From: Verrucomicrobiia bacterium
GTDB taxonomy: Bacteria > Verrucomicrobiota > Verrucomicrobiia > Verrucomicrobiales > DEV007
Length of the DNA stretch: 64,000 bases
Direction of reading: 5' to 3'
Assembly: GCA_030427505.1 (NCBI GenBank)
Contig: JAUICH010000007.1
Span: 1-64,000, forward strand
Made by a program: the position numbers and the translations under genes. Shown here in pieces: positions 1 to 64,000 of this stretch. Within the stretch, counting starts at the first letter, position 1. Each line of letters starts with the position of its first letter. The notes below the pieces were generated by a model. It searched no databases. It was given only the letters and a program-made list of their open reading frames with translations, and had not been told where the DNA came from.

Positions 1-87
1 TTGAAAAACCGGCTCCGGCATCTGATCTGCTCGATGGACATCCATCCTTTACTATTTCGTAAAACTTAACATTCTCAACCACTTATA
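1..87. other. Window edge, no gene seen
   Basis: I see no coding region, RNA gene or clear repeat here. The short reading frames between 1 and 515 fall on the repeats that follow and have no recognisable protein character. The gene beyond the left edge is not in the window. Confidence 0.6.
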
Positions 88-316
88 TTTGTCCACACTG
101 CCTAGTGCTCAGACAAATCTAAAGTGACGGGTGCTTGATTGGAGGGAAGAGTTGCGGGCAATAGAACGCGGTACGGTCTTTTTGGCCGGTGCCTTCGTTG
201 CTCGTCAGTTGGATATGGTTCACATAGCCGCCTTCCTCGCGCCTTGGCCCCGGCCAAAAATCCTCGCCAATCACCCGTCACTTTAGCTCTGCCTGAACAC
301 TTGGCAGTGTCAAAAA
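88..316. repeat. Fold-back repeat element, copy A
   Basis: Large imperfect palindrome. The inner arms CTAAAGTGACGGGTG (119-133) and CACCCGTCACTTTAG (272-286) are perfect complements. Beyond them, 88-118 and 287-316 are still complementary with mismatches, the left one starting TTTGTCCACACTGCCTAG. Inside, TTTTTGGCCGG (179-189) pairs with CCGGCCAAAAA (250-260) around a core containing GTTGCTCG and CCTTCCTCGCGCCTTGG. The core is related to copies C, D and B in this window. It looks like a MITE/REP-like element or a structured RNA/DNA motif; no transposase is present. Confidence 0.75.
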
Positions 317-519
317 ATTGGAGAACGGACTGGAAAGGAAGAAAAGGAAAGAGAACTCTGCGCCGCGAAGCGGCGAATACCTGAAGACGCAGCCCATTTT
401 TCGCCTGGCTTTGTTCCCGCTCACTCTATTGGGGGTAGGCCCAATAGAGTGAGCGGCGCCTTGCCAGTCCAAAAAATGCTCTCGCGCCGGGCCGCCCCCA
501 ATTTGTCCACACAGCCTAG
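300..519. repeat. Fold-back repeat element, copy C
   Basis: About 220 bp, closely related to the copy at 24132-24350. Degenerate left end CTTGGCAGTGTC (300-311), right end GTCCACACAGCCTAG (505-519). Internal structure: a small hairpin CGCCGC-GAA-GCGGCG (361-375); an outer stem CATTTTT..CTGGC (395-409) with GCCAG..AAAAAATG (463-478); and an apical perfect 15-bp stem, GCTCACTCTATTGGG (419-433) with its complement at 440-454. The terminal CTAG (516-519) provides the TAG stop codon of the dihydrolipoyl dehydrogenase gene on the minus strand. Confidence 0.8.
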
Positions 520-1907
520 AAATGGATGGCGTGACCGAACGCGTCGCTGGTGGCTTCGTGAATGGCTTCGGATAACGTGGGGTGAGCGTGAATGGTGTTT
601 TCCAACTCTTCCCACGTCGCTTCCAAGGTGATGCCGAGGCCCATCTCGGCGATGAGTTCGGTGGCTTCGGCGCCGATGATGTGGGCGCCCAGCAGTTCGC
701 CGTATTCTTCGCCGAAGATTAGTTTCACGAAGCCTTCCGGTTCGCCCGCCGCCTGGGCCCGGCCACTGGCCTGGAAGGGGAAGCGGCCCACTTTGTAGGC
801 GATGCCCTTTTCCTCGCAAGCACGCTCGGTGAGGCCGATGCTGGCCACTTCCGGATGGCAGTAAGTACAACCGGGGAAAATAGTGACTTTCTTCGGCGTA
901 TGTCCTTCGACGTAAAGGCCTTCCACAGTGTGGACGGCTTCGAAGGACGCCACATGGGCCAGCCACGGAGGCCCAATGATGTCCCCGGCGGCATAGACAT
1001 TCTTCATGGAAGTCTGGTAGCGGTCATCGACCTCGATATAGCCACGGTCCGTGAGTTTGAGGCCTTCTGAATTGCCGGGCAGGACGGGTTGAACCCCGAC
1101 GGCCACCAGGCAGTAGTCGGCGGAGATCTGCTGGCTGTCTCCGCCCGCGGCGGGTTCGACGGTGAGGGTCACTTTATCGTCGGCAAGATCCGCGCTGGCG
1201 GTCTTGGTGCCGAGCAGGAAGTTGATGCCCTGTTTCTTGAAGGATTTCTCGAGTGCCTTGGAGATCTCAGTGTCTTCCACGGGCAGGAGGTGATCCATCA
1301 TTTCGACGATGGTAACCTTCGTGCCGTAGGCATTGAAGAAGTAGGCGAACTCCACGCCGATGGCACCGGCGCCAATGATGATGATTTCCTTCGGCTGGCT
1401 TTCCAGCACCATGGCTTCGCGGCTGGAAATGACGCGGGGATGTTCGTAGGGGAGGAAGGGCAGGGGGCGGGACTTACAGCCGGTGCTGATGAGAATGTCC
1501 GTGCCTTCGAAGGTTTCGGTCTTTCCGTCTTTGTCCGTGACTTCCACTTTCCCTTCACCCGCCAGAGCACCGGTGCCGCGGATGTAGTCGACCTTGTTCT
1601 TCTTGAAGAGAAATTCAATCCCGCCGGCGAGTCGTTCGGAGACTTTCCGGGAGCGCTTGATGATGGCGGACCAGTCGTAGGAAAGGTTGTCGATCTTGAA
1701 GCCGAACTCCTCCGCGTGGTGAGTCATGTTCCAGTAAAGGGCGGCATTCTGGAGCAGCGCCTTTGTAGGAATGCAGCCCCAGTTCAGGCAGGTGCCGCCG
1801 GCACGGTCGTTTTCCACGCAAGCGACTTTTTTGCCGAGCTGAGCCGCGCGGATGGCGCCGACATAACCGGCCGGGCCGCCGCCGATGACGATGAGATCGT
1901 ATTTCAT
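516..1907 (-). CDS. lpdA: Dihydrolipoyl dehydrogenase (E3)
   Basis: FAD-dependent flavoprotein that reoxidises the dihydrolipoyl groups of the pyruvate dehydrogenase E2 core, passing electrons to NAD+. 463 residues, the usual length. N-terminal FAD motif GGGPAGYVGA at residues 9-18, redox-active pair C40/C45 in GGTCLNWGCIPTKA, a central NAD-binding motif GAGAIGVEFA, and the C-terminal dimerisation motif HPTLSEAIHEA with the catalytic His-Glu pair. I chose the ATG at 1907 (MKYDLIV) because the 37 residues upstream in frame do not match the family. Last gene of the pdh cluster, 82 bp after E2. Its stop codon lies in the end of repeat copy C. Confidence 0.97.
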   Translation of the reverse strand: MKYDLIVIGGGPAGYVGAIRAAQLGKKVACVENDRAGGTCLNWGCIPTKALLQNAALYWNMTHHAEEFGFKIDNLSYDWSAIIKRSRKVSERLAGGIEFLFKKNKVDYIRGTGALAGEGKVEVTDKDGKTETFEGTDILISTGCKSRPLPFLPYEHPRVISSREAMVLESQPKEIIIIGAGAIGVEFAYFFNAYGTKVTIVEMMDHLLPVEDTEISKALEKSFKKQGINFLLGTKTASADLADDKVTLTVEPAAGGDSQQISADYCLVAVGVQPVLPGNSEGLKLTDRGYIEVDDRYQTSMKNVYAAGDIIGPPWLAHVASFEAVHTVEGLYVEGHTPKKVTIFPGCTYCHPEVASIGLTERACEEKGIAYKVGRFPFQASGRAQAAGEPEGFVKLIFGEEYGELLGAHIIGAEATELIAEMGLGITLEATWEELENTIHAHPTLSEAIHEATSDAFGHAIHF

Positions 1908-1989
1908 GAGAGAGTCAGGCTTAGGAAAAGAAAGAATGGTAGTTTTGTTAGGGCCGGGTGAGGCTCGGCGGCTTGTTGGGAGGCAGGAA

Positions 1990-3273
1990 TCACACCAGCA
2001 TGAGCGCCGGGCTTTCAATCAGGCGGCGAAGTTCGGCCAGGTAGGTGGCTCCCACGGCGCCGTCGATGACGCGGTGGTCGCAGCTCATGCCGATCCACAT
2101 GCGGTCGCCGGGGACAATGTCGCCTTTTTCGTTCACCACGGGGACCCGTTTGGCGGTGCCGATGGAGAGAATGGCGGCCTGGGGAGGGTTGATGATGGCG
2201 TCGAAGTTGTCGATGCCGTAACCACCCAGGCTGGATACGGTGATGGTGCCGCCCGCGAATTCGTCCGGGGACAGGCGTTTGTTCCGCGCACGGGCAGCCA
2301 GGTCTTTGACCGACTGACTGATCTCTAGAAGGGTCTTCTTGTCCGCGTTGCGAATGACCGGCGTGACAAGCCCGTCCTCCACCGCGATGGCGACGGAAAG
2401 ATTGACCGCGGCATAGCGGATGATGCTGTCCTCATCGAAGGAGGCATTGACCATGGGCACGGCCTTGGCGGCGGCGATGACGGCTTTCAGGATGAAGTCG
2501 TTCAGGGAGTACTTGTTACCGTTCTCCTGTTTTTCAGAGACGGCGTTGATCTGCTTCCTGAAAGCCATCAGCGGACCGGCATCCACCTCGATGTTGAGGT
2601 AGAAGTGGGGGATGGTGGTCTTGCTGATCATGAGGCGTTCCGCGATGATGGAACGCATGCCGGAAAGCTTGATCCGTTCGTCTTGATCCGAGGCCGTGGG
2701 TTTGATGGCCTTCGGAGCGGCGGCACCGCCCTTGGTGGGAGCCGGGCCTTCTTTGGCCGCCTTTTCCACGTCCGCCTTCACGATGCGGCCGCCTGGGCCG
2801 GAACCCTTGACGGAGGAGAGTTTCACGCCCTTGGCCTTGGCGATCTTTTTGGCGAGCGGAGAAGCCTTGATGCGTTTTCCGCCGGCGTCTTCGGTCTCGT
2901 CTGCTGAGGTCGCGGTGTTGGTGGTGGAAGCGCCTTCACTGCTGTCTTCTTTGGAGCCGGAAGAGCCGTCGCCGCCGGATTCCGTAGTTCCGCTGTCGGC
3001 GGGTGGTTGATCGGCATCGGCCGGTGGTTCCTCTCCTTCGTCCAGTAAGAGAGCGAGCTTGGCCCCGAGCGGAGCTTTCTCACCCTCTTGAACATAGAAT
3101 TTGTGGATCTTTCCTTCCTCAAAGGACTCCATTTCCATGGTGGCCTTGTCGGTTTCCACCTCGGCGATGACGTCGCCCATGGCGACGGTGTCGCCTTCTT
3201 TCTTGAGCCACTTGGCGAGGGTGCCCTCGGTCATCGTGTCGCTCAGTTTCGGCATTTCAATGTAGGAAGCCAT
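1990..3273 (-). CDS. pdhC: Pyruvate dehydrogenase E2, dihydrolipoamide acetyltransferase
   Basis: Core of the pyruvate dehydrogenase complex: transfers the acetyl group from lipoyl-lysine to CoA. 427 residues. Domains: one lipoyl domain (about 1-80) with the lipoylated lysine K43 in ETDKATME; a long acidic Ser/Gly/Thr-rich flexible linker (about 80-134); a peripheral-subunit-binding domain (about 136-171, ASPLAKKIAKAKG..GPGGRIVKADVE); and the catalytic acyltransferase domain from about 200, ending with the active-site motif DHRVIDG (H400, D404). Lies 74 bp downstream of E1-beta and 82 bp upstream of E3. Substrate specificity is inferred from the neighbours. Confidence 0.95.
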   Translation of the reverse strand: MASYIEMPKLSDTMTEGTLAKWLKKEGDTVAMGDVIAEVETDKATMEMESFEEGKIHKFYVQEGEKAPLGAKLALLLDEGEEPPADADQPPADSGTTESGGDGSSGSKEDSSEGASTTNTATSADETEDAGGKRIKASPLAKKIAKAKGVKLSSVKGSGPGGRIVKADVEKAAKEGPAPTKGGAAAPKAIKPTASDQDERIKLSGMRSIIAERLMISKTTIPHFYLNIEVDAGPLMAFRKQINAVSEKQENGNKYSLNDFILKAVIAAAKAVPMVNASFDEDSIIRYAAVNLSVAIAVEDGLVTPVIRNADKKTLLEISQSVKDLAARARNKRLSPDEFAGGTITVSSLGGYGIDNFDAIINPPQAAILSIGTAKRVPVVNEKGDIVPGDRMWIGMSCDHRVIDGAVGATYLAELRRLIESPALMLV

Positions 3274-3347
3274 GATGGTGGATCAGATCAGGTGAGGTAT
3301 TAGAAAAGGGAAAAGCAAAAGATACAGTCGGAGAATTCGAAGATTCC

Positions 3348-4340
3348 TTAACAGATGGTGAGGGCCTTCTCGACGATCATTTCAGGGTAGGGGAGCTGGC
3401 GCTTTTCAACCGGCGGACTGTAGAAGGCGGGGGAATCGACACTGGTAATGCGCAGGACGGGAGCGTCCAGATAGTCGAAGGCTTTTTCCATGATCATGGA
3501 AGAGATCTGCGCGCCGACGCCGCAGAAGGGTTTATTCTCCTCAATATATACCGACCGGTTGGTTTTCTTTACGGAGTTCAGGATCGTTTCTTCGTCCAGC
3601 GGCCGGATGGATCTGAGGTCCACCACTTCCGCGTTGATCTTGTGTTCGGACTCCAGAATCTTCGCGGCTTCCAGGGCGGTGATGACGGCCCGGCCGTGAG
3701 CGATCAGGGAGATGTCGGTGCCCTCCCGTTTGATGTCGGCCTTGCCCAGGGGGATGATCAGTTCGCCGCCTTCGATCTCGCTGTTTTCCGGCACTTCCCA
3801 TTCCATACCGTAGAGCATGGTGTTCTCCATGAAGAAGACGGGGTCGTTGTCCCGGATGGCGGTTTTCATGAGGCCCTTGGCGTCGTAGGCCGTGGCGGGG
3901 CTGACGACCTTGAGGCCGGGCATGTTGGCGAAGATGTTCTCCGGCGTGTGGGAGTGCGTGGCGCCCACGTTGGTACCGCCATTGGCGGGACCGCGGACCA
4001 CGATGGGGCAGTTGATCAAGCCACCGGACATGTAGCGGACGGAGGAGGCGTTGTTCATCATCTGGTCGAAGGCCACGTAGGCGAAGCTGAAAAACATCAG
4101 CTCCATGACCGGGCGCATGCCCAGCATGCTGGCCCCAATGCCCATGCCGATGAAGCCGGCTTCGCTGATGGGAGCGTCGATGAGGCGCTTGTCCCCCCAT
4201 TTTTCCCAGAGGCCTTCGGTGACTTTGTAGGCGCCATTGTACTCGGCGACTTCTTCGCCAATGACGACGACCATGTCGTCGTGGGCCAGTTCTTCATCCA
4301 GTGCCTCGTTCAAGGCCTTGCGGTAGGTGATCTTACGCAT
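3348..4340 (-). CDS. pdhB: Pyruvate dehydrogenase E1 component, beta subunit
   Basis: Beta subunit of the alpha2beta2 thiamine-diphosphate-dependent pyruvate decarboxylase. 330 residues, typical. The N-terminal segment GEEVAEYNGAYKVTEGLWEKWG matches the E1-beta family, and RLIDAPISEAGFIGMGIGASMLGMRPV is the usual cofactor/subunit interface region. The C-terminal transketolase domain carries DLRSIRPLDEETI and ITSVDSPAFYSPPVE. The YNGAYK form resembles pyruvate rather than branched-chain or acetoin E1, and the complete adjacent E1a-E1b-E2-E3 set supports PDH. Start ATG at 4340; 112 bp after the E1-alpha stop. Confidence 0.95.
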   Translation of the reverse strand: MRKITYRKALNEALDEELAHDDMVVVIGEEVAEYNGAYKVTEGLWEKWGDKRLIDAPISEAGFIGMGIGASMLGMRPVMELMFFSFAYVAFDQMMNNASSVRYMSGGLINCPIVVRGPANGGTNVGATHSHTPENIFANMPGLKVVSPATAYDAKGLMKTAIRDNDPVFFMENTMLYGMEWEVPENSEIEGGELIIPLGKADIKREGTDISLIAHGRAVITALEAAKILESEHKINAEVVDLRSIRPLDEETILNSVKKTNRSVYIEENKPFCGVGAQISSMIMEKAFDYLDAPVLRITSVDSPAFYSPPVEKRQLPYPEMIVEKALTIC

Positions 4341-4452
4341 CGCTGTCGATATCGAGTGAGAAAGTAAAAAGAAAGGAGGGCGGCGAGTCCGGGGAAAGGC
4401 GAGCGGTGAAGCAGGTCAGACCGGAGCCGGTGCAAAAAAGAAAGCTGGTTTA

Positions 4453-5526
4453 TTAGAAGAAGTGGCGGCCGGTCTTGCCGGATTCCGTGTCGTTGTCCAC
4501 CTCCCAGTAGACGTCCTGCAGCATGGCCGAATCTTCCGGGAAGGGGCTGTCTTCGGCGAACTTGATGGAGGCGTCGGCTTCTTCGTTGGCTTCCTGCTGG
4601 ATTTCCTTGGCGAGGTCTTCGGTGATGACGCCTTCGTCGAGGAGGGTATTGCGCCAGAGATTCAGGGGATCGTGCTCGTTTTTGTACTTTTCGATCTCCT
4701 CCTTGGTCCGGTACTTCTGGGCGTTGGCGTCGGCGACGCTGTGCCCATAATAACGGTAAGTGGCCAGTTCCAGGATGGTGGGCCGGGACTGTTCGTGAGC
4801 GCGTTGGACGGCTTCCCAGGTCTTGGCGCGCACTTCGTAAATGTGCTCGCCGTTGGCGACGTCCCAATCCATCCCATAAGCCTCCGCCCGGGCGGCGAGG
4901 CCGGCTTCCGGGTAAGCGCTGGAACGTTTCTGAGACGTGCCCATGGAGTAGCCGTTATTCTCGATGATGTAGATGACGGGCAGATCCCACAGGGAAGCGA
5001 GGTTCAGGGCTTCGTGGAAGGCGCCCTGGTTCACGGCGCCGTCGCCCATGTAACAGAGGCAGCAGCCTTTGATGTCCTGGTATTTCAAGGCAAACGCAAT
5101 GCCCGCGCCCAGAGGGGTCTGGCCGCCGACGATGCCGTGACCGCCCCAGTAGCGTTTGGCCGGGGCGAAGAAGTGCATGGAACCACCCTTGCCCTTCGAA
5201 CAGCCGGTGGCTTTCCCGAAAAGTTCGGCCATGCACTCATTCATGGACATACCGGAAGCCAGGGCGTGGCCGTGGTCGCGATAGGCCGTGATGATGTGAT
5301 CGTTTTCCCCACAGACGGAGATGGAGCCGACGGCGACGGATTCCTGCCCGATGTAGAGGTGAAGGAAACCGCCCATTTTGCCTTGCTGGTAGGCTTTGAG
5401 CGAAATCTGTTCGAAGCGCCGGATCCGGACCATGTCCCGCAGGAACTTGATCTTGTCCTCATTGGAGAGGCTCTTGTTAATTTCGGCTTCGGCGTGCGGT
5501 GATGGAGAGACAGTATCGGTGGACAT
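4453..5526 (-). CDS. pdhA: Pyruvate dehydrogenase E1 component, alpha subunit
   Basis: Alpha subunit of the E1 decarboxylase; carries the thiamine-diphosphate motif GDG (161-163) to NN (190-191) in GDGAVNQGAFHEAL..IIENNGYSMGTS. 357 residues. Other E1-alpha signatures are KGKGGSMHFF (111-120), the YRDHGHALA region and the loop YRYYGHSVADANAQKYR, equivalent to the loop phosphorylated in mitochondrial enzymes. First gene of the minus-strand pdh cluster, so the promoter should lie in 5527-5860, which it shares divergently with mnmG. ATG at 5526 without a strong Shine-Dalgarno. Confidence 0.95.
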   Translation of the reverse strand: MSTDTVSPSPHAEAEINKSLSNEDKIKFLRDMVRIRRFEQISLKAYQQGKMGGFLHLYIGQESVAVGSISVCGENDHIITAYRDHGHALASGMSMNECMAELFGKATGCSKGKGGSMHFFAPAKRYWGGHGIVGGQTPLGAGIAFALKYQDIKGCCLCYMGDGAVNQGAFHEALNLASLWDLPVIYIIENNGYSMGTSQKRSSAYPEAGLAARAEAYGMDWDVANGEHIYEVRAKTWEAVQRAHEQSRPTILELATYRYYGHSVADANAQKYRTKEEIEKYKNEHDPLNLWRNTLLDEGVITEDLAKEIQQEANEEADASIKFAEDSPFPEDSAMLQDVYWEVDNDTESGKTGRHFF

Positions 5527-5860
5527 AGTCTGAAAAAATTGCCCGCCTTGGCGGGATCCGCTAAGGGAGCGAAGATTAGACTAAAGACAGCGGGTTGGAA
5601 ACTGCGAATCGGCGGAAACTTCGAGAGATGGGTAAGGGTGTTTGACGGAGAGCTGCTGGTTGTGGTGGTGGCTGGTGGGGGAGGAAACACAAAGGTGGGA
5701 GATATTCAGTAAGTGCTGATATTCTGTAAATGTTCCACGTGGAACATTTCCGCCACCGGAAGGGCGGGGAAGCGGGATTGAGGCGCTTATCAGAAGCTGG
5801 GTGCATTTGTATCGGAAGCGAAATGCGGATAACCTTAACGCTCTCCCTTCTAAGCAAGAA
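5527..5860. other. Divergent intergenic region pdhA / mnmG
   Basis: 334 bp between two divergently transcribed genes. The recognisable feature is the parS-type palindrome at 5731-5746. Promoters for both operons must be here, but I could not assign -35/-10 boxes with confidence. Reading frames inside it lack protein character. Confidence 0.6.
5731..5746. promoter_or_regulatory. parS centromere-like site 1
   Basis: Perfect 16-bp palindrome TGTTCCACGTGGAACA. It matches the bacterial chromosomal parS consensus (TGTTtCACGTGaAACA; the C/G variant is the form used, for example, in Pseudomonas), the site loaded by ParB for origin segregation. It lies upstream of mnmG, a gene often near oriC and parAB. 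parA/parB are not in the window. An identical site occurs 884 bp downstream. Confidence 0.85.
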
Positions 5861-7756
5861 ATGTTCAACTACCCCAAGGAATATGACGTGGTCGTCATTG
5901 GCGCCGGACACGCGGGAATAGAAGCCGCGCTGGCGGCGGCGCGGCTGGGCAGCGAAGTGGCGGTGGTGACCCAGAATTTGGACACCATCGGCCAGATGTC
6001 CTGCAATCCCGCGATCGGAGGCCTGGCGAAGGGACATATGGTACGGGAGATCGATGCGCTTGGAGGCGCAATGGGTTTGAACACGGATGCCACGGGCATT
6101 CAGTTCCGGATGCTCAACGCCACGAAAGGTCCCAGCGTGCGCGCACCCCGGGCGCAGTGCGACAAGAAAGCCTACCAGTTCCGGATGAAGGCGGAGCTGG
6201 AAGGCGCCCCTGGGATTGACCTTCACCAGGGTAACGTAGCCCAGATTGAAGTCGCCGCCGATGAGGTGAAGGCGATTGTGACCACCCTGGGGATGCGGTT
6301 TTCTACGAAGGCCGCCGTGATCACCACGGGAACCTTCATGCGAGGGCTCATGCATGTGGGCCTGCAGAACGAGAAGGGTGGCCGGATGGGGGACGCGATT
6401 TCGACCCTGAGCGACCAGCTTCGGGAGTTTGGCCTGAAGGTGGAGCGGTTTAAAACGGGAACCCCGTGCCGTTTGAATGGCCGTTCCATCGACTTCTCCA
6501 AGTGCGAACCTCAGGGTGGGGACGAACCGGCTCCGCGATTTTCGTTCATGCCCGAGCGGCTGACGAAAGGAAAGGATGATTTGTTTACCCTAAACGTCTG
6601 GAATCCTGAAGGGATGTTCCACGTGGAACAATTGCCCTGCTGGATTTCCTACACGAACGCCCAAACGCACGAGATCATTCGGGCAAACCTGGACAAATCT
6701 CCGATGTATTGTGGCCGTATCGAGGGGATCGGTCCCCGGTATTGCCCTTCCATCGAGGACAAGGTGGTCCGATTCGCGGATAAGGAGCGCCACCAGATCT
6801 TCCTGGAGCCGGAAGGCCGTCACACGCGGGAATACTACGTGAACGGCGTTTCCACCAGCCTGCCCTACGAGGTGCAGTATGCCTTTCTCCGCACCATTCC
6901 CGGTTTGGAGAACGCGGAAATCATCCGGCCGGGTTACGCGGTGGAATACGACTACTGCGATCCCACTCAACTCACGCCTTGCCTGGAAACCAAGGTCATC
7001 AGCGGTCTCTTCCTGGCCGGACAGATCAATGGCACCAGCGGCTACGAAGAGGCTGCAGGCCAGGGCCTGGTGGCGGGCGCGAACGCCGCGCTGAAAGTGA
7101 AAGGGGAAGCTCCCTTTACCCTGAGCCGGGACGAAGCCTACATCGGCGTGATGATCGATGACTTGGTTACCAAGGGCACGGTGGAGCCTTATCGTATGTT
7201 CACCAGCCGGGCAGAGCATCGGCTGCTCCTCCGCCAGGACAACGCGGATCTCCGCCTCACTACACGAGCCGCCGCCATCGGGCTGGCAGATCCGGAGCGT
7301 GCCGCCAAGGTGGAGGCCAAGCGTTCCCAACTGGAGGACGCGGGCCGCTTTGTCGCCAAGACGTTCCTGGATGGCGTTTCCATCGAAAAATGGCTTCGCC
7401 GCCCGGAAGCCACCTACAAAGGATTGGCGGAAGACATTCAGGCCCGGTACCCGGAAGACATCTGGGAAGCGCTGGAGATCGACGTAAAATACGCCGGTTA
7501 CATCCAGCGGCAGCAAGACATGATCGACCGCACCCGGCGGATGGAGGCCAAGGCGATTCCGGCGGATCTCGACTACACGGGCATCCAGGGACTGAAGCGG
7601 GAGGCCCAGCTGAAGCTGAACCAGATCCGGCCCACTACCCTGGGCCAGGCATCGCGCATCAGCGGGATCACCCCGGCGGACATTTCTTTGCTTGCGGTGT
7701 GGTTGGAGCGAGGCCGATCCGCGAATGCCAAAGCGTCTTCTTCGGCGGCCTCCTGA
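5861..7756 (+). CDS. mnmG: tRNA uridine-5-carboxymethylaminomethyl modification enzyme MnmG
   Basis: FAD-binding subunit that, with MnmE, installs the cmnm5 group on wobble uridine 34 of certain tRNAs. 631 residues. N-terminal dinucleotide-binding motif GAGHAG (14-19), family signatures [23 protein letters not shown] and [31 protein letters not shown], and the C-terminal tRNA/MnmE-binding region [12 protein letters not shown] at 5861 is preferred over the upstream in-frame ATG at 5801, which adds 20 unrelated residues. A loop of about 20 residues before PCWISYTN looks longer than in common MnmG proteins and encodes M252-F-H-V-E-Q257, the translation of an embedded parS site. The usual rsmG-parA-parB neighbours are absent downstream. 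Confidence 0.96.
6615..6630. promoter_or_regulatory. parS site 2, inside mnmG
   Basis: Second perfect TGTTCCACGTGGAACA, identical to site 1, within the mnmG coding sequence where it is read as part of residues 252-257. Intragenic parS sites are known in other bacteria, so a functional ParB site is plausible. An exact 16-bp match recurring by chance within 900 bp is very unlikely. Confidence 0.85.
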
Positions 7757-7767
7757 GGCGCGCTGGG

Positions 7768-7781
7768 GAGGCCGGAGCCTC
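7768..7781. terminator. Short hairpin between convergent mnmG and HAD phosphatase genes
   Basis: GAGGC-CGGA-GCCTC forms a 5-bp GC-rich stem in the 48-bp gap between two converging genes. There is no T-run, so it is only a possible bidirectional transcription stop. Confidence 0.3.
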
Positions 7782-7804
7782 GCCCCCGGTGCTGGGAGAA
7801 GGTC

Positions 7805-8359
7805 TCAGAGCACTTCCTTCAGCAGGGGGATCAGCGCCGCCACGGAATCCACTGTATAATCTGCTTCCACGCCGATGGGCTGGTCGGATCTGACGCGGAT
7901 GGTGCCTTTCAGTCCGGCCGCCTGGCCCATGGCGATGTCCCGGTCCGCGTCGCCGATGACCCAGGAAGCGCTCAGGTCGATGCCGTGGTCCCGAGCCGCG
8001 GCCAGCATCATGGCCGGGTCCGGCTTGGGAGGGTAGGGGGTGTCGGCGGTTCCGGTGTGGGAAAAGATCTCGCGAAAGGGAGCGCCCTCTTCTTCCAGGC
8101 GCGCCTGCATGCGGTGATGGATCTCGTCTAAGTCGGCCTGAGTCATAAGCCTCTTGCCCACGCCCTTCTGGCTCGTGACGACAAAGCGCTCGTAACCCCG
8201 GTCGCGGCAAAGGCGCAGAACCTCGAAAATTCCGGGGCTGAACTGGAAACCGTCCCAGTCCAAAACATACCCCGGGCCGGGTGAGACATTCACCACGCCG
8301 TCCCGGTCAAAGAAAACGGCCGGCTTGAGGCCAGAGGAATCAGGAGCGTGAGGGTTCAC
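7805..8359 (-). CDS. HAD-IIIA phosphatase, GmhB/HisB-N-like
   Basis: 184-residue haloacid-dehalogenase phosphatase. Motif I FFDRDGVVN (nucleophile D18, acid/base D20), motif II VVTSQKG (T62/S63), the KPDP lysine region, and motif III/IV GDADRDIAMG. The motif DRDGVVN and overall length match D-glycero-D-manno-heptose-1,7-bisphosphate phosphatase (GmhB) and the HisB N-terminal phosphatase. However, the Cys/His zinc-binding loop of those enzymes (CxH..CxC) is absent: the corresponding segment FSHTGTADTPYPPKPDP has no cysteine. The substrate is therefore uncertain. GTG start at 8359, overlapping the ribD stop by four bases (GTGA), so the two are translationally coupled. Confidence 0.8.
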   Translation of the reverse strand: MNPHAPDSSGLKPAVFFDRDGVVNVSPGPGYVLDWDGFQFSPGIFEVLRLCRDRGYERFVVTSQKGVGKRLMTQADLDEIHHRMQARLEEEGAPFREIFSHTGTADTPYPPKPDPAMMLAAARDHGIDLSASWVIGDADRDIAMGQAAGLKGTIRVRSDQPIGVEADYTVDSVAALIPLLKEVL

Positions 8360-9447
8360 GGTGTTGAAATTATGGGTTTTATACCGGTTGGTTGGTCTAT
8401 TATACCCGTAATTCGGACGTCATCACCGAACCGGTGAGTCTCAACGTCCCTTAACCGGGTCATGAAATCCGGAAGATCAAGCAGCCGCTGCCCGCCTCCA
8501 GCCAGGATGGGAGCGACGTAAAGCACGACCTCATCCACTAACCCCTGTTGCAGTGCCGTGGCAAAGAGATGCCCCCCGGATTCCAGCATTACGGAGTTGA
8601 GCCCCCGAGCGGCGAGTTCGCGCAGAACGCTCCCCAGGTCCTCCGTGGTGAAGACCAGGGTGCGGTCCTGGTGGGCGTCAGTGAACACCTGAGCCGCATC
8701 CGGCAGGTCACCGGATCTGGAAACCACGATGCGCCATGGCTGCTCCGGCCGGTAGTCCGCCCATTCGCCCCGGACCGTCAGTTGGGGGTCGTCCGCCCGC
8801 AGCGTCTGCCCGCCAATAAGAATGCCGTCCAACCGGGAGCGCAGCCGGTGAACGTCAGCCCGGCTGGTCTCATTACTAAGCCAGCGGTCTTCGCCCGGCG
8901 GCAGGGTGGTGCATCCGTTCAGGGTGATGGCGGATTTGGCGGTCACCCAAGGCCGGCCTTCGGTCACGCGCTTGGTAAAGAAGCGGATCAAATGCCGGCA
9001 CTCGGCATCTCTAACACCCGTGGTAACTGAAACACCGTTGGCTTCCAGGCGCCACAACCCGCCGCCCTGATGTCCGGGAAACGGATCCGTCGCGCCCACC
9101 ACGACACGGGGAATCCGCTTTTCCAGGATCAGGTCCGTGCAGGGCGGCGTCCGCCCGTGGGTGGAGCAGGGTTCCAGAGTGACGTAGAGCGTAGAGTCAG
9201 ATAGTAGTGCGCCATTCCCCCGGGTTTCCGCGTCGCGGACCGCTTCCACTTCGGCATGTGGCCGACCCGCCTGGTGGTGGTATCCCGTGCCGATGATCTT
9301 ACCCGCATGGACCAGAACAGCACCTACCGGTGGATTTGGACTAGTGAGTCCAAAAGACTTGCCCGCTTCCTCCAAAGCGCGATCCATCCAGATCTCGTCA
9401 GGCGAGCCGTTGGGTTTAGGATCTGGGGCGTGAGATGCCGTTTCCAT
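8356..9447 (-). CDS. ribD: Riboflavin biosynthesis deaminase/reductase RibD
   Basis: Bifunctional enzyme for the second and third steps of riboflavin synthesis. The N-terminal cytidine-deaminase-type domain has the zinc ligands in HAEVEAV and PCSTHGRTPPC; the C-terminal reductase domain has VTAKSAITLNG, DGILIGGQTLRADDPQLTVR and LESGGHLFATAL. The usual PNP motif is present as SPNPPVGAVLV. ATG at 9447 gives 363 residues, close to the family length; a GTG at 9474 would add nine residues. In the linker after the zinc site, DPFPGHQGGGLWRL replaces the common DPNPxVxGxGxxxL. Transcribed before the HAD phosphatase, with a 4-bp overlap. Confidence 0.93.
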   Translation of the reverse strand: METASHAPDPKPNGSPDEIWMDRALEEAGKSFGLTSPNPPVGAVLVHAGKIIGTGYHHQAGRPHAEVEAVRDAETRGNGALLSDSTLYVTLEPCSTHGRTPPCTDLILEKRIPRVVVGATDPFPGHQGGGLWRLEANGVSVTTGVRDAECRHLIRFFTKRVTEGRPWVTAKSAITLNGCTTLPPGEDRWLSNETSRADVHRLRSRLDGILIGGQTLRADDPQLTVRGEWADYRPEQPWRIVVSRSGDLPDAAQVFTDAHQDRTLVFTTEDLGSVLRELAARGLNSVMLESGGHLFATALQQGLVDEVVLYVAPILAGGGQRLLDLPDFMTRLRDVETHRFGDDVRITGIIDQPTGIKPIISTP

Positions 9448-9561
9448 TTCTGGTGGATCGCAATCATTCACCACGGCGCGTTCCCTGGCATCTGTAAAGC
9501 TCGAAAGATCCTTTCCTTAGGCCGGGCGATGAGGCAGCTTTGACCCAATCCCCCCTTATCC

Positions 9562-10614
9562 GTGCCTTTGAAGCTTTCCCTCAAGCAGAAAGAACAGTTT
9601 TACCAGGAACTGGCTAAGTTCGTCGAATCCGGTTTTGGCTTCGACCGCGCCTGTCAGTCCATTGCCGAGCTGGGCCAGGCGCCGCAGCTGCACCGGACCA
9701 TTTGCCGGAGCATCCGCAAACACCTGGAGTCGGGTGAGTCGATCTCCGAAGCGATGCGCAAGGCGTCCCCCTCCATCACGGCGCTGGAATGGACCGTCGT
9801 GGAAGCCGCCGAGCGCGGCGGAGTGCTGGAAAAGGGATTGCGGCGACTGGCGGAGTATTTTCATCGCCTGCGGGAAACCCGCCAGATCCTCTGGCGAAAC
9901 ATGCTCTATCCCGTGGCTGTGTTGCACATGGCGGTGGTGCTAGGGGTCGTCACCACAAAAGTGGCGGGAGCATTCCAGGGGGACGGGCCCTCGGGCGCCG
10001 CCGGTGCTTTCGCCTTCCTGACGGACGCGGGCTCGGGTATCTTGTTATGGCTGGCGATCCTCTACCTCCTTTGTGCCATCTTTGCTGTCGTAATCGGCTT
10101 CATCTTTCAGCAGGGCCAAACCAGCCTTTGGGCCGACCGTCTGCTGCAACGAATTCCCGTCATTGGTGGCGCCCGCCGTTACCTGGCCCTGTCCCGCTTC
10201 ACCGAAGCTTTTTCCGCCGGAGTGACGGCCGGCCAGAAAATGAGCCGTTCCCTTCGGGGCGCCGCCGCCGCTGCCCAGAGTGCGGTGATCGGTAAGGCGG
10301 GAAACCGCATCGCCAAGGCGGCGGAGGAAGGAAAACCCATCGGCGACGCTTTCCTGGCCCAGGGCCGCGCCTTTCCCGGCGATTTCTGCCGCTCCATCCA
10401 CAACGCCGAACTCGCCGGCGCTCTCGACAAAGACCTGGAACGCTGGTCCCGCGAATTCGACGAACGCGCCACCGCCGGCATCAAAGCTGTCGCCGTCTGG
10501 CTCCCCCGCATCCTCTACGGTGGCGTGGTGTGCGTGGTAATCTTTGTCGTTATCCGCTTTGCGTTAACGTATTATGGAGCAATTCAGGGGATCCTGGATA
10601 TGGATCCTTACTAA
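9562..10614 (+). CDS. GspF/PilC-type inner-membrane protein
   Basis: 350-residue member of the type II secretion system F family, the polytopic platform protein of type II secretion and type IV pilus machines. Two copies of the helical T2SSF domain are visible: about 10-125 (FYQELAKFVESGFGFDRACQSIA..EWTVVEAAERGGVLEKGLRRLAEYF) and about 205-320 (ALSRFTEAFSAGVTAGQKMSRSL..AELAGALDKDLERWSREFDER). Transmembrane helices fall near 115-135, 155-180 and 322-342. GTG start at 9562, the only usable start after an in-frame stop. It stands alone, with no GspE/PilB, pilin or peptidase nearby, so which machine it serves cannot be told here. Confidence 0.88.
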   Translation: MPLKLSLKQKEQFYQELAKFVESGFGFDRACQSIAELGQAPQLHRTICRSIRKHLESGESISEAMRKASPSITALEWTVVEAAERGGVLEKGLRRLAEYFHRLRETRQILWRNMLYPVAVLHMAVVLGVVTTKVAGAFQGDGPSGAAGAFAFLTDAGSGILLWLAILYLLCAIFAVVIGFIFQQGQTSLWADRLLQRIPVIGGARRYLALSRFTEAFSAGVTAGQKMSRSLRGAAAAAQSAVIGKAGNRIAKAAEEGKPIGDAFLAQGRAFPGDFCRSIHNAELAGALDKDLERWSREFDERATAGIKAVAVWLPRILYGGVVCVVIFVVIRFALTYYGAIQGILDMDPY

Positions 10615-10701
10615 CGAGCTTAGGTACTCAGACGGTGGGCCTTAGGAGGGAGTACCGACACTTTCAGGGACCTGGGACAGCCTGTCGCCCAAATCCAGTC
10701 G

Positions 10702-10749
10702 ACCGGTACTACCGGTCTATTCATGTACTGGACATAATAACACTGGACA
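10702..10749 (+). promoter_or_regulatory. Repeated motifs upstream of recA
   Basis: The 260-bp region 10615-10874 ahead of recA contains ACCGGT-ACT-ACCGGT (10702-10716), the small palindrome ATGT-ACTGG-ACAT (10724-10736), and a direct repeat ACTGGACA at 10727-10734 and 10742-10749, 15 bp apart. These are candidate operator or promoter elements for recA, for example for an SOS repressor, but I do not recognise a canonical LexA box. Confidence 0.35.
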
Positions 10750-10874
10750 AATGAACAGTTTTTCGCTTAGCTACGGCAAATACTTTCAAAACTATGGTTG
10801 AACTGCTATCTCCTACTACCAACGCTGAAGACGAGCTTCCCAAGAGCCGGACTTCATCAGACCGTCCCACTCGC

Positions 10875-11957
10875 ATGGCTAAATCGACCGCAGATAAGAA
10901 AACGGCCGGCAATAAGGAAACGCCGGACAATCCTGAGAAGAACAAGATCGCCGAGGCGCGCGCCAAGAACCTGGATCTGGCGATTTCTCAGATTCAGAAA
11001 GACTACGGCGAAGGCGCTATTATGCGCCTGGGGGAAAACAGTTCCGTCGACGTGGAGGCGATCCCGACCGGAAACCTATTGATTGACCGCGCGCTCGGGG
11101 TGGGCGGCTTTCCGCGGGGCCGGATTGTGGAAATTTACGGACCGGAATCTTCCGGTAAAACGACGCTGACCCTTACGGCGGTGGCCCAGGCCCAGAAACA
11201 AGGGGGTTTGGCCGGGTTCGTGGATGTGGAGCACGCCCTGGATCCCCAGTATGCCCGCCGTCTCGGGGTGAACCTGGACGAATTGCTGGTGTCTCAGCCC
11301 AGTTCGGGGGAGGAAGCCCTGCGCATTGTGGAAACGCTGGTCCGCTCCAATGCCCTGGACGTCATCGTCTTGGACTCCGTGGCGGCTCTGGTGACCAAGC
11401 AGGAACTGGAAGGCGAAATCGGAGACGCCACCGTCGGCGCTCAGGCTCGTCTCATGAGCGCGGCACTCCGCAAACTGACGGCCATGATTTCCAAGGCTCG
11501 CACGGTGTGCATTTTCACCAACCAGATTCGCGAGAAAGTCGGTGTCATGTTCGGCAACCCGGAAACCACGCCTGGTGGCCGCGCCCTGAAGTTCTACAGC
11601 TCTGTCCGCGTGGATATCCGCCGGATCGGCAGCATCAAGCAGACCGACGGCACTGTCACCGGCAACCGCACGCGGATCAAGGTGGTGAAGAACAAGGTGG
11701 CGCCGCCCTACACGGAAGCCGAGTTCGATATCATGTACAACGAGGGCATTTCCTCCGTGGGTTCCCTGTTGGACCTGGCGCTGGAGTTCGACATCCTCCA
11801 GAAACGCGGTTCCTGGTTCAGCTACAAGGGCACCCAGCTCGCCCAGGGCCGGGACGCGGCGAAAGACGCCCTAAAGGCGGACGAGAAGCTTTATAAAGAG
11901 ATTGAAGCCGAAGTCCGGGAGAAAATGGATCCCACCGAGGAAGCCGGGAAGAAATAG
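10875..11957 (+). CDS. recA: Recombinase RecA
   Basis: DNA-dependent ATPase for homologous recombination and SOS signalling. With the ATG at 10875 (MAKSTADKK) the protein is 360 residues. Walker [10 protein letters not shown] at 89-97, the catalytic glutamate E119 in FVDVEHALD, Walker [11 protein letters not shown] (D167), loop L1 region [22 protein letters not shown], and loop L2 [26 protein letters not shown]. Another in-frame ATG at 10794 would add 27 residues (387 total) that do not resemble RecA. Neither start has a clear ribosome-binding site. The C-terminus is acidic/Lys-rich, as usual. Confidence 0.96.
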
Positions 11958-11995
11958 GCGGCCCCGATACGGTTCACGAAGTTCTTTTTCGCTGT

Positions 11996-12046
11996 CTTTC
12001 GGCCGAAATCGGGTGGGGTTGAGACCTCCCGGTTTCCGGCCGAAAG
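11996..12046 (+). terminator. Long imperfect hairpin after recA
   Basis: CTTTCGGCCGAAATCGGG (11996-12013) pairs with CCCGGTTTCCGGCCGAAAG (12028-12046) with one bulge, around a 14-nt loop. It sits between recA and alaS, and could end recA transcription or be part of the alaS leader. It is not followed by a T-run, so this is not a classical intrinsic terminator. Confidence 0.45.
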
Positions 12047-12159
12047 TGTTTCAGGAACGAACCGTCACGCCGGACCGGCTTCATCCGGGAGATTGGCCCT
12101 TGCTAGCGGGCTTGGGTGGCTTAATCGTTCCACCCCCAAAACAGCGATTTAGCGATTCC

Positions 12160-15003
12160 ATGACCTCCAAAGAAATACGGCAGTCTTTTCTCGACTTCTT
12201 CGAGGAGCAGGGGCACACCATCGTGCCCTCGGCCTCGCTCATGCCCACATCGCCGAATCTGCTGTTCACGAACGCTGGGATGAACCAGTTCGTGCCGTAT
12301 TTCCTGGGTTCGGAAAAGGCTCCCTACGATCCGCCCCGCGCGGCGGACACCCAGAAGTGCATTCGCGCCGGCGGCAAGCACAACGACTTGGAGGACGTCG
12401 GTTTCGACACCTACCACCACACGTTCTTCGAAATGCTCGGGAACTGGAGCTTTGGCGATTACTTCAAGAAAGAAGCGATCACCTGGGCCTGGGAACTCCT
12501 GACCGGCCGGTGGGGTATTCCGAAAGAGCGCCTCTACGCCACGGTCTACAAACCCGGGGAAGGGGACCCGGCGGAGTTCGACCAGGAAGCCTACGACTAT
12601 TGGGCCAAGATTTACACGGACGCCGGGCTCGATCCAAAGGTCCACATCGTTAACGGGAACAAGAAAGACAATTTCTGGATGATGGGAGACACCGGTCCCT
12701 GCGGACCGTGCTCCGAGATCCACATCGACCTGACGCCAAATGGCGATACGAAGGGCACACTCGTCAATGGTGACGATGCCCGCTGCATCGAAATCTGGAA
12801 CCTCGTTTTCATCCAGCTGAACGCGGAAAAGGACGGGTCTTTCCGCCCCTTGCCTGCCAAACACGTCGATACCGGCATGGGCTTCGAACGCATCTGCGCC
12901 GTGCTCCAGGGCACCCGGGGATTGACCGACTTTGGCCGCTTGGCTTCCAACTACGACACGGACGTCTTTACGCCCATCTTCGCGGCGATTTCCAAGCTTT
13001 GTGGAAAGACCTATGACGGCACCGTGCCGAAGGGCGGCAGCCGCGCGGGCTTGAGTGGCCAGGAAGAAATCGACGTGGCTTTCCGGGTCATCGCCGATCA
13101 CCTGCGTACGGTCAGTTTTTCCATTGCCGATGGTATTCTGCCCTCTAATGAAGGCCGGAACTACGTGGTGCGCCGCATCCTGCGCCGCGCGATCCGCATG
13201 GGCCGGACCCTTGGTTTGGGCGATGGCGGAAAGCCTTTCCTCCCCCAGCTCGCTCCCACCTTGATCGAGCAGATGAGCGAAGCGTTTCCCGAGCTGGAAT
13301 CCCGGCGGGCTAAGATTCTCGAGATCCTCGAGATGGAAGAGGAGAGCTTTAACCGTACCCTGGATCGCGGCATCAAGCTGTTTGAAGAAGCATCCGCTGA
13401 TCTAAAACCGGGTTCCGCGTTTCCAGCGAGCACCGTGGTTAAACTTTGGGAGACCTACGGCTTCCCCCTGGATCTGACTCAGATGATGCTCGACGAGCGA
13501 GACCTGAAGGTCGACCAGGAGGAGCTTGAGGCCCTCAAAGAAAAACACAGCCAGACAGGAGAAGCCGGCCACTCGACTCAGGATGTCAGTGCCGTTAAAA
13601 TAGACACGGACGTCGTTTCTGAGTTTGTTGGCTATGATTCCGACTCAGTGGAGGCCACGGTCGAACGATGGGTGCTGGATGAGAACGGTACCTACGCCAT
13701 TGTCGACAAGAGCCCATTGTACGTGGAAAAGGGCGGCCAGGTCGGAGACACCGGCTTTGCGACGATCAATGGCGACACCATCCCAGTGCGACAGAGCCTG
13801 AGCGTGGGTGAAGCGCTCTGCCTGGAACTTGAGTCCAAACCTGAAAAGGAAACGGACAAGATTGTGATTAGCGTGGAGCCGGAACGCCGCCGCGCGATTG
13901 AGCGGCACCACACCGCCACGCATTTGTTCCACTGGGCGTTGCACGAAACCGTTAGCCGCGACGCGACCCAGCAGGGTTCCCTGGTGGCGCCGGATCGCCT
14001 GCGTTTCGATTTCAACAGCAAAGCGCTGGATTCCGAACAACTGGAAACCATCGAAAAGCTCGTCAACGATTGCGTCGAATCGAACGATCCCGTCAGCTGG
14101 GTGGAAGTCCCCCATAGTGAGATTCAGGGTAAAGACGACATCATGCAGTTCTTCGGAGACAAGTATGGGGACAATGTCCGCGTCGTCCAGATCGGCGGGA
14201 AGCCCGGCCAACTGGATGGCTACTCCATGGAACTCTGCGGCGGTACCCATGTTCGCCAGACCGGAGACATCAAGTTTTTCAAGATTCGTAGCGAAGGCGC
14301 TATTGCCGCCGGTATTCGGCGAGTGGAGGCCGTTTGTGGTGACACGGCGTTGGAATACCTGGCAGACACCGCGGCTCAGCTGAAAAAGGAAGCCAGCGAA
14401 CTGGAAGCGAAGCTGAACGACGCCAATTCCCGGCTGAAGGAAGTCGGCCAAAAACCAGTGGTGGTCGATCCTCTCGAGACCGATCCCGCCAAGGTCCTTT
14501 CAAAGGCTGATGCCTCCTCCATCGACGAGGTAAACGCCGCCCTGCGTCAGCTCACCCAGCACCGTGAAGATTTGAAGAACGCGGTGGTGGAAGCGGAAAA
14601 GCGTTTCAAGAAAGCTTCGGGTTCGCTCCAGGGCCAGTTGGCGGACGAAACGCTGAACGGCTGGATGGAAGAGGCGGAGGGTGGCGCGTTGCCCGAAAAG
14701 CTCGTCAAGATCGTGGAAGGAGACGACCCGGCACTCCTGCAGGAAATCCTGAATGGTCTGAAAAAACGTCAGTATCCCGGCGTGGCGGTAGTGGTGCAGG
14801 TGGCGGACGGAAAGGTTCACCTCGGCGCCCTGGTGCACCCTGGCGAGACAAAGGAATTTCGCGCCGGAGATCTCATTCGAGAACTGGCTCCCGTGGTGGG
14901 CGGCAAAGGCGGCGGGAAACCCGAAATGGCCCGGGGCGCGGGATCGGAGCCGGACAAAGTGCCGGACTTGCTGACCAAAGCTACGGAACTCCTGGGGGCC
15001 TGA
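12160..15003 (+). CDS. alaS: Alanine--tRNA ligase
   Basis: Class II synthetase that charges tRNA-Ala and edits mischarged Ser/Gly. 947 residues, longer than the common 870-880. Aminoacylation domain from the N-terminus (SKEIRQSFLDFFEEQGHTIVPSASL, TNAGMNQF, MGDTGPCGPCSEIH, GMGFERI), tRNA-recognition helices, an editing domain with the zinc motifs HHTATHLFH and CGGTH, a coiled-coil region, and a DHHA1 C-terminal domain ending VVGGKGGGKPEMARGAG. ATG at 12160 (MTSKEIRQSF) is chosen; an in-frame open stretch of 86 codons upstream does not resemble AlaS. Single gene, 156 bp beyond the recA-side hairpin region's start. Confidence 0.96.
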   Translation: MTSKEIRQSFLDFFEEQGHTIVPSASLMPTSPNLLFTNAGMNQFVPYFLGSEKAPYDPPRAADTQKCIRAGGKHNDLEDVGFDTYHHTFFEMLGNWSFGDYFKKEAITWAWELLTGRWGIPKERLYATVYKPGEGDPAEFDQEAYDYWAKIYTDAGLDPKVHIVNGNKKDNFWMMGDTGPCGPCSEIHIDLTPNGDTKGTLVNGDDARCIEIWNLVFIQLNAEKDGSFRPLPAKHVDTGMGFERICAVLQGTRGLTDFGRLASNYDTDVFTPIFAAISKLCGKTYDGTVPKGGSRAGLSGQEEIDVAFRVIADHLRTVSFSIADGILPSNEGRNYVVRRILRRAIRMGRTLGLGDGGKPFLPQLAPTLIEQMSEAFPELESRRAKILEILEMEEESFNRTLDRGIKLFEEASADLKPGSAFPASTVVKLWETYGFPLDLTQMMLDERDLKVDQEELEALKEKHSQTGEAGHSTQDVSAVKIDTDVVSEFVGYDSDSVEATVERWVLDENGTYAIVDKSPLYVEKGGQVGDTGFATINGDTIPVRQSLSVGEALCLELESKPEKETDKIVISVEPERRRAIERHHTATHLFHWALHETVSRDATQQGSLVAPDRLRFDFNSKALDSEQLETIEKLVNDCVESNDPVSWVEVPHSEIQGKDDIMQFFGDKYGDNVRVVQIGGKPGQLDGYSMELCGGTHVRQTGDIKFFKIRSEGAIAAGIRRVEAVCGDTALEYLADTAAQLKKEASELEAKLNDANSRLKEVGQKPVVVDPLETDPAKVLSKADASSIDEVNAALRQLTQHREDLKNAVVEAEKRFKKASGSLQGQLADETLNGWMEEAEGGALPEKLVKIVEGDDPALLQEILNGLKKRQYPGVAVVVQVADGKVHLGALVHPGETKEFRAGDLIRELAPVVGGKGGGKPEMARGAGSEPDKVPDLLTKATELLGA

Positions 15004-15025
15004 GCCTCCGGGTGACCGCACCGGA

Positions 15026-15373
15026 TTAATTAGTGCGGCTCAGCTGATCCAGGTAAGGATCGTCACCGCCCAGCAGGTCGGCTTCGCTGGTAACGCCACT
15101 GTTGCGAATGCCGCGCAAGACACGTGAACTGCCCAAGCGATGGGCGGGGCTCTTCAGCGTCTTGTTAATATAATCGATCAAGAGAGGCGCCGTGGCGAGA
15201 GCGCCAATGGAAAAGAGGGCCGATGCCACGCTGCCGCGCTGCGCCTTCTTCACCCGGTCCGCGACCAGAATGCCCACCGCGCACCCAATGGCGGCTGGCG
15301 CCACTGCCAATGCGGTGCCAAGCAAAGTCGTATTGATTGGAGGACGGCGATGTTCGAGTTCACGGTGGGGCAT
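15026..15373 (-). CDS. Small two-helix membrane protein, unknown
   Basis: 115 residues, not recognised. Two hydrophobic stretches, about 17-38 (TLLGTALAVAPAAIGCAVGILV) and about 50-68 (ASALFSIGALATAPLLIDYI), separated by a basic loop, suggest a membrane protein with a cytoplasmic C-terminal tail ending in acidic residues (LLGGDDPYLDQL). Convergent with alaS (22-bp gap) and divergent from manC. It could be a conserved lineage-specific protein; the clear helix pattern and absence of a better frame support it being real. Confidence 0.6.
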   Translation of the reverse strand: MPHRELEHRRPPINTTLLGTALAVAPAAIGCAVGILVADRVKKAQRGSVASALFSIGALATAPLLIDYINKTLKSPAHRLGSSRVLRGIRNSGVTSEADLLGGDDPYLDQLSRTN

Positions 15374-15500
15374 GACATAAAAGTACTCGCATTGCGGCTC
15401 TTGAAAACTCAGAAAGCACCCGCCGTTACAAAATTCTCCCGCCTTTTCGTTCGAGCCTCTTGCTCTCGTGCGTAAATAATAGCGCGACTCTTATTGAATC

Positions 15501-16580
15501 ATGGAAAACAAATCTCTCTACGCCTTGATCCTGGCCGGCGGCAGCGGCACTCGCTTCTGGCCCTTGAGCCGAAACGAAAAGCCCAAGCAACTTTTGAAGC
15601 TTTTCGGAAACGAGACACTGCTCGAAAAAGCAGTGTCCCGGCTCGACGGCGTGGTTCCGCGGGAAAATATTCTGATCCTGACCAATGCCGCGCAGGAAAA
15701 GGGGGTCCGGGCCGCCTTGCCTGATTTTCCAGAGGACAACATCCTGGCCGAGCCGGAAAAACGTGACACGGCGCCGGCCGTGGCTCTGGCCGTGGGCTGG
15801 GTGGCGGCGCGAGACCCCGCGGCCGCGATGTTGGTGCTTCCCGCCGACCAGCTGATTAACGATCAAGCTAAGTTTCAAGCGCAGATCAGTGACGCCGCCG
15901 AAGCCGCGCGTATTACCGAGGGAGTCGTGACCATCGGGATTAAGCCCACCTGGGCATGCCCGAGCTACGGCTACATCGAGCGCGGCAAACGCAGCCAGAT
16001 CAGCGGCCTCGAGTCGATCGATTCCCCGGTTTATGAAGTGATCCGGTTTCGTGAAAAGCCGGACACGGAACTGGCGGAGCAATTTCTAGAACAGGGCAAT
16101 TTTTCCTGGAACGCCGGAATGTTTATCTGGACGGTGCCTACGGTGGTTAGAGAGCTAAGCCACCACTGCCCGGAGCTGGCAGACTTTATTTCCAACCTTC
16201 GCAAGGCTTCTGACTTTCAGGCAACGTTCAAGAGTCAGTTTCCCACCCTCCCCAAGGTTTCCATCGACTACGCGCTCATGGAAAAGTGCCAGAAGGTCTA
16301 CAACGTTGAAGCCACCTTTGACTGGGATGATGTGGGCAGTTGGATTTCCGTCGGGAAATATCTGAACAACGACGCCAACCAAAACAGCGCGAATTGCGAA
16401 CTGACCGAGATCGACTCTCAGAGTAACATTGTCTTCAATGACACCGATGCCAGGATCGCCCTCCTGGGGGTGGATGACTTGATCGTAGTCAACACGGGAG
16501 ACGCCATTCTCATTGCGAGCCGGAATGAGGCGGACCGTATCAAAAAGCTGATCGGTAAACTGCCTGAGGATCTGCTATAG
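15501..16580 (+). CDS. manC: Mannose-1-phosphate guanylyltransferase
   Basis: Makes GDP-mannose from GTP and mannose 1-phosphate for surface polysaccharides. 359 residues, i.e. the guanylyltransferase domain without a fused isomerase cupin domain. Nucleotidyltransferase motif LAGGSGTRFWPLSRNEKPKQ near residues 11-30, FREKPD near 178, WNAGMFIW near 199 and the sugar-binding region ending WDDVGSW. ATG at 15501. Followed 15 bp later by ruvX, with which it may be cotranscribed. Confidence 0.92.
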   Translation: MENKSLYALILAGGSGTRFWPLSRNEKPKQLLKLFGNETLLEKAVSRLDGVVPRENILILTNAAQEKGVRAALPDFPEDNILAEPEKRDTAPAVALAVGWVAARDPAAAMLVLPADQLINDQAKFQAQISDAAEAARITEGVVTIGIKPTWACPSYGYIERGKRSQISGLESIDSPVYEVIRFREKPDTELAEQFLEQGNFSWNAGMFIWTVPTVVRELSHHCPELADFISNLRKASDFQATFKSQFPTLPKVSIDYALMEKCQKVYNVEATFDWDDVGSWISVGKYLNNDANQNSANCELTEIDSQSNIVFNDTDARIALLGVDDLIVVNTGDAILIASRNEADRIKKLIGKLPEDLL

Positions 16581-16595
16581 TCTGGCCGGAAAAGC

Positions 16596-17075
16596 ATGGC
16601 GGACCTGGCCAGAGTCTTGGCGATTGATTTTGGCACCGCCCGCATTGGGCTGGCGCTGAGCGATGACTTGGGCCTGATGGCCCATCCCTTGGAAACTCTT
16701 CACACCGCCAAGCCGGGAGCCGATCCAGCGGGGCGGATCGCGGAAATCGTCCGCGAGCGAGGGATTAAGATCGTACTCTTAGGTTGGCCCGTCCGGGAAG
16801 ACGGGACGGAGGGGTTGTCGGTTCGCCGGGTGAAAAGCTTTCAGCGCACTCTGGAGAAACAGTTGCCAGATGGAGTGAACCTGGAAAGAATCGACGAGCG
16901 TTTCTCGACTTCCATGGCCATGGAGAAACTTCACGCCGCTGGGAGAAACACGAAGAACTCCCGCCACATCATCGATCAGGCGGCCGCGGTGGAAATCCTG
17001 CGGGAATATCTGGCGGCGAACGCACCACCCGAAATCCTGGCCCCGCCGGAAGAAGACGAAAATGAGTGGACCTGA
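16596..17075 (+). CDS. ruvX: Putative pre-16S rRNA nuclease / Holliday junction resolvase-like YqgF
   Basis: 159-residue RNase H-fold protein of the YqgF/RuvX family; E. coli YqgF matures the 16S rRNA 5' end. Signature AIDFGTARIGLALSD near the N-terminus carries the first metal-binding Asp, GWPVREDGTEG lies centrally, and the ERIDERFSTSMAM helix and a DQAAAVEILREYL C-terminus complete the family pattern. Ends with a short acidic extension. Overlaps truA by 14 bp, indicating one operon. Confidence 0.9.
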   Translation: MADLARVLAIDFGTARIGLALSDDLGLMAHPLETLHTAKPGADPAGRIAEIVRERGIKIVLLGWPVREDGTEGLSVRRVKSFQRTLEKQLPDGVNLERIDERFSTSMAMEKLHAAGRNTKNSRHIIDQAAAVEILREYLAANAPPEILAPPEEDENEWT

Positions 17076-17865
17076 CACGCGGGCAGATGAAAGCCGGCGT
17101 CTGCTGCTCACGGTCGCCTATGACGGGCGGCCCTTCGAAGGCTGGCAAAGCCAGGTGGGCGGAAACACGGTCCAAGACGTCCTTCTGGAGACCTTGCGCA
17201 CCGTTAGCCCGGACATCAAAACCGTACAGGGCTCGGGCCGGACCGACGCGGGCGTTCACGCCCTGGCCCAGACCGCGCACTTCGACGCCAGCCCCGGCGT
17301 GGCCCTGACATGCCCACAATGGATCCGGGCTTTGAATGCCAGGCTCCCGAAGACCATCCGCATCTTTTCCTGCCGGGAAGTGGCGCCGGATTTTCATGCC
17401 CGTTTTAGCGCAAGGACGAAGACCTACCGCTACAGGCTCCATCTTGGCGAAGTTCTCCCGCCCTTGGAGAGTGGGCTGGCCTGGCACTTGCCGCGAGGCC
17501 TGGACCACGAGCGCCTGCGCAAGGCGCTTGACCTTTATGCAGGACAGCACAACTTCCGGGCCTTTGCGGCGAACCGGGGAAACGAGAAAGCTTCCGCCGA
17601 ACCGCCAAACACCGTGCGGACGCTTTCCCGGCCGGTCCTGAGCGCCCCCGAAGAGCAGATCCTCACCTTGGAGTTTACCGGGGACGGGTTTCTGTATAAA
17701 ATGGTCCGGTTCCTGGTGGGCACAGCGGTCAGATGCGCGCAATCGAAGCTTGAAGTGGCCGAGGTGGAACGGCTCCTGCATCAACCGGTTGCCGGGGAAA
17801 AGGCGCCCTACTGCGCCCCTCCGGACGGCCTGTATCTGGTGAACGTGAATTATGACTTCGCTTAA
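17062..17865 (+). CDS. truA: tRNA pseudouridine(38-40) synthase TruA
   Basis: Converts uridines 38-40 in the anticodon arm to pseudouridine. 267 residues. Catalytic aspartate D62 in GSGRTDAGVHALAQ; other family blocks are YDGRPFEGWQSQ (20-31), ARTKTYRYRL, HNFRAFA and FTGDGFLYKMVRFLVGT. Start ATG at 17062 lies within the end of ruvX, consistent with translational coupling. The ten residues before LLLTVAYDG are a short non-conserved extension. Confidence 0.95.
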   Translation: MSGPDTRADESRRLLLTVAYDGRPFEGWQSQVGGNTVQDVLLETLRTVSPDIKTVQGSGRTDAGVHALAQTAHFDASPGVALTCPQWIRALNARLPKTIRIFSCREVAPDFHARFSARTKTYRYRLHLGEVLPPLESGLAWHLPRGLDHERLRKALDLYAGQHNFRAFAANRGNEKASAEPPNTVRTLSRPVLSAPEEQILTLEFTGDGFLYKMVRFLVGTAVRCAQSKLEVAEVERLLHQPVAGEKAPYCAPPDGLYLVNVNYDFA

Positions 17866-17915
17866 CGTGAAAAGACTTCCGGGAAGGGTGAATCTCTGTA
17901 TTGTCTCCGCGTTCT

Positions 17916-18866
17916 ATGCCTCTATTCGCGCGTAAAGACAGAGTCCGGGACAACCGGATCGACAACGCCGGTCGCTGGCCTGTTCAGATCACGCGGTTCG
18001 AGCTGCTGGAGGACTATGAGCATCCCGCGCGCGAGTATCCGGAAATTTTCGTGGTGGAGGACGGCGGATTCCTGCACGAATCCGACTCGGGCACCCAGGC
18101 GTTGCGCCGCGGTTCCGTGGTGGTGAATCACCCGGGAAACCGGCATGCTGTGAAGCAGCCGGAGGGGGCCCGCATCGCGCGGGTCCGGTTTCTGCCCGAG
18201 TGGTTCGCCAACGATTTGGAGCAGATCGTAAAGGCGCCGGATCTTTTCAGCCTCATCTTCGCCCACCTCTGGCTGGACTACCCGTCGGAGAGTACGCTGT
18301 TTACCTTCACCCTCTCCGAGGACCGGATGGCCGCGGTGGAGTCGGATCTCTACATTCTCTGGACCGAGCTGAATGAGGGCCGTCAGATGAGCGCTCTGGC
18401 GAAGATCACGCTCTTCAAACTACTGCTTCACATCAGCGATGAGTTCGCCATCTTCTGGCGCCAGCAAAACCGGATCGAGCTAAGACCGGAGATCTTGACC
18501 GCGCTTCTCTGGATGGAAGACGCCATTTCCCGCGGTACCACGATCCAGCTGAAAGACATGGAACCCGAGATCGGGATGACCCTCGATCATTTCGGGAAGA
18601 TCTTCAAAAAGGTGGCCGGCATCACCCCGGCCGCTTACTTTCAGCAGCGCCGCCTGCACCGGGGTGCTTGGCGGTTGCTCACCACGGACGAACGTATCCG
18701 CGAAGTGGCGAAGAAGACGGGCTTCACGGATTTCGACCAGTTTTCCAAGCTCTTTCAAAAACAGTTCGAGTTGTCGCCAGGTGTCTACCGGCAGAAGTTC
18801 CGGCCGGAACTGAAGCTCGAAGAGGAAGAGCAGGAAGAAGTACAAGAAAAAGCCGCGGCTGGTTGA
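17916..18866 (+). CDS. AraC-family transcriptional regulator
   Basis: 316 residues from the ATG at 17916; a TTG at 17901, which has a GGGAAGGGTG purine stretch upstream, would add five. The N-terminal half is a cupin-like sensing domain (EIFVVEDGGFLHESDSG..VVVNHPGNRHAVKQPEGA). The C-terminal 100 residues are the double helix-turn-helix, with FGKIFKKVAGITPAAYFQQRRLHRGAWRLLTTDERIREVAKKTGFTDFDQFSKLFQKQFELSPGVYRQKFR. A Glu/Lys-rich tail follows. The ligand is unknown. It stands alone before a convergent gene. Confidence 0.9.
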   Translation: MPLFARKDRVRDNRIDNAGRWPVQITRFELLEDYEHPAREYPEIFVVEDGGFLHESDSGTQALRRGSVVVNHPGNRHAVKQPEGARIARVRFLPEWFANDLEQIVKAPDLFSLIFAHLWLDYPSESTLFTFTLSEDRMAAVESDLYILWTELNEGRQMSALAKITLFKLLLHISDEFAIFWRQQNRIELRPEILTALLWMEDAISRGTTIQLKDMEPEIGMTLDHFGKIFKKVAGITPAAYFQQRRLHRGAWRLLTTDERIREVAKKTGFTDFDQFSKLFQKQFELSPGVYRQKFRPELKLEEEEQEEVQEKAAAG

Positions 18867-18877
18867 GAGCCGCGGCT
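18851..18877. terminator. Terminator-like hairpin between convergent genes
   Basis: Two arms AGCCGCGGCT (18851-18860 and 18868-18877), preceded by an A-run on the plus strand, form a 10-bp GC-rich stem; the TGA stop of the AraC-family gene lies in the loop. It separates two converging genes. The A-run before the stem would act as a U-tract for transcription from the minus strand, i.e. for the gene at 18896-19522. Confidence 0.6.
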
Positions 18878-18895
18878 GAGATGTATTGGCTTCTG

Positions 18896-19522
18896 CTAGC
18901 GCCGGTTAGCGGACTCGATCAGGGCGCCGATCAGGTTGATAACCGCGTCTCTGGTTTGCTCCCGGCGATAGTCTTCGGGGTCCGGCTCGTAGTGGAGCGG
19001 CACACGGTCGTTATGAGAATAACGACCCGTGTCTTCCCATTGCGAACGCGGACGGACCGGAGGCCGGGACATGCAGGCCAGCTTTTCTCCAAAGGTTCCC
19101 ATTTGCCGGTTCAGTTGGGAAAGCAACTGTCCGGTCCTGGAGCAGAGGTGCTCGTAGCGTGCCTTGTTGTTGACGCACTCCAGGGTTTCCGCGGCGATCC
19201 GGTAGCGGTCCTCGATGTCGCACAGTGGCCGGCCCTCGCGCAGGTCTTTGAGGAGTCCGCCGGTGCGGCGGTCCAGATCGCAGATTTCCGAATACAGCGC
19301 CTTCTCGTCTCCGCAGGCGGGCCAGTGGTGGCGTTGCTTGAGGTCGCGTTGGTAGGCCGAGTGCAGGTCCTGTGCCGTGTATTCCATTTCCTGGGAGAGG
19401 CACAGCAGATCGTGCGAGCCGCGGTCATGGCCCGCGGAAGCATCTTGCATCAGGGCCATGGGGATGAAAACCGCCAACAAGGCTCCGCCAAGTTTTTGAG
19501 CGAGTGGTGTGTTCATGGTCAT
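18896..19522 (-). CDS. Secreted protein of unknown function
   Basis: 208 residues, not recognised. The N-terminus LAQKLGGALLAVFIPMALMQDASAG reads as a signal peptide with likely cleavage after ASA near residue 30, so the protein is probably exported. The mature part is charged and helical with six or so cysteines spread through LLCLSQEM, PACGDEK, EICDLD, PLCDIED, LECVNN, HLCSRTG and LACMSR, which could form disulphides. Start ATG at 19522 or at 19516 two codons later. Ends in the hairpin shared with the convergent AraC-family gene. Confidence 0.7.
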   Translation of the reverse strand: MTMNTPLAQKLGGALLAVFIPMALMQDASAGHDRGSHDLLCLSQEMEYTAQDLHSAYQRDLKQRHHWPACGDEKALYSEICDLDRRTGGLLKDLREGRPLCDIEDRYRIAAETLECVNNKARYEHLCSRTGQLLSQLNRQMGTFGEKLACMSRPPVRPRSQWEDTGRYSHNDRVPLHYEPDPEDYRREQTRDAVINLIGALIESANRR

Positions 19523-19698
19523 TAAGGAAAGTTGAAAAATGAATCAGTGAATCTGAAAAGATGGACGCGCCATCCCGCCGGATTATTCATTTCTCAGCTC
19601 TATCCAAAGACGGCCACGGAAGCGGCGGGTCGCCGATCCGCGATGACACCGCTCGTTTCGGACGCCGGAAGAATGCCCAGCCCGGCCGGTGGAGATGA

Positions 19699-20490
19699 CT
19701 ACTGATTGAGAGCGGTAACGCCCGTCAATTCCTCCATCTTAGCCTTCTTATCCGGGCACCGCATCAGAGCTTCGCCTACCAGGATGGCGTCCGCGCCCCA
19801 GGAACGGACTTTCGCGGCGTCGTCTCCGGTATGAATGCCGCTTTCGCTGACCAGGACCAAACCGGGAGTGACTTCCTCGCTAAGTTTCCCGGTGGTTTCC
19901 AGGCTAACTTCGAAAGTCTTCAAGTTTCGGTTGTTGATGCCAATGATGGCGGCTTCCGTGCTTAGGGCCCGCTCCAGCTCTTTCATGTCGTGAACTTCCA
20001 TCAAGACATCCAACTGGTAGGCGTGCGCCTTATCTAACAAGGCCACCAACCGGTCTTGTTCCAGGGCCGCCACGATCAGCAGGATGGCATCGGCTCCCGC
20101 GACCACCGACTCGTAGATCTGCGCTTCGTGGATGATGAAGTCCTTCCGCAGCAACGGCAGGCTGACCGCGTCGCGAATCTGGGGGAGAAACGAAAGGTTG
20201 CCCTGGAAAAACTTTTCGTCTGTCAGCACGGAGAGGGCGCTGGCCCCAGCCGCCTCGTAGTCCCGCGCGATGACGATGGGATCGAAGTCCGCCGCGATCA
20301 CACCCGCCGAAGGCGACGCTTTCTTCACTTCCGCGATCACGGACAACTCTCCCTCGGTTTCCAAAGCGGCGCGAAACGAGCGGAAGTCGTTTCGTTCCGC
20401 CGCCGCATACATCAGCGACTCTGCCCTGGGCAGCAGCCGTTCCACTTCGGTCTCCTTGTGCTGGAGGATTTCGCGCAGTTTATCATTCAT
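19699..20490 (-). CDS. trpC: Indole-3-glycerol phosphate synthase
   Basis: TIM-barrel enzyme of tryptophan synthesis: converts 1-(2-carboxyphenylamino)-deoxyribulose 5-phosphate to indole-3-glycerol phosphate. 263 residues. Catalytic lysine motif VIAEVKKASPSAG, RDYEAAGASALSVLTD, PLLRKDFIIHEAQIYE, GINNRNLKTFEV and VSESGIHTGDDA, all in the expected order. ATG at 20490 (MNDKLREIL) is preferred over 20529. It is isolated from other trp genes in this window; trpS at 23078 is the only other tryptophan-related gene nearby. Confidence 0.95.
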   Translation of the reverse strand: MNDKLREILQHKETEVERLLPRAESLMYAAAERNDFRSFRAALETEGELSVIAEVKKASPSAGVIAADFDPIVIARDYEAAGASALSVLTDEKFFQGNLSFLPQIRDAVSLPLLRKDFIIHEAQIYESVVAGADAILLIVAALEQDRLVALLDKAHAYQLDVLMEVHDMKELERALSTEAAIIGINNRNLKTFEVSLETTGKLSEEVTPGLVLVSESGIHTGDDAAKVRSWGADAILVGEALMRCPDKKAKMEELTGVTALNQ

Positions 20491-20604
20491 CAGAACCCCG
20501 GCAGGGTAGCCGTGTGGAGGGAGGGTCACAACGGGGATTTTGGGCGAAAATTCAACTTGAAATCCCCTTGGCGCACCCCATAGTAACGGTCCGCTTCGGC
20601 GAAC

Positions 20605-20679
20605 GCGGGTGTAGCTCAGGGGTAGAGCGCAACCTTGCCAAGGTTGATGTCGTGAGTTCGAATCTCATCACCCGCTCCA
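20605..20679 (+). tRNA. tRNA-Gly (anticodon GCC)
   Basis: Full cloverleaf read by eye: acceptor GCGGGTG / CACCCGC, D stem GCTC/GAGC, anticodon stem CAACC/GGTTG with loop TTGCCAA (anticodon GCC), T arm GTGAG-TTCGAAT-CTCAT, discriminator T, and an encoded CCA (20677-20679). Decodes GGC/GGU. Confidence 0.97.
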
Positions 20680-20717
20680 TTTCTTAAGATTTTACTCGTT
20701 ATAGTATTGCAATAAAA

Positions 20718-20743
20718 GCAGGGTTCTTGATCTTATACCCTGC
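20718..20743 (+). promoter_or_regulatory. Hairpin immediately before prmA
   Basis: GCAGGGT (20718-20724) and ACCCTGC (20737-20743) form a 7-bp stem with a 12-nt loop, ending three bases before the prmA start codon at 20747. As RNA it would cover the ribosome-binding region. It could control initiation or be a terminator for the tRNA transcript; the function is a guess. Confidence 0.35.
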
Positions 20744-20746
20744 TCC

Positions 20747-21628
20747 ATGCTTTCTCCTGTTTTACAGTGGTCCAAACGAGTCTTAAGAGATGCCGCCGAT
20801 GATTGGGAAGCGAGCCTGATAGAGCTCACGGGTCTGCCAGTGGTGCAGCTGGATTCACTGACTCCAAGCCGGGTGACCATTCAAGTTTTCGCGGACCGTC
20901 CCACGGCGGAGCTTCTGGTGAAAGCCTTTGGCGGTACTATCAATGAATGCGGGACCGTGGGCGACTGGATTGCCGCCAGTGAGCTACCTGAGAATGGACG
21001 TCTTATTCGGATTCGCCAGCGCCTTCTGCTAACGCCGGAAACCGCCCCGGGCCGGATCGAAAGCCTGCAACGGACCTACCCGGAGAAGATCATCCTCTCC
21101 GTGCCCGCCGGATTGGCCTTCGGCACGGGAGATCATGCCACTACCGTGTCTTGCCTCCGCCTGCTGGCCGATGAAGCCGAACGCCGCGTTCCTGGCGAAT
21201 GGTCGCTTTTGGACGTAGGCACGGGGACAGCCGTGCTCGCCATGGCGGCGCGTAGCCTGGGGGCTGCCCGTTGCGTGGGTCTGGAGAACGATGCCATGGC
21301 GGTGGAGACCGCGAACCGAAACCTGGAGCGAAATTTACTGGATCGCGTGGAGCTTTTCCATACGGAGGCGAAAGCTTGGCTGACGGAGTATTCGGGCGAG
21401 CCGTTTTCCGTCATCACGGCGAACCTGTACAGCGGCGTGTTAGAGACATTGTTTGTCGACTTCGCGCGGGCCCTGCGAGGGGTGCCGGAGGGTGTGCTCA
21501 TCATTTCGGGAATCCTCCGGGCCCAGGAGGAAGAGTGTCTCGGAAAAGGCCGGGAAGCGGGCTTTGTCTTCGATCCGATAGTACGCCGGGGCAAATGGGT
21601 GACCGCCCGGGGACAACTTGGCGCGTGA
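20747..21628 (+). CDS. prmA: Ribosomal protein L11 methyltransferase-like protein
   Basis: S-adenosylmethionine-dependent methyltransferase. 293 residues. PrmA-type features: an N-terminal alpha/beta substrate-binding domain, the signature AGLAFGTGDHATTVSCLRLL, the SAM motif LLDVGTGTAVLAMAA, an acidic GLENDAMAV strand end, and the ANLYSGVL motif corresponding to the family's NI(L/Y)xxxL. L11 is the known target of PrmA; the target here is inferred. The gene starts 68 bp after tRNA-Gly. Confidence 0.88.
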   Translation: MLSPVLQWSKRVLRDAADDWEASLIELTGLPVVQLDSLTPSRVTIQVFADRPTAELLVKAFGGTINECGTVGDWIAASELPENGRLIRIRQRLLLTPETAPGRIESLQRTYPEKIILSVPAGLAFGTGDHATTVSCLRLLADEAERRVPGEWSLLDVGTGTAVLAMAARSLGAARCVGLENDAMAVETANRNLERNLLDRVELFHTEAKAWLTEYSGEPFSVITANLYSGVLETLFVDFARALRGVPEGVLIISGILRAQEEECLGKGREAGFVFDPIVRRGKWVTARGQLGA

Positions 21629-21730
21629 ATCCCGTAAAAAGGCTTCGCCAATGGAGCCGAGGATTCTTATTGTTAGGATCGGACGGATGGCACTAAGACC
21701 GCGGTCCGTCACACCGGGAAACCAGCTACC

Positions 21731-22750
21731 ATGATTTCCAATACGACCATCAATCTGGCACGGCTCGTCTTCATGATTTTGACGGTGCTGCTGGGCTTGT
21801 CTCTGGCCTCGGGCCAGGGGCGCCAGGCTTTGTGGCTGGGGGGATCGTTTGGGTTTGCCTTCGGTTTGTCCGTGGTGCTGATCGACCAGTGCTTGAAAAA
21901 CTTCAGCATCCGGGGCTTTTCGACCGGCACTTTTGGTCTGCTCATCGGTCTGCTGTGCGCTTGGCTCGTGACGCGGATTGGCTTTTTCGAGAGTCCGTGG
22001 ATGGAGCGTTTTGAACTGGCTCACTACATTTTCGAATTGGCGATGTATTGCGGCCTGGGGTTCCTGGGCATGATGCTCGCCCTGCGGAGCAAGCGGGAGG
22101 AATTTTCCTTCGTCATTCCCTACGTGCGGTTCCGGCAGGAATCCGTTCAGGATCACCCTTTGCTCGTGGACACCAGCGTTATCATCGACGGGCGTATCGC
22201 CAAAGTCTATCAAACCGGATTCCTGGGGGGTTCGTTCATTGTGCCAAGGTTTGTTCTCGACGAACTACAACGCCTCGGGGACTCGCGAGATGAGATTCGC
22301 CGTCAGCGTGGCAAGCGGGGTCTGGATAACCTGAATCAGATGAAACGCCTTCCAGGGATGGAGTTGATCATTCACGAAGACGCGGTGCCCGCCGAGACGG
22401 AGGTGGATGCCAAGCTCATCCGTCTGGCTTCCCTCATGGGAGCCCGCCTCATAACCAACGACTCCAGCCTGACGAAAGTAGCGCGCCTTCAAGGCGTGTC
22501 CGTCCTGAACCTGAATGACCTGGCTCAGTCCATGCGGCCCGTGGTCGCGCCGGGGGATGAGTTGGAACTGAACTTGGTGAAAGAAGGCAAAGATGCCCAC
22601 CAAGCCGTTGGGTACCTGGCGGACGGAACCATGATCGTGGTTAATCAGGCCGTGGACAAAATCGGTACCACCCAACTGGTGGTGGTGGCCGGCGCGGTAC
22701 AGACCAGCGCCGGGCGATTGATTTTCGCGGAGCTGAAAGGCGCCGCCTGA
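21731..22750 (+). CDS. PIN/TRAM-domain membrane protein (YacL-like)
   Basis: 339 residues. The N-terminal 120 residues contain four predicted transmembrane helices (about 10-28, 35-52, 66-84, 98-118). A PIN nuclease-like domain follows with acidic residues D147 and D153 in LLVDTSVIIDGR, E/D in VLDELQRLGDS, VDAKLIRLA and ITNDSSL. A C-terminal TRAM RNA-binding domain spans about 275-335 (PGDELELNLVKEGKDAHQAVGYLADGTMIVV). This arrangement matches YacL of Firmicutes and homologues in many phyla; a membrane-bound ribonuclease is inferred, not shown. Confidence 0.9.
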   Translation: MISNTTINLARLVFMILTVLLGLSLASGQGRQALWLGGSFGFAFGLSVVLIDQCLKNFSIRGFSTGTFGLLIGLLCAWLVTRIGFFESPWMERFELAHYIFELAMYCGLGFLGMMLALRSKREEFSFVIPYVRFRQESVQDHPLLVDTSVIIDGRIAKVYQTGFLGGSFIVPRFVLDELQRLGDSRDEIRRQRGKRGLDNLNQMKRLPGMELIIHEDAVPAETEVDAKLIRLASLMGARLITNDSSLTKVARLQGVSVLNLNDLAQSMRPVVAPGDELELNLVKEGKDAHQAVGYLADGTMIVVNQAVDKIGTTQLVVVAGAVQTSAGRLIFAELKGAA

Positions 22751-22764
22751 GCCGGGAAGGCCGG

Positions 22765-22998
22765 CTAGTCTTCGTCCACCACGCGGGCGATTTCCTGCAG
22801 GGCCTGGATAAACTCATCCAGACTTTCCGCCGGCAGCATGATGGTGTCCCGCCGTCCGCGCACGTCTTCGGTGATCTTTACGAACCGCCCGCGGTCATTC
22901 TCCTTAAGGTCCAGAAAGAAGATCTTCCGATCGGTGAACACTTTTTCGGTGTGCAGCGGGTAGTCCGCCCGGCTCCGTTCCTGTTCGTACTCAATCAT
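22765..22998 (-). CDS. DUF3276 / Pur-alpha-like nucleic-acid-binding protein
   Basis: 77 residues. The pattern TEKVFTDRKIFFLDLKENDRGRFVKITEDVRGRRDTIMLPAESLDEFIQALQEI matches the small PUR-domain (DUF3276) proteins found in Bacteroidota, Verrucomicrobiota and spirochaetes, which bind single-stranded DNA/RNA. ATG at 22998 has a GGGAG ribosome-binding site seven bases upstream on the minus strand, one of the clearer ones in the window. Convergent with the PIN/TRAM gene. Confidence 0.85.
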   Translation of the reverse strand: MIEYEQERSRADYPLHTEKVFTDRKIFFLDLKENDRGRFVKITEDVRGRRDTIMLPAESLDEFIQALQEIARVVDED

Positions 22999-23077
22999 GT
23001 CGCTCCCTCGTGTCTTAGTGACTGTCCGTAAGCTTTGCCGCCTCTTTCCAAGCGGGCTAACGGAAGCATAGTTTCAT

Positions 23078-24040
23078 TCAAAGTCCAACGGCTTCACGTA
23101 CCCGGTCCAGGCTGGCCCTGGCTACTGATCTAGCACGTGCCGCGCCAGCCTCCAGTACCCCCGTGACGTAGGCCTCATCTTTTATCAATTCCGCCCGTTT
23201 TTCGCGCATTGGAGCGAAAAAGTTCCAGTAAGCTTCAAAAAGTTGCTTCTTGTACTCGCCATATCCCGTGCCTCCTGCCCGGAAAGACCGCTCCATTTCG
23301 GCGGTTTCCTCCGGGGTCGCGAACAGGCGGTAAAGCTGCATGATATTGGAATTCTCCGGGTCTTTGGGTTCTTCAACCGGCGTCGAATCGGTGACGATGC
23401 GCATTACTTTTTTCCGCAATGGTTTCTCTTCACCGAAGAGTTCGACCGTGTTGTCGTAACTTTTGCTCATTTTCTGTCCGTCCAAGCCCGGAACGGTGGC
23501 AGTTTCTTCACGAATGCGAGGCTCCGGAATTTTGAGCAGGCCTTCGCCATAGCGGTCGTTGAATTTCAGAGCAATGTCGCGCGTCACCTCGATGTGCTGC
23601 TTCTGGTCCCTGCCCACTGGTACGACGTCGCTGTCGTAGATCAGGATGTCCGCCGCCATCAGCACGGGGTAGGCGAACAGGCCATGAGACGCCGCGAGGC
23701 CCCGGGCGGTCTTGTCTTTATAGGAATGGCAGCGCTCCAGGAGACCCATGGGAGTGATGCAGCTTAGAATCCAGGTCAGCTCGGTCACTTCGGGCACGTC
23801 GGATTGGCGGAAAAACACGGCCTTTTCCGGGTCCAGGCCACAAGCCAGAAAGTCCACCGCCAAATCGTGGATGTTCTGACGCAACGCGGCCGGGTCCTCC
23901 ACGGAGGTCAGGGAATGGTAGTCCGCGATGAAGTAGTAGGCCTCGCCTTCGTTCTGAAGGCGGATGGCCGGCTCCATCATCCCGAAATAATTCCCGATGT
24001 GAAGGCGTCCGGAAGGCTGTATGCCAGAGAGGATGCGCAT
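23078..24040 (-). CDS. trpS: Tryptophan--tRNA ligase
   Basis: Class I synthetase charging tRNA-Trp. 320 residues from ATG 24040 (MRILSGIQPSGRLHIGNYFG), where HIGN (14-17) is the family's HIGH variant. The KMSKS loop is intact in GLDGQKMSKSYDN, and GRDQKQHIEVTRDIA is the tryptophanyl-specific block. The longer frame starting at 24217 adds 59 residues with no TrpS similarity and is rejected. The region upstream of the gene, shared with mutS, is mostly repeat copy D. Confidence 0.96.
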   Translation of the reverse strand: MRILSGIQPSGRLHIGNYFGMMEPAIRLQNEGEAYYFIADYHSLTSVEDPAALRQNIHDLAVDFLACGLDPEKAVFFRQSDVPEVTELTWILSCITPMGLLERCHSYKDKTARGLAASHGLFAYPVLMAADILIYDSDVVPVGRDQKQHIEVTRDIALKFNDRYGEGLLKIPEPRIREETATVPGLDGQKMSKSYDNTVELFGEEKPLRKKVMRIVTDSTPVEEPKDPENSNIMQLYRLFATPEETAEMERSFRAGGTGYGEYKKQLFEAYWNFFAPMREKRAELIKDEAYVTGVLEAGAARARSVARASLDRVREAVGL

Positions 24041-24131
24041 GGCAGCGAATGTTCGATTCGACGTCTTGAAAGTCAAGCGCCCCGGCGGCGCGCCGCATCC
24101 TTCAAAATTCGTGACAGCCGCCGCGAGCACA

Positions 24132-24350
24132 CTAGGGTGTATGGACCGATTCCCGAATCGCCCGGAATAGATGAAAACGGAAGTCAGAATCAGCGCCGCA
24201 AGCGGCGAATTTTCCAAAAACGCGGCCCATTTTACGCCTGGCTGCGTTCCGCCTCACTCGATTGGGGTCACCCAACGGCGTTCGGCGCGCCTTGCCAGCC
24301 GAAAAATGGCCTCGCGCCGGGCAGTCCGCCAATTTGTCCACACACCCTAG
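24132..24350. repeat. Fold-back repeat element, copy D
   Basis: 219 bp with inverted ends CTAGGGTGTATGGAC (24132-24146) and GTCCACACACCCTAG (24336-24350). Shares internal blocks with copy C: the small hairpin CGCCGC-AA-GCGGCG (24194-24207), CATTTTACGCCTGGC, GCGCGCCTTGCCAG, AAAAATGG, CCTCGCGCC and CAATTTGTCCACAC. The apical hairpin differs in sequence from copy C (GATTGGG / CCCAAC, with non-identical flanks) but is in the same place. It fills most of the 320-bp trpS-mutS divergent region and ends 10 bp before the mutS start. Confidence 0.85.
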
Positions 24351-24360
24351 ATTGACTGCC

Positions 24361-26931
24361 ATGGCCAAATCCAAAGGCATGACGCCCATGATGCAGCAGT
24401 ATCATGCGATGCGCCAGAGCCTGCCGAAGGATGTGCTGCTGCTCTTCCGTTTGGGCGATTTCTACGAAATGTTCTTCGACGACGCGAAGGAGGCGGCCGC
24501 CATCCTGAACGTGGCGCTCACGAAACGCAATGGCATCCCCATGTGCGGGGTGCCGCATCATGCCGCGGAAGGCTACCTGGCCAAGCTCATTCGGGCGGGA
24601 AAACGCGCCGCCCTCGCGGAACAAACCAGCGAATCTAAGCCGGGAAAAATCGTCGAGCGGGAGATTTCCCAGATCGTCACCGCCAGCACGGTGGACGACC
24701 TGAACCTCCTGGATTCCAGCCGGTGCAACTACCTGGCGGCCGTTTATCAGGGCGGCGGGAAGACCGGCCTGGCCTTCGCGGACATGACGACCGGGGAGTT
24801 CAGGCTGACCGAGGTCACGGACCGCCGTTCCCTGGAGGACGAACTGGCCCGGATCCGGCCCTCGGAACTTCTCTACAGCGACGAGCAAGGGGAGAGCTTC
24901 GCCCATTTCACCAACGCCCTGGAGTACGACGGTTTCGCCTTTCTCCACGACCAGGCCTTTTTCCTGCTGCGGGATCACTTCAAGGTGCAGTCCCTGGACG
25001 GCTTTGGCTGCGGAAACTTCGGACCGGCCATTGGGGCCGCCGGCGCGGTGCTGCACTACCTTCAGACCCAGCTCCGGCGGGACGTGGATCACCTCCGCCG
25101 CATGCAGGCTTATCACACCCGGGCCTATGTGCTGATTGACGCCGCCAGCCAGGAGAACCTGGAACTGGTGAACAGCCGGGCCGGGGCCAAGCACACCCTT
25201 CTCCACGCTATCGACCGGACCGCCACGCCCATGGGCGCGCGGAAGCTCCGGGACTGGGTGCTGCACCCCTTGCGCGATCTGGCGCCCCTGGAAGCCCGGC
25301 AGGAACTCATCGCGGCGTTCCTCCAGGAACCCTTTATCCTCAATCAGATCCAGGAATCTCTGAAAGAGGTGCGGGACATCGAGCGCACCGCCAGCCGCCT
25401 GAGTCAGGGTTCTGGAAATGGCCGGGACATGGCCGCCCTGGGGGCGTCGCTGGCGAAGGTGCCCGACATTCGCGGGCAGTTGGAAGCCATTGCCGGGCAG
25501 ACCGCGCTGGCGGGACATCTGTTAGGGCGCTTGCGGGATTTTGACGACTTGGTGAATCTGTTAGAGCGAGCCATCGTGGATGAGCCGCCCGCTAATCTGA
25601 AGGAAGGCAACCTCATTCGTCCAGGTTACAGCGAAGCGGTGGACGAACTGCGCAAAGCCTCCGCCGAGGGCAAACAGTGGATCGCGGATCTTCAGGTCCG
25701 CGAAGCGGAGCGTACCGGCATCCGCTCGCTGAAGGTAAAATACAACGCCGTCTTCGGATACTTCATCGAGGTCACTAAGTCGAACCTTGCCGCCGTGCCG
25801 GACGACTACACCCGCAAGCAGACCACCGCGAACGCGGAGCGCTTCATCACTCCAGAACTGAAAGAGGTGGAAGGCAAGATCCTGGGAGCTGACGAACGGC
25901 TCAAGGCGCTGGAGTATGAAGAGTTCGCCAAGCTGCGGGAAAAGATCATCGAACAGATTGATGCCATCCAGGATACCGCCGCCGCGTTGGCGGAAGTGGA
26001 CGTCCTGGCCGGACTGGCGGAAACGGCCCGGCTTTACAACTACTGCCGGCCGTTGCTGAACGAATCCGGCAATCTTTATATCAAGGACGGACGGCATCCC
26101 GTGCTGGACCAGAACGTGGCGAACGAAAAGTTCGTCCCGAACGACACGCACTTGGAACCGAAGCAGAACCGGCTGCTCCTCATAACGGGTCCTAATATGG
26201 CGGGTAAGTCCACCTACATCCGCCAAGTGGCCCTGATCACGCTGATGGCACAGATAGGAAGTTATGTGCCAGCAGACAGTGCGGAGGTGGGTCTGGTGGA
26301 CCGCATTTTCACCCGCGTCGGCGCGAATGACGATCTCTCCCGGGGCCAGTCTACCTTCATGGTGGAGATGAATGAAACCGCGTTGATCGTGAACCACGCC
26401 ACCGAACACAGCTTGGTGATCCTGGACGAGATTGGGCGCGGTACCTCCACTTTCGATGGCCTGTCCATCGCCTGGAGCGTGGCGGAGCATCTGCACGACC
26501 AGATCAAGGCACGCACCCTTTTCGCGACCCACTATCACGAACTGACCTCCCTGGCCACGGAGCGGGAAGGGGTGAAGAATTACAACGTGGCGGTTCGCGA
26601 GTGGAACGACCGCATTATCTTCCTGCGCAAGATCATTGCCGGGGCCGCGGACAAGAGCTACGGCATCCAGGTCGCGCGGCTGGCGGGCCTGCCCCATGAG
26701 GTGATCGACCGCGCCAAGTCGATTCTCAATCACCTGGAGGAAGGGCATCCGCCGAATGCCGTTCCGTCGAACAGTGGAGGAAGTGGGTTGAAAGTTTCAA
26801 CGGCCAAAAGCGCCGGCGCCAAGGCAAAGAGCAAGGGCCGGAAAAAGACCGCCAGCGTTAGAGAGGGCGATTCCGGTTCGGAGGAAGAAAACCAGCCGGC
26901 TCCGGAACCGCAACTGAACCTGTTCTCGTGA
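24361..26931 (+). CDS. mutS: DNA mismatch repair protein MutS
   Basis: Mismatch-recognition ATPase. 856 residues from ATG 24361. The N-terminal mismatch-binding motif is LLLFRLGDFYEMFFDDAKEAA (canonical Phe-x-Glu as FYE). Connector, lever and clamp domains follow; then the ATPase with Walker A GPNMAGKSTYIRQ (about residue 610), GRGTSTFDGLSIAWS, VILDEIGRGTS (Walker B) and ATHYHEL. The C-terminus is a Lys/Ser-rich linker ending with the beta-clamp-like peptide PQLNLFS. The upstream in-frame ATG at 24262 lies in repeat D and is rejected. The stop overlaps the next gene by GTGA. Confidence 0.97.
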   Translation: MAKSKGMTPMMQQYHAMRQSLPKDVLLLFRLGDFYEMFFDDAKEAAAILNVALTKRNGIPMCGVPHHAAEGYLAKLIRAGKRAALAEQTSESKPGKIVEREISQIVTASTVDDLNLLDSSRCNYLAAVYQGGGKTGLAFADMTTGEFRLTEVTDRRSLEDELARIRPSELLYSDEQGESFAHFTNALEYDGFAFLHDQAFFLLRDHFKVQSLDGFGCGNFGPAIGAAGAVLHYLQTQLRRDVDHLRRMQAYHTRAYVLIDAASQENLELVNSRAGAKHTLLHAIDRTATPMGARKLRDWVLHPLRDLAPLEARQELIAAFLQEPFILNQIQESLKEVRDIERTASRLSQGSGNGRDMAALGASLAKVPDIRGQLEAIAGQTALAGHLLGRLRDFDDLVNLLERAIVDEPPANLKEGNLIRPGYSEAVDELRKASAEGKQWIADLQVREAERTGIRSLKVKYNAVFGYFIEVTKSNLAAVPDDYTRKQTTANAERFITPELKEVEGKILGADERLKALEYEEFAKLREKIIEQIDAIQDTAAALAEVDVLAGLAETARLYNYCRPLLNESGNLYIKDGRHPVLDQNVANEKFVPNDTHLEPKQNRLLLITGPNMAGKSTYIRQVALITLMAQIGSYVPADSAEVGLVDRIFTRVGANDDLSRGQSTFMVEMNETALIVNHATEHSLVILDEIGRGTSTFDGLSIAWSVAEHLHDQIKARTLFATHYHELTSLATEREGVKNYNVAVREWNDRIIFLRKIIAGAADKSYGIQVARLAGLPHEVIDRAKSILNHLEEGHPPNAVPSNSGGSGLKVSTAKSAGAKAKSKGRKKTASVREGDSGSEEENQPAPEPQLNLFS

Positions 26932-27566
26932 GCGGTACCGCGCAGCGAAAGCTCGAGTCTCACCTCGAAAGCCTGAAAGACTGCCGCCTCTGTCCGGACA
27001 TGCATCCCCGGCCCATCGGGGGCTACCCGGTATGTTCGCCGGTCCTGTTGATCGGTCAGGCGCCGGGGGTAAAGGAACCCGAACTGGGCCGTCCCTTTGC
27101 CTGGACCGCGGGCAAGACGCTTTTCAAATGGCTGAACAGTATTTCCGGCCTGACGGAGGAGGAAATTCGCCGGGCCATCTACTTCGCGGCGGTTTGCCGC
27201 TGTTTTCCAGGCAAGAATCCCAAAGGTGGCGATCGCGTGCCCGCCCCGGATGAAATCGACCGCTGCGCGCAATGGCTGAACGCGGAGTTCCGCATCCTCA
27301 AACCGCGGCTGGTGATTGCGGTGGGAAAACTGGCGGCGGCCCGGTTTCTTCAGTTCGAACGGCTAACCGAGATCATTGGAAAAAGTTTTTCGATCGAGAC
27401 CGAGGGCGGAACCACCAGCTTGATCGCCCTGCCGCATCCTTCGGGAGCGTCCACCTGGCACCGGATGGAACCGGGAAAGACCCTCACGTTGAAAGCTCTC
27501 GATCTGATCGCCGGACATCCGGCGTATCAGGAAGCTCTGCGGAAGGCAAAGAGTGCCGAGGCTTAG
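26928..27566 (+). CDS. Uracil-DNA glycosylase superfamily protein (family 4-like)
   Basis: 212 residues. Motif A-like GQAPGVKEPELGRPFAWTAGKTLF (about 43-66) and motif B HPSGAS (His-Pro-Ser-Gly) correspond to the uracil-DNA glycosylase active site of families 4/5. C19xxC22 plus C90/C92 and C113 could ligate the 4Fe-4S cluster known in family 4, though spacing differs from textbook family 4. GTG start overlapping the mutS stop by four bases, so it is coupled to mutS; base-excision and mismatch repair are thus co-expressed, followed 9 bp later by recG. Confidence 0.85.
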   Translation: MSGTAQRKLESHLESLKDCRLCPDMHPRPIGGYPVCSPVLLIGQAPGVKEPELGRPFAWTAGKTLFKWLNSISGLTEEEIRRAIYFAAVCRCFPGKNPKGGDRVPAPDEIDRCAQWLNAEFRILKPRLVIAVGKLAAARFLQFERLTEIIGKSFSIETEGGTTSLIALPHPSGASTWHRMEPGKTLTLKALDLIAGHPAYQEALRKAKSAEA

Positions 27567-27575
27567 GTTTTAGGT

Positions 27576-29672
27576 ATGGAAAAAGGGCGATTCACCTGGA
27601 AGACAAATCTCGATGACGTGAAATGCCCCGGCATTGACGGCAAGGCTCGCGCCGCGTTCGAAACGTTGGGCATCGAAAGCGTGGGGGACTTGCTGGAGTA
27701 TTACCCCCGCCGTTACGAAGACCGCACGCTGTTCGACCGCTTTCCCGATCAGCCCATGGCGGAGCCGGTCTGCATCCGCGCCACAATAGTCGATACCAGC
27801 CTGCGCCGATTGCCGGGCCGCAGATCGTTCTTTGAAGCGAGGGTCGAGCCCACGGAAGCCGGCGGCTTTGGTGGCTCGTTGGTTTGCCGCTGGTTCAACA
27901 TGCCCTTCATTCACCGCATCCTGGCCGTGGACCAGGACCTGGCGCTCTTTGGCAAACCGAAGCTCAGCGGAAAGCGGCTCGTCATCGATCATCCGGAGTT
28001 TGAGATTCTGGGGAACGACCCGGACCAGGAACAGATTCATGTGGAGCGCATCACGCCCATCTATCCGTTGATCTCCGGTGTATCGCAGAAGCCCTTGCGG
28101 CGCTTGGTCTGGATGGTCCTGGGATCCTTGGACGCGGACTCCGTGCCGGAGATGCTGCCGGAGCGAAGCGCCGAAACATCGGGATTGAGCCGAAGAGAAG
28201 CGATTCGTCAGATACATTTTCCGGAGAGTTTCGATCTGCTTCGCAACGCTCGCCGCTTCTTGGCGTTGGAAGAATTTCTCGCCCTTCAGTTGCGCGTTCT
28301 AAAGCGCCGCCGGGAATTGGAGGAACGGGGCGGCGCCCAGCATTGCGGGCCTGGATATTTGTTAGGGCGCTTATTGGAGAATCTCCCTTTTTCGCCGACC
28401 GGCGCTCAGACCCGGGCGATTGAAGAAGTCCGGCAGGATCTCGCGTCCGGGATGGCGATGAACCGGCTGCTCCAGGGAGATGTCGGATCGGGCAAGACCC
28501 TGGTGGCGATCGCCGCCATGCTGCTGGCCGTGGAGGCCGGCTATCAGGCCGCGCTCATGGCGCCCACCCAGATCCTGGCGGAACAACATTACCTGGTCAT
28601 TCAACGCTGGCTGGAACCGGTGGGGGTCCGCGTCGGCTTGCGCACCTCCGCCCGGAAGGAAGACGGCTTCCTGCCACTACTGGCGGGTGGCGACGAGGCT
28701 CAGATCCTCATCGGAACGCATGCCCTCATTCATGGCGAATCCGAGTTCGACCGGCTGGGTTTGGTGGTGATAGATGAGCAGCACAAGTTCGGAGTTACCC
28801 AGCGCGCCCGGCTCATCGAGCAGGGGCATCACGGCGCTCCGGATGTGCTAGTCATGACCGCCACGCCCATTCCCCGCACCCTCATCCTCAGCGTCTATGG
28901 GGACCTGGATGTCTCCATCCTCGACGAGCTGCCCAAGGGGAGGGGAAAGGTTGTGACCGGCGTGCGCGACTTTTCGAAGTCCAAAGAAGCCGCTGCGTTC
29001 ATCCGGGAGTACTTGGAAAAAGGCCGCCAAGCCTACATCGTTTACCCGCTCATCGAAGAGTCGGAGAAGGTGAAGTCCCTGGCCGCGACGGTGGAGTTCG
29101 AAAAGTGGCGAGAGCTGTTCGCGCCCCATGCCTGCGACCTCCTGCACGGAAAGATGGAGTCCGGGGAGAAGGAAGCCGTCATGGTCCGGTTCCGGAAAGG
29201 GGAGACCCAGGTGCTCATCTCCACCACCGTCATTGAGGTGGGCGTGGACGTGCCGAATGCGTCGATCATGATGATCTACAACGCGGAGCGCTTCGGGCTC
29301 GCGCAGTTGCACCAGCTCCGGGGCCGCATTGGGCGGGGCGAGCATAAGAGCTACTGCATCCTGATGTGCGATCCCAAGGGCGACCCTGAAGCCATCGCCA
29401 AACTAAAGATCCTTGAAGAAACCACGGACGGCTTCCGCATTGCCGATGAAGACCTGCGCCTGCGCGGTCCGGGCGAGGTTCTCGGAACCGCCCAGAGCGG
29501 CTTGGACGGTTTGAAACTGGGGGATCTGGTCACGGATTCCGTTTTGGTCCGTGAGGCCCGCGAGTTGGCGGCGGGTCTGCTAAAGAAGGATCCCGGGCTG
29601 GTCTCTCCCGCCGCTCAGGAACTTTTGCGCCGAACCACTGAACAAACCTCCGCCCCAGCGACGCTCAGTTAG
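27576..29672 (+). CDS. recG: ATP-dependent DNA helicase RecG
   Basis: Superfamily 2 helicase that regresses stalled forks and processes branched DNA. 698 residues. N-terminal wedge/OB region (CPGIDGKARAAFETLGIESVGDLLEYYPRRYEDR), Walker A GDVGSGKT (about 301-308), motif II as DEQH in VVIDEQHKFGV, motif III MTATPIPRTL, and RecG-specific QLHQLRGRIGRGEHKSYC and DLRLRGPGEVLGTAQSGL. Third gene of the mutS-UDG-recG repair operon. ATG at 27576. Confidence 0.96.
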   Translation: MEKGRFTWKTNLDDVKCPGIDGKARAAFETLGIESVGDLLEYYPRRYEDRTLFDRFPDQPMAEPVCIRATIVDTSLRRLPGRRSFFEARVEPTEAGGFGGSLVCRWFNMPFIHRILAVDQDLALFGKPKLSGKRLVIDHPEFEILGNDPDQEQIHVERITPIYPLISGVSQKPLRRLVWMVLGSLDADSVPEMLPERSAETSGLSRREAIRQIHFPESFDLLRNARRFLALEEFLALQLRVLKRRRELEERGGAQHCGPGYLLGRLLENLPFSPTGAQTRAIEEVRQDLASGMAMNRLLQGDVGSGKTLVAIAAMLLAVEAGYQAALMAPTQILAEQHYLVIQRWLEPVGVRVGLRTSARKEDGFLPLLAGGDEAQILIGTHALIHGESEFDRLGLVVIDEQHKFGVTQRARLIEQGHHGAPDVLVMTATPIPRTLILSVYGDLDVSILDELPKGRGKVVTGVRDFSKSKEAAAFIREYLEKGRQAYIVYPLIEESEKVKSLAATVEFEKWRELFAPHACDLLHGKMESGEKEAVMVRFRKGETQVLISTTVIEVGVDVPNASIMMIYNAERFGLAQLHQLRGRIGRGEHKSYCILMCDPKGDPEAIAKLKILEETTDGFRIADEDLRLRGPGEVLGTAQSGLDGLKLGDLVTDSVLVREARELAAGLLKKDPGLVSPAAQELLRRTTEQTSAPATLS

Positions 29673-29799
29673 ACAACGCTGGGGACCGGTATGCCAATGA
29701 GAAGCAGGTCCCAGGCATCCATTAGCCAAGATTCCGCGTCTTGCGAAAACGCCTACCGAAGCCTTCAATGGAAACGTCACACCCGCAATGCATTCAGGT

Positions 29800-31425
29800 A
29801 TGATCGCCCGTTCCTTCCTTAGGCTCTTCATCTTTCTTCTCGCGGTGTCCGGCGCCGTGACGATCTACTTCGTGATCGTCCAGCGGGATGACCGCTACAA
29901 CGTGTTCGACTTTTTCAAAGGCACGCCCATCAGCGGCACCATTGGGCAGGCGTCGCCATTGACGGCTCCGAAGAAAGCCGGCCCCGAACCTGACGCCATA
30001 CCGCCGGAGTTCCCCAAGAGCGATGGCATGACTCCGGTGGGAGATGAGACACCCTCTGCCGGCAAACCGTTGCTGGATACCGGCGATCTGGATCTCCTGG
30101 AACGGATCAACAATTCCCTCGCGACCGTTACCGAAGCCGTCATTCCCTCCGTGGTCAGCATCGATACCACCAAGACGGTGAATGTTCGCGAGTATGTGCC
30201 GACCGACCCCTTCGGTTTCTTCGGTTACTACCGCAACAGCCAGCGCCGCGGCCAGCCCGGTCTGGGTTCCGGTGTCTTCATTTCAGAAGACGGTTACATC
30301 ATCACCAATCACCATGTGGTGGCGGGGGTGGATGAAATCCAGGTAACCACCCATACCGGCGAACGCTTCGAGGCCGAGTGGGTGGGTTCGGACCCAAACA
30401 TGGACGTGGCGGTGCTGAAGATAAATGGCGGAGAAGCCCGCCGCTTTCCCGCGCTGTCCTTTGGCAACTCCGATGCCGTCCGCGCTGGAGAGATGGTGCT
30501 GGCCATCGGGAACCCCTTCGGCCTGAACGAGACCGTGACCCGCGGCATCATCAGCAACCGTCAGCGAAGGCTTAGCGACGCGGAGAATGAGTATTTTCAG
30601 ACCGACACGGTGATCAATCCGGGTAACTCCGGTGGCCCGCTGGTGAACATCCGGGGAGAGGTCATTGGGATTAACGTCGCTCTGTTCGCCGGGCAGCAGG
30701 ACGTCCGGGTCTGGCAGGGGGTTGGTTTGGCCATTCCCTCAAACGGCGTGAAGGAAGTCTTCGAAGCCATCGTTCACGATCAGGCCCTCATCCGCGGCTA
30801 CTTGGGTTTTGAATTGGGGAAACTGGACTACTACCTTGCTCGCACACTGGGCCTGAAAAGCCTCAAGGGCGCGCTGGTAATGGATGTGGCAAAGGACTCT
30901 CCGGCGGCGGCGGCGGGTCTCCAACAAGGTGACGTTATTGTCAAAATTAACGAGCGTCCCATCTCCTCTCCCGAAGATGCCATCCGCCGCGTCCGTGGAA
31001 TGAAAGCCGGAACCGCCGCGGAAATCGGAATCATCAGAAACGGGACACCAGAGATACTAACCGCGTCCGTCATCGAACGGCCGGACGAAGCCGCGCTGAC
31101 CATGCGGAAAGATATCGAGGCGTCCGGCCAGGCCATGGTCAAGGCTCTCGGCCTGAAAGTTCGCGATCTTTCCCCGGCGGAACGGGATTCTCTGGGGCTT
31201 GGCGAGCATCTCAGCGCCATCATCATTACGGATGTGGAGCCGGGATCTCAGGCCGCCGAACGCATCCTTCCCGGGGACCTGATCCACCAGATCAATCGCG
31301 ATCCCATCTTCTCCACCGCCGACTTCTATGAAGTTCTCGGAGAACTTCCCAAAGACCAGGTGTCCATCATTGTCCTGACCCGGCGGGGGCAGCGCTACGC
31401 TCTGACCTTGAGCCCCGGAGCCTGA
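29800..31425 (+). CDS. Membrane-anchored DegP/HtrA-type serine protease
   Basis: 541 residues from ATG 29800 (12 bp earlier, 29788 is also possible). N-terminal hydrophobic anchor (IARSFLRLFIFLLAVSGAVTIYFVIV), a Pro/Gly-rich linker, then a trypsin-like domain with catalytic H172 (TNHHVVAG), D202 (NMDVAVLKI) and S277 (NPGNSGGP). Two PDZ domains follow: about 345-430 (LVMDVAKDSPAAAAGLQQGDVIVKINE) and about 450-541 (IIITDVEPGSQAAERILPGDLIHQINR). Periplasmic protein quality control is expected. Located just upstream of an OmpA-like envelope protein. Confidence 0.93.
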   Translation: MIARSFLRLFIFLLAVSGAVTIYFVIVQRDDRYNVFDFFKGTPISGTIGQASPLTAPKKAGPEPDAIPPEFPKSDGMTPVGDETPSAGKPLLDTGDLDLLERINNSLATVTEAVIPSVVSIDTTKTVNVREYVPTDPFGFFGYYRNSQRRGQPGLGSGVFISEDGYIITNHHVVAGVDEIQVTTHTGERFEAEWVGSDPNMDVAVLKINGGEARRFPALSFGNSDAVRAGEMVLAIGNPFGLNETVTRGIISNRQRRLSDAENEYFQTDTVINPGNSGGPLVNIRGEVIGINVALFAGQQDVRVWQGVGLAIPSNGVKEVFEAIVHDQALIRGYLGFELGKLDYYLARTLGLKSLKGALVMDVAKDSPAAAAGLQQGDVIVKINERPISSPEDAIRRVRGMKAGTAAEIGIIRNGTPEILTASVIERPDEAALTMRKDIEASGQAMVKALGLKVRDLSPAERDSLGLGEHLSAIIITDVEPGSQAAERILPGDLIHQINRDPIFSTADFYEVLGELPKDQVSIIVLTRRGQRYALTLSPGA

Positions 31426-31502
31426 CGGGAGGGATTCCGTTTTTGATCCGGTGCGAATTCTGCTATGGTTTTCCCGCCTGGGGTGGGGTGCCCCGTGGAA
31501 TT

Positions 31503-32882
31503 ATGACCAAATCGCAAGCTGCAGTCTTTTTTGGTATCATCTGCCTGGGGGCGGTGATCTCTGTTGTTTCTCTCGTTGTCCTCGATGGCGACAAAGACGT
31601 GGTCCTGCCCAATACGGGCTCGGTGCCAGCCATGGAAGAGGAGGCAGCCGCCACGGTTCCCAAGCCGGAACCTGAGGAAAAGCCAGACATGACTTCACCA
31701 GCAGCACCCGCCACGGCGCCTGCCGCGGAGGCTCCTCCGGCAGTCATGGCGGAGAAGGAAGGCGTCGTTACGGGCCCCGCGCCAGACATGCCGGAGGTCG
31801 CGGTTTTCAACTCCCCGGCGGAACTGATGAAAGCTCTGACCGGCGCCGTGCAGGCCAGGGACATGGATGCCGTGGCCGGCATTGCGGGCGATGAGGCCCT
31901 CTCGGATGAGAACCGGAACCGGGTGGGTTCGCTGCTTCAGGACGAAACGCTGACGCCCGCGCCCGCGGACAGTCCGCGTCAAGTGGCCAAGGTGGCCGGG
32001 GGCGAGCGCTGGGTGATTTCTCTGGTGGCGGCGGAAGGCGCCATGGGCGCGGAGTTGTATGCCGATCTGAGTAAAGACGCGGAGGCCGGCTGGGGCGTGG
32101 CGAAACTGTTTCCACAGCGGGTTAATGAAATGAAGGTCGCGGTTACTTCCGAAGACGCCCTGATGGTGGCCCACCAGTTCGTGAAATCCGTCATCGAGAG
32201 AGACTTCGATCAGGCGCGGGAATTTGTGAATCCCAATAAGGTAACCGACGAACGCATCGCGGCGCTCTTTATCGCGATGGAAGAAGGAGGGTTCGCCCTC
32301 CGGTCTGAGAATCCGCTGGTACAGACTTTGGATCAGGACGAGCTCGCCTGGGTCATCGCCCGGGTCCAGTCCACCCAAGAGGCCTCCGAGTTCGGCCTCA
32401 CGCTGGATCGCGCGGCTCAGGAAAAATGGATGGTTTCGGAGCTGACTTTTTCCAAGTTGCTTAACACTCTCGCCATGCAGGGCGGCGCGGGTGGCGTGGC
32501 CTACTCTCCCATCATCACCAATCCGCAGGCGGGAGACCTGCTGGTGCTCTACTTTGAGTTTAACGAGGATCAGTTGACCGCCCGCGCCTTGAAGCAATTG
32601 AAGATCATTTCCGACATTCTGAAAAAGAGTCCGGTCCGGAAGATCACCATCGACGGCTACACGGACGCGATCGGATCCGATTCCTACAACCTGGGGCTTA
32701 GCTCGAACCGCTCCGTGGCCGTCAAGGAAGCCCTGTTGAACATGGGTGTCCCACCGGAACAAATTCTGACCCGGGGCCTGGGCGAGGCCAACCCGATCAG
32801 CCCGAACGAAAATCCCGATGGCACGGATAACCCGCAGGGCCGTTCCCAAAACCGCCGCGCGGAAGTTTACCTGGATCTCTAG
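31503..32882 (+). CDS. OmpA-family peptidoglycan-binding envelope protein
   Basis: 459 residues from ATG 31503; a TTG at 31443 would add 20. The N-terminal helix (SQAAVFFGIICLGAVISVVSLVVL) anchors it in the inner membrane, followed by an acidic Pro/Ala-rich linker, a central unrecognised region (about 100-320), and a C-terminal OmpA/MotB domain (about 345-459) with YFEFNEDQLTARALKQLKIISDIL, IDGYTDAIGSDSYNLGLSSNRS and NRRAEVYL. It probably ties the membrane to peptidoglycan. The TAG stop is formed by the CTAG end of repeat copy B. Confidence 0.9.
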   Translation: MTKSQAAVFFGIICLGAVISVVSLVVLDGDKDVVLPNTGSVPAMEEEAAATVPKPEPEEKPDMTSPAAPATAPAAEAPPAVMAEKEGVVTGPAPDMPEVAVFNSPAELMKALTGAVQARDMDAVAGIAGDEALSDENRNRVGSLLQDETLTPAPADSPRQVAKVAGGERWVISLVAAEGAMGAELYADLSKDAEAGWGVAKLFPQRVNEMKVAVTSEDALMVAHQFVKSVIERDFDQAREFVNPNKVTDERIAALFIAMEEGGFALRSENPLVQTLDQDELAWVIARVQSTQEASEFGLTLDRAAQEKWMVSELTFSKLLNTLAMQGGAGGVAYSPIITNPQAGDLLVLYFEFNEDQLTARALKQLKIISDILKKSPVRKITIDGYTDAIGSDSYNLGLSSNRSVAVKEALLNMGVPPEQILTRGLGEANPISPNENPDGTDNPQGRSQNRRAEVYLDL

Positions 32883-33069
32883 TGTGGTGTTTGCGAAATA
32901 TCTAGACGAAATCAATTAAGCTTTAGAGCCGGAAATTGGCTCGCTTCGCTCGGATGTTTTTATCATCGCGGTCTTCTTTTCCAATTTCCGCGTTGCTCGA
33001 TCAGTCGTTGAGCTTGCTCAACTCCTTCCTCGCGAATTTCGTCCACCTATTTCGCAAACACCACACTAG
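32879..33069. repeat. Fold-back repeat element, copy B
   Basis: 191 bp with perfect 22-bp terminal inverted repeats (32879-32900 and 33048-33069) that begin CTAGTGTGGTGTTTGCG. Nested stems: GACGAAAT (32905-32912) with ATTTCGTC (33036-33043); CGGAAATTGG (32930-32939) with CCAATTTCCG (32981-32990); and an apical hairpin GTTGAGC-TT-GCTCAAC (33007-33022). The blocks CGGTCTT, CGTTGCTCG, TCAGT and CCTTCCTCGCG are shared with copy A. The first CTAG includes the stop codon of the OmpA-family gene; the right end is 15 bp from the sprT-like stop. Confidence 0.88.
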
Positions 33070-33084
33070 GGGAAAGATTGCCGG

Positions 33085-33720
33085 TTAGACATCCAGCCGC
33101 CGTTCCTCCAGCCGGTAGCGGGCGGCATATTGGCCGCCGTTGTACTGTTGGCAGCAGTCGTAGCAGGCGACGTCTTGGGTGATCCGCTTGACCCGTCCGA
33201 CTTCCTTGCCGCAGGCGGGGCAGCGGTAGAAGAACTTCCGCGTCATGCGCGTTCGTTCGAAGGGCAGATTGTGACAGCGCTTTTCCCCGTTGATTCCCAG
33301 ATCCCGGCAGGCCTTTTTCCATTCCGTCCCATGCGCGGGTAACCGCTTGCGCGGAAAACGCTCCCGGACCACCAGGTGAGCTAACTCATGCCGCAGGGTG
33401 CGGTCCACTTCTTCCCAGGATATGGAAAGCAGGCGGGGGTTCAGCTCGATGCGGGTCCGGCGGTAAAAGGCCCGGCCCGCCGTGGTTCTGAGGCGCGTGT
33501 TCCAGACCACGGTCAATCGCGCCGCCAGGCTGTGTAGTCTCAGGTTCAGCGCCAGGAGACGCGCCTGTTCCTCCAGGTGGTGGCGGATGTCCTCCAGGCT
33601 GGTTTCCGGGGGCTGCGTTTCCATTCGCCGCTCTTCCGGGGCGTCGCTTCCGGTCAGGTCGAAGTCAGGGGTTGGCCCCCCTGGTGAGAATAGATCGAGC
33701 TGAACGCGCTTTTCCCCCAC
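33085..33720 (-). CDS. SprT-like zinc metalloprotease-domain protein
   Basis: 211 residues. SprT/SprTN-like domain with HELAH at 111-115 (two zinc His and the catalytic Glu) and a third His in AHGTEWKKAC (H130). A C-terminal zinc ribbon is seen as CPACG..CYDCC. Eukaryotic Spartan degrades DNA-protein crosslinks; bacterial SprT function is not well defined. GTG start at 33720 preceded by a purine-rich GGAGAGG; it lies 15 bp after cysE, so the two are probably cotranscribed. Confidence 0.88.
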   Translation of the reverse strand: MGEKRVQLDLFSPGGPTPDFDLTGSDAPEERRMETQPPETSLEDIRHHLEEQARLLALNLRLHSLAARLTVVWNTRLRTTAGRAFYRRTRIELNPRLLSISWEEVDRTLRHELAHLVVRERFPRKRLPAHGTEWKKACRDLGINGEKRCHNLPFERTRMTRKFFYRCPACGKEVGRVKRITQDVACYDCCQQYNGGQYAARYRLEERRLDV

Positions 33721-33735
33721 AACCTCTCCGCCTTG

Positions 33736-34680
33736 TCAGGCCGCCGCCGGAGAAGAAAGCTCCGGCAGCAGTTCTCCGGTGGTCTTGTCGAGCACGCGGA
33801 GCCGTTCTCCGTCATTGGAAACGAAAGACTCCGCCGGCACGCTTTCGCGCAGAAACACGTTCGCGCCGATGGTGCTCTTTTTCCCGATCACGGTCTTCCC
33901 GCCCAGCACGGTGGCGTTCGGGTAGATGGTGACCCCGTCTTCCACGTTGGGATGGCGCTTGTTGCCTTTTACCACCCGTCCGTGTTCGTCTTTCGGAAAG
34001 CTGCGGGCTCCCAGGGTGACGCCGTGGTACAGCTTCACATGGTTCCCGATGATGCAAGTTTCCCCAATCACGACACCAGTCCCGTGGTCGATAAAGAAGT
34101 GGGACCCGATGGAGGCGCCGGGGTGAATGTCAATGCCGGTACGGCTGTGGGCCCACTCCGTCATGATGCGCGGAATCAGCGGCACATCCATCCGGTAGAG
34201 GATGTGAGCCACCCGCTGGATGGCGATGGTTTCCATGCACGGGTAGGCCAGGATGATCTCGTCAAAATTCTTCGCCGCCGGGTCGCCTTCGTAGGCGGCT
34301 TCCACATCCGTCCGCAACAGTTCGCGCACCCGGGGCAGTTCGTTCAAGAAGTCGCACACCAGGTCGTGGGCCGCGGCCTGGATGGTGCCGTTCCCATTGC
34401 TGATGCCGTCCGCGTCGCGCAGGCGCAGGCTTTTGGCTACTTCCACTTCGAACTTTTCGACGAGGTTCGCGATCCTTTCGGAAGTGATCATCTCCAACTC
34501 CGCGGAGGCGATGGGTTCCTCGTCGTGGTAGCCGGGGAAGAGCAGTTGCAGCAGGTCGTCACACAGCGCCGCGATCGTCCGCTTGGAGGGCAGGTTGGAG
34601 CAATCGATGTGATTGATACCACCCACCTCCCGGTAAGATTGCAGAAGATTGTCAATAACCGTGCGTTTGCTGCAGCTCAT
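33736..34680 (-). CDS. cysE: Serine O-acetyltransferase
   Basis: Makes O-acetylserine from serine and acetyl-CoA, the first step of cysteine synthesis. 314 residues. The left-handed beta-helix is visible as hexapeptides GIDIHPGASIGSHFFIDHGTGVVIGETCIIGNHVKLYHGVTLGA, with the catalytic His in IDHGTG. A long helical N-terminal domain (about 1-180) fits the EpsC-type plant/bacterial class. The helix continues with GNKRHPNVEDGVTIYPNATVLGG. ATG at 34680. Followed by the sprT-like gene on the same strand. Confidence 0.94.
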   Translation of the reverse strand: MSCSKRTVIDNLLQSYREVGGINHIDCSNLPSKRTIAALCDDLLQLLFPGYHDEEPIASAELEMITSERIANLVEKFEVEVAKSLRLRDADGISNGNGTIQAAAHDLVCDFLNELPRVRELLRTDVEAAYEGDPAAKNFDEIILAYPCMETIAIQRVAHILYRMDVPLIPRIMTEWAHSRTGIDIHPGASIGSHFFIDHGTGVVIGETCIIGNHVKLYHGVTLGARSFPKDEHGRVVKGNKRHPNVEDGVTIYPNATVLGGKTVIGKKSTIGANVFLRESVPAESFVSNDGERLRVLDKTTGELLPELSSPAAA

Positions 34681-34754
34681 GGATTTATCGGCGTGAGGTT
34701 CAATCTAACGTTAGCGGGGCCAATTCCCAAAGTCTTTTTCGTGTCAGCGCGGCC

Positions 34755-37547
34755 TCAGTCTTGGGCGGCCGGGACCGCTTGCTGGGCCGCGGCCAACCGC
34801 CGGGCGTAAGCCAGGGTATCGATTTCGTCCGGCGTTTTGTCCCGCCGGATGGACAAGATGCGGGGGAAGCGCAGGGCCAGGCCGGAGTTGTGGCGCTGGC
34901 TGGGCTGAATGGAATCAAAGGCGATTTCGAGGACCACGTTCGGGATGACGGTGTGAACCCGCCGCGTCTTACGCAGGGTGTTTTCTTTAAAATGTTCGGT
35001 TAGCTTTTCAATCTCCTCATCTTTCAGGCCGGAGTAGGCTTTCCCAATGACACGCAGTTGGTCCGTATCCTCATCCCGTACCGCAAAGGTGTAGTCGCTC
35101 AAGACATGGCTGCGCTTGCCGTGCCCCTGTTCGGCTTTCACCACCACCACGTCCAGCGTGCTGAAAGCCTTCTTCAGTTTCAGCCAGCCCTTTCCCCGCC
35201 GTCCCACTGAGTAGGCGCTGTCCGGGTCCTTGGCGATCAGGCCTTCATTCCCGCGCGCCCGGGCTTGTTTGAAGAGTTCCTCGATCTCTCCGGCGGAGTG
35301 CGCCTGGTGGGTTTCCGCTATTTCGAAGCCGGGGGGTAGCGTCACGGTTTCCAGCAGGCGGCGGCGTTCCGCCAGGGGCATGCCGATCGTGCTTTGCCCA
35401 TCTTTCCACAGCAGATCGAAGACCACGTAGCGCACCGGTATGGAAGGTCCCAGGAACAGGTCGCCCTCGTTCAGCCGGCCCAAGCGCTTTTGAAGATCGA
35501 AGAAGGTGAGTCTCCGGCCTTCGGCAAAAGCAATGATCTCGCCGTCCAGGATGACGTCCGCCTTCAGTTGGTGGCCCGCTTCGGCCAGCTCGCCGAACTC
35601 GCCGTGCAAGGGCCGGAGGTCTCGCGAATAAAGTTCGACGCGTTTGCCCGACTTATGGAACTGAGCACGGATGCCGTCGAACTTGTCCTCCAGCCAGACC
35701 GCCCCCGTTTCGCCTGCCGGGTCTCCAACGTCGCCGCTTTCTTTCTCTTCCCCGCCTCCGGCCAGCCGTTTCCAGATGGCCGCTCCATCCGGCTCCGGAC
35801 TGGCCAGCATGCATTTCAAGGGAACGAAGGGCCGGACGGAGGCCTCGTCCAGACGGCCCTCGCGGGCCAGGCTGGCGGTTTCGCCGATGTCCCCGGTCAG
35901 CATGTGGGCCTGACGGACCGCGGCGGGGCTGACTTCGAAGGCTGTGGCAATGCCTTCCTCCAGCAGTCCTTCCTTCAGCCCGATGCGCAGTTCGCCGGAC
36001 AGGATGCCGATCAGGTACTGGCCTTCGCGGGGATGCATGCCCTTCAGCGCGGCTGCCAGGAGCGCACTTTTGGCGACCGGGCCACGGGCCGCGGCGAGGG
36101 AGCGGAAGAGTTGATCGATCTCCTTTATAGAATGCGGGCGCGGTTCCGTGCGGCCCCGGAGCATCAGGAAAGCCGTGCGACCGCCTTCGTTTTGAGAAGC
36201 GGAAATCGTCCGGTACTCCTCCTCACTCCGGCCGGTCACTTCCATCAAGGCCCGGCGGATCACGGCCCAGCCCACATTCAGAGCCCGAGCCTCGGCCCGG
36301 CGGCTGAACGGTTTTCCGGCCAGGTAGGTGGCGGCGAGGGAAAGTTCCTCCGGTTCCAGCTCGCACAGGTATTCAGCCAGGAGGTCGCGCTTTTCCAATT
36401 TTCCCGGAGCCGTTCCCACTTCGTGACAAACGGCGGCAAAGCTGGCGAAACCAGCGCTGCTGTCGAGCGCCACGGGCAGTGGAACGGTATTCTCCGCCGG
36501 AGCCGCCTTGGAACCCGCCGCGTCCAGCCCGGACGCCCGCGCGGGCAGACCCAACTCCAACTGATCGTCCGAAATCAAAGACCACGCTTCCCAGCCTCTG
36601 GATCTCAGGTCCTGAGCGAAATCCGCGGCAAACCCGTGCAGGGTATAGACCCGCTTTGGCCCCACGGCTTCCACGAAACGGATGAGGTCGTCATACCCGG
36701 CGTGATCGGAAAGGGGGAAAGCTTCGTCCACCTGATAGCGGAACCGGGCGCCGGGATCCAGCGCCCAGCCCGTGGCCACCGCCGTGCGGGTTTGTTTCAG
36801 GCGGCGAATGGCCTGCGAACGAATGGCGTTCGGAGGGACGATCACCACCTTTCCCGCCGCCTCTTTGGGGTCGAACTTGGAAAACTTGGGAAAGGACAGC
36901 CCCAGTTCTTCCAGTGCTTCCGTCATTTGCGCGACTGCCGGGTGCAGGGCGAAGTCCAGGTCTGGGTCCGCCGCCGCCAGAGCCAGGATCAGTTCCTGGG
37001 CCTTACCAAAGGAGTAGCCCGCCAGCACGGGAATCTCCCCATCATCCAGGGCTCCCCGGACAAAGCGGTGCATGTCCGCCAGGACCTGCTCCGCGGGCGG
37101 CAGGCAGTAGCGCGGCCGTCCGAAGGTGGTCTCCAGGATCAGGACGTCCGCCTGGAGCAGCTCCACCGGCTCCGCCGCCAGGGCCTGGCGCAATTTGAAG
37201 TCGCCAGTGAAAAGCAGCCTCGCCCCGTCCGGATTCCGGGTGGCGTGAAACTGGGCCGAACCCGGCACATGACCGGCGGACGCCAGCCGCACCGTGCTAT
37301 CCGCCAATGTGACCGTTTCGCCAAACTTCAGGTCCTGGAACTCCGCCTTGGAGCCAAAGCGGGTTTCCACCAGCCGCCGCGTGAGCGAAGAACATAGAAT
37401 CTTCTCGTGCCGGGCGAAGTGGTCGGAGTGGGCGTGAGAGACAAAAGCAAAGGGACGCGGCCGGTCCGGGTCCAGGTACAGTTCCAGCTCTGGCAGATAC
37501 ACACCGCCATCGTATTCGACCCTCCAATCCACGGCTTTGGTCTTCAC
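34755..37547 (-). CDS. Fusion: metallo-beta-lactamase exonuclease + ATP-dependent DNA ligase
   Basis: 930 residues carrying two enzymes usually made by separate neighbouring genes. Residues 1-335 are a beta-lactamase/beta-CASP exonuclease domain (HAHSDH at 38-43, H93 in AGHVPGSAQF, D116 in FTGDF, H314 in YTLHG). After a Pro/Ala linker (335-365), the ligase part has an N-terminal DNA-binding domain (about 370-560), an adenylation domain with nucleophile K622 in LEDKFDGIR, downstream ligase motifs including GEIIAF, EGLIAKDPDSAYSVGRRGKGWLKLKK, and an OB domain at the C-terminus ending with RFPRILSIRRDK. It matches the DNA-repair ligase and ligase-associated exonuclease families. GTG start at 37547. 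No Lhr-type helicase is adjacent. Confidence 0.9.
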   Translation of the reverse strand: MKTKAVDWRVEYDGGVYLPELELYLDPDRPRPFAFVSHAHSDHFARHEKILCSSLTRRLVETRFGSKAEFQDLKFGETVTLADSTVRLASAGHVPGSAQFHATRNPDGARLLFTGDFKLRQALAAEPVELLQADVLILETTFGRPRYCLPPAEQVLADMHRFVRGALDDGEIPVLAGYSFGKAQELILALAAADPDLDFALHPAVAQMTEALEELGLSFPKFSKFDPKEAAGKVVIVPPNAIRSQAIRRLKQTRTAVATGWALDPGARFRYQVDEAFPLSDHAGYDDLIRFVEAVGPKRVYTLHGFAADFAQDLRSRGWEAWSLISDDQLELGLPARASGLDAAGSKAAPAENTVPLPVALDSSAGFASFAAVCHEVGTAPGKLEKRDLLAEYLCELEPEELSLAATYLAGKPFSRRAEARALNVGWAVIRRALMEVTGRSEEEYRTISASQNEGGRTAFLMLRGRTEPRPHSIKEIDQLFRSLAAARGPVAKSALLAAALKGMHPREGQYLIGILSGELRIGLKEGLLEEGIATAFEVSPAAVRQAHMLTGDIGETASLAREGRLDEASVRPFVPLKCMLASPEPDGAAIWKRLAGGGEEKESGDVGDPAGETGAVWLEDKFDGIRAQFHKSGKRVELYSRDLRPLHGEFGELAEAGHQLKADVILDGEIIAFAEGRRLTFFDLQKRLGRLNEGDLFLGPSIPVRYVVFDLLWKDGQSTIGMPLAERRRLLETVTLPPGFEIAETHQAHSAGEIEELFKQARARGNEGLIAKDPDSAYSVGRRGKGWLKLKKAFSTLDVVVVKAEQGHGKRSHVLSDYTFAVRDEDTDQLRVIGKAYSGLKDEEIEKLTEHFKENTLRKTRRVHTVIPNVVLEIAFDSIQPSQRHNSGLALRFPRILSIRRDKTPDEIDTLAYARRLAAAQQAVPAAQD

Positions 37548-37570
37548 TTTACGGTTGGAAACGGTATAAT
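37543..37570 (+). promoter_or_regulatory. Sigma-70-type promoter for the secreted protein gene
   Basis: TTCACT (37543-37548), 16-bp spacer, TATAAT (37565-37570), a perfect -10 box. Points rightward toward the gene at 37644; its -35 overlaps the start codon of the divergent fusion ligase gene. Confidence 0.5.
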
Positions 37571-37643
37571 GACTGGACAGAAAGCGCTTTTCGATGTCAG
37601 ATGCGGCGCTTCGAATAAAAATTTATAGATAATCCGCCTTAAA

Positions 37644-38129
37644 ATGAAGCGACGAATCATTGCAACGTTTGCCCTCTTGGCCATTCTCGCGGCGTCCGGT
37701 CCGGTGACTTTTGCCGGACGCAAGGAAGCGGAGATCACGAAAGTGAAGTACTATCACATGAAGCCGGGGCAGCGCATCGAGACCTCGGACCAGATGATCC
37801 GTTTCGAACAGCGCTACTATCTCTACGGCGCCGTCACGGATGACGAATTCGTGGAGAAGTTCGGCAACTACTACACCATTTTCTTCAAAGCGCCCTCTTC
37901 GGCCACTCCAGTGACCGTGCGTTTTGAATACCGGCAGAGCCTCACCGGCCCGAAAATTCACACCTTGGAGTCCACCGTGGACAAACTGAGTGGCTTTGGT
38001 TCCACGGAATCCCGTTTTCGCATTACCGGTGAAGCTTATTTGACCAACGGTCCCGTTGTCGCCTGGAAAGCATCGCTTCTGGTGGACGGTCAGGTTGTGT
38101 CAGAGAGCAAGTCTTTCCTCTGGCAGTAG
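37644..38129 (+). CDS. Secreted protein of unknown function
   Basis: 161 residues, not recognised. N-terminal signal peptide MKRRIIATFALLAILAASGPVTFA, cleavage expected near FAG (residue 25). The mature protein looks beta-rich (YYTIFFKAPSSATPVTVRFEYRQSLTGPKIHTLE, WKASLLVDGQVVSESKSFLW) and lacks cysteines. Probably periplasmic. It stands between the divergent ligase gene and the STAS gene, with its own promoter candidate. Confidence 0.78.
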   Translation: MKRRIIATFALLAILAASGPVTFAGRKEAEITKVKYYHMKPGQRIETSDQMIRFEQRYYLYGAVTDDEFVEKFGNYYTIFFKAPSSATPVTVRFEYRQSLTGPKIHTLESTVDKLSGFGSTESRFRITGEAYLTNGPVVAWKASLLVDGQVVSESKSFLWQ

Positions 38130-38192
38130 ACCAGTACCCCCCCATCGGAGGCCATCATTCCGGGTATCCGGGCTTTGGCCCCGTTCTTCACC

Positions 38193-38220
38193 TTGGCGGT
38201 TTTGACCGCTGTGGTATGAT
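38193..38220 (+). promoter_or_regulatory. Possible promoter before the STAS gene
   Basis: TTGGCG (38193-38198), 16-bp spacer, TATGAT (38215-38220). Lies in the 167-bp gap between the secreted-protein gene and the STAS-SpoIIE pair. Weak support, by eye only. Confidence 0.3.
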
Positions 38221-38296
38221 TACTGAAAGAATTTTTTACTCGCGGGTCCGGGCAAACAGCGGGCTGAGCCGCGGGTGCACGGGTGTTTGATTTGAT

Positions 38297-38821
38297 GTGA
38301 ATTCCCTCGGTACCGTACTTGTCGGCTGCTTCGGAAACGTCGCCTGGATTCGTGTCGAAGGGAAAGGCTCCTTCGAAAACAGTCCACGTATCCGCCGGTT
38401 TGCCCAGCACATGATTGACCGCGGGCAAAAGATCTTTGTCGCGGACCTCGAAAACTGTCCCACCATGGATTCGACCTTCATGGGTACCTTGGTGGGAATT
38501 GCGTTGAAAGTGGGCCTGAAAGAAGGCGGACGGGTGGACGTAATCAACGCGAACGAACGGTGCCGGGAGTTGCTTGTCACTTTGGGTTTGGACAGCGTGC
38601 TCGCCATCGAGCCGGATGGCGGCCGTTGGGAGCGCGAAAGAGAGCTGGTGGCCAAGAACATCACCAAACCCCTGTCGGATGTCGAACTTGAGAAAAAAGA
38701 AAGAGCGCAATTCGTGAAGGAAGCTCACGAAGCGCTCGTCGAAGCTAATGACGAAAATTTTTCACGCTTTCAAGACGTGATCGCTTTTCTCAAGCAAGAG
38801 ATTATAGATACAGATACGTAG
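38297..38821 (+). CDS. STAS-domain anti-anti-sigma factor-like protein
   Basis: 174 residues from a GTG start. STAS domain across about 5-105 with the segment MDSTFMGTLVGIALKV: the conserved Ser (S59 in MDST) is where SpoIIAA/RsbV-type antagonists are phosphorylated. A C-terminal extension of about 65 residues (ERELVAKNITKPLSDVELEKKERAQFVKEAHEALVEANDENFSRFQDVIAFL) is highly charged and helical, probably a coiled coil. The next gene is a SpoIIE-type phosphatase 66 bp downstream, so the pair forms part of a partner-switching module; no RsbW-type kinase is present here. Confidence 0.88.
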   Translation: MNSLGTVLVGCFGNVAWIRVEGKGSFENSPRIRRFAQHMIDRGQKIFVADLENCPTMDSTFMGTLVGIALKVGLKEGGRVDVINANERCRELLVTLGLDSVLAIEPDGGRWERERELVAKNITKPLSDVELEKKERAQFVKEAHEALVEANDENFSRFQDVIAFLKQEIIDTDT

Positions 38822-38887
38822 TAACTGTCTCCCCCGGTCTGACTTCTGCTTGGCAAGAGCGATCGCGGGCGAGAAGGCAGACGTATC

Positions 38888-40321
38888 ATGGAGCATTTCA
38901 TCTATCCGGCAGTGTTTGGCGCAATATGCGCCGCGCTCCTCATGCTGATATGGTTCCAGCGGGGACGCATGCGCGTCATCGAGAAGGAACGGGAAGATAT
39001 CGAGGGCGAAGAACGCCGCATGTTCGATTTTCTGCACGGCCTGGGTGAGTCGCTGCAGGAAGACGCCTCCCAGCGAAACATGCATCGCTTCATTGTCGAT
39101 GGCGTCTCCAATGTGGTTGGCGCTCAATTCGGGGCGCTCTATCTCCTGGACAAGACAGGCACGGAGCTGGTCCCGGTTTGCATCAGCCACGGGGCGCCGC
39201 CCCTGGTGGCCCCGCCTCTCAGCGTCATCCAGGAAGCGCTCGAAAAGCCCGATTCCCTGGACAACTATCTCAAACTGGCGCCCGCGAATCTCCGCGACGG
39301 TATCTTGGGGGAAGTCCTCACGACCATGAAGCCCCAGCACACCCGGACTCTCGGAGAGCATCCGGCGCTCGCGGGTTTCGTTCTCCCCTCCCAGGAGAAG
39401 ATTGCCGTCATGGCCGCTCCGCTCATCTACGGGAAGAAAGAAATTGGGGTTCTGGCCGTGTCCCGGAATAGCGGACAAATCTTTACCGTTAATGATTTCG
39501 ATGTCTTTTCCTCGGCCGCCGAGCAGTCGTCCTTTGCCCTTGGGAGCGCGTTGATACACGAAGAAGCGCACGAAAAGCGGCGGCTCGAAGAAGAACTGCG
39601 CAACGCCAGCGAGATTCAGAAGATTCTCCTGCCCAAGAAGCCGCCTTCCCTGGCCGACTACCGGCTCGCCGGCGCCAACTGCCCGGCCAAGCTTGTCAGC
39701 GGAGACTACTACGACTACGTGCCCGTGGATACCGACCACTTCGGCGCGGTCATAGCGGATGTCTGCGGCAAAGGCATCCCGGCTTCCCTCATCATGGCGT
39801 CCTGCCGTAGCGTGTTGAGGGTCAACGCCAAGAACAACCACTCCGCCGCTCAGGTATTGCACGCGGTCAACCACCAGATCTTTCCGGACATCCGGGAAGA
39901 CATGTTTGTCAGCCTGGCCTACATCATTCTGGAGCGGGGGTCGAACCGCGTGGTAATGGCCCGCGCCGGGCACGAACCGCCCCTCCTTTATCGCAGTGGT
40001 TCCGCCTCCATCGAAACCATCCGGTGTCCGGGCCTGGTGGCCGGTATCGACAGTGGCGAAGTCTTTGAACGGACGGTGCAGGATTACTCTTTTGAGATGA
40101 ATAAAGGGGACGTGCTCCTGCTTTACACGGACGGCGTGACGGAAGCGATGGATGCCGCCGGGGGCGAATATGGAGTGGAACGCCTCAAGAATGCTTTGAC
40201 CGATTCCGCCTCCCGGGGCGCCAACGCCGTGGTGAAATCCATTTCCGCGGCCCTGGAGGATTTCATGGAAGGCTGCCCTCAATCAGACGACATAACCTTG
40301 ATTGCCATCGAAAAGCGTTGA
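38888..40321 (+). CDS. GAF-domain SpoIIE/RsbU-type PP2C serine phosphatase
   Basis: 477 residues. An N-terminal transmembrane helix (YPAVFGAICAALLMLIWFQRG), short coiled coil, a GAF domain (about 45-210, SESLQEDASQRNMHRFIVDGVSNVVGAQFGALYLLD..AVMAAPLIYGKKEIGVLAVS) and a PP2C-type SpoIIE domain (about 240-476: ILLPKKPPSLADYRLAGANCPAKLVSGDYYDYVPVD, VIADVCGKGIPASLIMA, LYTDGVTEAMDA, QSDDITLIAIEKR). Expected to dephosphorylate the upstream STAS protein in response to a signal. Just upstream of grpE-dnaJ. Confidence 0.93.
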   Translation: MEHFIYPAVFGAICAALLMLIWFQRGRMRVIEKEREDIEGEERRMFDFLHGLGESLQEDASQRNMHRFIVDGVSNVVGAQFGALYLLDKTGTELVPVCISHGAPPLVAPPLSVIQEALEKPDSLDNYLKLAPANLRDGILGEVLTTMKPQHTRTLGEHPALAGFVLPSQEKIAVMAAPLIYGKKEIGVLAVSRNSGQIFTVNDFDVFSSAAEQSSFALGSALIHEEAHEKRRLEEELRNASEIQKILLPKKPPSLADYRLAGANCPAKLVSGDYYDYVPVDTDHFGAVIADVCGKGIPASLIMASCRSVLRVNAKNNHSAAQVLHAVNHQIFPDIREDMFVSLAYIILERGSNRVVMARAGHEPPLLYRSGSASIETIRCPGLVAGIDSGEVFERTVQDYSFEMNKGDVLLLYTDGVTEAMDAAGGEYGVERLKNALTDSASRGANAVVKSISAALEDFMEGCPQSDDITLIAIEKR

Positions 40322-40367
40322 ATATTCCGCCCCCTTCGAAGAACGGGCCAGACGCTCAATCAGGTGT

Positions 40368-40976
40368 ATGACGAACGATCCAACCGAAATTAACGAGGAT
40401 AAGGAGACGCAACCGGGTGTGGAAACGCCGGAAGGAACTTCCGCTCCTGAAGCAGAGAATCCGGATGCCGGGGCGAAAGAGGAAGCCGCCGCTCCAGAAG
40501 ATCCCCTTTCCGCCGCACAGGCGGAAGTTACCCGCTGGAAAGACGTCGCCCTGCGCAGCCAGGCCGATCTGGAAAATTTCCGCAAGCGCATGGCGCGGGA
40601 GAAAATGGACGCCATCCAGTTTGCCAACGCGGACCTGCTCCGGGGCTTGCTTCCGATTATCGACAATTTTGAAATGGGCCTGAAAGCCGCCGAACAGCAT
40701 TCGGAGGGCTCGGCCATCCACCAGGGCATGACCATGGTGCATAAACAGCTCCGCGATTTTCTCAGCGATCAGGGTGTCGAAACCGTGCCGGGCGAAGGCG
40801 AAACTTTCGATCCCAACGTGCATGAGGCCATTCAGCAGATGGCGAGCAGCGACATCCCGGAAGGCAAGATCCTGAAGGAAGTGCGCCAGGGGTATAAACT
40901 CCGCGAACGCCTGTTGCGCGCGGCGCAGGTGATCGTGTCCACGGGTCCGGAAAAGGAGTCCGCGGAAAAAGAATAG
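40368..40976 (+). CDS. grpE: Nucleotide exchange factor GrpE
   Basis: Releases ADP from DnaK. 202 residues from ATG 40368 (MTNDPTEINED), preferred over a start at 40302. Acidic, Glu/Pro/Ala-rich N-terminus, long coiled coil (RWKDVALRSQADLENFRKRMAREKMDAIQFANADLLRGLLPIIDNFEMGLK), and the beta-domain GETFDPNVHEAIQQMASSDIPEGKILKEVRQGYKLRERLLRAAQVIV. Next gene dnaJ; dnaK is not in the window. Confidence 0.95.
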   Translation: MTNDPTEINEDKETQPGVETPEGTSAPEAENPDAGAKEEAAAPEDPLSAAQAEVTRWKDVALRSQADLENFRKRMAREKMDAIQFANADLLRGLLPIIDNFEMGLKAAEQHSEGSAIHQGMTMVHKQLRDFLSDQGVETVPGEGETFDPNVHEAIQQMASSDIPEGKILKEVRQGYKLRERLLRAAQVIVSTGPEKESAEKE

Positions 40977-41044
40977 GCGAAAAGGCCTGAGGCCTCCGGC
41001 CCAGCGGACTAAGCCTCGCCACACTGCCTAACCCACGGCATCTG

Positions 41045-42202
41045 ATGACGAAGAGAGATTATTACGAAGTACTGGAGGTCAGCCGGGAGGCCGAGACGGT
41101 GGAGATTAAGAAGTCTTACCGCAGGCTGGCAGTCAAATTTCACCCGGACAAGAACCCGGACGATCCGGAAGCCGAAGAGCGCTTTAAGGAACTCGGCGAA
41201 GCCTACGAGGTGCTGATGGACGCGCAGAAACGCGCCGCCTACGACCGGTATGGCCACGCGGCCTTCGGCCAGGGAGGGCCGTCCGCGGGCGGCTACGGTG
41301 GCGGTGGTGGTTTCCACGATCCCTTCGACATCTTTCGTGAGGTTTTTGGCGGCGGTGGCGGCGGGGGAGCCAGCATTTTTGAGGAGTTGTTTGGCGCGGC
41401 GGGAGGCCGGCGGCAGCGTACCATCAAGCAGCGCGGCTCCGACCTTCGCTACGATCTGGAGCTGACCCTTGAAGAAGCCGCCCACGGAGTGGAAAAGGAA
41501 CTGGAATTGGAAAAACTCGGGGTGTGCGACACCTGCGCGGGTTCCGGTTCCGCCGCCGGTGGCGAGGTGAAGACCTGCTCCACCTGTGGGGGCACCGGCC
41601 AGGTCATCACTTCCCGGGGTTTCTTTCAGGTTCAGCAGACCTGCCCCACCTGCAACGGCGCGGGTCAGGTGGTGGCCAACCCCTGCGGGGACTGTGGTGG
41701 CGAAGGCCGCCGGCGGAAGACCAGCCGAATAAAGATCAAGATTCCCGGTGGCATCCGGGACGGCTCCCGTCTCCGCTCCAGCGGCAATGGCGATGCCGGG
41801 ATGTGCGGAGGCCCTCCCGGAGATCTCTACGTGGTCCTTCACGTAAAGGAGCACGACGTCTTCCAGCGGGACGAAAACGACCTCTATTGCGAAGTGCCCG
41901 TCTCCTTTTCCCAGGCTGCCTTGGGCGGAGAGTTGATTGTGCCCACCCTGGAAGGCCAGGCCTCCATCAAGGTCCCCGGCGGCACGCAGACTGGGACCGT
42001 CTTCCGGCTCCGGGGCAAGGGAGTGGCGGATATCAACTCCGGCCACAAGGGAGACCTGCTCGTAAGTGTACAAGTAGAAGTTCCGACCAAACTGACCCAC
42101 GAGCAGAAGGACAAGCTCAAAGCCTTCGCCGACAGCATCAATCACGAGAATTCCCCCATTCACGAGTCCTTCCTGGAAAAAGCCAAAAAGTTCTTCCGTT
42201 AG
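41045..42202 (+). CDS. dnaJ: Chaperone protein DnaJ
   Basis: Hsp40 co-chaperone that delivers clients to DnaK. 385 residues. J domain 1-70 ([35 protein letters not shown] with HPD), Gly-rich region (about 78-115), zinc centre with four CxxCxGxG-type repeats ([32 protein letters not shown]), and two C-terminal beta domains. ATG at 41045, 68 bp after grpE, so very probably one heat-shock operon. Confidence 0.97.
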
Positions 42203-42274
42203 GCCTGTCCCCGTGGCCCACCGGAGGAATTTTTCCCCTGTCCTCCTTCCCCCCCCTTTTTCGAATCCGGCCCC

Positions 42275-43033
42275 ATGCACCGTTTCTACATTTCCCCTGA
42301 CCATTGGAATCTTGAGTCCCTTTCCCTTCGTGGTGAAGAAGCCCATCACTGCACGGACGTCGTGCGCTGCAAAGTGGGCGACCGCGTGGTGGTGTTTGAC
42401 GGGCGCGGCAATGAGGCCACCACGGAAATCATGGACACCGCGTCCGGCACGGTGACCCTGAAGACGCACTTTTCCCTCAAGACCGAACGGCCTCCGGCGG
42501 CGATCACCCTGTGTCAGGCGGTGCCCAAGGGGAAAAACATGGACATCATTGTCCAGAAAGCCACCGAACTGGGCGTCAGCCGGATTGTACCCCTGTTGTC
42601 GGAACGTACCGTGGTGCGGCTGGAGGAAAGCGAGTCGAAGAAGAAGCGCGAAAAATGGCAGCGCGTGGCCCTGGAAGCCTGCAAACAATGCGGTCAGAAC
42701 TGGCTTCCCGAAGTAGCGGAACCCGTGCCGGTGGACCGTTTCCTGGCTCGCACCCCGCGCGCCGCCAATGAAGAATGTCTCTGGCTGATCGCGGCGCTCA
42801 ACGCGGATGCCCAGCCCCTGAAAGCTGTCCTGTCCGAGTACCTGGAGCTGAATGGTTCCAATCTGCCGAAGGCAGCGACCATCCTGATCGGCCCGGAAGG
42901 CGACTTCACGCCGGCGGAACTTTCCGAAGCTGTGAACGTCGGCTACCGCCCTCTCTCCCTGGGACCCATCGTGCTGCGCAGCGAAACGGCGGCGATCTAC
43001 GCCCTCAGCGTACTCAGCCACGAGCTGATGTAA
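42275..43033 (+). CDS. rsmE: 16S rRNA (uracil-1498-N3)-methyltransferase RsmE
   Basis: SPOUT-class methyltransferase that methylates U1498 in 16S rRNA. 252 residues. N-terminal PUA-like domain (HRFYISPDHWNLESLSLRGEEAHHCTDVVRCKVGDRVVVFDG), knot domain with AVPKGKNMDIIVQKATELGVSRIVPLLSERTVV, KRVALEACKQCGQ-type segment and the SAM loop IGPEGDFTPAELSEA..LGPIVLRSETAAIYALSV. Directly downstream of dnaJ. Confidence 0.95.
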   Translation: MHRFYISPDHWNLESLSLRGEEAHHCTDVVRCKVGDRVVVFDGRGNEATTEIMDTASGTVTLKTHFSLKTERPPAAITLCQAVPKGKNMDIIVQKATELGVSRIVPLLSERTVVRLEESESKKKREKWQRVALEACKQCGQNWLPEVAEPVPVDRFLARTPRAANEECLWLIAALNADAQPLKAVLSEYLELNGSNLPKAATILIGPEGDFTPAELSEAVNVGYRPLSLGPIVLRSETAAIYALSVLSHELM

Positions 43034-43067
43034 GTTAGCACTCTCCCCGTGCTCCGCGCGTGCTGGC

Positions 43068-44063
43068 TTAGTGGGTGGTGACGGCCTTTTGGAACTTCAC
43101 GATGGCGTCCGCGATGGATTGGGCCAGCGTGTCCCGGTAGGCCGGCGTATTGATCTTCTTGCCCTCGCTGCTGTTGGTGACAAAACCGCCTTCGAAAAGA
43201 ATGGCCGGTTTGTCGATGCCGCAGAGCACGTTGTAACGGGCCCGTTTGATTCCGCGGTCCACGGCGTCCACCCGGTGCATCACCATGGCGTGCACCGCCG
43301 TGGCCAGCGCGATGTTTTCCGCGTCCCGTCCGTTGCCGGTAAAGTAAGAACCCGAAGCCCGGCCGCCGTTGGTGGAGGAAGTCCCCTGAGGCGCCAGGGA
43401 GTAGGTCTCAATCCCGCTCGCGGAGGAATTTCCAGAGTTGTAGTGGATACTGATAAAGATCGCGTTATCCACTTTGTTCGCGAAGGCCACCCGCTGGCTG
43501 AGTGTCAGGAAGGTATCCGTCATTCGCGTCATCACGACTTTCAAGCCCCGCTTCTCCAGTTCCTTCTTCAGACGGAGCGAAGTGTCCAGCACGTAGTCTT
43601 TTTCGTAGCCATAGATCCCTTTTGCGCCGGGGTCGTGAGCCCCATGCCCAGGGTCGATGATCACGGTGTTGAACTTCTGAGGCCGGCGGATGTAGTTAGG
43701 CCGGAGCACCGGATCGATCAGCTTTGTCAGGTCCAGGCCAGAGATCAGCACTTTTCCCTTTTGTTCCAGGATCGGGAAGCTCAGGTTGAACTTTACGTTG
43801 TTGATGTAGATCTCCTGGGCCCCCACCTTCCAGCGCATCAGGACGGTTTGTGTCTTGAAAATCAGGTCCTTGCCCTCCGTCAGGAAGCGTTCGAAACGGT
43901 AAAACTCGTTCACGCTGTCCGCGGTGACGTATTCCCGGTCCTGATATTTCACCACCTCCCATTCCGAGGCGGAGGCCCTTGAAACTAAACATGCGGATAC
44001 CAGAACGACCCAGACCAGGCGTATCCAGTTTCTGCGGCTGTGATGAGTTGTTAGCGGCGCCAT
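43068..44063 (-). CDS. N-acetylmuramoyl-L-alanine amidase
   Basis: 331 residues; Amidase_3 family, cleaves the lactyl-peptide bond of peptidoglycan. Signal peptide (WIRLVWVVLVSACLVSRASA), an N-terminal domain of about 100 residues resembling copper-amine-oxidase-like/AMIN-type wall-binding regions, and a zinc amidase domain with IDPGHGAHDPGAKG (zinc His), RLKKELEKRGLKVVMTR, IFISIHYNSGN (second His) and LFEGGFVTNSSE (catalytic Glu). Periplasmic. Divergent from valS. Confidence 0.92.
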   Translation of the reverse strand: MAPLTTHHSRRNWIRLVWVVLVSACLVSRASASEWEVVKYQDREYVTADSVNEFYRFERFLTEGKDLIFKTQTVLMRWKVGAQEIYINNVKFNLSFPILEQKGKVLISGLDLTKLIDPVLRPNYIRRPQKFNTVIIDPGHGAHDPGAKGIYGYEKDYVLDTSLRLKKELEKRGLKVVMTRMTDTFLTLSQRVAFANKVDNAIFISIHYNSGNSSASGIETYSLAPQGTSSTNGGRASGSYFTGNGRDAENIALATAVHAMVMHRVDAVDRGIKRARYNVLCGIDKPAILFEGGFVTNSSEGKKINTPAYRDTLAQSIADAIVKFQKAVTTH

Positions 44064-44178
44064 GCGTCAACGCACGAGTTCGGTCGGCGGCAAGTTATAA
44101 GATACCTGCGGAATGCGCAATCTCGTAGAAGCATTTCGATTTTACAAACCACCCCCCCGGTCCGAATAGTTCCACCCC

Positions 44179-46869
44179 ATGCCGGAAATCTCGACAGCTT
44201 ATCAGCCAGGAGAGGTGGAGGAAAAGTGGTATGCCCGCTGGGTGGAAAGTGGCTGTTTTCACGGGGATGAGGCCTCGGAAAAGGATGCGTTTTCCATCGT
44301 GATTCCGCCGCCGAACGTTACTGGAATCCTGCACCTCGGCCACGTCCTGAACAATACCATCCAGGATGTCCTGGCCCGGCGCGCCCGGATGCAGGGCAAG
44401 GCCGTGCTCTGGCTGCCTGGTACCGACCACGCCGGCATCGCCACCCAAACGAAGGTGGAACAAAAGCTTCGCAAAGAAGAAGGGAAGACCCGCCGCGATT
44501 TGGGCCGGGAGGCCTTCCTCAAGGAAGTGTGGACCTGGAAAGAGAAGCATGGCGGCATCATCATTCAGCAGTTGAAGCGTCTGGGCTGTTCCTGTGATTG
44601 GGACCGGGAGCGCTTTACCATGGATGAGGACTATTCCCGCTGGATCAGCCATATCTTTGTGGAGCTGTTCCGTGAGGGCCTCATTTATCGGGGCAAGCGC
44701 ATGGTCAATTGGTGCCCGGCCTCTCTCACCGCCCTGAGTGACGAGGAGGTCATCATGAAGCCGCAGAAGAGCAAGCTCTACTACATGCGGTATGAGATCG
44801 AAGGCGTGAAGGGGAAGTACGTCGAGATCGCGACGACGCGTCCCGAGACGCTCATGGGGGATACCGCCGTGGCGGTGAACCCGAATGACCCCCGCTACGC
44901 CAAGTACCTGGGCAAGAACGTCTGGCGTCCCTTTCCGAGAGCGAAAATACCAATCATCGCCGACGAACACATCGATCCTGAGTTCGGGACCGGGGTGCTG
45001 AAAGTCACGCCTGCTCATGACAAGGCGGACTTCGACATCGGCCAGCGTCATGGCCTGGAAATCATCGACGTGCTGCACCCGGACGGCACCTTGAACGACC
45101 TGGCTGGAGAGGAATTTTCCGGACTGGACCGTTTTGTGGCCCGGGAAAAGGCCGCCGAGAAACTCGAAGAGATGGGCCTCCTGGTGAAGGTGGAGGACTA
45201 CGAAAACAGCGTGGGCTTCAGCGAGCGGGCGGATGTGCCGATCGAGCCCCGCCTTTCCATGCAGTGGTTCCTGCGCTACCCCGCCGTGAAGGAAGCCACG
45301 GATGCCGTCGCCAACGGAGAGATCCGTTTCCGGCCCGAACGCTGGTCGAAGACCTACTTGCACTGGATGGAGAACATTCAGGACTGGTGCATCAGCCGCC
45401 AGCTCTGGTGGGGCCACCGCATTCCGGTCTGGTACCGGAAAGAGAAAGCCGAAGCCCTTCAGGCCGCTGAGTCCCCGGAGGCGGAAGGAGCGGGACAGGA
45501 CCTCCACGTTTCCATCGACCCGCCGGAAGACCCGGAGAATTGGGTTCAGGACGGGGACGTACTGGACACCTGGTTCAGCTCCTGGCTGTGGCCCTTTGCC
45601 ACCATGACGCCGCCCGAGGGAGAAGCGTCCGCCACGCTGAAGAAGTTCTACCCGACGTCCGATCTTGTGACCGGGCCGGACATCATTTTCTTCTGGGTCG
45701 CCCGCATGATCATGGCTGGGTATCGTTTCCAAGGGGAATTGCCATTCCGGAACGTGTTCTTCACCAGCATCATCCGCGACAAGCAGGGGCGGAAACTGGC
45801 CAAACAGCTCGGCAACTCACCGGACCCGCTGGACCTGATGGCGGACTACGGCGCGGATGGCCTGCGCTTTGGCATGATGCGCATCGCTCCCATTGGCCAG
45901 GACATACGCTTCGACGTCAAGCAGATCGAAGAAGGGCGCAACTTCGCGAACAAGCTGTGGAACGCTGCCCGCTATCGCCAGATGCAGGGCGAGGCTTCCG
46001 CCACGGCGGAGCCGGGAAGTCTCTCCCTCTATGCGCTGGATATCCTGGGCAAACTGAGTGCTTTGGAAGAAAACCTGGAGCGGGCCTATGGCGACTACCG
46101 CTTCAATGAAGTGGCTCAATTGCTCTACGAATTTTTCTGGAGCCAGTATTGCGACTGGTTCCTGGAATCCGCCAAGCGCGACTTTGGCGCGGACGCGGAC
46201 CCCGCCGCCCGGGCCGCCACCCTGGCGACTATGGACGCGGTGCTGAAGCGCTTTCTCATGCTGCTGCACCCCTATATGCCGCACATTTCGGAGGAGCTGT
46301 GGGCGCAATTGGAATTTGGCGCGGAGGGCCAGTTCCTCATGCAGACGCCCATTCCAGCCGACCCGCCCGTGCCGGGCTTGGACCCGGCCGGAATGAGTGC
46401 CGCCGCGGAAAAAGTGGCGGCGATTTATGAAGCTGTTCGCAAAACGCGGAACCTGAAGGCCGAATACGGTCTGGCCGCGAACAAGAATGTGACCTTCATC
46501 CTGGACCCTTCAGTGGACTGGTTTGCTCCCGAGGCGGGCGTGTTCGCCCAACTCGCCGGGGCGGAGAAAGTCGAATTGAGCCCTGGTTATGAGGCGGAAA
46601 AAGGCGTGCCCGCCGCCCTGACGGATGTGGGCCGCCTCTACATGCCTCTGGAGGGGCTCATCGACGTGGAGGCGGAACGCCAGCGGCTGTCCAAGGAGCT
46701 GGAAAAAGCCCAGAGCGAACTCACCAAGGTGGCGAAGAAACTTCAGAACGAAAACTTTGTCACCCGCGCGCCAGACGAGATCATCGCCGAACACCGGGAT
46801 CGCCAGAAGTCCTGGAAATCCCGGGTGGAAGAACTCGGCCGCATGATCGAAAACCTGGCGGGAATGTGA
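44179..46869 (+). CDS. valS: Valine--tRNA ligase
   Basis: Class I synthetase with a CP1 editing domain. 896 residues. HIGH motif as HLGH in PPPNVTGILHLGHVLNNTIQD, LPGTDHAGIATQ, editing region TTRPETLMGDTAVAVNPNDPRY, W-rich WCISRQLWWGHRIPVWY, and a C-terminal coiled-coil arm (EAERQRLSKELEKAQSELTKVAKKLQNENFV). The KMSKS loop is unusual: DKQGRKLAKQLGNSPDPLDLM, i.e. KLAKQ where most ValS have KMSKS or KMSKQ. The last Lys of the motif and the following GN are kept, so activity is likely. ATG at 44179. Confidence 0.96.
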   Translation: MPEISTAYQPGEVEEKWYARWVESGCFHGDEASEKDAFSIVIPPPNVTGILHLGHVLNNTIQDVLARRARMQGKAVLWLPGTDHAGIATQTKVEQKLRKEEGKTRRDLGREAFLKEVWTWKEKHGGIIIQQLKRLGCSCDWDRERFTMDEDYSRWISHIFVELFREGLIYRGKRMVNWCPASLTALSDEEVIMKPQKSKLYYMRYEIEGVKGKYVEIATTRPETLMGDTAVAVNPNDPRYAKYLGKNVWRPFPRAKIPIIADEHIDPEFGTGVLKVTPAHDKADFDIGQRHGLEIIDVLHPDGTLNDLAGEEFSGLDRFVAREKAAEKLEEMGLLVKVEDYENSVGFSERADVPIEPRLSMQWFLRYPAVKEATDAVANGEIRFRPERWSKTYLHWMENIQDWCISRQLWWGHRIPVWYRKEKAEALQAAESPEAEGAGQDLHVSIDPPEDPENWVQDGDVLDTWFSSWLWPFATMTPPEGEASATLKKFYPTSDLVTGPDIIFFWVARMIMAGYRFQGELPFRNVFFTSIIRDKQGRKLAKQLGNSPDPLDLMADYGADGLRFGMMRIAPIGQDIRFDVKQIEEGRNFANKLWNAARYRQMQGEASATAEPGSLSLYALDILGKLSALEENLERAYGDYRFNEVAQLLYEFFWSQYCDWFLESAKRDFGADADPAARAATLATMDAVLKRFLMLLHPYMPHISEELWAQLEFGAEGQFLMQTPIPADPPVPGLDPAGMSAAAEKVAAIYEAVRKTRNLKAEYGLAANKNVTFILDPSVDWFAPEAGVFAQLAGAEKVELSPGYEAEKGVPAALTDVGRLYMPLEGLIDVEAERQRLSKELEKAQSELTKVAKKLQNENFVTRAPDEIIAEHRDRQKSWKSRVEELGRMIENLAGM

Positions 46870-46929
46870 GGCAGCTCAGGCCGGACGGAGCGGGTCAATG
46901 CTTCGGCCGGTTTAGAAAGCCTGGCGCGG

Positions 46930-47085
46930 TTTTTGACCACAGAGAACACAGAATACACAGAGAATTTTCTTAAGGGAGAGGGTTCTCTCTTGAGGTTCGC
47001 TTGGGGAAATGGCGAACCCAACACCAAGACGTGCCCGGCCGTTTCTTCTTATTCTGTGTCCTCTGAGTTCTCTGTGGTGTAAAAA
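46930..47085. repeat. Inverted-repeat intergenic element (ACCACAGAGAACACAGA type)
   Basis: 156 bp with long imperfect inverted ends: TTTTTGACCACAGAGAACAC... (46930-46964) and ...TTCTCTGTGGTGTAAAAA (47046-47085). A central hairpin GGTTCGC (46994-47000) / GCGAACC (47012-47018). The ACCACAGAGAACACAGAG motif is familiar as a dispersed repeat in many environmental genomes. It is a different family from copies A-D. It lies between the valS stop and the dtd stop, so it may serve as a bidirectional terminator. Confidence 0.85.
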
Positions 47086-47111
47086 GAGTAGCGTGCCGGG
47101 CTCTCGGCTGA

Positions 47112-47564
47112 TTACTCCCGGTTTTTCGTGTCGATCACGATGGTCACGGGGCCATCATTGACCAGGGAAACTTCCATCATGGCCCCGAACTGGCCGGTTT
47201 GGGCTGCTTTCCCGAGGTTTGTTTCCATGGCCTTGATGAAGGCTTCGTAAAGAGGAATGGCCGTGTCCGGTGGCGCCGAGCGTTCGAAGGAGGGACGGGT
47301 GCCTTTTTTGACCCGGGCGTGGAGGGTAAACTGGCTCACCACCAAGGCCTCTCCTCCGCAATCCACCAGGGAGAGGTTCATCTTTCCAGTGTCGTCCCCG
47401 AAAATGCGGAGCTGGCAGATTTTTCGCGCCAGCCATTGTCCGTCTTCCACGGTGTCCGCTGACTCGACGCCGAGCAAGATCATCACCCCGTCCTCGATCT
47501 GGCCGGAGACCTTTCCTTCCACGGTGACCTTGGCCTTGGAAACGCGCTGAATGACGGCTCGCAT
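47112..47564 (-). CDS. dtd: D-aminoacyl-tRNA deacylase
   Basis: Hydrolyses D-aminoacyl-tRNA and glycyl-tRNA-Ala. 150 residues, typical length. Begins [15 protein letters not shown]; the catalytic-site motifs are SQFTLHA and [12 protein letters not shown] (cross-subunit GP motif, normally NxGPVT). ATG at 47564. Transcribed toward valS, separated by the inverted-repeat element. Confidence 0.95.
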
Positions 47565-47603
47565 GAGAAAAAAAGAGCGAGATCTGGCCAGGAGGCCAGC
47601 AAG

Positions 47604-47648
47604 ATTCCAGAAAAATAATTTACTTAATAATTACGAACTTTCTGGAAT
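47604..47648. promoter_or_regulatory. Inverted-repeat operator candidate in the dtd / 47662 divergent region
   Basis: Perfect 10-bp arms ATTCCAGAAA (47604-47613) and TTTCTGGAAT (47639-47648) flank 25 bp of AT-rich DNA (AATAATTTACTTAATAATTA), a likely promoter core for divergent transcription. A separate small hairpin CTGGCC-AGGA-GGCCAG (47584-47599) lies 20 bp upstream of dtd. Confidence 0.5.
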
Positions 47649-47661
47649 ACCAAACTAAGCT

Positions 47662-48135
47662 ATGGTTACATTCGGAACACCGGATCAATCGACTATGAGG
47701 AATCTAACTGAACTTTTGTCCGAGCCGCCAGCCCGCTATCCTCAAGGTGGACTCGACGTCTTGGTGCGCAACGCATCCTCGGTGGTGGTCTACTGGGCTT
47801 CGGATGACGAAAACGCCGCGGCTTCCACCGAAAACGGCGTGTTGATTTTGCGATTCCGCTCCGCCAATGGCGAAATCGATCGCGAATTGCCGCTTCGTTA
47901 CCATTCTGGAAATGAAGTGGTGCATCTTCCGGAAGGCGGCAGCGAATGGCAATGCGAACTCTGCTGGCGGGACGGCGACGACTGCCAGGTCCGCGGACAG
48001 GTGGCATTTACGCTGCCCCAGCCACTGCAGCGCCGGCCTACCCTGGGTGGCAATCGCGCGTGGGCGCCCGCGTGGGCCCCGGCGGATGTTTCCATGGCCT
48101 TGCGGGAACGGTTCCGCCAATCTGACGCCGCCTGA
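47662..48135 (+). CDS. Unknown protein, possibly DUF4912-like
   Basis: 157 residues, not firmly recognised. The segment LDVLVRNASSVVVYWASDDENAAAST followed by LILRFRSANGEIDRELPLRY and GSEWQCELCWRDGDD resembles the beta-sandwich of proteins with a Pro-x-Leu-x-W-type ligand-binding motif (DUF4912), but this is only a family resemblance. The C-terminus is Pro/Arg/Trp-rich. A second in-frame ATG at 47695 (MRNLTELLSE) is an equally good start. Directly upstream of the Xer recombinase gene. Confidence 0.65.
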   Translation: MVTFGTPDQSTMRNLTELLSEPPARYPQGGLDVLVRNASSVVVYWASDDENAAASTENGVLILRFRSANGEIDRELPLRYHSGNEVVHLPEGGSEWQCELCWRDGDDCQVRGQVAFTLPQPLQRRPTLGGNRAWAPAWAPADVSMALRERFRQSDAA

Positions 48136-48200
48136 ATATATTGGCTGAGGGCGGGCCAGCCCATTGCGCTGCTCCGTCTTCCGGGTAACCCACGGCAGGC

Positions 48201-49172
48201 ATGGAAGCCCCACCCAGCCGCCGCCGGCGCAAGCAACCCGGTTTATCGCCCTCTTCAGCCCCGTCTCAGGAAGACAAAGAGAGCGGCGCGGATCCGCTTG
48301 AGACGGAGTTCTTTGAATTTCTGACCGTGGAGAAAAATGTGTCTCCACGGACCATCGTGAACTACGAGCACGCGCTGCGCCGCTTCCGGGAGCAGGGTGA
48401 GGGCTTTCGCGGCTGGAGCGATTGTTCGGCGGATGACTTCCGGAAGTACCTGTTTGCTTGCATGAAGGAACAGCGGTCGCGGGCGACCGTCCGGCTGCAT
48501 TTTTCCGCCCTGCGCAGCTTCTACAAGTTCCTGAGCCAGCGCCACGGGCTGAAGCAGAACCCATTGTTGGACGTGCAACTTCCCAAGGCGGAAAAGAAAC
48601 TGCCCGTGGTCTTGAATGCCCGCCAGGTGGAGGAGCTACTGGAGGCGCCCTTGAAGGTGCCCATCTCTCGCCAGACTCCGTCCTGGATGCCGGCGCGGGA
48701 CGCCGCCATTCTTGAACTCTTTTACAGCACCGGCATGCGATTGCATGAACTGGCGGCTCTGAATGTGCGGGACTTCGACTTCATCACGGAGACCGTTCGC
48801 GTATTCGGTAAGGGAGGGAAGGAACGGCTTTGTCCCTTGGGCGGTCCCGCCGTCCGGGCTATCGAGCGTTACCGCTCAGAGGCGAGAGTTCACGAAGGCC
48901 CGCTCTTCGTCAGCAAACTTCGCAAACGGCTCTCCGCGCGGTCCATCTGGGCCATGGTAAAAAAATATCTGGGGCACACCGGCATACCCATAAACATAAG
49001 CCCGCACAAATTGAGGCACAGTTTTGCGACCCATCTTCTGGATAATGGCGCGGACCTGCGTAGCGTGCAGGCCCTGCTCGGTCACGCAAGCCTGTCCACG
49101 ACCCAGATTTACACTCAAGTGACCATCGATCGGATGCGCCGTGTCTACGACGAAGCGCATCCCAGGGCTTAG
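48201..49172 (+). CDS. Tyrosine recombinase XerC/XerD-like
   Basis: 323 residues. SAM-like N-terminal core-binding domain (about 33-125) and a catalytic domain with all residues in place: R180 (STGMRLHEL), K204/K207 (GKGGKERLC), H269 and R272 (SPHKLRHSFATHLL), H295 (LLGHASLSTTQ) and nucleophile Y304 (TQIYTQV). This matches chromosome dimer-resolution recombinases more than phage integrases. No dif site, phage or transposon gene is adjacent. Starts with an unconserved basic leader of about 30 residues. Confidence 0.93.
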   Translation: MEAPPSRRRRKQPGLSPSSAPSQEDKESGADPLETEFFEFLTVEKNVSPRTIVNYEHALRRFREQGEGFRGWSDCSADDFRKYLFACMKEQRSRATVRLHFSALRSFYKFLSQRHGLKQNPLLDVQLPKAEKKLPVVLNARQVEELLEAPLKVPISRQTPSWMPARDAAILELFYSTGMRLHELAALNVRDFDFITETVRVFGKGGKERLCPLGGPAVRAIERYRSEARVHEGPLFVSKLRKRLSARSIWAMVKKYLGHTGIPINISPHKLRHSFATHLLDNGADLRSVQALLGHASLSTTQIYTQVTIDRMRRVYDEAHPRA

Positions 49173-49188
49173 CGGTATCGGTTAAATC

Positions 49189-49209
49189 TCAGCACTGGGA
49201 ATGTGCTGA
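49189..49209. promoter_or_regulatory. NtrC-type activator site upstream of amt
   Basis: TCAGCAC-N7-GTGCTGA, a perfect 7-bp inverted repeat that contains GCAC-N7-GTGC, the core of the NtrC (NR-I) enhancer site known from enteric glnA. It is about 100 bp upstream of the sigma-54 -24 box, a normal position for an NtrC site. Strong match by spacing; binding itself is inferred. Confidence 0.7.
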
Positions 49210-49253
49210 TTTCGCCAAACTTGCTATTCCTTAAAAATCAAGGATTCGCGGTC

Positions 49254-49269
49254 TTCTCAATATTGAGAA
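49254..49269. promoter_or_regulatory. Palindrome between activator site and sigma-54 promoter
   Basis: Perfect 16-bp palindrome TTCTCAATATTGAGAA, 28 bp upstream of the -24 element. Possibly a second regulator site. I do not recognise its binding protein. Confidence 0.45.
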
Positions 49270-49297
49270 CGAAAGTTTAGCGAGCCCCTTTTTTGGG

Positions 49298-49314
49298 TTG
49301 GCATGCCCCCTGCT
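49298..49314 (+). promoter_or_regulatory. Sigma-54 promoter of amt
   Basis: TTGGCATGCCCCCTGCT: TTGGCAT as -24 and CTGCT as -12, with GG and GC exactly 10 bp apart as required for sigma-54. Expected start of transcription about 49325, giving a leader of about 145 nt before amt. Confidence 0.78.
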
Positions 49315-49469
49315 TTGGAGGAGTTGCGAAATCCGTCTGACGTCAGCCGGACGCTGAGTCGTCCCGGTAAAGCGCCAGACGAATTTTTTGAGAGGCCTAC
49401 GGTAACCCGTCTGTAAAAGGCCGGACTGCCCCCTCTCTTCACCAAAACCAACGATAAGGAAAAACACAC

Positions 49470-50873
49470 ATGAAACTACGAAATTGGAGTCGGCTGCTGC
49501 TTATGGCAGGAGTCATGTTTACAATGATGGGGGCAAACTCTGTCTTGCCCGTTTTTGCTCAAGACGAGCCGGCGCCGGAGGCTGCCGCCGCTGAAGAAGC
49601 CCCCGCGGATGAGACGCCCAGCGCCTATTCATCCGAAGAGTTCATTGCCTCGGACGGATATTCAACCTTCGCGGTCAATAATATCTGGATCTGCATCTCG
49701 GCGGCCCTGGTGTTCATCATGCACCTTGGCTTCTCCACGGTGGAATCCGGTCTGGCTCAGAAAAAGAACTGCGTAAACATCCTGTTCAAGAACGTCTGGA
49801 TCGTCACTACGGGTCTTATCATGTATGCCCTGTGGGGTTTCAATTCCATGTATCCCGGGGAAGGCGGAAATGGCTTCTTCGCCATGGGTAGCTGGTTTGG
49901 AGGGGACCTGAACGATCCTTCTTTGACCACCTCGGATTACAATGCGGGCTACACTTGGTGGGGTGACTTCATCTTCCAGGCCATGTTTGCCGCCACCGGC
50001 GCCACCATCGTTTCGGGTGCCGTTGCCGAACGCGTCAAACTCTACTCCTTCATGATTTTTGCCGTTCTTCTCGTCGGTTTCGCCTATCCGGTGACCGGTT
50101 ACTGGAAGTGGGGCGGTGGCTGGCTCGCCGAAAAGGGCTTTTACGACTTCGCCGGTTCCAGCGTGGTGCACGCCTTCGGTGGTTTCGCCGCTCTGGCTTG
50201 TGTTCTCCTGCTTGGGCCCCGTAAGGGCAAGTACACGCCGGATGGCATCAAACCCATCCTGGGTCACAGCATGCCTCTGGCCGCCATTGGCGTATTCCTG
50301 CTGTGGTTGGGCTGGTTCGGGTTCAACGGCGGTTCCGCCCTCAGTGCTGACCCGAAAGCGGTGTCCTTCGTGTTCGTGACCACGTCTCTGGCCGCGGCCG
50401 CGGGTGCTATCGCCTCTTCCTTCACCTCTATCATCCTGCTGAAGAAGCCGGACCTGTCCATGGCCCTCAACGGTATCCTGGCCGGTCTGGTCGGTATCAC
50501 CGCTGGTGCCGACACCGTCAGCGAACTCAGCTCGATCATCATCGGTGCCATCTCTGGTGTTCTCGTGGTGCTTTCCATCTTGTTCTTCGACAAGATCAAG
50601 ATCGACGACCCAGTGGGTGCCATCTCCGTCCACGGTGTGTGCGGGGTGTTCGGAACGATTGCCGTCGGCATCTTCTCATTCGATCCTAGCCACAGCATTG
50701 TGGTGCAGACGATCGGGACGTTCGCCATCGGAGGATTTGCTTTCGTCTTCTCCTTCGTGGTCTTCCTGATCCTGAAGCTGGTTCTGGGCGTGCGTGTCTC
50801 TGAAGAAGAAGAATCCGAAGGTCTGGACGTCGCGGAGCACGGTGCTCCGGCCTACGGTGAAGAAATGGCGTAA
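49470..50873 (+). CDS. amt: Ammonium transporter Amt
   Basis: 467 residues. N-terminal signal peptide (LLLMAGVMFTMMGANSVLPVFA) followed by an acidic Ala/Glu linker (28-52), then an 11-helix Amt/Rh channel beginning about residue 67 (WICISAALVFIMHLGFSTVESGLAQKKN). Conserved blocks: WWGDFIFQAMFAATGATIVSGAVAER, YPVTGYWKWGGGWL, VVHAFGGFAALACVLLLGPRKGKY, HSMPLAAIGVFLLWLGWFGFNGGS and VHGVCGVFGTIAVG. The channel His pair and Phe gate regions are therefore present. AAGGA ribosome-binding site before the ATG. Driven by the NtrC/sigma-54 elements upstream, so induced on nitrogen limitation; glnK is not adjacent. Confidence 0.96.
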   Translation: MKLRNWSRLLLMAGVMFTMMGANSVLPVFAQDEPAPEAAAAEEAPADETPSAYSSEEFIASDGYSTFAVNNIWICISAALVFIMHLGFSTVESGLAQKKNCVNILFKNVWIVTTGLIMYALWGFNSMYPGEGGNGFFAMGSWFGGDLNDPSLTTSDYNAGYTWWGDFIFQAMFAATGATIVSGAVAERVKLYSFMIFAVLLVGFAYPVTGYWKWGGGWLAEKGFYDFAGSSVVHAFGGFAALACVLLLGPRKGKYTPDGIKPILGHSMPLAAIGVFLLWLGWFGFNGGSALSADPKAVSFVFVTTSLAAAAGAIASSFTSIILLKKPDLSMALNGILAGLVGITAGADTVSELSSIIIGAISGVLVVLSILFFDKIKIDDPVGAISVHGVCGVFGTIAVGIFSFDPSHSIVVQTIGTFAIGGFAFVFSFVVFLILKLVLGVRVSEEEESEGLDVAEHGAPAYGEEMA

Positions 50874-50914
50874 GGAACGGTACCGGCCGTTACCATACGG
50901 AATCTCATAAGTCG

Positions 50915-50947
50915 AAAAGGGGGGCCGGCCAACCGGTCCCCCTTTTT
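50915..50947 (+). terminator. Rho-independent terminator after amt
   Basis: Stem AAAAGGGGGGCCGG (50915-50928) and CCGGTCCCCCTTTTT (50933-50947) with a CCAA loop, followed by a T-run. A clean intrinsic terminator, probably also serving the convergent gene. Confidence 0.88.
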
Positions 50948-50983
50948 CATTTCCTCAACAAACCGGTGTTCGCCTCAGGCTGC

Positions 50984-51838
50984 CTACGGGAGATGGGGGA
51001 AAATCTTTGCGTAGTCCACGCCAGCCTCTTTATTCAGCCGGCCAGTGCCGGTGATGGCGATCTGGTGCAGGAACGTCTCAGCATGAGCCGGGTTTGAGTT
51101 CTCCAGAAACCGTGGCGGCCGGACCACCGTCAGCTCCGGAGGCGTATCGAATTCCACCTCGCTATTTTCAGGCGACTGCTGAGTGCGAGGAGCTTTGGCC
51201 GCCTCATCATCCTCAGCCGGACTCAACAGACCCCATTCCGCGGGCAATTCGCCGGGCTCGAAGAGGCCCAGCGGAGCGACCACATACAAGAGGTTGGCCG
51301 AACGCCAGCGCCGCAGCCGGTCGAATTTGGTTTTTCCGTAGACTCGGGCCTCAAGTATCGAGATTTCTTTGATCAATTTCGAATACCCGGCATGCCGGAT
51401 TCCGGCGGCATCCACGGTGCAATATTCGGGAAACAGAGAGTCGTTGTGGCGTAGCGTGGGGTAGTGGAGACCCAGGAGCCGCTCCAGTTTTGACCTTCGG
51501 CGGTTCAGATCTTCCAAGCGGTTCAGGGTCTCCTCCAGTCCCCGGGAGTGGTTTAGAAAGTCCGGCCGGGATTGCTTGCATTCAAAAATCGCCGTTTGAC
51601 CGCGGATACCGCCTTTGGGAGGCGCCTGGTCTTTTGGGACCGCTCGGAAAGCTGCCAGGTCCGCCCGAAAATTGGAGTTCGGGACTCGCATTTCGAAGGC
51701 GCAGGCTTTGTAGCCCTGTTGCTGGGCCCAGCACAGCGCGGCTCGTTTCAGCCGGTAGTGGGCCGCCGTTTCTCCTCCGGGTTTCCTGGACACGATCTTT
51801 GCGTGCCCGCGTTTCGCGGGACCCGAAAAAGAGACCAT
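50984..51838 (-). CDS. PD-(D/E)XK nuclease-fold protein, unknown
   Basis: 284 residues from ATG 51838, which has AAAGGGA upstream; a GTG at 51898 would add 20. Restriction-like nuclease pattern: E49 (AFEMRVP), D60 (FRADLAAF) and the E-x-K pair E86/K88 (AIFECKQSRPDF), i.e. a PD-(D/E)XK core. A basic N-terminus, then coiled or helical mid-region (GLEETLNRLEDLNRRRSKLERLLGLHYPTLR) and an acidic low-complexity stretch near the C-terminus (PEDDEAAKAPRTQQSPENSEVEFDTP). No methyltransferase neighbour, so not an ordinary restriction system. The substrate is unknown. Confidence 0.72.
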   Translation of the reverse strand: MVSFSGPAKRGHAKIVSRKPGGETAAHYRLKRAALCWAQQQGYKACAFEMRVPNSNFRADLAAFRAVPKDQAPPKGGIRGQTAIFECKQSRPDFLNHSRGLEETLNRLEDLNRRRSKLERLLGLHYPTLRHNDSLFPEYCTVDAAGIRHAGYSKLIKEISILEARVYGKTKFDRLRRWRSANLLYVVAPLGLFEPGELPAEWGLLSPAEDDEAAKAPRTQQSPENSEVEFDTPPELTVVRPPRFLENSNPAHAETFLHQIAITGTGRLNKEAGVDYAKIFPHLP

Positions 51839-51907
51839 CGTCCCTTTACGAAGGCAAGCGCTTGACCATTGCGCCCCTCTGGCGGTGAATAGCGCCACGA
51901 AATCGAG

Positions 51908-52441
51908 ATGGGGGTTCTGAAACGGTTTGAAGTCTGGGTGCTACTGGCGCTGGTCGCGGGGGGCCTCTTTTTTGTGTTCACTCAGCAGGGGTCACGGGAC
52001 GGCGCGCTCCAGCCAGGCAAAGAGGAAAAACCGGAGGAAAAGACAGGCGGACCATCGTCCGCCACCATTTCTCCACTGAAACTTCAATCCATCGTCATCG
52101 AGCGGGATGGCGATCACGCCGTTTTAGATCTGGCGGTTCGTTACGAAAACCAGTCGTCCGGACCCCTGGACCTGCGTCCTCCGGAAAGCCGCCTCCTGGC
52201 GGCGGAGGGGGAGGAGATTCCCGAATTCATTCTGCCTTTTGCCCCTTCTCCGGTGGTTCCGGCTGATTCCGAAGCCGAAGTCAGCCTGCAATTCTGGCTG
52301 CCTGTGAGTCGCCTGGAAGGTTCCCTCGAACTGGATGTCGCGGGAGACCGGCTGCTGGTGAAGTCGCCGGCTCCCTTTCCCACGGACACCCTCAAACAAG
52401 GAGAGCGTCTGACTTTCGATTCTCCCGATTGGGACCGATAA
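51908..52441 (+). CDS. Membrane-anchored protein of unknown function
   Basis: 177 residues. N-terminal transmembrane helix (FEVWVLLALVAGGLFFVFTQQ) then a Gly/Glu/Lys-rich linker and a beta-rich domain (LQSIVIERDGDHAVLDLAVRYENQSSGPLDLRPPESRLLAAEGEEIPEFILPFAPSPVVPADSEAEVSLQFWLPVSRLEGSLELDVAG) reminiscent of immunoglobulin-like periplasmic folds. Not recognised. Divergent from the nuclease-fold gene, 42 bp ahead of coaX. Confidence 0.72.
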   Translation: MGVLKRFEVWVLLALVAGGLFFVFTQQGSRDGALQPGKEEKPEEKTGGPSSATISPLKLQSIVIERDGDHAVLDLAVRYENQSSGPLDLRPPESRLLAAEGEEIPEFILPFAPSPVVPADSEAEVSLQFWLPVSRLEGSLELDVAGDRLLVKSPAPFPTDTLKQGERLTFDSPDWDR

Positions 52442-52482
52442 ATCCGGAAACTCGCGCGATGTTCGTTTTTCTCCCCTCGGCC

Positions 52483-53250
52483 ATGTCTTCCCAGGTCCGT
52501 TACCTACTGGTAAACAATAATAACTCGCGAACGAAGTTCGCCCTGGCCTCCGCGGATGCGCTGCTGGAGCACCGGGTGCTGCCGACACCGGAACTGTCGG
52601 AAGACTCTTTTGCCAGCCTGCTGGAAGGTTGGACCTACGAGTCTGCCGTGCTGGCTTCGGTCGTTCCTCGTTCGGGTGAGCTAATTCGGCATCTCCTGAA
52701 CGTTCCGCTGGTGAACGTGACTTGGCAGGTGGCCTTGGGCGTGGAGCTGGACTTCCCCGATCCCTCAACAATTGGCGCCGACCGCCTGGCGAACGCCGCC
52801 GCCGTGGCGGCGCTGTATGACGTGGCGCCTGCTATTGTGGTGGATTTCGGCACCGCCGTTACGTTTGATATTATTTCCCGGGACAAGGCCTACGTCGGCG
52901 GCGTCATCGCTCCCGGTCTGGACGCCATGCGGGACTACCTGCATCAGCGCACCGCGCTTTTGCCGAAAATCGACCTTCGGGAACCGCCCACCGCGATCGG
53001 AAAATCGACTGAGGACGCCATGCTGGCTGGCGCCGTGCATGGCTACCGGGGGTTGGTCAGGGAAATTCTCATGCAGGTCGCCGCGGAACTGGCGCAAAAG
53101 GAAGGTCCGGACGCCGCCGCGCCCAAGATCATCGCCACCGGTGGCTACGCGGAATTGATAGCCGCCGGGCTCCCGGAAATCAGTGAAATCCAGCCGGTCC
53201 TGACCATGGAGGGCCTGCGCATTATCGGAAATCTCAACACCGCCACATGA
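52483..53250 (+). CDS. coaX: Type III pantothenate kinase (CoaX-like) with altered N-terminal motif
   Basis: 255 residues from ATG 52483 (starts at 52459 and 52429 also in frame), the normal CoaX length. Phosphorylates pantothenate, the first step of CoA synthesis. GADR (D100), VDFGTAVTFD (D121, D129) and GGVIAPGLDAM are present. But the first phosphate-binding motif, usually D-x-G-N-(T/S)-x-x-K, reads N11-N-N-N-S-R-T-K18: the Asp is Asn and the Gly is Asn. The catalytic role may be changed, or another paralogue may do the work. Overlaps the ROK gene by ATGA. Confidence 0.85.
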   Translation: MSSQVRYLLVNNNNSRTKFALASADALLEHRVLPTPELSEDSFASLLEGWTYESAVLASVVPRSGELIRHLLNVPLVNVTWQVALGVELDFPDPSTIGADRLANAAAVAALYDVAPAIVVDFGTAVTFDIISRDKAYVGGVIAPGLDAMRDYLHQRTALLPKIDLREPPTAIGKSTEDAMLAGAVHGYRGLVREILMQVAAELAQKEGPDAAAPKIIATGGYAELIAAGLPEISEIQPVLTMEGLRIIGNLNTAT

Positions 53251-54206
53251 GGGAAGAAACCAAATACAGCCAGGCCATCGGCATCGACTTCGGGGGCACT
53301 TCCGTAAAATGCGGGGTGGCCAAGGGCCGAGAGATCAAAGGGGAAATCGAACGGATTCCCACCAAGTCCTTTACCCACGCGGAGGCCCTGCTGGACGCCA
53401 TCGCGGAAAAGATCAAGGACCTGCACGAGCGCTACCCCAAAGCGGAGTGCGTGGGCGTGGGTGTTCCCGGAGCCGTGGATTTCGAGCGTGGCATCACCTA
53501 CAACCTGACCAACGTGCCTGGCTGGGACCGCGTGCCGCTGAAGGACATCCTGTTCGACAAGACCGGCCTGCCCGTAGTGGTGGACAACGACGCCAACTGC
53601 GTGGCCTACGCCGAGTGGCGTTTTGGATCGGCTCGCATTTACAAAAACGTCGTCGCCGTGACGTTAGGCACGGGCGTCGGCGGAGGACTGATTTTGAATG
53701 GCGAGCTGTTCCGGGGCAGCCGTTCCGCCGCGGGTGAGATCGGTCAGATCAGCGTCGACTATCAGGGCCGGGAAGGTCCGTATGGCAACTTCGGCTGCCT
53801 GGAGCGCTACATCGGCCACGAACACATCAGCCGCCACGCCATGGATCTTTACATGCTAGCCGGCAAAACTGAAGAAGTGGCAGCCGAGCGCGCGAACCTT
53901 GAAGTTCTTTCCAAGAGTGCGCGGGACGGCGATCCCGTGGCCCGGCAGGCCTGGGGAGATGTCGCCACCTGGCTGGCCCATGCCCTGGCCAATATTGTCT
54001 GGGTGCTGAATCCGGACGCCATCCTGGTGGGCGGCGGCGTGGCTGCCGCCGGGGACGTCCTCTTCGATCCCTTGCGCAAGTGCTTGCAGAGCCTGCTGAG
54101 CGAAGAATTCTGGGAAATGCTCCACGTTATTCCCGCCGAGTTCGGCAACACCGCCGGCGTGCTCGGCGCGGCCGCCCTGGCGAACGAGTATATTGGGAAG
54201 CCTTGA
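53247..54206 (+). CDS. ROK-family sugar kinase (glucokinase-like)
   Basis: 319 residues. ATP-binding GIDFGGTSVKCG near residues 12-23, sugar-binding VDNDANCVAYAEW with likely catalytic D115, GTGVGGGLILNGELFRG and AGEIGQIS. The ROK zinc motif CxCGxxGCxE is reduced to GPYGNFGCLERY: only the last Cys is left, so the zinc site is probably lost. GVPGAVDFERGI and VLNPDAILVGGGVAAAGDVLF are typical. Probable glucokinase; substrate inferred. Start overlaps the CoaX stop, so they are translated together. Confidence 0.88.
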   Translation: MREETKYSQAIGIDFGGTSVKCGVAKGREIKGEIERIPTKSFTHAEALLDAIAEKIKDLHERYPKAECVGVGVPGAVDFERGITYNLTNVPGWDRVPLKDILFDKTGLPVVVDNDANCVAYAEWRFGSARIYKNVVAVTLGTGVGGGLILNGELFRGSRSAAGEIGQISVDYQGREGPYGNFGCLERYIGHEHISRHAMDLYMLAGKTEEVAAERANLEVLSKSARDGDPVARQAWGDVATWLAHALANIVWVLNPDAILVGGGVAAAGDVLFDPLRKCLQSLLSEEFWEMLHVIPAEFGNTAGVLGAAALANEYIGKP

Positions 54207-54252
54207 AGCCGGACAAGGACCCGACGGCGCCTGGTTTGGGAGGGGCGTTTCT

Positions 54253-55074
54253 TTAGTGGCCCTCCGCCTTCGCTTCGTCCCAGGCTGCGTCCATTTCTTC
54301 AAGCGTGGCTTCCTCTAGGGTCTTGCCGGATTCCCCCAATCGATCTTCCACCTGCTGAAAGCGGCGCACGAATTTTGCATTGGTGCGCGCCAGCAGGACC
54401 TCCGGGTCCAGCGCTGATTTTCTTGCCACGTTTACCACGGCGAAGAGCAGGTCGCCGATTTCTTCGCCCAGGGCTTCCTGGTTTCCTCCGTGGGAAATTT
54501 CTTCCTCCACCTCGGCCAGTTCTTCCTTCACTTTGGCGAGCGTGCCTTCCAGGTCTGGCCAGTCGAAGCCCACTTTGGCGGCTTTTTTCTGGAGCTTTGC
54601 CGCCGCCATGAGGGCGGGCAGGCCTTCGTTGGCTTTTTCGATGTAGTGCTTGGGCTTCTCCGTGGCCCCTTTTTCCTGGCGCTTGATTTCTTCCCACTGC
54701 ACCAGCACAGCGTCCGCGTCTTCGGCCCGGGCTTCGCCAAACACGTGGGGGTGCCGCCGGACCAGTTTGTCGGAAATGGCGTTGGCCACGTCGTCGAAGT
54801 CAAAGCCAGCGCCGCCTTTGCCTTCCGAAGCGATTTCCGAGTGAAAGACCACTTGCAGCAGCAGGTCGCCCAGTTCTTCCACGAAGTGATCGCGGTCGCC
54901 GTTCTTTATGGCCTCCACCACTTCATAGGCTTCCTCGATCAGGTGGGGCGTCAGACTTTCATGGGTCTGTTCCTGGTCCCAGGGGCACCCTCCCGGAGCG
55001 CGCAAGGTATGCATGATGACGCGCAGGCGCTGAATGGCGCTCAGGGCATGGGAATTCGTGCGGGAACCGGGCAT
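54253..55074 (-). CDS. mazG: Nucleoside triphosphate pyrophosphohydrolase MazG
   Basis: Removes non-canonical or excess NTPs. 273 residues from ATG 55074; the frame beginning 55194 adds 40 residues without similarity. Two MazG domains: N-terminal with CPWDQEQTHESLTPHLIEEAYEVVEAI and ELGDLLLQVVFHSEIA (EExxE/ExxD metal-binding helices), C-terminal with ALGEEIGDLLFAVVNVARK. Convergent with the ROK gene; divergent from the ParD gene. Confidence 0.93.
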   Translation of the reverse strand: MPGSRTNSHALSAIQRLRVIMHTLRAPGGCPWDQEQTHESLTPHLIEEAYEVVEAIKNGDRDHFVEELGDLLLQVVFHSEIASEGKGGAGFDFDDVANAISDKLVRRHPHVFGEARAEDADAVLVQWEEIKRQEKGATEKPKHYIEKANEGLPALMAAAKLQKKAAKVGFDWPDLEGTLAKVKEELAEVEEEISHGGNQEALGEEIGDLLFAVVNVARKSALDPEVLLARTNAKFVRRFQQVEDRLGESGKTLEEATLEEMDAAWDEAKAEGH

Positions 55075-55149
55075 GGGGCAAGATGCCGGGGCGGCTTTCG
55101 AATGCCAGTGGAAAGCGGTCGAATACCAAGTAGAAGATGACGGGAAAAT

Positions 55150-55179
55150 TGTCCCACAATATTGACTAATTGTGGGACA
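55150..55179 (+). promoter_or_regulatory. Operator of the ParD/ParE module
   Basis: TGTCCCACAAT (55150-55160) and ATTGTGGGACA (55169-55179), perfect 11-bp arms with an 8-bp spacer, 18 bp before the antitoxin start. This is the classic form of a type II antitoxin autorepressor site. The spacer includes TTGACT, so the operator probably overlaps the promoter. Confidence 0.75.
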
Positions 55180-55196
55180 TCGCGTTTGCTTCACCT

Positions 55197-55472
55197 ATGG
55201 CGGAAGGCGTAAACGTACGATTGTCGGGCAAGCTTCAAGACTTCGTAAAACTCAAGAGCGATCCGGAACACGGTACCTATGGCTCAGCCAGCGAGTACAT
55301 CCGCGATCTCATCCGGCACGATTACGAAAAGGAAGAAGCCCGTAAGTGGGCTTGGCTGAAGGAGGAGTTGTCCGCCGGAATGGCAGCTGACGAATCGGAG
55401 TTCGTGGAGTTAGATATTCAGGGTATCCTTGCGGAAGCGAAACAACGCCGGACGAAATCCAATGGCGCATAA
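55197..55472 (+). CDS. parD: ParD-like antitoxin
   Basis: 91 residues from ATG 55197. Ribbon-helix-helix N-terminus (VNVRLSGKLQDFVKLKSDPEHGTYGSASEYIRDLIRHDYEKEEA) that binds the operator, followed by an acidic toxin-binding tail (EELSAGMAADESEFVELDIQGILAEAKQRR). Its end overlaps the toxin start. Expected to repress its own promoter and neutralise the ParE-like toxin. Confidence 0.9.
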   Translation: MAEGVNVRLSGKLQDFVKLKSDPEHGTYGSASEYIRDLIRHDYEKEEARKWAWLKEELSAGMAADESEFVELDIQGILAEAKQRRTKSNGA

Positions 55473-55785
55473 AATCTTCCGGCCGGCCCGCGATAGACTC
55501 GCGGAAATCTGGGACTACACGGAGAGACTATGGGGCGAGGAACAGGCGGACCGGTACCTGACCGGGCTCGCTTTAGAGTTGGACAAGATTGCCGCTTCTC
55601 CATACAGGTGGCGGCGCGTCAAAGCGGAAGGATTGGAAGGGGTATACGTTGCGAAGTACCGGCATCACTTCATCTTTTATAGGCGTTTATTAGGAAGTGA
55701 GTTAGGAGTCATTTCCATCCTGCACGAAAACATGGATCTTCCCGGCCGGCTAAAGGAAGACTATGGCCGGGCTGAAGGCGAATAG
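55462..55785 (+). CDS. parE: ParE-like toxin
   Basis: 107 residues from ATG 55462, overlapping the antitoxin by 11 bp. RelE/ParE fold: FRPARDRLAEIWDYTERLWGEEQADRYLTGLALELDKIAASPYRWR, then YVAKYRHHFIFYRRL and GVISILHENMDLPGRL. ParE toxins poison DNA gyrase; a RelE-type mRNA interferase activity is less likely because the ParD partner is RHH-type, but the target is not shown. Not an essential gene; such modules are often mobile. (The symbol parE here is the toxin, not topoisomerase IV.). Confidence 0.88.
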   Translation: MAHKIFRPARDRLAEIWDYTERLWGEEQADRYLTGLALELDKIAASPYRWRRVKAEGLEGVYVAKYRHHFIFYRRLLGSELGVISILHENMDLPGRLKEDYGRAEGE

Positions 55786-55797
55786 ACCCGGGGCAGC

Positions 55798-57345
55798 TCA
55801 GTTATTCCGGAACGCCGTCGCCGAACCGATCTTGCCCACGTAGTCCACCGGCGTGATGGCGAAGCCGTCCATCCGGCCGCCCATGGTGAGGGTGGTGATG
55901 GGGGCGGGTAGTACTTTGACCAAGCGCCACTGGTTTCCGTGGCGCACCTGGACCGCCCACCAGCGGACGGGACCGATGTCGCCCTTGTCGTGGTGCCAAG
56001 AAATGGTGGTTGCGTTGCCCTTCACATCCACGCGCTGGATGGCCGCCACGGGCATGCGGCCGGCGCGGCCGCTGAGCCAGGGGCTCGGCGGGGGCAGGGC
56101 GGGCTCCTGGTAGGCGGTCTTGGTAAGCAATCCATTCACCCCGCTCAGGTCCTTGCGCAGGGCGGCATAGCTCCAGAAGATGTGACCCACGGCGGGGGAG
56201 CGGCCCCGGACTTTCCGGGTAACGCCGATCTGGTCCACAATCTCGCTCGCGTAGCGGCCATCACTTTCGCTGCCGCCGCGAATGCGGCTGGCGGCAATGC
56301 CCGGCCAGACGTGCCGGTGTTTCCGGTTCTCGCTTTCCCACCAGGAATACAGCGTGGCGAAGCTGTGTTCGTGATCGCCGATTTTCCAGTAAAGCTGCGG
56401 GGAGCAGTAGTCCAGCCAGCCCTGCTGGAGCCAGCGGCGGGAGTCCGCGTAGAGGTGGGCGTAAGAGTCCAGCTTCGCGTCGATGCTGCTGGGGTGACCA
56501 GGCCGGTAAATGCCAAACGGGCTGATGCCGAATTTCACCCAGGGCTTGTTCCGCTTGATGCCGATGTAGGTCTGGTTGACGAAAGTGTTGATGTGGTCGC
56601 GGCGCCAGTCGTCCCGGCTCATCCGGCCGCCGCTTTTCTTGTACTGGGTCCAGTTGGAGTAGTCGTCAAAATTCTCGCCGCCGCCGGAATCCGGGTAGGG
56701 ATAGAAGTAGTCGTCGATATGGATGCCATCCACGTCGTAGCGGTTCACCACGTCGATCATGACGGTGTAGGCCCGTTCCCGGACAAAGCTGGAGGAAGGG
56801 TCCGCCCAGAGGTGGGAGCCCGCTTTGCGAATGACCTCCGGGTGAGTTCGCGTGATGTGGTTGGAGGCCACCGCCATGTCCGAACCCGTCTTGGCCCGGA
56901 AGGGGTTGAACCAGGCGTGCAGTTCCAGGCCGCGCCGGTGGGCTTCCAGGACGGCGAACTCCAGCGGGTCGTAGGATGGAGAGGAACCCATGCGGCCGGT
57001 CAGGTAGTAAGACCAGGGTTCAATGCGCGACTGGTAGAGAGCGTCACTCATGGGGCGCACCTGCAGCACCACGGCATTCATATTCAGGCTCGCCACCCGG
57101 TTCAGGATATTAATGAGTTCCTGCTTCTGCTGACTGGCGGAAAGACCCGGGCTGGAAGGCCAGTCGATGTTGTAAACCGTGGCCACCCAGACGCCGCGAA
57201 ATTCGCGAACGGGTTCGGGTACCTTGGCGTGGGGATCCGGCTGCCATTCGGCCTGGAGGCAGGTGGTAAACAGGCCGAAAAAGAGGGCGAGCGCGGCAGC
57301 TGATTTACAAAGGAGGGGAGGTTTTGTAATCGATAAGGCCACCAT
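55798..57345 (-). CDS. Secreted glycoside-hydrolase-like protein GHL10
   Basis: 515 residues. Signal peptide (LLCKSAAALALFFGLFTTCLQA) and a large TIM-barrel domain of the GHL10/YngK family: REFRGVWVATVYNIDWPS, NRVASLNMNAVVLQVRPMSDALYQS, ELHAWFNPFRAKTG, VMIDVVNRYDVDGIHIDDYFYPYPDSG, WVKFGISPFGIYRPG, LDYCSPQLYW. A C-terminal beta domain follows (INRVDVKGNATTISWHHDKGD). Substrate unknown; homologues of the family are candidate glycosidases or peptidoglycan-active enzymes. ATG at 57345. Confidence 0.9.
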   Translation of the reverse strand: MVALSITKPPLLCKSAAALALFFGLFTTCLQAEWQPDPHAKVPEPVREFRGVWVATVYNIDWPSSPGLSASQQKQELINILNRVASLNMNAVVLQVRPMSDALYQSRIEPWSYYLTGRMGSSPSYDPLEFAVLEAHRRGLELHAWFNPFRAKTGSDMAVASNHITRTHPEVIRKAGSHLWADPSSSFVRERAYTVMIDVVNRYDVDGIHIDDYFYPYPDSGGGENFDDYSNWTQYKKSGGRMSRDDWRRDHINTFVNQTYIGIKRNKPWVKFGISPFGIYRPGHPSSIDAKLDSYAHLYADSRRWLQQGWLDYCSPQLYWKIGDHEHSFATLYSWWESENRKHRHVWPGIAASRIRGGSESDGRYASEIVDQIGVTRKVRGRSPAVGHIFWSYAALRKDLSGVNGLLTKTAYQEPALPPPSPWLSGRAGRMPVAAIQRVDVKGNATTISWHHDKGDIGPVRWWAVQVRHGNQWRLVKVLPAPITTLTMGGRMDGFAITPVDYVGKIGSATAFRNN

Positions 57346-57422
57346 AGTGTGGCTCTATCGTTACGCCGGAATGGGGCTTATCTCAAGAACCACTGTCGGC
57401 GAACCAACGTAACACAACAGCC

Positions 57423-58025
57423 ATGTCAGCACTTGTCGTCACCCTCATCGTGGTTGGGTTGATCCTCCTCATTCCGGTTCTCTGGGCCATTGGCGCTTAC
57501 AATGGTCTGGTCACCCTGCGGAACCGTTACCGGAATGCCTTTGCCCAAATCGACGTCCAGTTGAAGCGGCGTTATGAATTGATTCCGAACCTGGTGGAAA
57601 CCGCCAAGGCCTTCCTCAAACACGAACGCGAAACCCTGGAAGCGGTCATCCAGGCCCGGAATGCCGCCACGGGCGCGCGGGAAGCCGCCGCCGCGAATCC
57701 CGAGGACAGTCAGGCGGTGCACCAACTGGCGAACGCGGAGTCCGGCCTGACCGGAACCCTGGGCCGGCTTTTTGCCCTTTCGGAGAGCTACCCCGAGCTG
57801 CGGTCGAACCAGAACATGATGCAGCTGACCGAGGAGCTCACCGCCACGGAAAACAAGATCGCCTTCGCCCGCCAAGCCTACAACGACGCGGTGATGGTGT
57901 ACAATACCAAGACGGAGACCTTCCCCACCAATCTCTTCGCGGGCATGTTCAACTTCGTCCGGGCCACGTTGTTCGAGGTTTCCAGCGAAGCCGAACGCGA
58001 AGCGGTGAAGGTCAGTTTTGACTGA
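57423..58025 (+). CDS. lemA: LemA family protein
   Basis: 200 residues. Short periplasmic N-terminus, one transmembrane helix (ALVVTLIVVGLILLIPVLWAIGAYN) and a cytoplasmic/periplasmic helical domain with the family signatures NRYRNAFAQIDVQLKRRYELIPNLVETAKAFLKHERETLEAVIQARNAA, SYPELRSNQNMMQLTEELTATENKIAFARQAYNDAVMVYNTKTETFPTNLFA. Followed by an M48 protease gene 146 bp downstream, a common LemA-HtpX pairing. Confidence 0.95.
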   Translation: MSALVVTLIVVGLILLIPVLWAIGAYNGLVTLRNRYRNAFAQIDVQLKRRYELIPNLVETAKAFLKHERETLEAVIQARNAATGAREAAAANPEDSQAVHQLANAESGLTGTLGRLFALSESYPELRSNQNMMQLTEELTATENKIAFARQAYNDAVMVYNTKTETFPTNLFAGMFNFVRATLFEVSSEAEREAVKVSFD

Positions 58026-58171
58026 AAACCGGCGGGCGCTGCCGGATGCTGGTGCTGGTTTCAGGGCGGACTTCTCATGAACCGCCGCCTAGTCCGCGGC
58101 GGCGGCGAGAAAGTCGCCCGGGCAGAGGGACCGCTGGAGAAAGCGCCGGCAGCGTAACCAGATAGACCACC

Positions 58172-60124
58172 ATGGACTTCTTCGATCACCAGGAAAAAGC
58201 CCGGTCCCGCAGTCATCATCTGCTTTTCCTGTTCCTGCTGGCCGTGGCGGGGATGATCCTGTCCATCTACCTCGTGGTGGAAGCGGGTCTCTTCTTTGGG
58301 GGAGAGGGGGGAAGAAACTTTTCCTGGTGGAACCCCGCCGTGCTGGGCGGCACGGCCATTGCGGTCGTGGCCGTGGTAGGGCTGGGCAGTGGGTACAAAG
58401 CACTGCAACTGAGTGGCGGGGGCCCTGTGGTGGCAAAGGAGCTGGGTGGCCGCCGGATCGATGCGGGGACGACGGACTTTGACGAGCGCAGGCTGCTGAA
58501 CGTGGTGGAGGAAATGGCCCTGGCTGCCGGTCTGCCCACGCCGGAGGTCTATGTGCTGGAGGACGAAAAAAGCATCAACGCCTTCGCGGCGGGCAATTCG
58601 CCCAGCGACGCCGCCATCGGCGTGACCCGGGGCTGCATGAAGCTGCTGAGCCGGGAAGAACTCCAGGGGGTCATCGCGCATGAGTTCAGCCACATCCTGC
58701 ATGGTGACATGCGGCTGAATACCCGCCTCATTGGACTGCTGTTCGGCATTCTCTGCATTTCCATCCTGGGCCAGTTGTTGCTGAGAATGACCGCGCATGT
58801 TCGCGGGGGCCGCAACAATGGCAACGCCGTGATTGCCCTTCTGCTCTTCGGGGCGGCGGTGTGGGCTATCGGCTCCATTGGTCTTCTTTTTGGGCGGATG
58901 ATTCAGGCCGCCGTATCGCGCCAGAGGGAGTTTCTGGCGGATGCCTCCGCCGTGCAGTACACCCGGAACCCTTCTGGCATTTCCGGCGCGCTGAAGAAGA
59001 TCGGCGGTCTCAGTGCCGGGTCCCGGCTCCGTACCCCAATGGCGGAGGAAGCCAGCCACCTTTTCTTCGGAAACTTCCGCTATGCCGAGGGCCAGTCAGC
59101 CAGCCTCTTTGCCACGCACCCGCCTCTCCCCGAACGCATTCAGCGTCTGGATCCTTCTTGGGACGGTCAATTTCCAGAGATTCGTGGTATTCCGGACGCC
59201 AGGGCTCAGGTGGATTACGAAGCTCAGGTGGATTACGAAGCTCAGGCCAAACAGAACCTCGCTCAGGAGGGTCATGTCCGGCATGCGATGAAGGGATTCG
59301 CGCCCGAGGCCATGGTGAGTTCCATCGGGTCCACCAGCGGAGAGCAATTGGCCCTGGGCCAGAAACTTCGGGGTGTCTTGCCGGAGGAAGTACTGACGGC
59401 GGCTCATGAAGCAAACGGCGCTCAAGCCGTGGTCCTGGCGCTTCTCATGGCGCAGGACGAACAGCTCCGCCAGGGCGAGCAGGAATACTTGAAGTCTGTT
59501 CGCGCGCCCGGCGTGTATGAGAAAACCCTAAGCCTTTCGGGTCTGCTTCAGGGTTTGCACTCCGCGCACAAGCTCTACCTGGTGGACATGGCGATCCCCG
59601 CTCTGCGCCGCTTGTCCCCGGAGGAATATGAGGAGTTCCGGCAGGTCATGGAGCGCTTGATGGCCAGCGACCGGCAGATCGATCTTTTCGAGTTTACCCT
59701 CCAGCGGGTGGTCCGCCGGCACCTGGATATTTATTTTAAGCGGCTGCCGGCGCCGGGCATCCGCTTCCGGAACCTGAAGTCGCTGACCACGGAAACGTCC
59801 GTGCTGCTGACCACTCTGGCGCAAGTGGGATCTCGCGAGCCGGAAGCCGCCGCCCAGGCCTTCCGGGTGGGAGCCACCTTGGTGGAGGATTCCACCGGCG
59901 TGACCCTGACGGAACAGCCTCCCGAAGCCTGCGGCCTGAAGAACATCGACGAAGCCCTCAGCAAGTACGATCAAGCGACGCCGCTCCTCAAAAAGCGCCT
60001 GCTTTTCGCCTGCGGAAAGACCGCCATGGCGGACGAACTGCTTACCAATGAGGAAGCTGAGTTGTTGAGGGCCATCGCAGACAGTATAGGGTGCCCCATT
60101 CCTCCCTTTGTCAGGGACCCGTAA
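58172..60124 (+). CDS. M48 family zinc metalloprotease (HtpX-like) with long C-terminal extension
   Basis: 650 residues. Two N-terminal transmembrane helices (about 17-38 and 55-75), the peptidase region with zinc site H170EFSH174 (VIAHEFSHILHGDM), further helices (about 182-203 and 218-245) and REFLADASAVQYTRNPSG with the third zinc ligand Glu/Asp. About 350 extra residues follow, with a tandem duplication (QVDYEA twice) around 345-360 and helical regions resembling a DUF-type soluble domain. Membrane protein quality control is expected. Neighbour of lemA. Confidence 0.92.
   Translation: MDFFDHQEKARSRSHHLLFLFLLAVAGMILSIYLVVEAGLFFGGEGGRNFSWWNPAVLGGTAIAVVAVVGLGSGYKALQLSGGGPVVAKELGGRRIDAGTTDFDERRLLNVVEEMALAAGLPTPEVYVLEDEKSINAFAAGNSPSDAAIGVTRGCMKLLSREELQGVIAHEFSHILHGDMRLNTRLIGLLFGILCISILGQLLLRMTAHVRGGRNNGNAVIALLLFGAAVWAIGSIGLLFGRMIQAAVSRQREFLADASAVQYTRNPSGISGALKKIGGLSAGSRLRTPMAEEASHLFFGNFRYAEGQSASLFATHPPLPERIQRLDPSWDGQFPEIRGIPDARAQVDYEAQVDYEAQAKQNLAQEGHVRHAMKGFAPEAMVSSIGSTSGEQLALGQKLRGVLPEEVLTAAHEANGAQAVVLALLMAQDEQLRQGEQEYLKSVRAPGVYEKTLSLSGLLQGLHSAHKLYLVDMAIPALRRLSPEEYEEFRQVMERLMASDRQIDLFEFTLQRVVRRHLDIYFKRLPAPGIRFRNLKSLTTETSVLLTTLAQVGSREPEAAAQAFRVGATLVEDSTGVTLTEQPPEACGLKNIDEALSKYDQATPLLKKRLLFACGKTAMADELLTNEEAELLRAIADSIGCPIPPFVRDP
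59204..59239 (+). repeat. 18-bp tandem duplication in the M48 gene
   Basis: GCTCAGGTGGATTACGAA occurs twice in direct succession (59204-59221 and 59222-59239), followed by a third partial GCTCAGG. It stays in frame and adds AQVDYE twice. A slippage-prone site. Confidence 0.9.
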
Positions 60125-60151
60125 CGACGCACTGGTAAAGACCGTTTCGAG

Positions 60152-61078
60152 ATGGAGCCGGGCACGAGCACACTGCGAAAAGCAACCACCCCCCGGAACC
60201 TGCCGGACCTGCCGATAGAGGCAGCCGGAACCGAACAAAGCGGCAAGGAATCGGCAGGCAGCCGCCCGTGGTGGATCTGGCCGCACCTGTTTAGCCTGGA
60301 TGCCCCCATCGTGGCGGCCGTCTGGCTGTGGGCTTTTGGTTCTCCGGGGGGAGCCGTGGCGAGTCCTTCCTGGCCGGTATTTGCGGGCCTTTTCCTGGCG
60401 GTGTGGGCGATTTACCTGGCGGACCGGCTGCTGGATGGACGCCGCTTGCGGGACCTTACCCGGGCCACCACCCGTCACCAGTTTTACCGCGCGCACGCTT
60501 TCCCGATGGCAGCCCTGCTCTGCGCGGTGTGTCTTGCGGGTGGGGGCGTCGCTCTGTTCGCACCGCTTCCCCCGGTTCTGTGGCCCAGGGTAGGGGTGGT
60601 GCTGGTTTTCGTAGCGCTATACGGGTTCCTGTTCGTGAAAGGTTGGCTGCCCGGGGGCATTCAGCTGGGTGGCAAGGAAGCCGGCTGTGGCCTGGTGTTC
60701 GCGTTGGGCGTGGCGGCCGGCCTGCCGGCGGTGGACGGATGGACCACGGTGAACCTGGCCGCCTTCGGATTGCTGTGCGCCACGAACTGCCTGCTCATCA
60801 GTTGCTGGGACGCGGCGAGCGACCGGGTGAACGACCGTTCCGCCGCCGCGGTGTGCTGGCCCGCGCTCGCCCGGCGGCCCTGGATTTTGCCCGCCGGTCT
60901 GACCTTCGCCTGCGCCGGGCTTTGCCTGGTCCATCAAAGTGCGGTAACCCACAGCCTTCTGGGGGCGGCGGGGCTGCTCTGGTTGCTGGAAAGCGCGGGC
61001 GGCGATCTGCCCACCGATGCCCGGCGCGTGCTGGCGGATGTGTGTCTTCTGACACCCCTGGCCGGGCTGTGGCTGTAG
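60152..61078 (+). CDS. Polytopic membrane protein, UbiA-prenyltransferase-like
   Basis: 308 residues. A charged N-terminus of about 40 residues, then seven or eight hydrophobic segments. The segment AVWAIYLADRLLDGRRLRDL has an Asp-rich D-R-x-x-D pattern like the UbiA prenyltransferase first motif, and ISCWDAASDRVNDRS is a second D-x-x-D-R-x-x-D segment, consistent with the two Asp motifs of UbiA. This supports a prenyltransferase-like membrane enzyme, but substrate and family are tentative. Starts 28 bp after the M48 gene. Confidence 0.65.
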   Translation: MEPGTSTLRKATTPRNLPDLPIEAAGTEQSGKESAGSRPWWIWPHLFSLDAPIVAAVWLWAFGSPGGAVASPSWPVFAGLFLAVWAIYLADRLLDGRRLRDLTRATTRHQFYRAHAFPMAALLCAVCLAGGGVALFAPLPPVLWPRVGVVLVFVALYGFLFVKGWLPGGIQLGGKEAGCGLVFALGVAAGLPAVDGWTTVNLAAFGLLCATNCLLISCWDAASDRVNDRSAAAVCWPALARRPWILPAGLTFACAGLCLVHQSAVTHSLLGAAGLLWLLESAGGDLPTDARRVLADVCLLTPLAGLWL

Positions 61079-61133
61079 AGGCTTTTCAGGGCGTCCCGTC
61101 GCGGAATTGTCCCTTTCCAAACGGGGTCTCTGA

Positions 61134-62420
<1,287 letters not shown>

Positions 62421-62467
62421 CGCAGCCAGCGCCGGGTTGGCGGCGCAGCTTTCCCCTAAGCGGAATC

Positions 62468-63466
62468 ATGAACGCCAAGCTGGACGCGCCGTTTCTTGCG
62501 CGTTTGCGGGCGGCCTACCCGGTTCGCCGTAGATACCTCGTGGGCGTGTCCGGGGGGCCGGATTCCGTAGCCTTGCTGCATTTGTTGCACGAGGCCGGAT
62601 TCCGGAAGCTGGTGATCTGCCACCTGAACCACCGGCTGCGGGGGCGAGAGTCCACCCAGGACGCGGCGTTTGTGAAGCGCCTGGCCAAACGGCTCGGATA
62701 CGAGGCCGTGGTGGAATCCGAAGACGTGGCAAAGCGGGCCCAGGCGAGCCGTCAATCCATCGAGACGGCAGCCCGGGAGGCTCGTTACGCCTTCTTTGCC
62801 CGGGTGGTGAAGCGGGAGCGGTGTGGGCGTCTCTTCCTGGGGCACCACGCGGACGACCAGGCGGAGACCATCCTCATGAACTTCTGCCGGGGCGCTGGAG
62901 CCGCTGGACTGGCCGGTATGTCAGAGGTTTCTCACCGGACGGTGGACGGCCGACGCCTCGAAATCATCCGGCCCCTGCTAGCGGTGTGGCGGGAGGAGGT
63001 AGAGGCTTACCTAGGGCGACATCGCCACACATTTCGGGTAGATCATACCAACCAGTCTGTCGATTATGTGCGAAACCGGGTAAGGCTTCAAGTCATTCCG
63101 TTGCTTCAGGAGGCTTTTGGCCGAGACGTGCGGCCTCTCTTGTTGCGCACTGGAGAATTGGCGCGAGAAGAAGAAGCGCTGATACAGGCTCTCATCGAGG
63201 AACGGCTGGCGGAATGCCAGCCAAGCGAACAGGAGGAGCTTTCCGTGCCCTTTCTCAGGAAGCAACCCGTGGCCCTGCAGCGCCGCGTTCTACGGGAATG
63301 GCTTCTGGCGCGAGGCCTGCCGGGAATCGGCTTTCAGGAAGTGGAAACCGTCCGGTCCCTGATCGCGCAGGGCGCGAGGGTGGCCAAGGTGAATCTTCCA
63401 GGGAACCACTGGGTTCGCCGCCGGGAGAAACGCCTCTTTGTCGAGAGACCAGCGGCGATTGAGTGA
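62468..63466 (+). CDS. tilS: tRNA(Ile)-lysidine synthase
   Basis: Converts C34 of tRNA-Ile(CAU) to lysidine, essential for AUA decoding. 332 residues. PP-loop ATP pyrophosphatase motif VGVSGGPDSVALLHLLHEAGF near residues 27-47; HLNHRLRGRESTQDAAFVKRLA, FLGHHADDQAETILMNFCRGAGAAGLAGM and YVRNRVRLQVIPLL. The C-terminal substrate-binding domain is short. ATG at 62468. Confidence 0.93.
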   Translation: MNAKLDAPFLARLRAAYPVRRRYLVGVSGGPDSVALLHLLHEAGFRKLVICHLNHRLRGRESTQDAAFVKRLAKRLGYEAVVESEDVAKRAQASRQSIETAAREARYAFFARVVKRERCGRLFLGHHADDQAETILMNFCRGAGAAGLAGMSEVSHRTVDGRRLEIIRPLLAVWREEVEAYLGRHRHTFRVDHTNQSVDYVRNRVRLQVIPLLQEAFGRDVRPLLLRTGELAREEEALIQALIEERLAECQPSEQEELSVPFLRKQPVALQRRVLREWLLARGLPGIGFQEVETVRSLIAQGARVAKVNLPGNHWVRRREKRLFVERPAAIE

Positions 63467-63485
63467 AAAGGCTCAGCCCCCCCAA

Positions 63486-64000
63486 TCAGGGGTTTTTCGC
63501 CACGGCGGGCCGCTTTTCATCAAAAGCCACGACAACCATTTGCTCGATCTTCTGGTACATGAGGTCGAGTTCTTCCTTGGTGAAGGCCTTACTCTCCGGA
63601 ACATCCAGCATGAGGAGGAGCTGTTCCAAGTCGGAGGTCAACTGTTGGATGTGGGGCAATTCCTGGATTTGCGGTTCCAGGGTGGTCATTTCCTGGAGGA
63701 AATAGGCACAGACATCGGCTCGGCCGAGGACGGAGGCTTTCTTGGGGTCGAAGGGATCCTTGGCGGTGACACAACCGATCTCAAAAGCGCGCAGCCAGCC
63801 GCCCAGGCTGATCAGGTGAGCCGCATCCACGTCGCGCAGGAGCACCATTTCGGCCTCCACGTCGCGTTGAGTCTTGGCCAGCTCGCTCTTCAGTTGCGTC
63901 CATTCACCCAGGGCGCTGTGTTCCAGCAGGCTCTTGGTATGGCCAGAGAGGCGGGTTCCGGCGCCCAACACCTTGGCGTGTTTCAGCAGCGCGCGGCCCA
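63486..64000 (-). CDS. Unknown protein, N-terminus cut by window edge
   Basis: At least 171 residues, open past the right edge; an in-frame GTG exists at 63971 but the frame continues upstream without a stop (GRALLKHAKV), so the gene is truncated here. Helical sequence (LLEHSALGEWTQLKSELAKTQRDVEAEMVLLRDVDAAHLISLGGWLRAFEIG, LEPQIQELPHIQQLTSDLEQLLLMLD) ending basic, with no signal peptide visible in this part. Not recognised. Convergent with tilS. Confidence 0.6.
   Translation of the reverse strand, partial: GRALLKHAKVLGAGTRLSGHTKSLLEHSALGEWTQLKSELAKTQRDVEAEMVLLRDVDAAHLISLGGWLRAFEIGCVTAKDPFDPKKASVLGRADVCAYFLQEMTTLEPQIQELPHIQQLTSDLEQLLLMLDVPESKAFTKEELDLMYQKIEQMVVVAFDEKRPAVAKNP

Follow-up and report, generated by a model that had tools for sequence, protein, structure and literature searches.

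Two adjacent MITEs at the end of lpdA share a hairpin core that is probably under selection

Introduction

What are the two long fold-back sequences that stand back to back beside lpdA, and is their fold what selection maintains? They lie at the start of the window, the 64,000-nt stretch of a Verrucomicrobiia contig analysed here. A preliminary description placed a palindrome A at 88-316 and a palindrome C at 300-519, named two relatives (B and D), and proposed from paired arms of changing sequence that the fold itself is selected. The two palindromes are real: single-strand folding gave z = -6.6 for positions 80-320 and -4.9 for positions 298-522, with 0 of 200 shuffles as good.

Results

A and C are neighboring non-autonomous transposons (MITEs), distinct from each other and each slightly decayed. 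The row begins with the end of an IS5-family insertion sequence (IS; 1-104, plus strand; TIR ATTTGTCCACACTGCCTAG), which is cut by the contig edge; positions 1-106 are 100% identical to an IS end at G000:C48:25188-25293 and to sequence on three other contigs. Element A follows at 103-302 on the plus strand (TIR TAGTGCTCAGACAAATCTAAAGTGACGGGTG / CACCCGTCACTTTAGCTCTGCCTGAACACTT), its site being the CTAG at the IS end, and is followed in turn by C at 301-518, also on the plus strand, a MITE of a 217-bp family with the IS5 TIR TAGGCAGTGTGGACAAATTGG and a mutated left TIR (TTGGCAGTGTCAAAAAATTGG). The last TA of C belongs to the TAG stop codon of lpdA (516-518, minus strand; ORF 516-2018, minus strand), which comes from the right TIR of C. 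The IS, A and C share their junctions because the element end CTAG is itself a target site. The limits first proposed for the palindromes therefore do not hold, since 88-102 is the IS end and 303-316 the left TIR of C; in the arms 87-137/268-318, the TIR of the IS pairs with that of C around A's own TIR. Pairing conserved in position and not in sequence was confirmed for the core described below but not for the outer arms, which are TIRs kept by transposition, the outermost ones of A being those of its neighbors.

Two further elements of the window belong to the same group. Element B (24133-24349, plus strand; TIR beginning TAGGGTGTATGGAC) is a C2-type MITE upstream of mutS with a core at 24219-24318 (94.4 bits), and element D (32879-33069, plus strand) carries a third TIR type (CTAGTGTGGTGTTTGCGAAATA) and an internally deleted core at 32965-33058 (38.2 bits); its TAG is the stop codon (32880-32882) of an OmpA-like ORF at 31443-32882. 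The flanking blocks TTCGTT, GCGCCTTG and CTCGC, reported earlier for A and C, are common to all four elements. More than 50 relatives of A and C were found in the same genome, where copy numbers are lower bounds. Among the 41 matches listed for A, a copy at C51:265255-265453 is 97% identical, and copies end in CTAG on both sides; relatives of A with other TIRs (A2, A3) also occur. Element C is represented by dozens of copies (83-91% identical), including full ones with intact TIRs that measure 217 bp from TA to TA.

The ends of C are those of an 860-bp IS5-family IS at G000:C48 in the same genome, with the same 19-bp end; it is an end of this IS that stands at 1-104 of the window, and CTAGGCAGTGTGGACAAAT is present on the ends of both the IS and the C-type MITEs. 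A complete copy of this IS (L095, 1933-2792) encodes an IS5 transposase (NF033580, 224.9 bits against a cut-off of 110; also DDE_Tnp_1 and DUF4096). The TIR pattern TAGGSWGTRTGGACAAATT occurs 190 times in the 6.4-Mb draft genome, against 0 occurrences of the reversed control. The base to the left of the TA is C or T and the base to the right is G or A, varying independently of each other, which identifies the duplication as TA within YTAR. A paralogous empty site agrees with this: in L009, a C element (C1) lies inside the CTAG of a D-type element, and its joined flanks give uninterrupted D sequence. The 217-bp copies have no transposase of their own, with no protein-coding ORF across them. Mobility of C at the element level is well supported.

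For A and D, both with CTAG-flanked TIRs, none of the four DDE_Tnp_1 matches of the draft genome is a partner IS, so that the IS5-type assignment, established for C by its shared ends, is tentative for these two. A search of 16 genomes of other lineages with NF033580 found no IS with a 12-mer in common with the MITE ends. Two candidates for an autonomous counterpart were rejected. No transposase resembling that of the C partner was found in 154 loci beyond the known IS copies, which discounts an autonomous IS5 element bearing the core; and a TIR pattern search for a Phaeodactylibacter-family IS returned 18 ends, which by their listed coordinates form pairs spanning about 140-190 bp and no pair as long as an IS. 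At G000:C28:9016-9520 (L111), a second IS5-type transposase survives as a remnant that is 35-39% identical, lies in two frames and has no clear TIR pair.

What A, B, C and D have in common is a hairpin core of about 100 nt. It lies at 170-268 in A (minus strand; covariance models R1, 93.7 bits, and R2, 95.3 bits) and, as a diverged variant, at 386-488 in C (minus strand; R1, 79.5 bits; R2, 60.1 bits). Cores of A1-A3, C1, C2 and D align in one register, with 89.4% of cells paired compared with 67% when shuffled and 36-49% when slid, and a covariation score of 0.529 versus 0.172 ± 0.022. With model R1, 45 of the 236 class genomes proved to contain the core, and with the second model 33 of 289 genomes of the phylum; the 191 class genomes with no match, together with IMG/VR, served as negative controls.

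To reach further, a sequence pattern with free N, R, Y and N′ positions was searched over a collection of named genomes. It yielded at least 106 matching stretches in records of at least ten phyla, many of them MAGs, so that single taxon titles may be wrong: Verrucomicrobiota, Acidobacteria/Vicinamibacteria, Myxococcales/Deltaproteobacteria, Planctomycetota, Elusimicrobia, Eremiobacterota, Nitrospinota, Acidimicrobiia, Bacteroidota (Phaeodactylibacter, Lewinella) and Alphaproteobacteria (Sphingomonas, Sphingopyxis, Erythrobacter, Novosphingobium, Aureimonas). Isolates with 41, 14, 10 and 9 copies are among them (Phaeodactylibacter xiamenensis with 41 and Sphingomonas tagetis with 14), and all 15 named genomes tested contain between 1 and 75 core matches, 5-75 being the usual number in a lineage. 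The preliminary description would have been abandoned had no further copies existed in related genomes; the core is in fact present in dozens of other genera and many phyla. The ends around it differ by lineage (for example GAACCTGTTTGGATAAAAAC, GGGCCTGTTAAGG, GGGTCTGCTCAAAAATAAC and GAGTCTATCTCC, with TA or TNA duplications) and resemble ends that we take to be of IS5 type. The exact core pattern matched 0 stretches in IMG/VR, and two Alphaproteobacterial copies had no plasmid match.

Covariation was evaluated in two ways. In a pattern-matched set left unaligned to any structure, the isolated pair N-N′ that lies between TC/TC mismatches is Watson-Crick in 94 of 103 sequences, against a mean of 36 and a maximum of 55 in shuffles; in the dereplicated set it is so in 46 of 50 (shuffled 18 ± 3). 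The R-Y pair gives Fisher p = 3e-18, and 4e-9 after dereplication. A covariance model-guided alignment (A3) of 127 sequences, 79 of them below 80% identity, placed the top APC-corrected mutual information almost entirely on one helix. Against 300 alignments simulated along a FastTree tree with matched column rates (a null that we built ourselves in the manner of R-scape and that is not R-scape itself), 23 column pairs among all column pairs of the 79 dereplicated sequences reached E ≤ 0.05, and all 23 fall within one nested helix. Six pairs (10-91, 11-90, 26-76, 30-72, 35-67 and 38-64) were absent from the model that built the alignment, and the significant pairs include isolated ones between TC/TC mismatches that are kept in place in approximately 60-69 of the 79 sequences. 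Covariation thus exceeds the phylogenetic background, as had been anticipated. Selection on the fold, proposed originally for the whole palindromes, is supported for the stretch of about 100 nt alone (A 170-268, C 386-488), and we conclude from these alignments that this core is probably the selected, structured part of the elements.

The same mismatches bear on which strand is functional. They read 5′-TC/5′-TC on the top strand and 5′-GA/5′-GA on the bottom strand, three times over (33-34/68-69, 36-37/65-66 and 40-41/61-62), and the latter we take to be the signature of sheared tandem G.A pairs. On the top strand, departures from pairing in the basal stem are A.C in 62 cases and G.T in 13 (p = 8e-9), which puts G.T/G.U on the bottom strand; the bias is 24:3 at 65% dereplication, which removes phylogenetic dependence from these counts only in part, and weaker (10:2) when columns 16-18 are left out. 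Folded as RNA, the minus (bottom) strand is the better one in 62 of 69 sequences (p = 2e-11; mean -46.1 versus -38.6, with a difference of -0.9 in the shuffled control), and the single-pair island arises unprompted in 53 of 69 minus-strand folds compared with 6 for the top strand. For the core of A the values are -41 kcal/mol (z -4.4) on the minus and -36.9 (z -2.9) on the plus strand. DNA folding parameters likewise prefer the minus strand (58 of 69), and energy therefore does not separate RNA from single-stranded DNA. Taken together, G-U tolerance and predicted folding energy point to the GA (minus) strand as the functional one, and the core probably acts as RNA or single-stranded DNA of that strand.

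Discussion

We favor, as the most likely reading and with rather more confidence than doubt, that A and C are IS5-type MITEs with a selected hairpin core whose GA strand works as a protein-bound RNA. IS5-family transposases would act in trans on the inverted ends of the MITEs, placing them at YTAR and duplicating the TA, and since element ends are themselves such sites, the IS, A and C could become stacked; insertions that recreate TAG would make gene ends a harmless home. On the minus strand, the core would fold into a long helix, its three tandem GA/GA mismatches alternating with islands of one or two pairs, with an apical hairpin above. A fold that outlasted the turnover of TIRs and stem letters in at least ten phyla would have to serve the element, an argument that rests on conservation of the core through many TIR exchanges. 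The GA strand, as RNA, might be bound by a widely conserved protein of the host or of transposition and so aid mobility or tolerance; we infer the RNA nature of the core (over single-stranded DNA), its partner and its benefit. Still more tentatively, and with the balance against it, the core might represent a class of structured RNA carried by transposons in at least ten phyla, with tandem sheared GA pairs in its helix as the hallmark whatever the type of TIR. Such an RNA would bring in a universally conserved protein and thereby open many different IS5 transposases to non-autonomous elements.

Second comes the possibility, less probable than the RNA reading, that the selected form is single-stranded DNA, the GA strand folding during replication or transposition and being recognized by a protein of recombination or transposition. 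DNA, too, forms sheared tandem G.A as well as G.T pairs, DNA parameters also favor the GA strand, gene orientation gives no preference for the GA strand in mRNA, and the copies of the window have no promoter-like site; indeed, neither promoter-like nor terminator-like sites were found in 60-540, with 0 intrinsic terminators (GC stem plus T run) and stems that, whichever strand is read, have T on their 5′ and A on their 3′ side. To our knowledge, however, IS5-family DDE transposases do not use folded single strands. Copies on one contig run in both directions with no obvious replication-strand bias, as judged informally by coordinates, and it is the RNA energy model that yields single-pair islands in 53 of the 69 folds.

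A cis-acting role in mRNA, by which copies transcribed with their neighbors would determine how stable the mRNA is or how it is processed (a role proposed for ERIC and REP), appears unlikely. Many copies do adjoin gene ends: among 70 copies, the TAG of a TIR forms the stop codon of a flanking gene in 22 (in the window, those of lpdA and the OmpA-like ORF), and 2 lie inside an ORF, both counts being approximate, as ORFs were called mechanically. Such a distribution is expected anyway from YTAR targeting plus the loss of gene-disrupting insertions, and an insertion in the TA of a stop codon recreates TAG and is therefore harmless. The left gene reads into the element on the top (plus) strand more often than not (35:19 and 42:17), which would agree with cotranscription, but right-hand genes are unbiased. 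Flanking genes thus tend to read the plus rather than the minus strand, which counts against a minus-strand mRNA element, and most flanking mRNAs would carry the top strand, with the worse fold and no GA/GA motif. Because the orientation bias is only mild, a role in cis is less likely than one for the element itself.

The remaining explanation, that the fold is under no selection and quasi-palindrome template switching rewrites one arm from the other, is disfavored and very improbable, as this process, which the window shows to occur, would erase mismatches, while TC/TC stays in about 60-69 of 79 sequences as the single pair between covaries, and the asymmetry of A.C and G.T together with blocks shared across phyla calls for selection or for some other cause specific to one strand. 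That arms exchange sequence by template switching is nevertheless certain, and it helps the stem turn over. Its trace in the window is the perfect apical hairpin of C (417-456), which was noted earlier as 15 bp long and has 17 bp (arms 417-433/440-456). An 8-nt quasi-palindrome change at about 446-453 (GCCGTTCG to AGAGTGAG), seen in 1 of 33 readable copies, produced it, and the hairpin is accordingly a quasi-palindrome correction, a private mutation and no conserved feature.

Returning to MITEs with a structured core as the preferred reading, we compared them with known systems. Rfam release 15 gave no family above the gathering threshold on the cores, only tRNA and RNase P elsewhere, and the literature searched held no published description of the core sequence as such. 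The core is new to the sources searched, and its nearest published kinds are IS711 with Bru-RS and MRSC-65-2. IS711/IS6501 of Brucella is an 842-bp IS that duplicates TA at YTAR and inserts in a 103-bp palindromic repeat (PMC3163539). The IS described here is similar (860 bp, with the same target and duplication), and Bru-RS1 (in Brucella with Bru-RS2), at 103 bp, is too short for both TIRs and a core of about 100 nt and is set apart by description. MRSC-65-2 is a structured mobile/repeat candidate defined by repeated UYCCGG (PMC11109978); it resembles the core in its single long stem, strong covariation, dozens of copies per genome, presence in several phyla and occasional proximity to a transposase. 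In contrast to its definition, UYCCGG occurs once in 5 of 79 cores and twice in 0 of 79, which places the core outside MRSC-65-2; the core could be among the 250 mobile/repeat candidates of the same source.

Other short palindromic repeats are more distant. ERIC and Correia-type (CREE) elements are, like ours, short and non-autonomous, with many intergenic copies and a long hairpin; they are reportedly confined to narrow lineages and so are set apart by description. REP/BIME sequences with RAYT (TnpA_REP) are likewise high-copy extragenic palindromes, and the inverted double cores described below recall paired REPs. REPs are 20-40 bp long, carry a GTAG or CGTC tag, and have no TIR or TSD; our elements, at about 200 bp, with IS5-type ends, TA duplication and a 100-nt core, fall outside this kind. 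A hammerhead- or kink-turn-like reading of CTGACGA and the GA pairs was also considered and rejected, as the core is one long hairpin with no 3-nt bulge and no Rfam match.

MITEs are usually seen as two ends with an empty middle, whereas in these elements it is the interior that has stayed more conserved across phyla than the ends. Strong, background-corrected covariation and a precise non-canonical motif would imply a function inside a bacterial MITE and a conserved partner. Should the core act as RNA, it would be an abundant class of structured RNA that Rfam release 15 lacks; should it act as single-stranded DNA, DDE transposition would have a folded DNA signal of a new kind. In both cases the base pairs to be mutated have been identified, and a direct test is possible.

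Several variants were observed among the copies. Many elements carry two cores head to head, 6-20 nt apart, on either side of a GC-rich, CCGAAGG-like center (L170, L202, L203, L205, L210, L177, L153, L155, L142 and L152); the ancestral element may have been an inverted dimer of end plus core. Elements of about 114-115 bp (L049, L051 and L052) have both C-type TIRs and no core, and mobility may thus not need the core. Two C copies (L050, 1225-1519, and L096, 1-229) share the same palindromic insert of about 78 bp (TTCGCTTCGCTTCAGGGGGTTGCGAGCCGCTTCGCGGCCGAAG) on the core's 5′ side, which looks like one more nested repeat. Finally, an element at L106 (611-829) is a recombinant with C2-type ends around a C1-type apical region, which attests to recombination between families.
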